This document shows positions 1-32,420 of a stretch of 32,420 nucleotides of DNA, one piece after another. The translations under genes were made by a program, and so were the position numbers. Every line of letters begins with the position of its first letter. Position 1 is the first letter of the stretch. A model generated the notes under the pieces. That model ran no database searches and was not told where the DNA came from. It saw only the letters and a program-made list of their open reading frames with translations. Origin of the DNA: Lachnospiraceae bacterium (GTDB lineage Bacteria; Bacillota; Clostridia; Lachnospirales; Lachnospiraceae); assembly GCA_022776445.1 (NCBI GenBank), contig JALFHZ010000184.1, positions 1-32,420 of the forward strand. Reading direction: 5' to 3'.

Positions 1-751
1 GGATGCCGGCAGTATGACTACAAGAGCGACAGCTGACGGAGATTACTATGTGCTGAATGGTCGTAAATGCTTTATTTCCGGTGCACCGATAGCTGATTAT
101 GCAGTTGTATATGCAAGAACCAATCCGGCATTGAAGGGACCAAAAGGTATTTCCATGTTTATTGTGGATATGAAGCTTCCGGGTGTTTCCTGTGGCAAGC
201 CGGAGCCGAAAATGGGTATTGCAGGCTATCCGACCAGCGATATTGTGTTTGAAAATGTACGTGTACATAAGAGCGACCTTTTAGGACCGTTAGACAAAGG
301 ATATGCAGTGGCAATGAAGACTCTGGACGGCGGACGTCTGGGTGTTGCGGCTCAGTCTCTGGGACTGGCTCAGGGTTGTCTGGATGAGGCTGTCAAGTAT
401 GCAAAAGAGAGAAAACAGTTCGGCAAACCGATTTCCTATAATCAGGGTGTCAGCTTTATGCTGGCTGATATGGCAACTGAGATTGAGGCAGCCCGCAGCC
501 TGATTTACCGCACCGCTATGGCAAAAGATGCAGGGGATAAGGATGCATCCATGTTGTGTTCCATGGCGAAGTATTATGCTTCTGAGATGGCAAACCGTGT
601 TGCAGGAAAGGCAATTCAGGTTCATGGCGGTTATGGCTTTATTAAAGATTACAAGGTAGAGCGTCTGTACCGTGATGCAAGAGTCATGACACTTTACGAG
701 GGAACCAGCCAGGTACAGCAGATTGTTATTTCCAGAAGTCTGTTGAAGTAG
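1..751 (+). CDS. Acyl-CoA dehydrogenase, 5'-truncated by window edge
   Basis: This flavoprotein dehydrogenase is probably a short-chain acyl-CoA or enoyl-CoA reductase working with the EtfBA pair that follows. The reading frame is open from base 2 and begins in the family motif DAGS, so the true start lies upstream; the ATG at 14 is internal. About 249 residues are visible of a family that is usually near 380, so roughly the first third is missing. Visible landmarks are the middle beta-domain and the C-terminal helical domain with QVHGGYGF, the YRDAR stretch and YEGTSQVQ. The Glu of YEGTS (codon 698-700) is at the position of the catalytic base of short-chain family members. etfB follows 15 nt after the stop. 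The sequence does not fix the substrate. A CoA-transferase and an acid transporter in the same operon suggest that it reduces an imported acid as its enoyl-CoA thioester. Confidence 0.93.
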   Translation, partial: DAGSMTTRATADGDYYVLNGRKCFISGAPIADYAVVYARTNPALKGPKGISMFIVDMKLPGVSCGKPEPKMGIAGYPTSDIVFENVRVHKSDLLGPLDKGYAVAMKTLDGGRLGVAAQSLGLAQGCLDEAVKYAKERKQFGKPISYNQGVSFMLADMATEIEAARSLIYRTAMAKDAGDKDASMLCSMAKYYASEMANRVAGKAIQVHGGYGFIKDYKVERLYRDARVMTLYEGTSQVQQIVISRSLLK

Positions 752-766
752 GAGGAGGAGACCATA

Positions 767-1567
767 ATGAGAATTTTTGTATGCGTAAAACAGGTTCCGG
801 ATACATCCGGAAAAGTAGCTGTAAACGATGACGGCACCCTGAACCGTGCATCGATGGAAACGATTATCAATCCGGACGATTTGAGCGCTATGGAAGCAGC
901 CCTGGAGCTGAAGGATGCGACCGGATGTCAGGTTACTGCAGTGACTATGGGACCGCCGCCGGCAGAAGGCATGCTCAGAGAACTGATTGCAATGGGTGCA
1001 GATGATGCGGTTCTGATTTCCGGACGTGAATTCGGAGGATCGGATACATTCGCAACGTCTCAGATTATTGCAGGTGCACTGCACAATCTGGGTGTCGGTG
1101 AAGAGGATGTGATTTTCTGCGGACGTCAGGCTATTGACGGTGATACCGCTCAGGTGGGACCGCAGATCGCAGAGAAGCTGAATATTCCACAGGTTACCTA
1201 TGCAGCAGATATTAAGAAAGAGGGCAATACGCTGGTGGTAAAACGTCTGCTGGAAGACGGTTATATGAATGTGGAAGTACAGACTCCGTGTCTGGTTACC
1301 TGCGTGAAAGAACTGAATGCTCCGCGCTATCTGACCGTGAAGGGAATTCTGGAGTGCTATGATAAGCCGATTACCGTACTGGATTACAACGCACTGAAGG
1401 ATGAACCGCTGATTGATCCGACTACCATCGGTTTGAAAGGATCTCCGACCAACATCTTCCGTTCATTTACTCCTCCGCAGAAGGGAGCGGGTCAGATGCT
1501 GACCGGAACCAGTGAAGAAGCTGTCAACAAATTAGTCAGCCAGCTCGCTGCAAAACATGTAATCTAG
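767..1567 (+). CDS. etfB: Electron transfer flavoprotein subunit beta
   Basis: This is the small ETF subunit, which carries electrons between the upstream acyl-CoA dehydrogenase and other redox partners in the cytoplasm. The 266 residues match the usual ETF-beta length. The N-terminus MRIFVCVKQVPDTSGKV is typical of the family, and the conserved nucleotide-binding segment GRQAIDGDTAQVGP lies near residues 119-132. The start is fixed by GGAGGAG just after the dehydrogenase stop. etfA begins about 20 nt downstream. The gene order dehydrogenase-etfB-etfA is the classic clostridial one. Whether the complex bifurcates electrons (NADH to enoyl-CoA plus ferredoxin) is likely from known clostridial homologues but cannot be decided here. 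Confidence 0.96.
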   Translation: MRIFVCVKQVPDTSGKVAVNDDGTLNRASMETIINPDDLSAMEAALELKDATGCQVTAVTMGPPPAEGMLRELIAMGADDAVLISGREFGGSDTFATSQIIAGALHNLGVGEEDVIFCGRQAIDGDTAQVGPQIAEKLNIPQVTYAADIKKEGNTLVVKRLLEDGYMNVEVQTPCLVTCVKELNAPRYLTVKGILECYDKPITVLDYNALKDEPLIDPTTIGLKGSPTNIFRSFTPPQKGAGQMLTGTSEEAVNKLVSQLAAKHVI

Positions 1568-1586
1568 GAAAGTGGAGGATGAGAAT

Positions 1587-2696
1587 ATGGCTTTTAACAG
1601 TGCTGAAATTAATGAATTCAGTGATATCTGGGTATTCTGTGAGCAGCGTGAAGGAAAGCTGATGAATACCGATTTTGAGTTGATCAGCGAAGGAAGAAAA
1701 CTGGCAGATGAAAGAGGATCCAAGCTGGTTGGTATTCTGCTGGGCGGTGAGAATATTGAGAGTGCTGCAAAAGAACTGGGCGGTTACGGAGCAGATAAGG
1801 TGATCGTGGCTGCTGATCCGGCGCTGGAAGTATATACGACGGATGCTTATACCAAGGTGATCTGTGACATCGTGATGGATAAGAAGCCGGAGGTTCTGCT
1901 GATTGGAGCATCCAATATCGGACGCGATCTGGGTCCGCGTGTGGCTGCGAGACTGCATACCGGTCTTACGGCTGACTGTACGCATCTGGATATCGACATG
2001 GATAAGTATGTACAGTTCTTGAGAGAGTCTTCCACGATTGATGTAGATTCTGTGAAATTCAAGATGGAAGATACCAATTTGAAGATGACCCGTCCGGCAT
2101 TCGGAGGACACCTGATGGCAACCATTATCTGTCCGAGATTCCGTCCATGTATGTCTACGGTACGTCCGGGCGTTATGAAGAAAGCTGCTTTTGATCAGGC
2201 GAGAGCAGATGCATGTGAGATCGAGCGTGCAGCAGTTGCCCTGAGTGAGGCTGATCTGAAGACGAAGGTTCTGGAAGTTGTAAAAGAGACCAGAAAACTG
2301 GTTGATCTGATCGGTGCAGATATTGTAGTATCCGTAGGCCGCGGTATCAGCAAGGATCCCGAGAAGGGCATCAAGCTGGCAGAAGAGCTGGCAGAAGCAT
2401 TGGGCGGCGGCGTTGTAGGTGCATCCAGAGCAGTTACGGATGCAGGATGGCTGACTTCCGATCATCAGGTGGGACAGACCGGTAAGACGGTACATCCGCG
2501 TATCTATGTAGCGCTTGGTATCTCCGGTGCGATCCAGCACAAAGCCGGTATGCAGGATTCCGAATTGATCATTGCTGTAGATGTGAACGAGACCGCTCCG
2601 ATTTTTGAAGCAGCAGACTACGGTATTGTCGGTGATCTGTTTGAGGTAGTTCCGCTGATGATTGATGCTGTGAAGAAAGCAAGAGAAGCGAAATGA
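1587..2696 (+). CDS. etfA: Electron transfer flavoprotein subunit alpha
   Basis: This is the large ETF subunit, which binds FAD in its C-terminal domain and pairs with EtfB. The start chosen is the ATG at 1587, eight nt after GGAGG at 1574-1578. A GTG at 1572 is in frame but overlaps that SD. The protein has 369 residues, slightly longer than the roughly 330-residue core because of a short N-terminal extension before the domain that starts at DIWVFCEQREGKL. The C-terminal FAD-binding motifs ASRAVTDAGW, QVGQTGKTV and GISGAIQHKAG are all present. The stop overlaps the start of the MFS gene (ATGA, 2693-2696), which indicates translational coupling. Confidence 0.96.
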   Translation: MAFNSAEINEFSDIWVFCEQREGKLMNTDFELISEGRKLADERGSKLVGILLGGENIESAAKELGGYGADKVIVAADPALEVYTTDAYTKVICDIVMDKKPEVLLIGASNIGRDLGPRVAARLHTGLTADCTHLDIDMDKYVQFLRESSTIDVDSVKFKMEDTNLKMTRPAFGGHLMATIICPRFRPCMSTVRPGVMKKAAFDQARADACEIERAAVALSEADLKTKVLEVVKETRKLVDLIGADIVVSVGRGISKDPEKGIKLAEELAEALGGGVVGASRAVTDAGWLTSDHQVGQTGKTVHPRIYVALGISGAIQHKAGMQDSELIIAVDVNETAPIFEAADYGIVGDLFEVVPLMIDAVKKAREAK

Positions 2697-3925
2697 GTAA
2701 GAAATGGAATCGCTGGACCTATGCTGTGGTAGGAGTGCTGGTACTGCTGATGGCTGGTCTGGTATATGCCTGGAGTGTGATCTCCACTCCTATTGCAGCA
2801 TATTTTCCGGAGTGGACGAAAGCACAGTTGTCCCTGACGTTTACGATCTGTATGTTTTTCTTCTGTATCGGAGGATTCGCTGGCGGCATGCTCAACGGGA
2901 AAATTCCGGCGAAACTCACGGTATGGATATCGGCGGTATGCTTTTTCCTGGGATTTCTGATCGCATCCAGAGCAAACAGCACCACAATGCTGTATCTTGG
3001 ATATGGTGTATGCTGTGGGTTTGCATCCGGTCTTGTGTACAATGCGGTCATGAGTACGATGCTGGGCTGGTTTCCGGATAAGCAGGGCATGGTATCCGGA
3101 ATCCTGCTGTTTGGATTCGGATTCAGCAGCTTCATTGTGGGGAAAATCTATCAGGCGGTCACTCCGTCCGGAGTGGGTGTGGCTGCCTGGAGAACCACAT
3201 TTGTTATGTTCGGTGTGATACTCCTGATTGCGATTGCGGTATGTGGTTTTTTCTTTGTGAAGCCGATGCCGGAAGATCTGGCCGGCCTTGCTGTGCAGAA
3301 GTCTGAGGGGATGCGGAAAGCAGTTGGTATTGAGGCTGCTCCGCTGGAAATGGTGAAGGATTTTTCCTTCTGGCTGTACTTTGCATGGGCCGTTCTTTTA
3401 AGTGCTGCCGGACTTGCCTTGATTTCTCAGGCAAGCGGAGTGGCAGGTGAAGTGGGACCGGAGGTAAATCCGGGAACCATTGCTACCGTAGTTGGTCTGA
3501 TTTCGATCTGTAACGGTTTCGGGCGTCTGTTTTTTGGTGGTTTGTATGATAAGGCTGGACGCATGGCAACGATGAGTCTGATCACGCTTTCTTTCATGCT
3601 GTCTGTGGGAGTGATTATCCTGGCGCTGACTGTGAAGAGCTTTGCGCTGATTGTAGTTGGATTTATCTGTACCGGTTTTTCCTATGGTGGTGTCAATCCG
3701 ATGAACTCGGCAGTCATTCGTTCTTATTGGGGAAGCAAAAACTATCCGGTGAACTTTTCCATCATCAACATGAATCTGCTTCTTTCTTCTTTCGGAAGCA
3801 CGATTGCAGGTATGCTGTATGATAGAAGCGGATCTTTCCTGAGTACCTTTATTGCAATGATCGGTGCGGCAGCAGTCGGCATGGTCTGCAATGTACTGAT
3901 TCGTGAACCAAAGGCGAAAAACTAA
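2693..3925 (+). CDS. OFA-family MFS transporter
   Basis: This is a major facilitator of the oxalate/formate antiporter-like (OFA) group: 410 residues with about 12 hydrophobic segments in the inner membrane. The N-terminus, NRWTYAVVGVLVLLMAGLVYAWSV (seen in two parts, NRWTYAVVG and LVYAWSV), matches the family opening. The loop LYDKAGRMATM resembles the MFS signature between helices 8 and 9. It overlaps etfA by four nt, and the CoA-transferase follows within 20 nt, so all are expected on one transcript. Its position between redox genes and a CoA-transferase suggests that it imports the carboxylic acid handled by the operon or exchanges it for the reduced product. The substrate is unknown; oxalate itself is not implied. 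Confidence 0.9.
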   Translation: MSKKWNRWTYAVVGVLVLLMAGLVYAWSVISTPIAAYFPEWTKAQLSLTFTICMFFFCIGGFAGGMLNGKIPAKLTVWISAVCFFLGFLIASRANSTTMLYLGYGVCCGFASGLVYNAVMSTMLGWFPDKQGMVSGILLFGFGFSSFIVGKIYQAVTPSGVGVAAWRTTFVMFGVILLIAIAVCGFFFVKPMPEDLAGLAVQKSEGMRKAVGIEAAPLEMVKDFSFWLYFAWAVLLSAAGLALISQASGVAGEVGPEVNPGTIATVVGLISICNGFGRLFFGGLYDKAGRMATMSLITLSFMLSVGVIILALTVKSFALIVVGFICTGFSYGGVNPMNSAVIRSYWGSKNYPVNFSIINMNLLLSSFGSTIAGMLYDRSGSFLSTFIAMIGAAAVGMVCNVLIREPKAKN

Positions 3926-3942
3926 AGATGGAGGAAAATGAA

Positions 3943-5565
3943 ATGGCAAAGTTTGTGACTGCTGCGGAAGCGGCAAAATTAATTCCGGATGGTGCTACGG
4001 TTGGTCTTGCCGGCATGGGGCTTTCCGGATGGGCGGAAGAGATTGCATGTGCGATTCGTGACAGCTTCCGTGAGACGGGGCATCCGTGCAATCTGAATCT
4101 GAAACAGGGCAGTGCCATGGGTGACTGGGGTTACGGCAACCAGTTTGTCGGATGGGACCGCAACCGTCTGCCTGAGCCGGATAAGGATCATGGTGCACGT
4201 GGTGTAACCCGTCTGGGTGAGGCTGGTCCCGGCCTGGTTACGAAGTGGTCCAGTGCACATATTGGCAGTGCATTTACCCTGTGTGAGTACGCACGCCAGA
4301 ACAAGGTTGAGACACACTGTCTGCCGCAGGGTGTTATCATCAATCTGTGGAGAGAAATTGCGGCAGGACGTCCGGGCCTGATTACGAAGACCGGCCTGGG
4401 TACCTTTGTGGATCCGCGTGTGGAAGGCGGACGCATGAACGAATGTGCGAAGGATGAGCTGGTAAAACTGATTGAAATTGACGGGGAAGAGTATCTGTTC
4501 TATCCGAGTTTCAAATGTGACGTTGCTTTGCTGCGCGGTACCATTGCAGATGAGAACGGCAACATTTCCTTTGAACATGAGAGCGTGGTGAACGAGGGCT
4601 TTTCCGTGGCAACCGCAACGAAGAACTCCGGCGGTATTGTCATTGTTCAGGTTGAGTATCTGGCCAAGAAAGAGACTCTGAATCCGAAAGCAATCAAGAT
4701 TCCGGGAACGCTGGTTGACTATGTAGTAGTAGCCAAGGATCCGAAATCCTGCTGGCAGGCAGAGGGTACCTACTGGGAGCCGTCCTATTCCGGACACATT
4801 CGCATTCCGTTAAACAGCATTGAGCCGATTCCGTTTGACGAGCGTAAGGTGGTATGCCGCCGCTGTGCGATGGAACTGAAGAAGGGAGATCTGATCAACC
4901 TCGGAGTAGGCATGCCTGCTGATATGGCGAAGGTGGTTGCAGAAGAGGGATATTTAAATGATGTGACAATGAGCACTGAGAGTGGTATGGTCGGCGGTGT
5001 TCCGTCTGCACTTCCAAGCTTCGGCAGCGCATATAATCCGGAGTGTATCCTGACTCCGAATGAAATGTTTGACTTAATCAGCGGAGGCGGTCTGGATATG
5101 ACCGTGCTTGGCATCGGTGAAGTAGATGGTGACGGCAATAATAACGTAAGCCGTATGGGCAAGCGCCTGACCGGTCCTGGCGGATTCATTGATATCACCC
5201 GTGCGACCAAGAAAGTGATTTTTGCCGGTACTCTGATGGGGAAGGCACAGCTGAAAGTCGGTGACGGCAAGCTGGAAATCGTAGAGGAAGGTACGATTCA
5301 GAAGTTCGTGGAGAAGGTAGGCCAGATCACGTTTGCAGGTCAGTATGCACCGGAGGACCAGGAAGTTCTCTACATTACGGAGCGCGCCGTATTCAAACTG
5401 ATTAACCACAAGATGACTCTGATCGAGATTGCACCTGGTATTGACCTGCAGAAAGATGTTCTGGACAGACTGGGATTCAAACCGGAGATTTCACCGGATC
5501 TGAAACTGATGGATGAGGAGATTTTCCGGGAAAAATGGGGTGGACTTGGTAAGTATCTGGATTAA
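3943..5565 (+). CDS. Acyl-CoA:carboxylate CoA-transferase (Pct/YdiF type)
   Basis: This enzyme moves CoA between an acyl-CoA such as acetyl- or propionyl-CoA and a carboxylic acid through a glutamyl-CoA intermediate. It is a single-chain family I enzyme of 540 residues with alpha-like and beta-like halves, close to the usual length for propionate CoA-transferase and YdiF. The alpha half has GMGLSGWAEEI and KQGSAMGDWG. The beta half has LINLGVGMPADMAKV and the catalytic motif STESGMVGGVPS, with Glu346 (codon 4978-4980) as the predicted nucleophile. The ATG at 3943 is preferred because GGAGG (3930-3934) lies eight nt upstream; the in-frame ATG at 3928 overlaps that SD. It is the last gene of the operon and probably activates the imported acid for the dehydrogenase. 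Confidence 0.93.
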   Translation: MAKFVTAAEAAKLIPDGATVGLAGMGLSGWAEEIACAIRDSFRETGHPCNLNLKQGSAMGDWGYGNQFVGWDRNRLPEPDKDHGARGVTRLGEAGPGLVTKWSSAHIGSAFTLCEYARQNKVETHCLPQGVIINLWREIAAGRPGLITKTGLGTFVDPRVEGGRMNECAKDELVKLIEIDGEEYLFYPSFKCDVALLRGTIADENGNISFEHESVVNEGFSVATATKNSGGIVIVQVEYLAKKETLNPKAIKIPGTLVDYVVVAKDPKSCWQAEGTYWEPSYSGHIRIPLNSIEPIPFDERKVVCRRCAMELKKGDLINLGVGMPADMAKVVAEEGYLNDVTMSTESGMVGGVPSALPSFGSAYNPECILTPNEMFDLISGGGLDMTVLGIGEVDGDGNNNVSRMGKRLTGPGGFIDITRATKKVIFAGTLMGKAQLKVGDGKLEIVEEGTIQKFVEKVGQITFAGQYAPEDQEVLYITERAVFKLINHKMTLIEIAPGIDLQKDVLDRLGFKPEISPDLKLMDEEIFREKWGGLGKYLD

Positions 5566-5620
5566 TTCGTTTCTCAGACGGATCAGGTTTTACGCGAGAC
5601 TCCTGTAACTTGAGGATTCT

Positions 5621-6976
5621 ATGAAAGTTTCGTTAATAAAAGAAAAAGAGTTTTACAGACAGGTTTTGGCAATCATGTTGCCGGTAGCGCTGCAGCAGGC
5701 AATCAATATGGGCGTCAATATGCTGGATACCATGATGCTGGGTGCTTTTGGTGAAATTCAGCTGTCAGCTTCCAGTCTGGCTAATCAGTATTACAACTTT
5801 TTTAAGATTTTATGTCTGGGCATCATCGGTGGTTCCAGTGTGCTGGCAGCTCAGTTTTGGGGAGCAGGAGATAAGGAAAAGGTCAGAGAGACTTTAAATA
5901 TGGCAATACGGCTTTCTTGTGGATTGTCCTTATTTTTCGCTGTTCTCACATTTCTTTTCCCGGAAAAGATCATGCTGCTCTATACAACAGAATCGGATGT
6001 CATTCAACAAGGTATCCGTTATCTGAGAATCACAGCATTTATTTTTGTGATTCACGGAACCAGCTTTGTGGCTGCACAATTAATGAGAACGGTAGGACAG
6101 GTGCGATTGGGACTTGCAGTGTCCGTGATTTCCTTTATGGTCAATATAGTTGCAAACTATATGTTTATTTTTGGAAAGTTTGGAGCGCCAAGGCTGGAGA
6201 TTGCCGGAGCAGCATTGGGAACCCTGCTTGCGCGGCTTGCAGAATTCACGGTTACTTTTTTATTTATTCTGGTTATTGATAAGCGATTGGGACTTCGGGT
6301 AAAACACCTGTTAAAATCTCCTTCCGGTGATTTTTACAGAAGCTATTTCCGTGTGGGAGCACCGGTACTGGTCAGTGATACACTTTTGGGGCTGGGCGGA
6401 AATATAGTTTCTGTAGTGCTGGGGCATATGGGAGCAGCTGTTGTAGCCGCAAATGCCATCTGTCAGGTCATAGATCAGTTATGTACCGTTGTAATTCAGG
6501 GGATTTCCAATGCGTCCGGTATCATTACCGGAAATACAATCGGGGCCGGAGATCGAAAGCGGGCAATGGAGCAGGCAGAAACGTTCTATTTGCTCAGTGT
6601 GTTTTTTGGCATGATTGGTGCTTTGCTGGTATTTATTTTTGGACCAATGTCAATTTCCTTGTATAAACTGACACCGGAAACCGTTGTGATTGCCCGTCAG
6701 CTGATGAATGCCTATGCGCTGATTGTTTTATTCCAGGCAATTCAGATTGTTATGACGAAAGGGGTGCTGAGAGGCGGGGGGGATACGAAATTCCTTATGA
6801 AAGCAGATATCCTGTTTATGTGGCTGATATCAATTCCATTAGGAGCGATCGGAGGACTCGTATTTCATTGGCCGGCATGGCTGATTATGTTATGCTTAAG
6901 AATCGATTATGTCATTAAATCGGTTTGGTGCGTGTCTCGATTGATGAGCGGAAAATGGATTCATGAGGTGATATAG
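5621..6976 (+). CDS. MATE family efflux transporter
   Basis: This is a multidrug and toxin extrusion antiporter of 451 residues, a typical MATE length, with about 12 membrane helices in two related halves. The N-terminus has the family arrangement LPVALQQAINMGVNMLDTMM followed by GSSVLAAQFWGAGD. The second half carries GISNASGIITGNTIGAGD, which repeats that pattern. Such proteins expel cationic drugs or metabolites using a sodium or proton gradient; the substrate here is unknown. A GAGG at 5612-5615 serves the start. Codon use looks more AT-rich than in the flanking operons, which may mean separate acquisition. It shares a likely transcript with the DMT gene 33 nt downstream. No convincing terminator or promoter was seen in the 55 nt before it. 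Confidence 0.93.
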   Translation: MKVSLIKEKEFYRQVLAIMLPVALQQAINMGVNMLDTMMLGAFGEIQLSASSLANQYYNFFKILCLGIIGGSSVLAAQFWGAGDKEKVRETLNMAIRLSCGLSLFFAVLTFLFPEKIMLLYTTESDVIQQGIRYLRITAFIFVIHGTSFVAAQLMRTVGQVRLGLAVSVISFMVNIVANYMFIFGKFGAPRLEIAGAALGTLLARLAEFTVTFLFILVIDKRLGLRVKHLLKSPSGDFYRSYFRVGAPVLVSDTLLGLGGNIVSVVLGHMGAAVVAANAICQVIDQLCTVVIQGISNASGIITGNTIGAGDRKRAMEQAETFYLLSVFFGMIGALLVFIFGPMSISLYKLTPETVVIARQLMNAYALIVLFQAIQIVMTKGVLRGGGDTKFLMKADILFMWLISIPLGAIGGLVFHWPAWLIMLCLRIDYVIKSVWCVSRLMSGKWIHEVI

Positions 6977-7009
6977 TATTTTCTATTAAAATCTGAAAGA
7001 AGGATAGTT

Positions 7010-7906
7010 ATGAATTGCATTTCAAAAAAACAGGCATATATATGCCTGTTGCTCACTTTTGTACTGTGGGGCAGTCTCTATGTTGCCAGCCAGGTTGTTG
7101 TGCGTGAATTTCCAACCTTTACGGTGTGTTTCATACGTTTCCTTCTTGCATGGCTGTTTTTGACGTTTTTATCACATGTAAAAAGGAATTCTGACAAACC
7201 GGTTTTCCATCCTGACCGCACCTGCCAGAAGTACATATGGATTCTTGGATTCTTTGGATATACAATCTCTGTCGGCATGCAGCTTATGGGAACAAAACTG
7301 GCAGGTTCCACCACTGCGTCCCTGATTAACTCCATAAACCCGGTAGTAATCACGCTTCTGGCAGCGCTTATTTTAAAGGAAAAATTAACCCCTAATAAGA
7401 TAGCAGGTATTCTGTTGGCAGTATTGGGTGTATACCTGATTATTGGGAGCGATATCCATATGGACCCGATCGGCACTATGTTATCCATTGCCGCTGTCAT
7501 CGGCTGGTCACTGACATCTGTTATAAGCAGAACAGCCCTGTCCAAGTATGACTCTCTTCAGATAACCCGGCATGCAATTGGGATTGCTGTTTTATGTAAT
7601 TTTCCGATCTGTCTGATAGAGCTTATTTTGACAGGCATGCCTGCCTCTCCCTCACTGGCTTCTGTTATTTGCCTGCTTTACATGGGAAGCTGTTGCACTG
7701 GTCTTACCTATATTCTTTGGAATAACAGTCTTGCCGTACTTCCGGCCAGTACCTGTTCCTCGTTTTATCCCATTCAGCCGTTGACTTCGGCGCTGCTTGG
7801 AGTCGTACTGTTTCAGGAGAAACTGACAGCTGCATTCCTGACAGGTGCGCTGTTTATCGTCGTTGGTGTTCTGATCAGCCTGATGAATGTAAAACTGCAC
7901 AGATAA
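7010..7906 (+). CDS. DMT/EamA family transporter
   Basis: This is a drug/metabolite transporter superfamily protein of 298 residues with about ten helices built from two EamA repeats. The first repeat includes FVLWGSLYVASQVVVREF and FIRFLLAWL; the second includes GSCCTGLTYILWNNSL and PIQPLTSALLGVVLF, both characteristic of the family. It probably exports a small metabolite, amino acid or drug, but no substrate can be named. An AAGGA ahead of the ATG gives the start. It follows the MATE gene by 33 nt on the same strand, so the two probably form a small export operon. A 15-bp hairpin 28 nt downstream may end the transcript. Confidence 0.92.
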   Translation: MNCISKKQAYICLLLTFVLWGSLYVASQVVVREFPTFTVCFIRFLLAWLFLTFLSHVKRNSDKPVFHPDRTCQKYIWILGFFGYTISVGMQLMGTKLAGSTTASLINSINPVVITLLAALILKEKLTPNKIAGILLAVLGVYLIIGSDIHMDPIGTMLSIAAVIGWSLTSVISRTALSKYDSLQITRHAIGIAVLCNFPICLIELILTGMPASPSLASVICLLYMGSCCTGLTYILWNNSLAVLPASTCSSFYPIQPLTSALLGVVLFQEKLTAAFLTGALFIVVGVLISLMNVKLHR

Positions 7907-7934
7907 TGGACGGAGCTTCGGCTGCGGCATATGG

Positions 7935-7972
7935 AAAGGCGCTGAGAGCGAATAAAAGCTTTCAGCGCCTTT
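7935..7972 (+). terminator. Possible terminator hairpin after the DMT gene
   Basis: A 15-bp stem pairs 7935-7949 with 7958-7972 around an 8-base loop, with GGCGCTGA/TCAGCGCC at its core. The three terminal T residues are inside the stem and no longer T-run follows, so intrinsic termination may be weak. It could instead protect the 3' end of the mRNA. Confidence 0.5.
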
Positions 7973-8046
7973 GTCGGCACAGAATTATTTATCCCATTGT
8001 TGTTAACGATCACTCAAAAAGTGAAGCTTGTCAAGAAAAAACGGGG

Positions 8047-8075
8047 TTTTCAGCCCGGAAGATTTGTGTTATACT
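8047..8075 (+). promoter_or_regulatory. Extended -10 promoter of the mgtE leader
   Basis: TATACT at 8070-8075 is preceded by TG one base upstream (8067-8068), giving an extended -10. A weaker -35, TTTTCA, lies at 8047-8052 with a 17-bp spacer. Transcription would begin near 8082, leaving a 5' leader of about 310 nt before mgtE. Confidence 0.72.
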
Positions 8076-8122
8076 TGATCCGGAACTGAATTGATCTGAA
8101 TGGATTTAAGTGAGGTGAGATT

Positions 8123-8206
8123 ATGGACGACAGTCGAAGTCGAAGTAGGGACAGGGTATTCATAAAAGGTCAGAACCCGTACGACTTTGGGTCGCCCGGA
8201 GTCTGA
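8123..8206 (+). CDS. Putative 27-aa leader peptide upstream of mgtE
   Basis: This small open frame has a strong SD, GAGGTGA (8112-8118), seven nt from GAGG to the ATG. The peptide begins MDDSRSRSRDR, with a run of alternating Ser and Arg, and ends NPYDFGSPGV. Arg codons are CGA, CGA, AGG and AGG. It lies entirely inside the mgtE leader: the antiterminator 5' strand (8149-8161) is within its coding sequence, and its TGA (8204-8206) lies in a local stem (8169-8174 with 8202-8207). This placement suggests that translating ribosomes choose between the two downstream RNA structures, as leader peptides do in attenuation. I do not recognise the peptide. Translation is inferred from the SD, start and stop, and a chance open frame remains possible. 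Confidence 0.55.
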   Translation: MDDSRSRSRDRVFIKGQNPYDFGSPGV

Positions 8207-8244
8207 CTGTATTTTCATGTGACTTTATAAGAATACCATTGTCC
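8149..8244 (+). promoter_or_regulatory. Antiterminator stem in the mgtE leader
   Basis: GGACA (8149-8153) pairs with TGTCC (8240-8244), and GGTATTC (8155-8161) pairs with GAATACC (8231-8237), giving 12 Watson-Crick pairs. An inner hairpin pairs 8169-8174 with 8202-8207. The 3' strand is the same segment that forms the 5' arm of the downstream terminator, so the two structures exclude each other. No T-run follows this stem. Confidence 0.65.
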
Positions 8245-8314
8245 GTTTCTGAAACTGCATGACATCGACGAAAGGCGGGAAAAGCAGGCTACAGGGGATG
8301 ATGGTATTTTTTTG
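8232..8314 (+). terminator. Attenuating terminator in the mgtE leader
   Basis: AATACCATTGTCC (8232-8244) pairs along its whole length with GGATGATGGTATT (8297-8309): 11 Watson-Crick and two G-U pairs. A run of seven T begins inside the last pairs (8308-8314). The loop is long (52 nt) and contains a small hairpin (8245-8255). It competes with the antiterminator for 8232-8244. A further imperfect hairpin, 8275-8296 with 8316-8335, would place this terminator's 3' arm in its loop. Confidence 0.62.
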
Positions 8315-8392
8315 CCTGTAACTGCCTTTCCTGCGGCAAATTTTCAGAATTTGCTGGATTCTGAAGCCAAACAGTAAAGGAGGTATCGGGCA

Positions 8393-9811
8393 ATGAATAC
8401 GAAAATTACGTTGACAAATGAAGCAGCAGTGTGCACCCAGCATCCGGACTACAGAACGGAGATTGCGGAGGTGATCCGAAGCAATCTGACTCCCGGGCGG
8501 ATGAAGGCGAAGCTTCTCGATTATCATGAAAATGATATTGCGGCAGCGATGGAGCTGCTGAAGAAAAATGAGCGGAGCAGGCTGTACAGTATCCTGGATC
8601 CGTTAACACTCGCCGGTATTTTGGAGTATTCCGACAAACGGAAGGAATATCTGGAAGAACTCGGGATCAAGAAGAGAATGGAAGTTCTGTCTTTTCTGGA
8701 AATTCCGACGGTGGCAGAGTATTTTGATCAGCTGGATAAATCTGAGCGAACCATGCTGCTGGATCTGATGGATGAGGATGTCCGGAAGGAACTGATGCTT
8801 CTCACATCTTTTGACGAGGATGAGATCGGAAGCAGGATGGTAACGAATTATATTGCAGTCAGATCCGGTATCAATGTGCGTCAGGCGATGCGGGAACTGA
8901 TTGATCAGGCAGCAGAGAATGACAATATTTCTACGATTTATGTTGTGGATGAAAATGAGACTCTGATTGGAGCCATTGATCTGAAAGACCTGATCATTGC
9001 GAGAGAGAATACGGATCTGGAAGCCATTACTGTGACTTCCTACCCTTATGTATACGCGGAGGAAGAGATTGAAGATTGTATTGAGCGGATTCGGAGCTAT
9101 TCCGAAGATTCTATTCCGGTTCTGGATTCAGATAACCGTCTGAAAGGCGTGCTGACGGCACAGGATATCACAGATCTGATCGATGATGAGATGGGAGATG
9201 ACTATGCAAAGCTGGCAGGTCTGACTGCCGAGGAGGATCTGCAGGAGCCTTTGAAGAAGAGTATCGGAAAGAGGCTGCCCTGGCTGGTCGTTCTGTTTGG
9301 TCTGGGGATGGTCGTGTCTACGGTGGTCGGTCTGTTTGAACATGTGGTGGCGCATCTTGCCCTGATTGTCTGTTTTCAGTCTCTGGTGCTGGATATGGCA
9401 GGCAATGTGGGGACACAGTCCCTGGCAGTTACAATCCGCGTATTGATGGATGAGCAGATCGGAGGCCGACAGAAGCTTGCTTTTGTCGGCAAGGAAGCAC
9501 GGGTAGGACTGATCAACGGAATGATACTTGGAGCTTTGTCCTTCCTGTTTGTCGGACTGTATCTGGTGGCATTGAAGGGACAGTCGCTGCTCATGGCTTT
9601 TTCCGTATCGTTCTGTACCGGTGCCGCGCTGCTGGTTTCGATGCTGCTGTCGAGTATCGCGGGAACAGTCATTCCGATTTTTTTCAAAAAGCTGGATATT
9701 GACCCGGCGGTTGCATCCGGTCCTCTGATTACGACGGTTAACGATCTGGTTGCAGTGATGACCTATTATGGACTGGCATGGATTCTGCTGATTCATATGC
9801 TGAAGCTCTGA
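8393..9811 (+). CDS. mgtE: Magnesium transporter MgtE
   Basis: This is an Mg2+-gated Mg2+ channel of the inner membrane with 472 residues. In order, it has the N-terminal helical MgtE domain, two CBS domains (from about SRMVTNYIAVRSG, and from YPYVYAEEEIEDCI to TAQDITDLID), a plug helix, and a five-helix pore domain starting at PWLVVLFGLGM. Pore motifs include MAGNVGTQSL and GPLITTVNDLVAV, whose Asp matches the ion-selectivity position in the family. GGAGG at 8380-8384 is eight nt from the ATG. The gene is monocistronic: it has its own promoter, a long attenuator-like leader and a strong downstream terminator. In the family, the cytoplasmic domains close the channel at high internal Mg2+; here transcription of the gene also appears to be controlled. 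Confidence 0.96.
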   Translation: MNTKITLTNEAAVCTQHPDYRTEIAEVIRSNLTPGRMKAKLLDYHENDIAAAMELLKKNERSRLYSILDPLTLAGILEYSDKRKEYLEELGIKKRMEVLSFLEIPTVAEYFDQLDKSERTMLLDLMDEDVRKELMLLTSFDEDEIGSRMVTNYIAVRSGINVRQAMRELIDQAAENDNISTIYVVDENETLIGAIDLKDLIIARENTDLEAITVTSYPYVYAEEEIEDCIERIRSYSEDSIPVLDSDNRLKGVLTAQDITDLIDDEMGDDYAKLAGLTAEEDLQEPLKKSIGKRLPWLVVLFGLGMVVSTVVGLFEHVVAHLALIVCFQSLVLDMAGNVGTQSLAVTIRVLMDEQIGGRQKLAFVGKEARVGLINGMILGALSFLFVGLYLVALKGQSLLMAFSVSFCTGAALLVSMLLSSIAGTVIPIFFKKLDIDPAVASGPLITTVNDLVAVMTYYGLAWILLIHMLKL

Positions 9812-9839
9812 AAGACGGAGCGAGATAAAACTTATGAAA

Positions 9840-9885
9840 GGGAGCCGGTGAGATTCATACGAATCACATCGATTCCCTGTTTTTT
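9840..9885 (+). terminator. Intrinsic terminator of mgtE
   Basis: A 17-position stem pairs 9840-9856 with 9861-9877 around the loop ATAC, with two mismatches and two G-U pairs. TGTTTTTT follows at 9878-9885. It begins 29 nt after the mgtE stop codon. Confidence 0.85.
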
Positions 9886-9980
9886 CTGTCTGGTTTCCGG
9901 TGGCTTCTCCGATTTTCCGATGTGGTGAAGCGCAGAGGAATCATGACAGGTAAATTGGGGCTGGTGTTTTTTGTTTTGCA

Positions 9981-9989
9981 TGATATAAT
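9981..9989 (+). promoter_or_regulatory. Extended -10 promoter for the amidohydrolase operon
   Basis: TGATATAAT gives a perfect TATAAT (9984-9989) with the TG extension. No good -35 lies at 16-18 bp spacing, as is common for extended -10 promoters. It sits after the mgtE terminator and 32 nt before the next gene. Confidence 0.65.
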
Positions 9990-10020
9990 AGGACGAAGTA
10001 CAGAAATGAAGGAGTATATT

Positions 10021-11211
10021 ATGAATCAGAATCATCTGGCACTTATCACAGAACTGCGGCATCAGCTGCATGCACATCCGGAATTGTCCCTTCAGGAGTC
10101 AGATACCAGACAGTTCCTGATGGAGTTTATAAAGAAGCATACCACTCTGGAGGTTGTGGACCGGGGCAGCTGGTTCTATGCGTATTACCAAGGCCGGCGT
10201 GAAACGGAAAACAGAGAGTCCGGAACAACGGCGGCATGCGGACCGATTGCATTCCGCGCAGATTTTGATGCGCTTCCCATGGAGGAATCCATAGATCTGC
10301 CTTATGCATCGGAGCATCCCGGAGTGGCACATAAGTGCGGTCATGACGGACACAGTGCGGCTCTGGCCGGCCTTGCGCTGGAACTTGCGGGAACGGAGCA
10401 GGAGGAAGGCAGCGAAAGTCTCTTCCGTCCGAAACGAGATGTTTATCTGATTTTTCAGCATGCGGAGGAGATCGGTGCAGGCGGAGAAACATGTGCACAA
10501 CTGATTGCAGAGAAGGGAATCTCAGAGGTTTATGCGTTCCACAACTGGAGCGGATTTCCGGAGCAGAGCGTGATTGTCCGCAGCGGCACCATTCAGTGTG
10601 CGTCCAAGGGTCTGACGATCTGCATGGAAGGAACACCGGCCCATGCCAGTGAGCCGGAGAACGGCATGAATCCGGCGGCTGCGCTTTCTGATCTGGTGCT
10701 GGCTGTCAAGGATGAGGTTGAGGAACCGGGATATGCGGGTATGGTAATGGCAACGGTTGTAAATGTAGCGATCGGAAGCAGGAACTTTGGCATTGCGGCA
10801 TATCAGGGTGAGGTTTCCATGACGTTGCGCGCTCAGTATGAACATGACATGAGGATGCTGGAGGAGGAGATCCGGGATCATGCCAGACACCTTGCAGAAG
10901 TGGAAGGTCTGAAGCTGTCTTTTGAAGAAAGCGATGTATTTCCGGAGACTGTGAATGCGCCGGAAGCCGTGGAGAAAGTGAGAAGGGCAGCAGAGCAGCA
11001 GGGGCTGCGGGTGATTGATCTGGAAAAGCCGATTCGCGGTTCTGAGGATTTTGGATATTATCTGAAGCAGTGTCCGGGGGCCATCTTTTATATTGGCAAT
11101 GGCGAGGAATATCCGCAGCTGCATACCTGCGGGTTTGATTTTAATGACCGGATTCTGGAGACGGCAGTGGATCTGTTTGAGCGCATGATTGGAGACAGCA
11201 GCACGTTATGA
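10021..11211 (+). CDS. M20 family amidohydrolase
   Basis: This is a zinc-dependent amidohydrolase of the M20D group (hippurate hydrolase, N-acyl-amino-acid hydrolase and related enzymes) with 396 residues. Family motifs in order are HAHPELS, FRADFDALPMEE, HKCGHDGHSAAL, FQHAEEIGAGGETC, EGTPAHASEPENG in the dimerisation domain, and RGSEDFGYYL near the C-terminus. These supply the metal ligands and the catalytic Glu pair. No signal peptide is seen, so it is cytoplasmic. The ATG at 10021 is preferred because AAGGAG ends seven nt upstream; the in-frame upstream ATG at 9922 precedes the promoter. The TGA overlaps the next start (ATGA, 11208-11211), so it is probably translationally coupled to the GTPase-NYN protein. 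The substrate is unknown. Confidence 0.92.
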   Translation: MNQNHLALITELRHQLHAHPELSLQESDTRQFLMEFIKKHTTLEVVDRGSWFYAYYQGRRETENRESGTTAACGPIAFRADFDALPMEESIDLPYASEHPGVAHKCGHDGHSAALAGLALELAGTEQEEGSESLFRPKRDVYLIFQHAEEIGAGGETCAQLIAEKGISEVYAFHNWSGFPEQSVIVRSGTIQCASKGLTICMEGTPAHASEPENGMNPAAALSDLVLAVKDEVEEPGYAGMVMATVVNVAIGSRNFGIAAYQGEVSMTLRAQYEHDMRMLEEEIRDHARHLAEVEGLKLSFEESDVFPETVNAPEAVEKVRRAAEQQGLRVIDLEKPIRGSEDFGYYLKQCPGAIFYIGNGEEYPQLHTCGFDFNDRILETAVDLFERMIGDSSTL

Positions 11212-13988
11212 AGAAAGCGGTAATTGGTATATTGGCCCATGTCGATGCAGGAAAGACAACTCTTTCTGAGGGAATCCTGTATCTGACGGGCAGCATTCGG
11301 AAGCTGGGAAGAGTAGACAACCGGGATGCGTTTTTGGATACCTATGCACTGGAACGTGCCCGGGGGATTACTATTTTTTCCAAGCAGGCGGTATTTTCAC
11401 TGGGGGATACGGAGGTGACGCTTCTGGACACTCCGGGACATGTGGATTTCTCTGCGGAGATGGAGCGGACCTTGCAGGTGCTGGACTATGCGATTCTGGT
11501 TGTAAGCGGTGCAGACGGCGTGCAGGGACATACGGAGACCCTCTGGAGACTGCTGAAACGATATCAGATTCCGACGTTTCTGTTTATCAACAAGATGGAT
11601 CAGAATGGTACGGACCGTGCAGGCCTGATGGCAGATGTGAAGAAGCGCCTGGATGAGTCCTGTGTGGATTTTGAGGCACCCCGGGAAGAATTTTTGGATG
11701 AACTTGCCATGTGCGACGAGACGGCGATGGAGCAGTATCTGGAACAGGAATCTGTGGAAACATCTGAGATTCAGCGTATGGTAGCGGAGCGTAAAGTATT
11801 TCCGTGTTATTTTGGCTCTGCATTGAAGCTGGAAGGAGTCGAGAAATTGCTGAATGGAGTGCGGCAATGGATGCGGAATCCGGATTATCCGGATGCATTC
11901 GGTGCGAAAGTGTTTAAGATTTCCCGGGATGAGCAGGGCAGCCGGCTGACGCACTTAAAGATCACCGGAGGCAGTCTGAGAGTAAAGGAGATGCTTTCGG
12001 TTGGGGAAACTGAGGAAAAAGTAAACCAGATCCGTATTTATTCAGGTGCGAAATACGAGCTGGTTAATGAGGCGGCAGGGGGTACGGTCTGCGCAGTGAC
12101 CGGACCAATGCAGACTCATCCGGGACAGGGACTCGGGGTCGAACAGGAGTCGGAGCTGCCGCTTCTGGAGCCTGTTTTGACCTATCAGATTATCCTGCCG
12201 GAGGGATGCGATGTACATACGATGCTCCGCAATCTTCGGCAGCTGGAGGAGGAGGAACCTCAGCTTCATATTGTCTGGGATGAATCTCTGTCCGAGATTC
12301 AGGCGCAGGTGATGGGAGAGGTTCAGATCGAGATCCTGAAGAGTCTGATCGCTGAGCGGTTTGGCGTGGAAGTGGAATTCGGTACGGGCAATATTGTATA
12401 CAAAGAAACGATTCTGGAACCGGTGGAAGGTGTGGGACATTTTGAACCGCTGCGTCATTATGCGGAAGTCCATCTGCTTCTGGAGCCGGCAGAGCCGGGA
12501 AGTGGCCTTCAGTTTGCGTCCGCCTGCAGTGAGGATGTGCTGGACCGTAACTGGCAGCGCCTGATTCTGACCCATCTGGAGGAAAAACGCCATCGCGGCG
12601 TACTTGCGGGCGGAGAAATCACGGATATGAAGATCACCCTGATTGCCGGACGGGCTCACCAGAAGCATACCGAGGGCGGAGATTTTCGTCAGTCCACTTA
12701 TCGTGCAGTCCGACAGGGACTGCGTGAAGCGAAATGCCGTCTGCTGGAACCATACTATGCGTTTCGTCTGGAAGTACCGACAGAGCATGTGGGACATGCC
12801 ATGGCGGATATTGAACGGATGCAGGGAACCTTTGACGCACCGGTACCGGAAGGCGATATGACACTGCTGACCGGCAGTGCCCCGGTTGTTACGATGCGGG
12901 ATTATCAGAAAGAAGTCATAGCCTATACCAGAGGACGCGGCCGCCTGACCTGTTCACTGAAAGGCTATGAACCCTGCCACAATGAAGAAGCGGTTCTGGA
13001 ACAGATCGGCTATGATCCGGAAGCGGATCCGGACAATCCGACCGGTTCCGTGTTCTGTGCGCATGGTGCGGGATTTGTGGTGCCGTGGTATGAAGTGAAG
13101 AATTATATGCATGTGGAAAGCCCTCTGACAGGGAAGCAGGAAAACAGCGGAGGCGGATCTGATATGGACGTGGCAGGAACAGCCGGGGGCAGAAGCAGAT
13201 CGGTGGGAACCGCGGCAGATGGCAGGTCTTTTGGCGCAGAGGATAAGGAACTGGAAGCAATCTTTACCCGAACCTATGGCGAGGTCCGGCGCCGCCTTCC
13301 AAATGAAAGCGGTCCACGTCAGGTAGTCTATGAGCCTGGCAAGACGCAGGAAAGCCGTGGAAGACGAAGCAGTGCGGGTCCAGGAGCCGGAGGTGCCTTT
13401 GCCGGTCCGACGGGGCCGAAGCCGGGATATCTGAAGCCGCAGCAGGAAGGCATGGAAGAATATCTCCTGGTTGACGGATATAATATTCTCTATGCCTGGG
13501 AAGAGATGCGGGAACTGATGAAGGTGACGGTAGACGGTGCAAGGCACAGTCTGATGGATATCCTGTGCAATTATCAGGGATATAAGAAATGCCATCTGAT
13601 TGTTGTGTTTGACGCATATAAGGTTCCGGGCGGAGTGGGCAGTGTTCAGGATTATCACAATATCCATGTGGTCTATACGAAGGAAGCCGAGACTGCGGAT
13701 CAGTATATTGAGAAATTCGCACACCAAATGGGCCGGAAGTACCGGGTGACCGTGGCAACCTCCGATGGTCTGGAACAGCTGATTATCCGCGGGCAGGGCT
13801 GTATTCTGATGTCGGCCAGTGATCTGAAGGAAGACATTATGCGGGTCGGCCGGCAGATCGAAGAAGAGCACGGCCGCCTTCCGAAGCCGGGGAAAAACTA
13901 TCTCTTTGCGAATGTGGAGAAAGAACTGGCGGATTATCTGGAAGCTGTGCGCCTGGGACAGATTGGAACAGAGCAGGAAAATAAATAA
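11208..13988 (+). CDS. TetM/EF-G-like GTPase fused to a YacP/Rae1-like NYN domain
   Basis: This 926-residue protein has two parts. Residues 1 to about 640 form a translational GTPase of the ribosomal-protection (TetM/TetO) branch: P-loop AHVDAGKT (10-17), G2 with ARGITI (51-56), DTPGH (74-78) and NKMD (128-131), then EF-G-like domains II to V. A Gly/Ser/Arg-rich linker covers about 650-745. Residues from about 750 form a NYN/PIN-like nuclease domain starting LLVDGYNIL, with acidic residues at Asp756, Asp802, Glu828, Asp831 and Asp853 that resemble a metal-binding set. YacP in Bacillus subtilis is Rae1, a ribosome-dependent mRNA endonuclease acting in the A site, so the fusion suggests a GTPase-delivered cleavage activity. 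Annotation as a tetracycline-resistance protein would rest on the N-terminal half only. The gene overlaps the amidohydrolase stop by four nt. Confidence 0.9.
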   Translation: MKKAVIGILAHVDAGKTTLSEGILYLTGSIRKLGRVDNRDAFLDTYALERARGITIFSKQAVFSLGDTEVTLLDTPGHVDFSAEMERTLQVLDYAILVVSGADGVQGHTETLWRLLKRYQIPTFLFINKMDQNGTDRAGLMADVKKRLDESCVDFEAPREEFLDELAMCDETAMEQYLEQESVETSEIQRMVAERKVFPCYFGSALKLEGVEKLLNGVRQWMRNPDYPDAFGAKVFKISRDEQGSRLTHLKITGGSLRVKEMLSVGETEEKVNQIRIYSGAKYELVNEAAGGTVCAVTGPMQTHPGQGLGVEQESELPLLEPVLTYQIILPEGCDVHTMLRNLRQLEEEEPQLHIVWDESLSEIQAQVMGEVQIEILKSLIAERFGVEVEFGTGNIVYKETILEPVEGVGHFEPLRHYAEVHLLLEPAEPGSGLQFASACSEDVLDRNWQRLILTHLEEKRHRGVLAGGEITDMKITLIAGRAHQKHTEGGDFRQSTYRAVRQGLREAKCRLLEPYYAFRLEVPTEHVGHAMADIERMQGTFDAPVPEGDMTLLTGSAPVVTMRDYQKEVIAYTRGRGRLTCSLKGYEPCHNEEAVLEQIGYDPEADPDNPTGSVFCAHGAGFVVPWYEVKNYMHVESPLTGKQENSGGGSDMDVAGTAGGRSRSVGTAADGRSFGAEDKELEAIFTRTYGEVRRRLPNESGPRQVVYEPGKTQESRGRRSSAGPGAGGAFAGPTGPKPGYLKPQQEGMEEYLLVDGYNILYAWEEMRELMKVTVDGARHSLMDILCNYQGYKKCHLIVVFDAYKVPGGVGSVQDYHNIHVVYTKEAETADQYIEKFAHQMGRKYRVTVATSDGLEQLIIRGQGCILMSASDLKEDIMRVGRQIEEEHGRLPKPGKNYLFANVEKELADYLEAVRLGQIGTEQENK

Positions 13989-13991
13989 TAT

Positions 13992-14033
13992 AAAGAGGAT
14001 GCGGGAAAAGTGGTGATTCCCTGCATCCTCTTT
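13992..14033. terminator. Bidirectional terminator between the GTPase-NYN gene and topB
   Basis: AAAGAGGATGC (13992-14002) pairs with GCATCCTCTTT (14023-14033), and the stem extends by GGG/CCC across a one-base bulge. The hairpin fills the gap between the two convergent stop codons. T-rich sequence flanks it on both strands, although the T-runs are interrupted. Confidence 0.75.
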
Positions 14034-14036
14034 GTA

Positions 14037-16259
14037 TTATTGGTCATCCGGATTCAGATTCAGTTTTGCAAATGCATCGGCAAACGCGGAGTTGATCGGC
14101 TGCTGTGCTTCTCTGTTCTGTTTGTTCAGATATTTTGCCACATCTTTTTTCGTGACACCGGCGCCTTCTTTTTTGCGGCGTTCCTGGAAGGAGGAAAGCT
14201 TCTCCTTATATCCGCATTTGCAGACAAAGATCTGTCCGTCTCCCTTGCCGCGCAGCTCCATTTTCTTGTGGCAATTGGGGCAGCGGGCGTTGGAGGTGCG
14301 GGAAATGGTCTCCCGGTGGCCGCATTCCCGATCCTGGCAGACCAGCATCTCGCTGTTCTTGCCTTTGACCAGAAGCATGCGCTTGCCGCAGGCCGGGCAC
14401 CTGGTGCTGGTCAGATTATCGTGACGAAACTGACCTTCTCCGGATTTGATATCGTCAATCAACGCGCAGGAATAGGAGCGGATATCGGACATAAAGGTGC
14501 TGCGTTTCAGGGTTCCCTGTGCAATGCGGGAAAGGCGCATCTCCCAGTCCGCGGTCAGCTCCGGTTTCTTTAAATCGGCAGGAACCAGTTTCAGAAGCTG
14601 ACGTGCCTTGGACGTCAGGTGGATTTCCTTGCCCTTTTTCTCCAGAAGAAAACTGGAGAACAGTTTCTCGATGATATCCGCGCGGGTGGCGACAGTGCCC
14701 AGACCGCCGGTTTCTCCCAGTGTGCGGGCCATTTCCCGGTTGTTGGAATCCATATAGGCAACCGGATTTTCCATAGCGGAAAGCAGAGTGGCTTCTGTAA
14801 AATACGCAGGCGGCTTGGTCTTCCCTTCGGTGCAGGTAACCTTCAGGGAAGGAAGCACATCCCCCTGTCTGAGTTCCGGGAGAGTCTGGTCGCGCGGCGC
14901 GGCTTCTCTGTCCTGGCTGTCGTATTCCTCTTCGGTATAATCATTTCCGTAAGCTTCCTTCCAGCCGGCGGATGTCACGATCTTTCCGCTGGCGGTAAAC
15001 AGCTCGCCGCCTGCTTCGATCGTCAGAGATGTCTGTTCGTATTCAAACGGAGGGCAGAGAACAGCGAGAAAACGGCGTACCACCAGATCATAAATCCTTC
15101 GTTCGTCCACGGTCATATGGTCGAGCTGGACGAATTGTTCCGTCGGAATGATGGCATGGTGATCGGATACTTTGGAATCATCCACAAAATTCGGTTTTGC
15201 GGAAAGGTTCTGCATGGAGAGACGTCCGGCAAGCCGGCGGTACGGTCCGATGCTGATGGCTTTCAGTCGTTCTTTCAGAGTCGGAACGATATCACTGCTT
15301 AAATACCGGGAGTCTGTGCGCGGATAGGTCAGAACCTTATGGTTCTCGTAGAGCCGCTGCATGATGTTCAGGGTTTCCTTGGCAGAATAGTCGAAACGCT
15401 GGTTGGCTTCCCGCTGCAGCTCGGTCAGGTCGTAAAGCTGTGGGGCGTACTGCTTTTTCGGGGTTCGTTTGATTTCGGTTACCGTACCGGAGCTGTGATT
15501 CAGTTTTTTGATCAATGCATGGATGCGTTCCTGATCAAAGCTTCGTGTACTTCCGGATTTTTGATCCTTCCAGACAAGATTCAGCGTGGGGCCGGACGAG
15601 CGGGCTGTGATTCCGTAATAGGACTGCGGTACGAAAGAACGGATTTCCGCTTCCCGTTTTGCAATCATGGCCAGTGTCGGGGTCTGCACGCGGCCGCAGG
15701 AAAGCTGTGCATTGTATTTACAGGTCAGGGCGCGGGTCGCGTTGATGCCGACCAGCCAGTCCGCTTCTGCACGGCACATGGCTGCATCGTAGAGGTTGTC
15801 ATAATCGTGTCCGTTCTTCAGATTGGCGAAGCCTTCCCGGATCGCCTTGTCTGTGACCGAAGAGATCCAAAGACGTTTGATCGGTTTTTTGCTTCCTGCT
15901 TTTGCCAGAATCAGACGGGCAACCAGTTCCCCCTCCCGCCCTGCATCGGTGGCAATGATGATTTCGCTGACGTCATTCCGGTGAATCAGGGAGCGTACTG
16001 CCTGAAACTGCTTTCCTGTCTGTCGGATTACCTCCAATTGAAATGGCTCCGGCATCATCGGAAGATCCTCCATCTTCCACTCTTTGTATTTTTTATCGTA
16101 ATCTTCCGGATCGGCGAGCGTGACCAGATGCCCCAGTCCCCAGGTGACGATGTAGCGGTCTCCCTCGATGGATGTGGGGGTTTTCTTCCCGCATTTTAAG
16201 ACGCGGGCGATGTCACGGCCGACGGATGGTTTTTCTGCGATGACTAATGATTTGCTCAT
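14037..16259 (-). CDS. topB: DNA topoisomerase III
   Basis: This is a type IA topoisomerase of 740 residues that relaxes or decatenates DNA by passing strands through a transient break. The N-terminal Toprim domain shows LVIAEKPSVGRDIA and ATDAGREGELVARL. The active-site motif LTYPRTDSRYL places the catalytic Tyr at about residue 312. The C-terminal tail has two zinc-ribbon-like modules, CPACGKRM...CQDRECGH and CPNCHKKM...CKCGYKE. An AAGGAG lies upstream of the ATG on the minus strand. topB homologues are common on conjugative elements, but nothing else in the neighbourhood is mobile, so this is most likely the chromosomal copy. Confidence 0.95.
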   Translation of the reverse strand: MSKSLVIAEKPSVGRDIARVLKCGKKTPTSIEGDRYIVTWGLGHLVTLADPEDYDKKYKEWKMEDLPMMPEPFQLEVIRQTGKQFQAVRSLIHRNDVSEIIIATDAGREGELVARLILAKAGSKKPIKRLWISSVTDKAIREGFANLKNGHDYDNLYDAAMCRAEADWLVGINATRALTCKYNAQLSCGRVQTPTLAMIAKREAEIRSFVPQSYYGITARSSGPTLNLVWKDQKSGSTRSFDQERIHALIKKLNHSSGTVTEIKRTPKKQYAPQLYDLTELQREANQRFDYSAKETLNIMQRLYENHKVLTYPRTDSRYLSSDIVPTLKERLKAISIGPYRRLAGRLSMQNLSAKPNFVDDSKVSDHHAIIPTEQFVQLDHMTVDERRIYDLVVRRFLAVLCPPFEYEQTSLTIEAGGELFTASGKIVTSAGWKEAYGNDYTEEEYDSQDREAAPRDQTLPELRQGDVLPSLKVTCTEGKTKPPAYFTEATLLSAMENPVAYMDSNNREMARTLGETGGLGTVATRADIIEKLFSSFLLEKKGKEIHLTSKARQLLKLVPADLKKPELTADWEMRLSRIAQGTLKRSTFMSDIRSYSCALIDDIKSGEGQFRHDNLTSTRCPACGKRMLLVKGKNSEMLVCQDRECGHRETISRTSNARCPNCHKKMELRGKGDGQIFVCKCGYKEKLSSFQERRKKEGAGVTKKDVAKYLNKQNREAQQPINSAFADAFAKLNLNPDDQ

Positions 16260-16288
16260 AAATGGACTCCTTATTGTGAAATGTAACT

Positions 16289-16294
16289 ATTTTA
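16289..16294 (-). promoter_or_regulatory. Possible topB -10 element
   Basis: On the minus strand this reads TGGTAAAAT, a TAAAAT with a TG extension, about 30 nt before the topB start. No clear -35 was found. Confidence 0.4.
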
Positions 16295-16326
16295 CCACGG
16301 GAACCGGAAGAAATCTATTTAGAATC

Positions 16327-16355
16327 TTGCAAAAGTGTTCAAAATAAAGTACAAT
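16327..16355 (+). promoter_or_regulatory. Promoter of gpmI
   Basis: TTGCAA (16327-16332) and TACAAT (16350-16355) are separated by 17 bp. Transcription would start near 16362. The roughly 90-nt leader carries two small hairpins, 16366-16381 and 16411-16430 (GACCGG with CCGGTC), neither followed by a T-run. Confidence 0.7.
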
Positions 16356-16453
16356 AAATCCGACTCGTCAATTTTTAGACGATAATCCACAAAAAACCAA
16401 TGTTGCGTAAGACCGGAAGAAAAGCCGGTCACAATGATAAAAGGAGATTTCAT

Positions 16454-17995
16454 ATGGACAAGAGACCAGTTGTATTGATGATTCTCGATGGTTACGGACT
16501 GAATGACAAATGTGAAGCGAATGCAGTATGTGAGGGCAAGACTCCGGTGATGGATCAGCTGATGAGCCAGTGCCCGTTTGTCAAGGGACAGGCCAGCGGT
16601 CTGGCGGTAGGACTTCCGGAAGGACAGATGGGAAACTCTGAGGTAGGTCATCTGAATATGGGCGCAGGACGCATCGTATATCAGGAGCTGACCCGTATCA
16701 CCAAATCCATTCAGGATGGTGATTTCTTTACAAACAAGGCTTTTCTGGAAGCCGTTGAAAACTGTAAGAAGAATGATTCTGCTCTGCATATGTTCGGTCT
16801 GGTATCTGACGGCGGTGTGCACAGCCACATTACGCATATCTATGGACTGCTGGAGCTGGCGAAGAGAAACGGCCTGAGCAAGGTATACGTTCATTGCTTC
16901 CTGGATGGCCGTGATACGCCTCCGACTTCCGGTAAGGAATATGTTGCGGCTCTGGAAGCGAAGATGGCAGAGCTGGGTGTCGGCAAGGTGGCAACGGTTA
17001 CCGGCCGTTACTACGCGATGGATCGTGATAAGAACTGGGATCGTGTTCAGAAGGCGTACAATGCGCTGACGAAGGGCGAAGGCGTTCACAGTGACAGTGC
17101 GACCGCAGCGATTCAGGCTTCTTATGACGAAGGGAAGACGGATGAATTTGTGATGCCGACCGTGATCACGGAGAACGGCGCTCCGACAGCGACGATCCGG
17201 ACCGGCGATTCCATCATTTTCTACAACTTCCGTCCGGACCGTGCAAGACAGATGACCCGTGCATTCTGTGATGAAGAGTTTACCGGATTTGAGCGCGGGG
17301 AGCGTGTGAAGACCACGTTTGTATGCTTCACCGATTACGATGAGACGATTGAGAATAAGCTGGTTGCATTTGTAAAAGAAAGCATTACCAATACTTTCGG
17401 CGAATTCCTGGCTGCTCATCACTTAAAGCAGGCCAGAATCGCTGAGACCGAGAAATATGCACATGTAACGTTCTTCTTCAACGGCGGTGTGGAGGAGCCG
17501 AACGAGGGTGAGGACCGTTTCCTGATTCCGTCTCCGAAGGAGGTAGCAACCTACGATCTGAAGCCGGAGATGAGTGCACCGGGCGTATGCGACAAGCTGG
17601 TTGAAGCAATCAAGTCCGGTACTTACGATGTCATCATCATCAACTTTGCAAACCCGGATATGGTTGGTCATACCGGTGTGGAAGCTGCTGCAATCAAGGC
17701 GGTTGAGGCAGTGGATGCATGTGTTGGAAGAGCGGTTGACGCAATTAAAGAAGTAATCGGCGTGATGTTCATCTGTGCAGACCACGGCAATGCAGAGCAG
17801 CTGGTAGACTACGAGACCGGCGCACCGTTTACTGCACATACGACGAATCCGGTTCCGTTCATTCTGGTCAATGCGGATCCTTCCTATAAGCTGAGAGAGG
17901 GCGGATGTCTGGCTGATATCGCTCCGACTCTGATTGAACTGATGGGTATGGAGCAGCCGAAGGAGATGACCGGTAAGTCACTGTTGATGAAGTAA
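16454..17995 (+). CDS. gpmI: 2,3-bisphosphoglycerate-independent phosphoglycerate mutase
   Basis: This cytoplasmic glycolytic enzyme interconverts 3- and 2-phosphoglycerate using two metal ions, typically Mn2+. At 513 residues it has the normal length. The N-terminus RPVVLMILDGYGLND gives the first metal site, and GNSEVGHLNMGAGR gives the phosphorylated Ser at residue 62. Later motifs are FLDGRDTPP, FYNFRPDRARQM and the C-terminal metal site CADHGNAEQ...PFTAHTTNPVPF. The ATG at 16454 is chosen because AAGGAG (16441-16446) is correctly placed; an upstream in-frame ATG at 16400 lacks an SD. Codon use is strongly biased, as expected for a highly expressed gene. It stands alone between its own promoter and terminator. 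Confidence 0.97.
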   Translation: MDKRPVVLMILDGYGLNDKCEANAVCEGKTPVMDQLMSQCPFVKGQASGLAVGLPEGQMGNSEVGHLNMGAGRIVYQELTRITKSIQDGDFFTNKAFLEAVENCKKNDSALHMFGLVSDGGVHSHITHIYGLLELAKRNGLSKVYVHCFLDGRDTPPTSGKEYVAALEAKMAELGVGKVATVTGRYYAMDRDKNWDRVQKAYNALTKGEGVHSDSATAAIQASYDEGKTDEFVMPTVITENGAPTATIRTGDSIIFYNFRPDRARQMTRAFCDEEFTGFERGERVKTTFVCFTDYDETIENKLVAFVKESITNTFGEFLAAHHLKQARIAETEKYAHVTFFFNGGVEEPNEGEDRFLIPSPKEVATYDLKPEMSAPGVCDKLVEAIKSGTYDVIIINFANPDMVGHTGVEAAAIKAVEAVDACVGRAVDAIKEVIGVMFICADHGNAEQLVDYETGAPFTAHTTNPVPFILVNADPSYKLREGGCLADIAPTLIELMGMEQPKEMTGKSLLMK

Positions 17996-18034
17996 TTTTT
18001 AGAGGAGTTTTGTCAAGGGGCAAGCGGATTTATC

Positions 18035-18079
18035 ATGAAACGAAGTGAGATTAACAAAGCATTGAGAGAAGCTGTGTAA
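18035..18079 (+). other. 14-codon open frame resembling the start of D-lyxose isomerase
   Basis: The frame reads MKRSEINKALREAV then TAA. MKRSEIN is how many D-lyxose ketol-isomerases begin, to my memory. There is no well-placed SD, and no continuation in another frame was recognised. It may be the decayed 5' end of such a gene, or chance. The rest of 17996-18112 shows no other gene. Confidence 0.22.
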
Positions 18080-18112
18080 TGAATACCCGAGGGTGAAGGA
18101 ATAATATATGAG

Positions 18113-18163
18113 AAAAGTGCTGTCGGCTTTGGATGAGGAATCATCCATACGGCAGCACTTTTT
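18113..18163. terminator. Terminator between gpmI and the zinc-ribbon gene
   Basis: AAAAGTGCTG (18113-18122) pairs with CAGCACTTTT (18153-18162). Inside it, GGATGA/TCATCC (18131-18136 with 18141-18146) closes a GGAA loop. Five T follow on the plus strand and TTTT on the minus strand, so it can serve gpmI and the convergent gene. Confidence 0.85.
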
Positions 18164-18188
18164 CGTTGGGTTATGTCGGTTGCCCGAT

Positions 18189-18917
18189 TCAGTCTTCAAA
18201 CATTTTGGAATAGATTTCCTCGCAGAGCAGATCCAGATAGGATTCGTTGTGCAGGTCCTGATTGACGATGATCAGATCATGAATCAGATAGAAGCGTTTC
18301 AGACTCAGTTCTTCCGGATCCATATCACCATAATCGTGCATGATCTGACGATCAATCTGCTGAGCCGTGTATGTAGAGGTAAACCAGTTGACGAGATCTC
18401 TGGTTGCCTGTTCTTCCTGTTTTACTTCACCGCTCACCGATTTTGCTGCAGACATGGATTTAAGACCGATGATCAGAAAGCCGATGCCCATAACCGTTAA
18501 AACTCCCTGCATCAGGTATTTGCCTAAACCGGCCAGAGGCAGGCTGATAATACCGGTCCAGCACAGAACGCAGGCAGCGGTCAGGACTCCTCCTACCAGA
18601 AGGAATGCGGAAGCGGAAGACTTCAGGTCATCGTACTTCTGTGATTTTTTGACGTAGACATGATCGGGCTCATTTCTGACCACTCTGCGTCTGGGAACAT
18701 CTGGATCTTCTCCGCGTGCTGCCGCAGCTGCGGCCTGCTGTGCCATTGCGGCCTGCATGGCTTCAAACTGGGCGCGCTGACGTGCATATTCCTCTTCCTG
18801 CTGTTTCTTTTTCATGGCATCAGCCACTTCTTTTGACTCCACCAGAGGACCGCCGCAGTCGGTACAGGTGGTGATTCCATCGACAAATTCCATGTCGCAT
18901 TTTGGACAATAAGGCAT
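18189..18917 (-). CDS. Zinc-ribbon membrane protein of unknown function
   Basis: I do not recognise a named family for this 242-residue protein. The N-terminus MPYCPKCDMEFVDGITTCTDCGGPL is a four-Cys zinc ribbon (CPKC and CTDC). It is followed by a charged, Ala/Gln-rich segment (about 30-70) likely to form a coiled coil, then two hydrophobic helices at about 103-125 and 132-152, and an acidic C-terminal domain of about 80 residues. It is probably anchored in the membrane with both ends in the cytoplasm. A GGGAGG is correctly placed before the ATG. It has its own promoter and faces away from the ABC transporter gene, so no operon partner hints at its role. Confidence 0.85.
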   Translation of the reverse strand: MPYCPKCDMEFVDGITTCTDCGGPLVESKEVADAMKKKQQEEEYARQRAQFEAMQAAMAQQAAAAAARGEDPDVPRRRVVRNEPDHVYVKKSQKYDDLKSSASAFLLVGGVLTAACVLCWTGIISLPLAGLGKYLMQGVLTVMGIGFLIIGLKSMSAAKSVSGEVKQEEQATRDLVNWFTSTYTAQQIDRQIMHDYGDMDPEELSLKRFYLIHDLIIVNQDLHNESYLDLLCEEIYSKMFED

Positions 18918-18949
18918 ACTCTATTTCCTCCCAAACATTTTCTCGTTCC

Positions 18950-18978
18950 ATTATATGACAGAAAGCGATATTCGTCCA
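18950..18978 (-). promoter_or_regulatory. Promoter of the zinc-ribbon gene
   Basis: On the minus strand TGGACG (18973-18978) and TATAAT (18950-18955) are separated by 17 bp. The -10 is perfect and the -35 matches four of six positions. Confidence 0.65.
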
Positions 18979-19065
18979 GTGCAAAAGAAAATCAGATTCC
19001 TCTTCCATTTCTCGAGAAAATAAGATAGAATAAGGAAAAGTCTGTTTTGCGAGGAGAGAGCGTAT

Positions 19066-20844
19066 ATGGGAACAACTGTGCTGATCAGGCGTTTTGCCCC
19101 TTATTATAAGAAATACTGGAAGACGATGGTGTTTGATCTGTTCTGTGCATCGTTGACAACGGTCTGTGAACTGATCCTTCCGATGATTCTCAGATATATT
19201 ACCAATCAGGGAATGCAGGATCTTGCCTCGATTACAGTGGGAATGATTCTGAAGCTTGCAATGATTTATTTCGGACTGCGTGTCATTGATGGTCTGGCGG
19301 CGTTTTATATGGCGTATACGGGGCACGTGATGGGCGCGCGGATTGAGACGGATATGCGGCAGGATGCGTTTGAACATCTCCAGAAGCTGTCAGACAGCTA
19401 TTTCAACAATACAAAAGTGGGACAGATTATGGCGCGGATTACCAGCGATCTGTTTGATGTGACGGAGTTTGCGCACCATTGTCCGGAAGAATTTTTCATC
19501 GCGTTTATCAAGGCTGTGATTTCATTCCTGATTCTTTCCAGGATCAATCTGCTTCTGACGGTGATCATTTTCCTTGTGATTCCTGTGATGACCATATCCT
19601 GCACATACTTTAATCTGAAGATGCGTGCGGCATTTAAAAAACAGCGATATCAGATCGGTGAGCTGAATGCCAGAATTGAGGACAATCTTCTGGGCAATCG
19701 GGTGGTTCGTGCATTTGCCAATCAGGATATTGAGATTGAGAAATTCCGTCAGGACAATCATCTGTTTCTTGCGATCAAGCGTAAGACCTACCTGTATATG
19801 GCAGGATTTCAGGATACGATCCGGATGTTTGACGGCCTGATGTATACAGTGGTGATTCTGGCCGGCGGTATTTTCATGGTGAAAGGGCTGATCGTGCCGG
19901 GCGATCTGGTGGCATACACCATGTATGTGACAACGCTGCTTGCAACGATCAGGAGAATTATCGAGTTTGCGGAACAGTTCCAGCGCGGCATGACCGGTAT
20001 TGAGCGGTTTGTGGAGATTATGGATTCCACCGTGGAGATTCTGGATGAGCCGGGAGCAGAACCGCTTGAGAAAGTAAAAGGCGGCATTTCCTTTGAACAT
20101 GTCAGCTTTGAGTATCCGGATGATCACAATCCGGTGCTGGATGATATCAGTCTGGAGATCCGTCCGGGAGAGCGGGTCGCCCTGGTGGGACCGTCCGGAG
20201 GCGGCAAGACTACGATGTGCAATCTGATTCCGCGTTTCTATGATACGACACGGGGCACGATTCGCATTGACGGGCGGGAACTGAAGGGGATTACCCTGCA
20301 GAGCCTGCGCTCCAATATCGGCATTGTGCAGCAGGATGTCTACCTGTTTTCCGGAACGGTTTATGATAATATCGCATACGGAAGGCCGGAGGCAGACCGT
20401 GAGGAAGTGATCGAGGCGGCGAAGATGGCAGGCGCGCATGAATTTATCATGGAACTGAAGCATGGATATGACACGTATGTGGGAGAACGCGGTGTGAAGC
20501 TGTCCGGAGGACAGAAGCAGCGTATCAGCATTGCCCGCGTATTTCTGAAGAATCCGGCGATTCTGATTCTGGACGAGGCAACCTCGGCGCTGGACAATGA
20601 GAGTGAGCACATTGTATCACAGTCTCTGGACCGGCTGGCGGAAGGCAGGACGACGGTGACGATTGCGCATCGTCTGACCACGATTCAGAATGCAGACCGT
20701 ATTCTGGTGCTTTCGGACGGAAAGATTGCAGAAGAGGGCAGTCACAGACAGCTTCTGGAGCAGAAGGGAATTTATTATCAGTTATATATGTCCGTACAGG
20801 ATCAGCAGGAGAGCGATTCGGCGGAAGGAATGGAAGGAGTATAG
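19066..20844 (+). CDS. ABC transporter, fused permease and ATPase
   Basis: This is a half-size ABC exporter of 592 residues, active as a dimer (alone or with a partner) in the inner membrane. An N-terminal six-helix domain covers about residues 1-310. The ATPase domain has Walker A GPSGGGKT (375-382), a Q-loop near IVQQDVYLF, the signature LSGGQ (from 479), Walker B ILILDEATSALD with catalytic Glu504, and the switch AHRLTT. It resembles the MdlB/MsbA-like multidrug group, but the substrate is unknown. A GAGGAGAG stretch precedes the ATG. The DegV gene begins five nt after its stop, so the two are likely co-transcribed. No heterodimer partner gene is adjacent. Confidence 0.94.
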   Translation: MGTTVLIRRFAPYYKKYWKTMVFDLFCASLTTVCELILPMILRYITNQGMQDLASITVGMILKLAMIYFGLRVIDGLAAFYMAYTGHVMGARIETDMRQDAFEHLQKLSDSYFNNTKVGQIMARITSDLFDVTEFAHHCPEEFFIAFIKAVISFLILSRINLLLTVIIFLVIPVMTISCTYFNLKMRAAFKKQRYQIGELNARIEDNLLGNRVVRAFANQDIEIEKFRQDNHLFLAIKRKTYLYMAGFQDTIRMFDGLMYTVVILAGGIFMVKGLIVPGDLVAYTMYVTTLLATIRRIIEFAEQFQRGMTGIERFVEIMDSTVEILDEPGAEPLEKVKGGISFEHVSFEYPDDHNPVLDDISLEIRPGERVALVGPSGGGKTTMCNLIPRFYDTTRGTIRIDGRELKGITLQSLRSNIGIVQQDVYLFSGTVYDNIAYGRPEADREEVIEAAKMAGAHEFIMELKHGYDTYVGERGVKLSGGQKQRISIARVFLKNPAILILDEATSALDNESEHIVSQSLDRLAEGRTTVTIAHRLTTIQNADRILVLSDGKIAEEGSHRQLLEQKGIYYQLYMSVQDQQESDSAEGMEGV

Positions 20845-20848
20845 CATT

Positions 20849-21742
20849 ATGAGAGTTGCGATTGTTACCGACAGCAACAGCGGTATTACCCAGGCACAGG
20901 CAAAGGATATGGGGATTTTTGTGATTCCGATGCCGTTTATCATCGACGGAGACCTTTATGAAGAGGATATTAATCTGACACAGGAGGAGTTTTATGTGAA
21001 GTTGGGGGAGGACGCGGATGTTTCTACTTCTCAGCCGACCCCGGAGACGGTTATGCGCCTGTGGGATGATCTTTTGAAGGAATATGATGAGATTGTCCAT
21101 ATCCCGATGTCCAGCGCACTCAGCGGCTCCTGCCAGACGGCGATGATGCTGGCAGAAGATTATGAAGGAAGAGTACAGGTAGTGAATAACCAGCGGATTT
21201 CCATTACGCAGCGTCAGTCCGCGATGGATGCGAAGGAACTGGCGGATGCCGGCTTCCACGCACCTGCGATCCGGGACATCCTGGAGCGCGACAAGATGGA
21301 ATCCAGCATTTATGTGATGGTGGATACCCTGAAATATTTAAAAAAGGGCGGGCGCATTACCCCGGCGGCGGCTGCACTGGGAACCCTGCTTCGGATTAAA
21401 CCGATTCTGCAGATTCAGGGCGGCAAGCTGGATGCGTTCTCCAAGGCAAGGACGCTCAAACAGGCGAAGACCACGATGATCTCCGCGATCACTCATGATT
21501 TTGAGACGCGTTTTGAAAGCCGGAAGGGAGAAGGCATGCATCTGTGGATCGCTCATACGCAGAATCAGGCTGCGGCAGAGGAGCTGAAAGCAGAGCTTCA
21601 GGAACTGTTTCCGGAGAGCGGGGAGATTCGGATCAACCCGCTTTCTCTGAGTGTTTCCTGCCATATCGGACCGGGAGCGCTGGCGATTGCGTGCACCAGA
21701 GTACTGGATGTGGAGAAAGAACGGCAGAATTATGCGGAATGA
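20849..21742 (+). CDS. DegV family fatty-acid-binding protein
   Basis: This 297-residue protein is of the DegV/FakB type. In other Firmicutes it holds a fatty acid for phosphorylation by the kinase FakA. The opening VAIVTDSNSGI, the STSQPTPE loop, the MSSALSGSCQTA segment that contacts the acyl carboxylate in FakB proteins, and the DTLKYLKKGGRI segment are all family hallmarks. The ATG at 20849 is chosen because GGAAGGAG ends nine nt upstream, just inside the ABC gene; an in-frame ATG at 20690 would overlap that gene by about 150 nt. No fakA is present in the window. The sensor kinase gene starts inside its last codons. Confidence 0.93.
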   Translation: MRVAIVTDSNSGITQAQAKDMGIFVIPMPFIIDGDLYEEDINLTQEEFYVKLGEDADVSTSQPTPETVMRLWDDLLKEYDEIVHIPMSSALSGSCQTAMMLAEDYEGRVQVVNNQRISITQRQSAMDAKELADAGFHAPAIRDILERDKMESSIYVMVDTLKYLKKGGRITPAAAALGTLLRIKPILQIQGGKLDAFSKARTLKQAKTTMISAITHDFETRFESRKGEGMHLWIAHTQNQAAAEELKAELQELFPESGEIRINPLSLSVSCHIGPGALAIACTRVLDVEKERQNYAE

Positions 21743-23186
21743 AAACAGGAAACGGTGGTTTTCGGAAAAGCAATTCCCCTCTGTGCATCTGAAGCTGCTG
21801 TTGTTCTTGCTTCTGGTGCTGTTTGGCACCATACCGATGGCAATCGCGTCGAAAGGGGTTGTCGCCGCGATTCAGCAGAAGCAGACGGATGCCCGGATGA
21901 TTGAAGTACAGAACCGGTGTCAGATTGTCAGCAGCAAGATGACCAGAACCGGATATCTGCGCGGAGAAGTCAGGGACGGCATGATTGACAACGAACTGGA
22001 TATCATCGCCAATATCTATAACGGACGTATTGTAGTGGTGAACCGGGATTTTCGCATTATCCGCGATACCTTTAAGATTGCGGAGAAGCGCCTTCATATA
22101 GCGGAGGAAGTTATTCGCTGTTTCCAGGGCGAGAGCAGCAGCAAATACAATAAGGAAAAGCATTATTTTGCGCAGGCGATTCCGGTTTACCGCTCGGACA
22201 GTGATAAAACCATTGAGGGTGTGATTGTGATTACCGCGTCCACGGAAGGGATTCTGAGCACGGTGGATGTGGTGAAGGATAAGGCTCTGCTGTTTCAGCT
22301 GATTGTGTTCTTTCTTCTGATGGGAAGCGCACTGGTTGTGGTGCAGTGTCTGATGAAGCCGTTCAGGGTTCTGCAGAGCAGGCTGAATCAGGTGGCGGAT
22401 GGAGCACTGGATACGGATATTTGTGTGAATACCTATCAGGAAACGCGGAAAATTTCCCAGGCGGTTAGCATGACCATGACCAAACTGAAAGAGGTCGATC
22501 AATCCAGGCAGGAATTTGTTTCCAATGTATCGCATGAGCTGAAAACTCCGATCACTTCGATTCGTGTGCTGGCGGATTCTCTGATTGGAATGGGGGATGT
22601 GCCGGCGGAACTGTACCGGGAGTTTATGGAGGATATTTCTGATGAGATTGACCGGGAAAGCAAGATCATTGACGATCTGCTGGCGCTGGTGAAGATGGAC
22701 AAGTCCGAGGCAGAGCTGAATATCACCCAGTCCAATATCAACGCCCTGGTGGAACAGATTCTGAAGCGGCTTCGCCCAATTGCCAATCGAAGCAAGGTAG
22801 AGGTGATCTTTGAGAGTATCCGTGAGGTTACGGCAGATGTGGATGAGGTGAAGCTGTCACTTGCGATCACCAATCTGGTGGAAAATGCGATCAAGTATAA
22901 CAAAGAAGACGGATGGGTGCGGGTAACTCTGGATGCGGATCACAAGTTTTTCTATATTAAGGTGGCGGATTCCGGCATCGGGATTCCGGAAGAGGTGCAC
23001 GGGCGGATCTTTGAGCGTTTCTATCGGGTGGATAAGGCCAGATCCCGGGAGACGGGAGGCAGCGGTCTGGGGCTGGCGATTACCAGAAGTGTTGTGCTCA
23101 TGCACAAGGGCGCGATCAAAGTGAGCAGCAAAGAGGGCGAAGGCAGTGTCTTCACGCTTCGTGTGCCTCTGAATTATATTGCATAG
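21732..23186 (+). CDS. Membrane sensor histidine kinase (orphan)
   Basis: This is a two-component sensor kinase of 484 residues. A first membrane helix lies at about 19-42, an extracytoplasmic sensor region follows to about 182, and a second helix is at about 185-207. A HAMP linker leads to the HisKA domain with SHELKTP (phospho-acceptor His268). The ATPase domain carries NLVENAIKYNK (from Asn381), ADSGIGIP and GGSGLGLAI. The ATG at 21732 overlaps the DegV gene by 11 nt. Its SD is poor, so translation may be coupled. There is no response regulator on either side, which is unusual for this kind of kinase. The next gene encodes a GerMN lipoprotein 14 nt downstream, so the pair probably works together at the membrane. 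Confidence 0.92.
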   Translation: MRNENRKRWFSEKQFPSVHLKLLLFLLLVLFGTIPMAIASKGVVAAIQQKQTDARMIEVQNRCQIVSSKMTRTGYLRGEVRDGMIDNELDIIANIYNGRIVVVNRDFRIIRDTFKIAEKRLHIAEEVIRCFQGESSSKYNKEKHYFAQAIPVYRSDSDKTIEGVIVITASTEGILSTVDVVKDKALLFQLIVFFLLMGSALVVVQCLMKPFRVLQSRLNQVADGALDTDICVNTYQETRKISQAVSMTMTKLKEVDQSRQEFVSNVSHELKTPITSIRVLADSLIGMGDVPAELYREFMEDISDEIDRESKIIDDLLALVKMDKSEAELNITQSNINALVEQILKRLRPIANRSKVEVIFESIREVTADVDEVKLSLAITNLVENAIKYNKEDGWVRVTLDADHKFFYIKVADSGIGIPEEVHGRIFERFYRVDKARSRETGGSGLGLAITRSVVLMHKGAIKVSSKEGEGSVFTLRVPLNYIA

Positions 23187-23200
23187 GCAGGAGGAGAGAC

Positions 23201-24145
23201 ATGAAACGATGTGGAATAAAATGCGTTTTTCTGGCAGTCCTTCTTCTGACAGGAATGCTTGGACTGACCGGATGTAAGGCAGGCCCGCTTCCGCTGCAGG
23301 AAGGGGAACAGGCTTTTCAGGTATATTACCTCAATTCTGCGATGACCCGTCTGGTGCCGCAGCAGTATCGCACGATGACAACCGATACGGATCAGCTGAT
23401 TGATGAACTGATGCAGAGTCTGATGCATGTGCCGGCGGATCTGGACAGCCAGACGGCGCTTTCGGATAAGGTGGCCTACCAGGGCTTTAAGCGGATGGAC
23501 AATGTCCTGTATCTGTTTTTTGATATGAACTATACCAGTATGCAGGCAGAGCGTGAGATACTGTGTCGGGCGGCGTTGGTCAAGACGCTGACGCAGATTC
23601 CGGGCGTGGAGTATATTTCCATTTATTCCGGAGAGCAGCCGCTTCTCGGAACCAACGACGCACCGGTCGGTATGATGGCAGCCGGGGATTTTGTGGACAG
23701 CATCAGTGATGTCAATGCGTATGAGACAACGGAGCTGACCCTGTATTTTGCGGATGACGCGGGGGAGAAGCTGTATCCGGAAAAACGTATGGTGATTCAT
23801 AATATTAATACTTCCGTGGAAAAACTGGTTGTGGAAGAACTGATCAGGGGACCGGAGCAGCAGCTGCTGAAGCCTACGCTGGAACCAGGAACGAAGCTTT
23901 TGAATGTTTCCGTAAATGAAAATGTGTGTTATCTCAATTTTGACGCTTCGTTTCTGAATAATTCTCTGGAGGTTCGGGATTATATTCCGATTTATTCCAT
24001 TGTAAACTCCATTTCTGAGCTTTCCGGAATGAATCGGGTGCAGATCAGCGTAAATGGAGATAAGGAAGTGCTGTTTCGGGAGTCGATTTCGCTGAATACG
24101 ATGTTTGAGCGGAATCTGGATTATATAGGAGGAATGGAACATTAA
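23201..24145 (+). CDS. Lipoprotein with two tandem GerMN domains
   Basis: This is a predicted exported lipoprotein of 314 residues. A short signal peptide ends in the lipobox LTGC with Cys25. Two repeats of the sporulation/germination GerMN fold follow, at about 38-150 (QAFQVYYLN to YISIYSG) and 175-300 (ELTLYFADD to VQISVNGD). Both contain the typical segment in which NVLYLFFDMN or NVCYLNFDASF precedes a helical part. GGAGGAG gives the start. GerMN proteins occur in spore formers, and also in actinobacterial LpqB, which is encoded beside the sensor kinase MtrB. The position right after a kinase gene here therefore suggests a modulator of that kinase rather than a germination protein. The stop codon overlaps the possible comEC start. 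Confidence 0.88.
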   Translation: MKRCGIKCVFLAVLLLTGMLGLTGCKAGPLPLQEGEQAFQVYYLNSAMTRLVPQQYRTMTTDTDQLIDELMQSLMHVPADLDSQTALSDKVAYQGFKRMDNVLYLFFDMNYTSMQAEREILCRAALVKTLTQIPGVEYISIYSGEQPLLGTNDAPVGMMAAGDFVDSISDVNAYETTELTLYFADDAGEKLYPEKRMVIHNINTSVEKLVVEELIRGPEQQLLKPTLEPGTKLLNVSVNENVCYLNFDASFLNNSLEVRDYIPIYSIVNSISELSGMNRVQISVNGDKEVLFRESISLNTMFERNLDYIGGMEH

Positions 24146-24155
24146 ACGACCACTG

Positions 24156-26531
24156 GTGATACTGGCAGGGGGATTCGTACTTGGAGAGGTACTTGGCCTG
24201 CAAAATCAGGTGGCGTTGGAAGTGACGGCTGCAGCAGTCCTGACCGTAATTCCGGCGGGACTGTGCGCAGCTGCATGCAGACGATTCGCTGCTGTGCCGA
24301 AAGAGCACAGGAGCGCAGACAGGGGCAAAAGCTTGTGGTTGTGGCTTTTGCCTGTTTTTCTATGTGCTGGTTTTCTGCGTGCGGGGCAGGAGCGTGCGCT
24401 GTGTGAACGGGAACTGGAGCTGGCGCTGGACGGAAAGCATCTGTCGGTGGAAGGAACGGTGAGTGCCTGGGAACTGTGGGAGGACGGCGGGAAAGTACTG
24501 GTGCTGAAGGACTGTGGTCTGATCAGGCGGATTCAGATATATCTGGAAGAAGAGGATGACCCGGTTCGGGTCGGAATGCGGATCCGTGCGGAGGGCATGG
24601 TGCAGACACCCGAAAGCGCCCGCAATCCGGGGGAATTCGACAGGCAGCTGTATTACCGCTCCAGAAAGCTGAATTACCGGATGTTTGCAGATGCGTATGA
24701 GGAGATCCGGGATGCACGGAGAGGAATCCAGGGACTTGCAGATGCTGCGGCAGAACGGCTGGCGCGGCTTCGCGTGCAGATCGGGAAGGTTCTGGATGAA
24801 ATTGCGGATGAGCGGGAGGCCGGGATCTACCGGGCGGTACTGCTGGGGGAAAGGGCCGGGATGGATCCGGATATCCGGAATCTTTATCAGAAAAGCGGGA
24901 TCGCCCATCTGCTGGCAGTCAGCGGTCTGCACCTGTCGCTGGTCAGCCTGGCGGTCTACGGAACGCTGCGCAGGTGCGGAACCGGCTATGGAGCGGCGGG
25001 GGCAGCGGGAGCTTTTGTCCTGGCTGCTTATGCGGTTCTGACCGGTGCAGCTCCGTCCGTACTGCGGGCTTTGCTGATGGCATGCTGCGGTTTTGCGGCG
25101 GCCTGGCTGGGGCGGTCTGCTGACCTGATGACTTCCTGGTCGCTGGCGCTGATTCTGATTCTCTGGGACAGTCCCTATCTGCTGCTGCAGTCCGGAACCC
25201 AGCTTTCATTTGGAGCGCTTGCCGGAATCGGATGGCTTGCACCGGCGTTTCTGCCGGGAGAAGGGGAGAACTGCAAAAAAGCAGTACAGGCGCTCCTGGT
25301 CAGCATCAGTATGCAGTTGGTTACGCTGCCGATCCTGCTTTATCATTTCTTTCAGTATCCGACGTACGGAATCTGGCTGAATTTTCTGGTGGTTCCGCTG
25401 ATGGGCGGTGTGGTTGCGTCGGGAGCGGCCGGGATTCTTCTTGGGACGTTCCGGGCAGCAGCCGGACGATTTGCGCTGGGGAGCGGATATCTGATTTTAC
25501 GCTGGTTTGAGTTCTGTTGTCAGATAGCCGGCTGTCTTCCGGGCAGCCTCTGGACACCCGGGCGGCCGGCAGCTTGGCAGATCGGAGTGTATTACGGCGT
25601 TCTGGCGGCAGTGGTCCGGCAGTGCGGCGAGAGAAGAACTGCGCCGGCGACGCGTATGCGCAGGCGGGCAGGGACGGCATTGGCCGGGAAACTTCTGCTT
25701 CCGGCCGCCGCGGTTCTTCTGTTGATACCACGGCCGGTTCGTGGTTTGACCGTCACATTTCTGGATGTGGGACAGGGGGACGGAATCTGTCTGCAATCGG
25801 AAGCGGCGGTGGTTCTGGTGGACGGAGGCAGCTCGGACCAGAAGAATCTGGGTTCACAGCGGCTGGTCCCTTTTCTGAAAAGTCAGGGAATCACAGAAAT
25901 CGATCTTGCGGTTGTCACCCATGCGGATCAGGATCACATCAGCGGACTTCGCTATCTTCTGGAGGAGGAGATTGAGATCTGCATAAAGCAGCTTGTGCTT
26001 CCTGCCTGCGGCCGTCAGGATGAGGCTTATGAGGAAATGGAGCAGCAGATCCGGATGAGGGGCGGACAGGTAATCTGGATGGAGCAGGGGCAGGTGCTGG
26101 CCGCAGGAGATCTGCGAATAACCTGTCTCTATCCGGGGGCTGTTGTGGATTCGGAAGACCGCAATGATCAATCACTGGTTCTCCGCGTGGATTATCAGGC
26201 ATTTCATATGCTGCTGACCGGTGACATGACTGCAGAAGGCGAACAGCAGCTTCTGGGACAGCTTCCGCCGGGGGCTTTGTCTGATATTCAGGTACTCAAG
26301 GTATCTCACCATGGTTCTGCGTATTCTACCTCAGAGGCGTGGGTGGAGGCGGTTTCGCCGGTGTGGTCCGTGGTATCTTATGGAGAAGGCAACCGGTACG
26401 GCCATCCGTCCGCTCGGGTGATGTGCATGCTGCGGGAACGGGGCCGGAAGGTATTTGAGACGGCAGCGGATGGGGCGGTGACACTTACTACCGATGGAAG
26501 GACGGTCCGGTGGAACCAATATCTGAAGTAA
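24156..26531 (+). CDS. comEC: ComEC/Rec2 DNA-uptake channel protein
   Basis: This large membrane protein would carry single-stranded DNA across the inner membrane during transformation. It has an N-terminal hydrophobic region with a DUF4131-like soluble part, the Competence domain with GIAHLLAVSGLHLSLVS, several more helices, and a C-terminal metallo-beta-lactamase-like domain from about VTFLDVGQGDGICL with THADQDHISGL (His589 to His594 by this start) and VSHHGSAYS. About 791 residues are normal for the family. The only standard start is the GTG at 24156, but it lacks an SD at normal spacing. An ATT at 24141 lies eight nt after GGAGG (24128-24132) and would give an N-terminus KRPLVILAG typical of ComEC. 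No other competence genes are in the window. Confidence 0.93.
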   Translation: MILAGGFVLGEVLGLQNQVALEVTAAAVLTVIPAGLCAAACRRFAAVPKEHRSADRGKSLWLWLLPVFLCAGFLRAGQERALCERELELALDGKHLSVEGTVSAWELWEDGGKVLVLKDCGLIRRIQIYLEEEDDPVRVGMRIRAEGMVQTPESARNPGEFDRQLYYRSRKLNYRMFADAYEEIRDARRGIQGLADAAAERLARLRVQIGKVLDEIADEREAGIYRAVLLGERAGMDPDIRNLYQKSGIAHLLAVSGLHLSLVSLAVYGTLRRCGTGYGAAGAAGAFVLAAYAVLTGAAPSVLRALLMACCGFAAAWLGRSADLMTSWSLALILILWDSPYLLLQSGTQLSFGALAGIGWLAPAFLPGEGENCKKAVQALLVSISMQLVTLPILLYHFFQYPTYGIWLNFLVVPLMGGVVASGAAGILLGTFRAAAGRFALGSGYLILRWFEFCCQIAGCLPGSLWTPGRPAAWQIGVYYGVLAAVVRQCGERRTAPATRMRRRAGTALAGKLLLPAAAVLLLIPRPVRGLTVTFLDVGQGDGICLQSEAAVVLVDGGSSDQKNLGSQRLVPFLKSQGITEIDLAVVTHADQDHISGLRYLLEEEIEICIKQLVLPACGRQDEAYEEMEQQIRMRGGQVIWMEQGQVLAAGDLRITCLYPGAVVDSEDRNDQSLVLRVDYQAFHMLLTGDMTAEGEQQLLGQLPPGALSDIQVLKVSHHGSAYSTSEAWVEAVSPVWSVVSYGEGNRYGHPSARVMCMLRERGRKVFETAADGAVTLTTDGRTVRWNQYLK

Positions 26532-26560
26532 AAAAGGTGGTTTTTTGCGTCGGAATCCGG

Positions 26561-26566
26561 TATAAT
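26561..26566 (+). promoter_or_regulatory. Possible holA -10 element
   Basis: A perfect TATAAT lies 60 nt upstream of holA. The hexamer at 17-bp spacing (TGGTTT, 26538-26543) is a poor -35, so activity is uncertain and holA may also be read from the comEC transcript. Confidence 0.38.
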
Positions 26567-26626
26567 GGATGATAATCATTCAGGGAGAGAACACCTGAAC
26601 AGTTTTTATGAGAACAGGAGACCAGT

Positions 26627-27598
26627 ATGCAGGTATTGAATCAGGATATCAGGGAACAGACATGGAAACGGATGTATCTGTTGTACGGGGAAGAGACCTT
26701 TCTGAAAAACAGCTACAAGAACCGCCTGAAGGAGGCGATCGTCGGTGACGATACCATGAATTTCTCTTATTTTGAGGGAAAGGGACTGGATGTGGAGGAA
26801 CTGATCCGGATTGCGGATACCATGCCGTTTTTTGCCGAACGCAGGTTGATTCTGGTGGAGGACAGCGGATTTTTCAAAACGGCCTGCGAGACACTTGCGA
26901 ATTATCTGCCGTCCATGCCGGATACAACCTGCCTGCTCTTTGTGGAGTCGGAGGTGGACAAGCGCGGCCGGCTGTTCAAAAGGGTCAAAGAGCTGGGTTA
27001 TGCTGCGGAGATGGAAAGGCAGGATGCTGCACAGCTTGCCAAATGGGCAGGCGGGATCCTTGCACGGGAGGGAAAGAAGATCACAGGCCGCACCATGGAT
27101 CTGTTTCTCAGCATGACCGGAGATGACATGGAGCATATCCGCATGGAGCTGGAAAAGGTGGTCAGCTATACGCTGGGACGGGAAGTGATTACTGATGAAG
27201 ATGTGAGAGCGGTCTGTACGGTTCAGGTGACCAATAAGATTTTTGATATGGTGGCAGCGATCGTGAATCGGCAGACGAAAAAAGCCATGGATCTGTATGA
27301 AGATCTGCTGACTCTGAAAGAACCGCCAATGCGTATTCTGTTTTTGATTGCGCGGCAGTTTAACCAGCTGATGCAGGTGAAGGAGCTGATGACGAAGGGG
27401 CTGGATAAGGGGACGATTGCCTCGAAGTTAAAGCTTCAGCCGTTTGTCGTGGGAAAAATAATGCCGCAGGCGCGGCAGTTTTCAGGAGAACAGATTCTGT
27501 CTTATGTGAATCTGTGCGTCGATATGGAAGAGGCGGTGAAGAGCGGACGTCTGCAGGACCGGTTGGCGGTGGAGCTGCTGATCACAAAACGTTACTGA
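26627..27598 (+). CDS. holA: DNA polymerase III subunit delta
   Basis: This is the delta subunit of the clamp loader, which opens the sliding clamp during replication. At 323 residues it has the family length. The N-terminal nucleotide-binding-like fold starts with RMYLLYGEETFLKNSY, followed by DTMPFFAERRLILVED and the segment LPDTTCLLFVES-like (here MPDTTCLLFVES). The C-terminal part has the helical collar domain with EPPMRILFLIARQFNQLMQVKEL. AGGAG sits before the ATG. The order comEC-holA-rpsT-gpr is widely conserved in Firmicutes. Its last seven nt overlap the end of the convergent Xre gene. Confidence 0.95.
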   Translation: MQVLNQDIREQTWKRMYLLYGEETFLKNSYKNRLKEAIVGDDTMNFSYFEGKGLDVEELIRIADTMPFFAERRLILVEDSGFFKTACETLANYLPSMPDTTCLLFVESEVDKRGRLFKRVKELGYAAEMERQDAAQLAKWAGGILAREGKKITGRTMDLFLSMTGDDMEHIRMELEKVVSYTLGREVITDEDVRAVCTVQVTNKIFDMVAAIVNRQTKKAMDLYEDLLTLKEPPMRILFLIARQFNQLMQVKELMTKGLDKGTIASKLKLQPFVVGKIMPQARQFSGEQILSYVNLCVDMEEAVKSGRLQDRLAVELLITKRY

Positions 27599-27849
27599 GA
27601 CCCCTTTTTCTTACAGGCAGATGGGATTCCGAATTCCGTTTCACTGGAAGCATCAAATCGGAATTCCATGATATCTTCAATTTTACAGTTCAGAATTGTG
27701 CAGAGCATATCCAGAGTATGCGTGGATACGTAGCGGTTCTTCTTCAGCCGATTGATCTGTCCGGCACTGAAATTGTAATAATGGATTAAACGGTACTGCG
27801 ATATTCCTCTGGATTTCATCGTATCCCATAGCCGGTCATATACAATCAT
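27592..27849 (-). CDS. Small Xre-type helix-turn-helix regulator
   Basis: This is an 85-residue DNA-binding protein of the Cro/C1 type. The helix-turn-helix lies around residues 16-56 (GISQYRLIHYYNFSAGQINRL, seen as SQYRLIHYYNFSAGQINRL, then THTLDMLCTILNCKIEDIMEF), a pattern shared with many small Xre regulators that bind short operators. The ATG at 27849 is preferred because GAGG on the minus strand ends eight nt upstream; a GTG at 27858 is in frame but overlaps that SD. The short tail is Lys-rich and ends in KKKGSQ. Targets are unknown and no toxin partner is adjacent. Its 3' end overlaps holA by seven nt on the opposite strand, with no terminator between them. Confidence 0.85.
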   Translation of the reverse strand: MIVYDRLWDTMKSRGISQYRLIHYYNFSAGQINRLKKNRYVSTHTLDMLCTILNCKIEDIMEFRFDASSETEFGIPSACKKKGSQ

Positions 27850-27961
27850 CTGGTTCACCTCTGATTCTATTTAATCAGTATTATCCAGTTCTGTATATTA
27901 ACCATAAATGGATATGGTATGCATAGGATATATCGCAGAGTCTGTGCGGCATCAATCAAAA

Positions 27962-27997
27962 AAATCCGATTTCCCCACACCTAAGGAAATCGGATTT
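27962..27997 (-). terminator. Intrinsic terminator of rpsT
   Basis: A perfect 13-bp stem pairs 27962-27974 with 27985-27997 around a 10-base loop. On the minus strand it is followed by a run of seven T. It lies about 36 nt after the rpsT stop codon. Confidence 0.9.
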
Positions 27998-28033
27998 CTG
28001 TATTTATGTTTGATAATTCCAGTCTATGATTGA

Positions 28034-28297
28034 TTAAGCCATTGCGCTTACTGCCTTAGACAGACGGGAAACTTTTCTGGAAGCGGTGTTCTTGTGGTAT
28101 ACACCCTTCGTGCAAGCCTTGTCGATCTCGGAAGTAGCAGCGAGTAAACATGCCTGAGCAGCAGCCTTGTCTCCGGCAGTTACAGCAGCTTCTACTTTTT
28201 TGCAAGCAGTCTTCACTTTGGATCTGATTGCTTTATTTCTAGCAGCTTTGGTTTCATTAACTAAAATTCTTTTTTTAGCAGATTTAATATTAGCCAA
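28034..28297 (-). CDS. rpsT: 30S ribosomal protein S20
   Basis: S20 binds 16S rRNA early in assembly of the small subunit. The 87-residue protein reads ANIKSAKKRILVNETKAARN after the start, is rich in Lys and Ala, and has the expected length. The start is taken as TTG (codon 28295-28297 on the minus strand), eight nt after GGAGG. There is no ATG near, and the longer in-frame start 15 nt upstream overlaps the SD. E. coli rpsT also begins with TTG, and its weak start is part of feedback control by S20; the same arrangement here is suggestive only. The gene has its own promoter and terminator and is transcribed away from gpr. Confidence 0.96.
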   Translation of the reverse strand: MANIKSAKKRILVNETKAARNKAIRSKVKTACKKVEAAVTAGDKAAAQACLLAATSEIDKACTKGVYHKNTASRKVSRLSKAVSAMA

Positions 28298-28387
28298 TCT
28301 GGGCACCTCCAATTATAAATTTTATTCATAGTCTTTGGTTTGCATCAAAGTCTGGACACGGACAGTTCAATGTAAACATACCTTTGT

Positions 28388-28416
28388 ATTTTAACCAATC
28401 AATCAGAAATTGTCAA
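28388..28416 (-). promoter_or_regulatory. Strong promoter of rpsT
   Basis: On the minus strand a perfect TTGACA (28411-28416) and TAAAAT (28388-28393) are 17 bp apart. The predicted leader to the TTG start is about 85 nt. Confidence 0.88.
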
Positions 28417-28417
28417 T

Positions 28418-28447
28418 ACATAATTTCATTGTTTTTCGGGAAATATA
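28418..28447 (+). promoter_or_regulatory. Possible sporulation-sigma promoter of gpr
   Basis: ACATA (28418-28422), a 15-bp spacer and GGGAAATATA (28438-28447) resemble the forespore sigma-F consensus (GYWTA, about 16 bp, GGNRANANTR): four of five and nine of ten positions match as I recall the consensus. gpr is a forespore gene in Bacillus, which fits. No good vegetative promoter was seen here. Confidence 0.42.
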
Positions 28448-28474
28448 CAGGGAAAAGCAGTTGGGAGATGAAAA

Positions 28475-29488
28475 ATGATGTTGAAAAACGGACGATCCGG
28501 AGAATTTGAGATCCGGACGGATCTGGCCCTGGAGGAGAGGGAGAGTTTTCCGGGGGACGGTGGTGAGGTATCCGGTGTTTCCCTGCGGGAATGGCGGGAG
28601 GAAACGAGCCGTGTGAAGCTGACGGAGGTCAAAATACTGGATGAGCGGGGAGCAAAAGCGATGGGCAAGCCCTGCGGAACGTACCTGACGCTGGAGGCGG
28701 ATCAGCTGGCTGAGCAGGATGAAGATTACCATGCGGAGGTTTCGGAAGAGCTGGGAAGACACATTCGAAACCTGATCGGACAGCTGATGAAAGCGGAGAT
28801 GAAAGAGGATCGGGCGATGCCGGAAGAACCGGGTAACCTGAAGATACTGGCTGTGGGTCTGGGAAATGCATCAGTGACTCCGGATGCCCTTGGACCGAAG
28901 GTGATCAGCCATCTGCAGGTGACCCGTCATCTCGAACAGCAGTATGGGAATGGATTCTGCAGAAAACGGGAGCTGCCGGTTCTGAGCGGAATCGTGCCGG
29001 GTGTCATGGCGCAGACCGGTATGGAGACCGCGGAGATCCTGAAGGGGGTGATTCGTGAGACACGTCCGGATCTGGTGATCGCCATTGATGCACTGGCGGC
29101 CCGCAGCATCCGGAGGCTGGGGACTACGATCCAGCTGACGGATACCGGGATTCATCCGGGCTCCGGAGTGGGCAATCACAGGCACAGTCTGACGCGGGAG
29201 AGTCTTGGCATTCCGGTGCTGGCGATCGGCGTGCCGACGGTGGTTGGAGCGGCTGCAATTGTACATGATACCGTAAACACCATGATCCAGACCCTGAACA
29301 GCAGCATGTCTACAAAAGGTATGGGAGAGTTTATACGGGATATGGCACCGGATGAACAGTATGATCTGATCCGGGAACTGCTGGAGCCGGAGTTCGGGGG
29401 ACTCTATGTGACTCCGCCCAATATTGATGAAATGGTAGGACGGCTGAGCTTTACGATATCGGAAGGCATTCATGAGGCAGTGTTTTGA
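28475..29488 (+). CDS. gpr: Germination protease GPR
   Basis: GPR degrades the small acid-soluble spore proteins when a spore germinates. It is made as an inactive zymogen in the forespore. At 337 residues it is slightly shorter than the Bacillus enzymes. The N-terminal part EIRTDLALEERE matches the region around the self-cleavage site and also resembles the substrate cleavage motif. The protease core has GLGNASVTPDALGP with Asp137 and VIAIDALAARS with Asp205, the likely counterparts of the two essential Asp residues of the Bacillus enzyme. GGGAG lies seven nt before the ATG; a second ATG follows at once. Its presence shows that the organism is, or descends from, a spore former. Confidence 0.95.
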   Translation: MMLKNGRSGEFEIRTDLALEERESFPGDGGEVSGVSLREWREETSRVKLTEVKILDERGAKAMGKPCGTYLTLEADQLAEQDEDYHAEVSEELGRHIRNLIGQLMKAEMKEDRAMPEEPGNLKILAVGLGNASVTPDALGPKVISHLQVTRHLEQQYGNGFCRKRELPVLSGIVPGVMAQTGMETAEILKGVIRETRPDLVIAIDALAARSIRRLGTTIQLTDTGIHPGSGVGNHRHSLTRESLGIPVLAIGVPTVVGAAAIVHDTVNTMIQTLNSSMSTKGMGEFIRDMAPDEQYDLIRELLEPEFGGLYVTPPNIDEMVGRLSFTISEGIHEAVF

Positions 29489-29496
29489 TGAAATGG

Positions 29497-29525
29497 TTGT
29501 AAACAAAGGCGTTCTGTGTTATGAT
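29497..29525 (+). promoter_or_regulatory. Promoter of the TSUP-prmA-rsmE group
   Basis: TTGTAA (29497-29502) and TATGAT (29520-29525) are separated by 17 bp. The perfect 10-base palindrome ATGATATCAT (29521-29530) overlaps the -10 and could be an operator half or chance. Confidence 0.6.
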
Positions 29526-29572
29526 ATCATGTGGTTTAATGCCGGAAAAACGAAGGAAAAGAGAAGAATGCT

Positions 29573-30328
29573 ATGCTGCAGTTTTTGATTGTATGTCCGA
29601 TGATGTTTCTGGCCGGATTTGTGGATTCCATTGCCGGGGGCGGAGGGCTGATTTCTCTGCCGGCTTATATTATCGCCGGGGTTCCGGCTCATTTTGCACT
29701 GGGAACCAACAAACTGGCATCTGCCATGGGGACCAGCATTTCCACCGGCCGTTATTTGAAGAACGGATATCTGAAAGGAAAGCGGATGATCCGGACCGCG
29801 TGCTGTGCGTGTGTGATCTCTCTGATCGGTTCCCATATCGGTTCCAGTCTTTCCCTGCTTGTCAGCGAATCGATGCTTAAGAATCTGATGATCGTGATTC
29901 TGCCGGTTGTGGCATTTTATGTGCTGCGCAACAAGAATCTGGGTGCCGTGTCAGGAAGGGAGCCGCTTTCGGAATCCGCAACGTTTCTGATTGCGATGCT
30001 GGCGGCATTTGTCATCGGCGGGTATGATGGATTTTACGGACCGGGGACGGGAACCTTTCTGATCCTGATTCTGACAGGTGCGGCGCGGATGGAGGTGCGC
30101 CAGGCATCGGCGCTGACCAAGGTAATCAATCTGTCTTCCAATGTATCGGCGCTGGTTACGTTTCTGATGAACGGAACGGTTTATTACACGCTGGGACTGG
30201 CGGCAGGGCTGTTCTGTATTGCGGGACATTATATCGGTTCCGGACTGGTGGTGCACAACGGGCAGCGGATCATACGCCCGGTGATTCTGGCAGTGCTGGC
30301 GGTATTGTTTGTAAAGATTCTTACATAG
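29573..30328 (+). CDS. TSUP family permease (TauE/SafE type)
   Basis: This is an inner-membrane permease of the sulfite exporter TauE/SafE family with 251 residues and about eight helices. The two family repeats start at FVDSIAGGGGLISLPAY and GGYDGFYGPGTGTF, each with the typical Gly-rich turn, and GTNKLASAMGT follows the first. Relatives move sulfite, sulfoacetate or other small anions; no substrate is indicated here. An AAGGA about 15 nt upstream and a GAGAAG closer by are weak SD candidates. An out-of-frame ATG lies five nt before the chosen start. prmA follows 17 nt after the stop, so the two are probably co-transcribed even though their functions seem unrelated. Confidence 0.9.
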   Translation: MLQFLIVCPMMFLAGFVDSIAGGGGLISLPAYIIAGVPAHFALGTNKLASAMGTSISTGRYLKNGYLKGKRMIRTACCACVISLIGSHIGSSLSLLVSESMLKNLMIVILPVVAFYVLRNKNLGAVSGREPLSESATFLIAMLAAFVIGGYDGFYGPGTGTFLILILTGAARMEVRQASALTKVINLSSNVSALVTFLMNGTVYYTLGLAAGLFCIAGHYIGSGLVVHNGQRIIRPVILAVLAVLFVKILT

Positions 30329-30345
30329 AAAAAAGGAGAACGTTT

Positions 30346-31302
30346 ATGAAGTGGACGAAATTCACGCTGAAGACGACCACGGAAGCTGTGGATCTGATCA
30401 GCTGCATGATGGATGAGATTGGCATCGAAGGAATCGAGATCGAGGACAATGTTCCGCTGTCCGACGCGGATACGAAGGGAATGTTTATTGATATTCTGCC
30501 GGAGCTTCCCCCGGATGACGGCACGGCGAAGATCAGCTTTTATCTGGAAGATCTGTCTGAACTGGAGCGTATCCTGCGCGATATCGAAGAGGGGCTGGAT
30601 GATTTAAGCCAGTTCGTGGATGTGGGTGAGCGCACGATTGAGATGTCCGAGACCGAGGACAAGGACTGGATCAACAACTGGAAGCAGTATTTCAAGCCGT
30701 TTACCGTGGATGATATTCTGATTAAGCCGACCTGGGAGACCATTCCGGAGGAGCATAAGGACAAGCTGCTGATACAGATTGATCCGGGAACCGCATTCGG
30801 CACCGGGATGCACGAGACGACGCAGCTTTGTATCCGTCAGCTGCGCAGATATGTCACTCCGGATTCGGAGGTCCTGGATGTGGGAACCGGAAGCGGTATT
30901 CTGGGTATTGCCGCACTCAAGCTGGGGGCGAAGGAAGTATTCGGAACCGATCTGGATGAGAATGCGATTGCCGCGGTAAGAGAGAATCTGGAATCCAACG
31001 ATATTCCCGCGGAGAAATTCACTGTGGTTCAGGGCAATATTATTGATGAGGCATCCGTACAGGATCAGGCCGGTTATGAGCGTTATGATATTGCGGTTGC
31101 GAATATCCTGGCTCCGGTGATCATTCTGCTGCAGGGTGAGATCTGCCGGCATTTAAAACATGGCGGTATTTTCATCACCTCCGGAATCATCAATACCAAG
31201 GAGCAGGATGTGAAGGATGCCATGGCGGCCAATGAGGAACTGGAGATTCTGGAGACTACGTATCAGGGAGACTGGGTATCTGTGACAGCCCGCAGGAAAT
31301 AG
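30346..31302 (+). CDS. prmA: Ribosomal protein L11 methyltransferase
   Basis: PrmA trimethylates ribosomal protein L11 using S-adenosylmethionine. The 318-residue protein has the N-terminal L11-recognition domain, the linker motif DWINNWKQYFKPF, and the Rossmann methyltransferase domain with IDPGTAFGTGMHETTQLC, motif I LDVGTGSGILGIAAL (about 176-190) and the catalytic-loop sequence VANILAPVI. AAGGAG before the ATG gives the start. rsmE follows 25 nt after the stop. This pairing of two translation-related methyltransferases is common in Firmicutes. Confidence 0.96.
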   Translation: MKWTKFTLKTTTEAVDLISCMMDEIGIEGIEIEDNVPLSDADTKGMFIDILPELPPDDGTAKISFYLEDLSELERILRDIEEGLDDLSQFVDVGERTIEMSETEDKDWINNWKQYFKPFTVDDILIKPTWETIPEEHKDKLLIQIDPGTAFGTGMHETTQLCIRQLRRYVTPDSEVLDVGTGSGILGIAALKLGAKEVFGTDLDENAIAAVRENLESNDIPAEKFTVVQGNIIDEASVQDQAGYERYDIAVANILAPVIILLQGEICRHLKHGGIFITSGIINTKEQDVKDAMAANEELEILETTYQGDWVSVTARRK

Positions 31303-31327
31303 CACAGGACGGTAAAGGAGCGGTATA

Positions 31328-32071
31328 GTGTATCATTTTTTTGTGACACCGGCCCAGATTGTGGACGGTTATGCGGTGATTACCGGGCAGGATGTAAATC
31401 ACATCCGCAATGTGCTTCGGATGAAGCAGGGAGAGCAGATCGGTGTCCGGGACGGCATCTCCAGAAATTATATCTGTGAACTGGAGACGATGGAACCGGA
31501 TCAGATCCGCGCCAGGATTTTATCTGAGGAAGCGGATTCCAGTGAGCTTCCTGCAAAGCTTTATCTGTTTCAGGGTCTTCCCAAGAGCGATAAGATGGAG
31601 CTGATTATTCAGAAAGCAGTGGAACTGGGGGCATATCAGATCATTCCGGTTGCGACCCGGAGAGCGGTTGTGAAGCTGGATAAGAAAAAAGAAGAATCCA
31701 GAGTAAAGCGATGGAATGCCATTGCCGAGAGTGCGGCCAAGCAGTCCGGGCGCATGATGATTCCGGAGGTGACCGGGGTCATGAGCCTGAAGGAGGCATT
31801 TCACTATGCATCAGGCTTCGACCGGAATCTGATCCCGTATGAGCTGGCGGAGGGGATGGAAGAAACCCGCCGCGTGCTTGCGCAGATCCGGCCCGGGATG
31901 CAGGTCGGTATTTTCATCGGCCCTGAGGGCGGCTTTGATGTAGAAGAGGTAGAGCAGGCTGTGGCTGAGGGAATTCATCCGATTACGCTTGGAAGAAGAA
32001 TTCTGAGAACAGAGACAGCAGGGATGACAATGTTATCAATCCTGATGTTCCAGCTGGAGCAGCAGGATTAA
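31328..32071 (+). CDS. rsmE: 16S rRNA (uracil-1498-N3)-methyltransferase
   Basis: RsmE methylates N3 of U1498 in 16S rRNA. It is a SPOUT-class enzyme acting as a dimer, here with 247 residues. The N-terminal PUA-like domain begins YHFFVTPAQI and includes HIRNVLRMKQGEQI. The knotted C-terminal domain has FIGPEGGFDVEEV and LGRRILRTETAGMTML, the cofactor-binding loops of the family. The start is GTG at 31328 with AAGGAG seven nt upstream. A cysteine desulfurase gene follows 10 nt after the stop. Confidence 0.96.
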   Translation: MYHFFVTPAQIVDGYAVITGQDVNHIRNVLRMKQGEQIGVRDGISRNYICELETMEPDQIRARILSEEADSSELPAKLYLFQGLPKSDKMELIIQKAVELGAYQIIPVATRRAVVKLDKKKEESRVKRWNAIAESAAKQSGRMMIPEVTGVMSLKEAFHYASGFDRNLIPYELAEGMEETRRVLAQIRPGMQVGIFIGPEGGFDVEEVEQAVAEGIHPITLGRRILRTETAGMTMLSILMFQLEQQD

Positions 32072-32081
32072 AGGAGAAACT

Positions 32082-32420
32082 ATGGAAGCATATTTTGATA
32101 ATTCCGCGACGACGCGGGTGCTGGACAGCGTCCGGGATATTGTGGTGAAGACCATGACGGAGGATTATGCGAATCCGGCAGCCAGACACCGCAAGGGGAT
32201 GGAGGCAGAGCAGTATATAAAGGAAGCAAGAGCGAAAGTTGCCAAAACGCTGAAAGTGGCTGACAAAGAAATCCTGTTTACTTCCGGTGGCTCAGAATCC
32301 AACAATATGGCACTGATTGGAACCGCGCTGGCCAACCAGAGAGCCGGAAAGCATATCATCAGCACGGCGATCGAACATCCGTCGGTATACAATCCGCTGG
32401 AATATCTGGAAACGCTTGGC
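32082..32420 (+). CDS. Cysteine desulfurase, 3'-truncated by window edge
   Basis: This is a pyridoxal-phosphate enzyme of the NifS/IscS family that takes sulfur from cysteine for iron-sulfur clusters or tRNA thiolation. Only the first 113 codons are in the window; the family is near 380 residues. The N-terminus EAYFDNSATTRV, the segment YANPAARHRKGMEAEQ and the cofactor-binding stretch ILFTSGGSESNNMAL are clear. The end of the visible part, STAIEHPSVYNPL, includes the conserved His that stacks on the cofactor. AAGGAG precedes the ATG. In related genomes thiI often follows, which would point to tRNA 4-thiouridine synthesis, but that region is outside the window. Confidence 0.95.
   Translation, partial: MEAYFDNSATTRVLDSVRDIVVKTMTEDYANPAARHRKGMEAEQYIKEARAKVAKTLKVADKEILFTSGGSESNNMALIGTALANQRAGKHIISTAIEHPSVYNPLEYLETLG

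Follow-up and report, generated by a model that had tools for sequence, protein, structure and literature searches.

The mgtE gene of the window, by which is meant the whole 32,420 nt stretch of DNA analysed, is preceded by a leader that, judged from its own sequence and those of its relatives, very probably couples translation of a short upstream open reading frame (uORF) to transcription attenuation of mgtE. Leaders of this class are spread over the order to which the window belongs, and the window's own is a divergent one. Sequence comparison supports the uORF, the mutual exclusivity of two predicted stems (A:B and B:C) that share strand B, the position of strand A, a helix at the ribosome binding site (RBS) of the uORF and the tie to one MgtE subfamily; from these we infer ribosomal pausing and the direction of the switch. 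Mg2+ is probably the signal to which the leader responds, and ribosome drop-off is put forward tentatively as the sensor, by analogy with enterobacterial leader peptides. The full account, an attenuator combined with Mg2+-dependent drop-off as in mgtL and mgtQ, is assigned a probability of roughly 0.6.

Architecture of the mgtE leader

The components of the leader are listed in Table 1. A first-pass annotation had described a 27-codon frame with a strong Shine-Dalgarno (SD) sequence ahead of mgtE, with the 5' strand of an antiterminator inside it, and both are present. The extended -10 promoter reported there also exists, though with a weak -35, and 0.7 promoter-like sites would be expected by chance against the one found. 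By eye, the relative L043 has a sequence like this extended -10, TGaTATACT, ahead of its own uORF. The upstream neighbour of the leader is an EamA-family gene ending at 7906, after which a GC-rich inverted repeat (GGCGCTGA...TCAGCGCC, 7935-7972) is likely to be the terminator of the upstream unit. The mgtE product has MgtE, CBS and MgtE_N domains, all above the Pfam cut-offs, which places it in the MgtE family, and matches MgtE in PDB 2yvx with an E value of 1.6e-49. A switch at the mgtE RBS between the two states of the leader was sought and none was found, the mean unpaired probabilities being 0.40 and 0.43.

Table 1. Features of the mgtE leader in the window.
Feature	Position	Strand	Description	Basis
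Candidate promoter	8047..8075	+	weak -35 TTTTCA, extended -10 TGtTATACT (8067-8075)	weak evidence
uORF Shine-Dalgarno	8112..8118	+	GAGGTGA	sequence; similar SD in relatives
uORF	8123..8206	+	MDDSRSRSRDRVFIKGQNPYDFGSPGV; 27 codons, ATG at 8123, stop codon included	
Conserved uORF start	8123..8146	+	M-D-D-S-R-S-R-S	by-eye alignment with L043 (MDGSSSRSSGRVF) and L044 (MDGSHGRS)
Strand A	8149..8161	+	putative antiterminator 5' strand, uORF codons 9-13	folds; position conserved in relatives
Possible RBS-sequestering helix H1	8108..8125 with about 8191-8228	+		clear in relatives, not in window
Strand B	8229..8244	+	shared, predicted to pair with A or C	folds
Strand C	8296..8311	+	3' arm of terminator-like hairpin, T-run 8307-8313	folds
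mgtE Shine-Dalgarno	8379..8383	+	GGAGG	partly paired in both states
mgtE	8393..9811	+	Mg2+ transporter/channel gene, 472 aa	Pfam MgtE, CBS, MgtE_N

Alternative stems in the window

It had been proposed that one segment of the leader can pair with either of two partners. The exclusive stems are confirmed, and the pair counts, given as 12 and 13, are revised to 13 for A:B (GGACAGGGTATTC with GAATACCATTGTCC; one bulge) and 16 for B:C, at the nearly equal energies of -19.1 and -20.0 kcal/mol, respectively. This gives the arrangement looked for in an attenuator, with mutually exclusive antiterminator and terminator stems of which one strand lies within the uORF. Which stem is predicted depends on how far the RNA extends: a 3' end at 8248 gives A:B, and one at 8313 gives B:C (8229-8244 with 8296-8311). 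Keeping nucleotides 8131-8165 unpaired, to mimic a ribosome in the region of codon 9, prevents A:B in the fold. B:C always wins in full-length folds, even with a ribosome placed at the stop codon, so A:B must act kinetically, by forming first.

The predicted A:B pairing of the window is stronger than any obtained with 200 A regions shuffled by dinucleotide (p=1/201) or with the A regions of 51 other leaders put in the place of its own. The leader as a whole folds with z scores of -3.74 (8090-8395) and -2.33 (8090-8316). The loop of the B:C hairpin is structured and approximately 50 nt long, and the hairpin was missed by a simple terminator scan in which loops of 3-8 nt were allowed.

Distribution of the uORF and its association with mgtE

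Among 61 genomes searched with the DNA, G043, which belongs to a different family of the order, has a 53 nt match of 85% identity that encompasses the SD and the start of the uORF (E 4.4e-10), and mgtE follows the matching leader stretch there too. Searching 392 genomes of the order for mgtE itself gave 73 hits in one subfamily, with at least 48% identity, well apart from the other MgtE among the matches listed, most of which are near 25-32%. Upstream regions were taken for 70 of the 73 (those of G639, G550:C138 and G682 being left out), and one further locus, L091, was dropped as it has almost no upstream DNA, leaving 69. The best SD-bearing uORF of each region was scored with a profile of uORF codons 2-10 built from 13 motifs of the same set. 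A uORF was recognised in 43 of the 69 regions: 30 score above the best of 350 shuffled regions, and 13 were accepted by eye on the basis of SD, place and partial motif. The latter include the window (score 4.6), L043 (1.0) and L044 (-5.9), all below the shuffle maximum of 7.3 and accepted on place, SD and mutual DNA similarity. The remaining 26 regions have no recognised uORF; a scan of 20 of these found no leader family, only tRNAs.

The uORF-bearing regions are spread over four families of the order (f1, f8, f11 and f17), with frame, SD and Asp codons conserved across the relatives. The consensus start is M-D-x-x-D-S-x-G-R-S; in a by-eye alignment the start in the window is shorter than this, M-D-D-S-R-S-R-S, and that of L044 reads M-D-G-S-H-G-R-S, and the window and its two nearest relatives are without D5.

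A strict pattern, ATGGAYARNNNNGAYAGYNNNGGGCGA, which the window itself does not match, was sought as an exact match in 84,980 genomes and found at 55 places. An SD was identified by eye at 51 of these, all in Clostridia groups, in genera that include Roseburia, Anaerobutyricum, Coprococcus and Pseudobutyrivibrio. At 50 of the 51, mgtE starts 114-398 nt after the uORF start (tblastn with the window MgtE, E<=1.5e-9); the remaining one (L164) is cut off by the end of the locus, and the same contig, as L096, has mgtE. The four places without an SD have no mgtE. Hence the strict form of the uORF was seen before no gene but mgtE, with 50 of 51 preceding it and one cut off.

Two other searches were set aside. 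A short-peptide search of 397 family genomes at E<=1 gave 29 weak matches besides the window, the best of them at E 0.06, and a first pattern search matched in seven of 392 genomes, three being mgtE leaders (the window, G043 and G647) and four having, as far as read, no mgtE behind them. Past the mgtE leader of one locus, a TwoAYGGAY RNA (RF01731, 148.9 bits; L092:903-1075) was found, encoded on the other strand. In the literature searched, consisting of openly licensed PMC papers, no description of the class was found and the motif peptide strings matched no paper, an earlier description elsewhere being possible.

Alternative pairing across relatives

The distinct leaders, 42 found by mgtE homology and 39 by pattern, number 81, and were reduced to 52 representatives less than 72% alike. 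A hairpin followed by a T-run, chosen regardless of strand A, was found in 46 representatives and in none of the other six. In these 46 leaders the native A:B pairing is stronger than that with swapped A regions (-11.8 versus -8.6, p=1.0e-6), as it is in the 37 whose T-run hairpin has an energy of -9 or lower (-12.4 versus -8.8 kcal/mol, p=2.0e-6), where 17 natives rank in the top three of 52 and five are worse than the swap median. The difference is also found in the 24 leaders obtained by mgtE homology alone (p=3.7e-4, or p=7e-4 when the window is removed). An earlier terminator heuristic, which often selected doubtful hairpins (57 of 81 leaders with one; 18 at p<=0.05), was replaced.

Only 18 nt windows whose start lies 0-15 nt from the codon for the conserved Arg have the excess of A:B complementarity, which is best at +9 (p=4e-5, uncorrected); farther downstream, a few windows differ, weakly and in the opposite direction. 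This location just behind the Arg codon would place strand A beneath the front of a ribosome that is translating the conserved codons. The letters of A and B vary by lineage, for instance GACGAGACATT with AATGTCATCGTC in Pseudobutyrivibrio. The first-pass annotation had named an Rfam search and a comparison of homologues as ways to check its reading: there was no Rfam hit, and since the uORF recurs and A:B complementarity exceeds the swap control, the outcomes that it had set against itself did not arise. The observation on the mgtE leader is confirmed as a whole, and the interpretation placed upon it is supported.

The relatives also appear to share a helix in which the SD and start of the uORF pair with its end (-20.4 versus -15.6 for swaps, p=2.4e-9, 52 leaders). 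This ranks in the top three in 21 of the 52, whilst the window, at rank 20 of 51, is no better than swap. By-eye counting in 18 Pseudobutyrivibrio leaders gave AACAGC/CTGTT in 11, AGCAGC/CTGCT in five and AGTAGC/CTGCT in two, with a coupled change between the arms. The idea that this helix is a general terminator was rejected, since at least four T follow within 7 nt in only 7 of 52, whereas at randomly chosen positions the share is 22.6%; in single leaders such as L065 it is still terminator-like. The heptamer TTATGCC is present downstream in 11 of the 52 representatives, where shuffles would give 0.4; it often follows the T-run directly, and also lies behind an unrelated terminator in L088.

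Distribution of the M-box and the link to Mg2+

The first-pass annotation stated that the leader is not an M-box, and accordingly nothing reaches the Rfam gathering score in the window, with only noise at E<=10 in 7900-8450; an M-box (RF00380) above gathering score is likewise absent from the genome of the window (G000). In the order, RF00380 was found in 54 of 392 genomes and in 2 of 68 with this MgtE subfamily, apparently the same sample. The comparison of 2/68 with 52/324 gives p=0.003 in a Fisher test that ignores kinship and depends on strict filters, the 324 including three further subfamily genomes.

One genome, G693, has a tandem leader before a single mgtE of the subfamily (L070, G693:C22): first an M-box (locus index 1030-1192) followed by a terminator-like hairpin of its own, then a uORF, accepted by eye, that comes with a separate set of strands A, B and C; mgtE begins at about 1450. 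The tie to Mg2+ that this gives concerns the mgtE gene and not sensing by the uORF. In G328, the M-box serves the other MgtE. A further M-box in G693 (L167, G693:C121:12222-12378) lies upstream of a 314 aa frame that by eye has a CorA-type look. Some species of genera g21 and g287 have the uORF and subfamily mgtE (G043; G712, G710, G725, G309, G666), and others of the same genera (G467; G727) have an M-box and no subfamily mgtE among the matches listed.

Conservation of the peptide and its codons

The ungapped form of the uORF is represented by 22 sequences, picked by a pattern requiring D/E2, D/G5, S/G/H6 and R/Q/H9; within this selection, D2 is present in 21 and D5 in 20, and the window uORF has its own early acidic residues, D2 and D3. 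Certain codons are nearly fixed among the representatives: Gly8 is GGG in 15 of 18, Arg9 is CGA in 17 of 18 and Ser10 is AGT in 12 of 13. In the general codon use of the window and of 51 loci, respectively, CGA makes up 5.8% and 9.1% of Arg codons, GGG 13.1% and 7.3% of Gly codons and AGT 12.7% and 14.5% of Ser codons. From these alignments, both the identity of the peptide and that of its codons seem to be held. The N-terminal motif with its rare codons, the RBS helix in relatives, the MgtE subfamily tie and the tandem M-box leader all go beyond the first-pass annotation.

Proposed mechanism and alternatives

When free, strand A would pair with B and so keep the B:C terminator from forming. 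A ribosome detained at the conserved codons (approximately 8-10 of the consensus, 6-8 in the window) would cover A, the terminator would form and mgtE would be off. As mgtE encodes a protein that imports Mg2+, low Mg2+ is the condition under which A would be expected to be free: under shortage, the acidic N-terminal nascent chain and slow codons would cause the ribosome to drop off within the first codons, leaving A to pair with B before C is made, and transcription would read through into mgtE. In relatives, the helix between the RBS and the end of the uORF may shut the RBS once the ribosome is gone. This direction, proposed in the first-pass annotation, is consistent with the position of A. 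As a counterpoint to drop-off, one or two acidic residues are weak by the standard of published Escherichia coli cases. More speculatively, the Lachnospirales might have a ribosome-borne Mg2+ sensor independent of mgtL and mgtQ, in which the ten-residue start M-D-x-x-D-S-x-G-R-S, with its rare GGG-CGA pair, would hold replete ribosomes over A and shed starved ones, and which would largely have replaced the M-box in lineages with this MgtE subfamily.

A rather unlikely alternative is Mg2+-dependent arrest, whereby ample Mg2+ would stall the ribosome near Gly8-Arg9 over A, turning mgtE off, and at low Mg2+ it would run to the stop codon, uncovering A and covering the anti-RBS segment, turning mgtE on. 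The conserved residues and codons do end just before A, the fixed rare GGG-CGA pair suits a pause and the anti-RBS segment is located where the uORF ends; however, 4 of the 22 representatives have Gln or His in place of Arg9.

Synonymous positions of codons 3, 6, 8, 9 and 10 are unusually fixed, which implies that the RNA letters matter too and could reflect a new Mg2+ aptamer whose conserved bases include an ATG by chance, translation being unneeded. This we consider improbable, as the codons for Asp2 (GAC 11, GAT 10) and Asp5 (GAC 12, GAT 8) vary in the 22 representatives, which speaks for coding. Similarly, ATG is the start codon of 32 and GTG of 10 among the 42 distinct uORFs that mgtE homology yielded, and CGA occurs within codons 5-13 in frame in 35 of the 42, against 1 and 12 in the other frames. 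RNAalifold found no consensus structure in 22 leaders over -24 to +42, nor any in shuffled columns, and there was no Rfam match in the 20 uORF loci scanned of the 43.

Fixed rare codons would also suit attenuation in which the uORF reports a shortage of charged tRNA (Arg, Ser, Asp or Cys) rather than Mg2+. The odds of this are lower still, since stalling at an Arg codon would leave the ribosome over A and so switch mgtE off, and a Mg2+ transporter, and no biosynthesis gene, lies downstream in 50 of 50 resolved cases. Finally, an unconserved small frame beside coincidental hairpins is hardly credible despite the poor match of the window uORF to the class profile, being already contradicted by the 85% identity over 53 nt in an mgtE leader of another family, the 50 pattern places before mgtE, the swap control and the position of A.

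Comparison with known systems

Like the leader proposed here, the M-box (ykoK, RF00380) precedes Mg2+ transporter genes including mgtE and acts on a terminator; it differs in being an aptamer that needs no translation, and is absent from the window and rare with this MgtE subfamily. In Mycobacterium tuberculosis an M-box controls a uORF, according to an excerpt of PMC12810186. Another candidate leader element before mgtE is the SRC-65-1 motif of Thioalkalivibrio, which the excerpted text of PMC11109978 describes from that genus only, as a structured RNA holding the mgtE start codon and with no mention of a uORF; this lead was set aside, being from another organism. The part of the same paper on the Corynebacterium ilvB uORF describes, as here, a uORF with a terminator and antiterminator, but there the codons are those of the regulated amino acids and stalling favours read-through, whereas masking of A would here favour termination.

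Two further parallels are enterobacterial; the sequence of the window uORF looks unrelated to those of MgtL and MgtQ. The mgtL frame of mgtA, in Escherichia coli and Salmonella, is likewise a uORF with early acidic residues before a Mg2+ transporter gene, and in the passages available from PMC11282234 its EPDP causes ribosome drop-off at low Mg2+, which allows transcription. It differs in its Rho-dependent termination, EPDP motif and P-type ATPase, where the Clostridia have an intrinsic-type terminator, D-S-x-G-R with rare codons, and mgtE. The mgtQ frame of Salmonella mgtCBRU, as portrayed in the portion of PMC8092293 available, is also a short uORF whose second and fifth residues are acidic (D2 and D5 in the present consensus), with alternative stems that switch; Asp2 and Glu5 are needed for ribosome destabilisation, but it has eight codons, is intergenic and controls the translation of mgtB, not transcription. 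In the literature searched, leader-peptide sensing of Mg2+ is shown in enterobacteria. If the present account is true, a uORF class before mgtE in gut Clostridia would mean that the principle arose more than once, here with an intrinsic terminator, and its short fixed motif would offer a clean target for learning how Mg2+ shortage destabilises or releases a Gram-positive ribosome.
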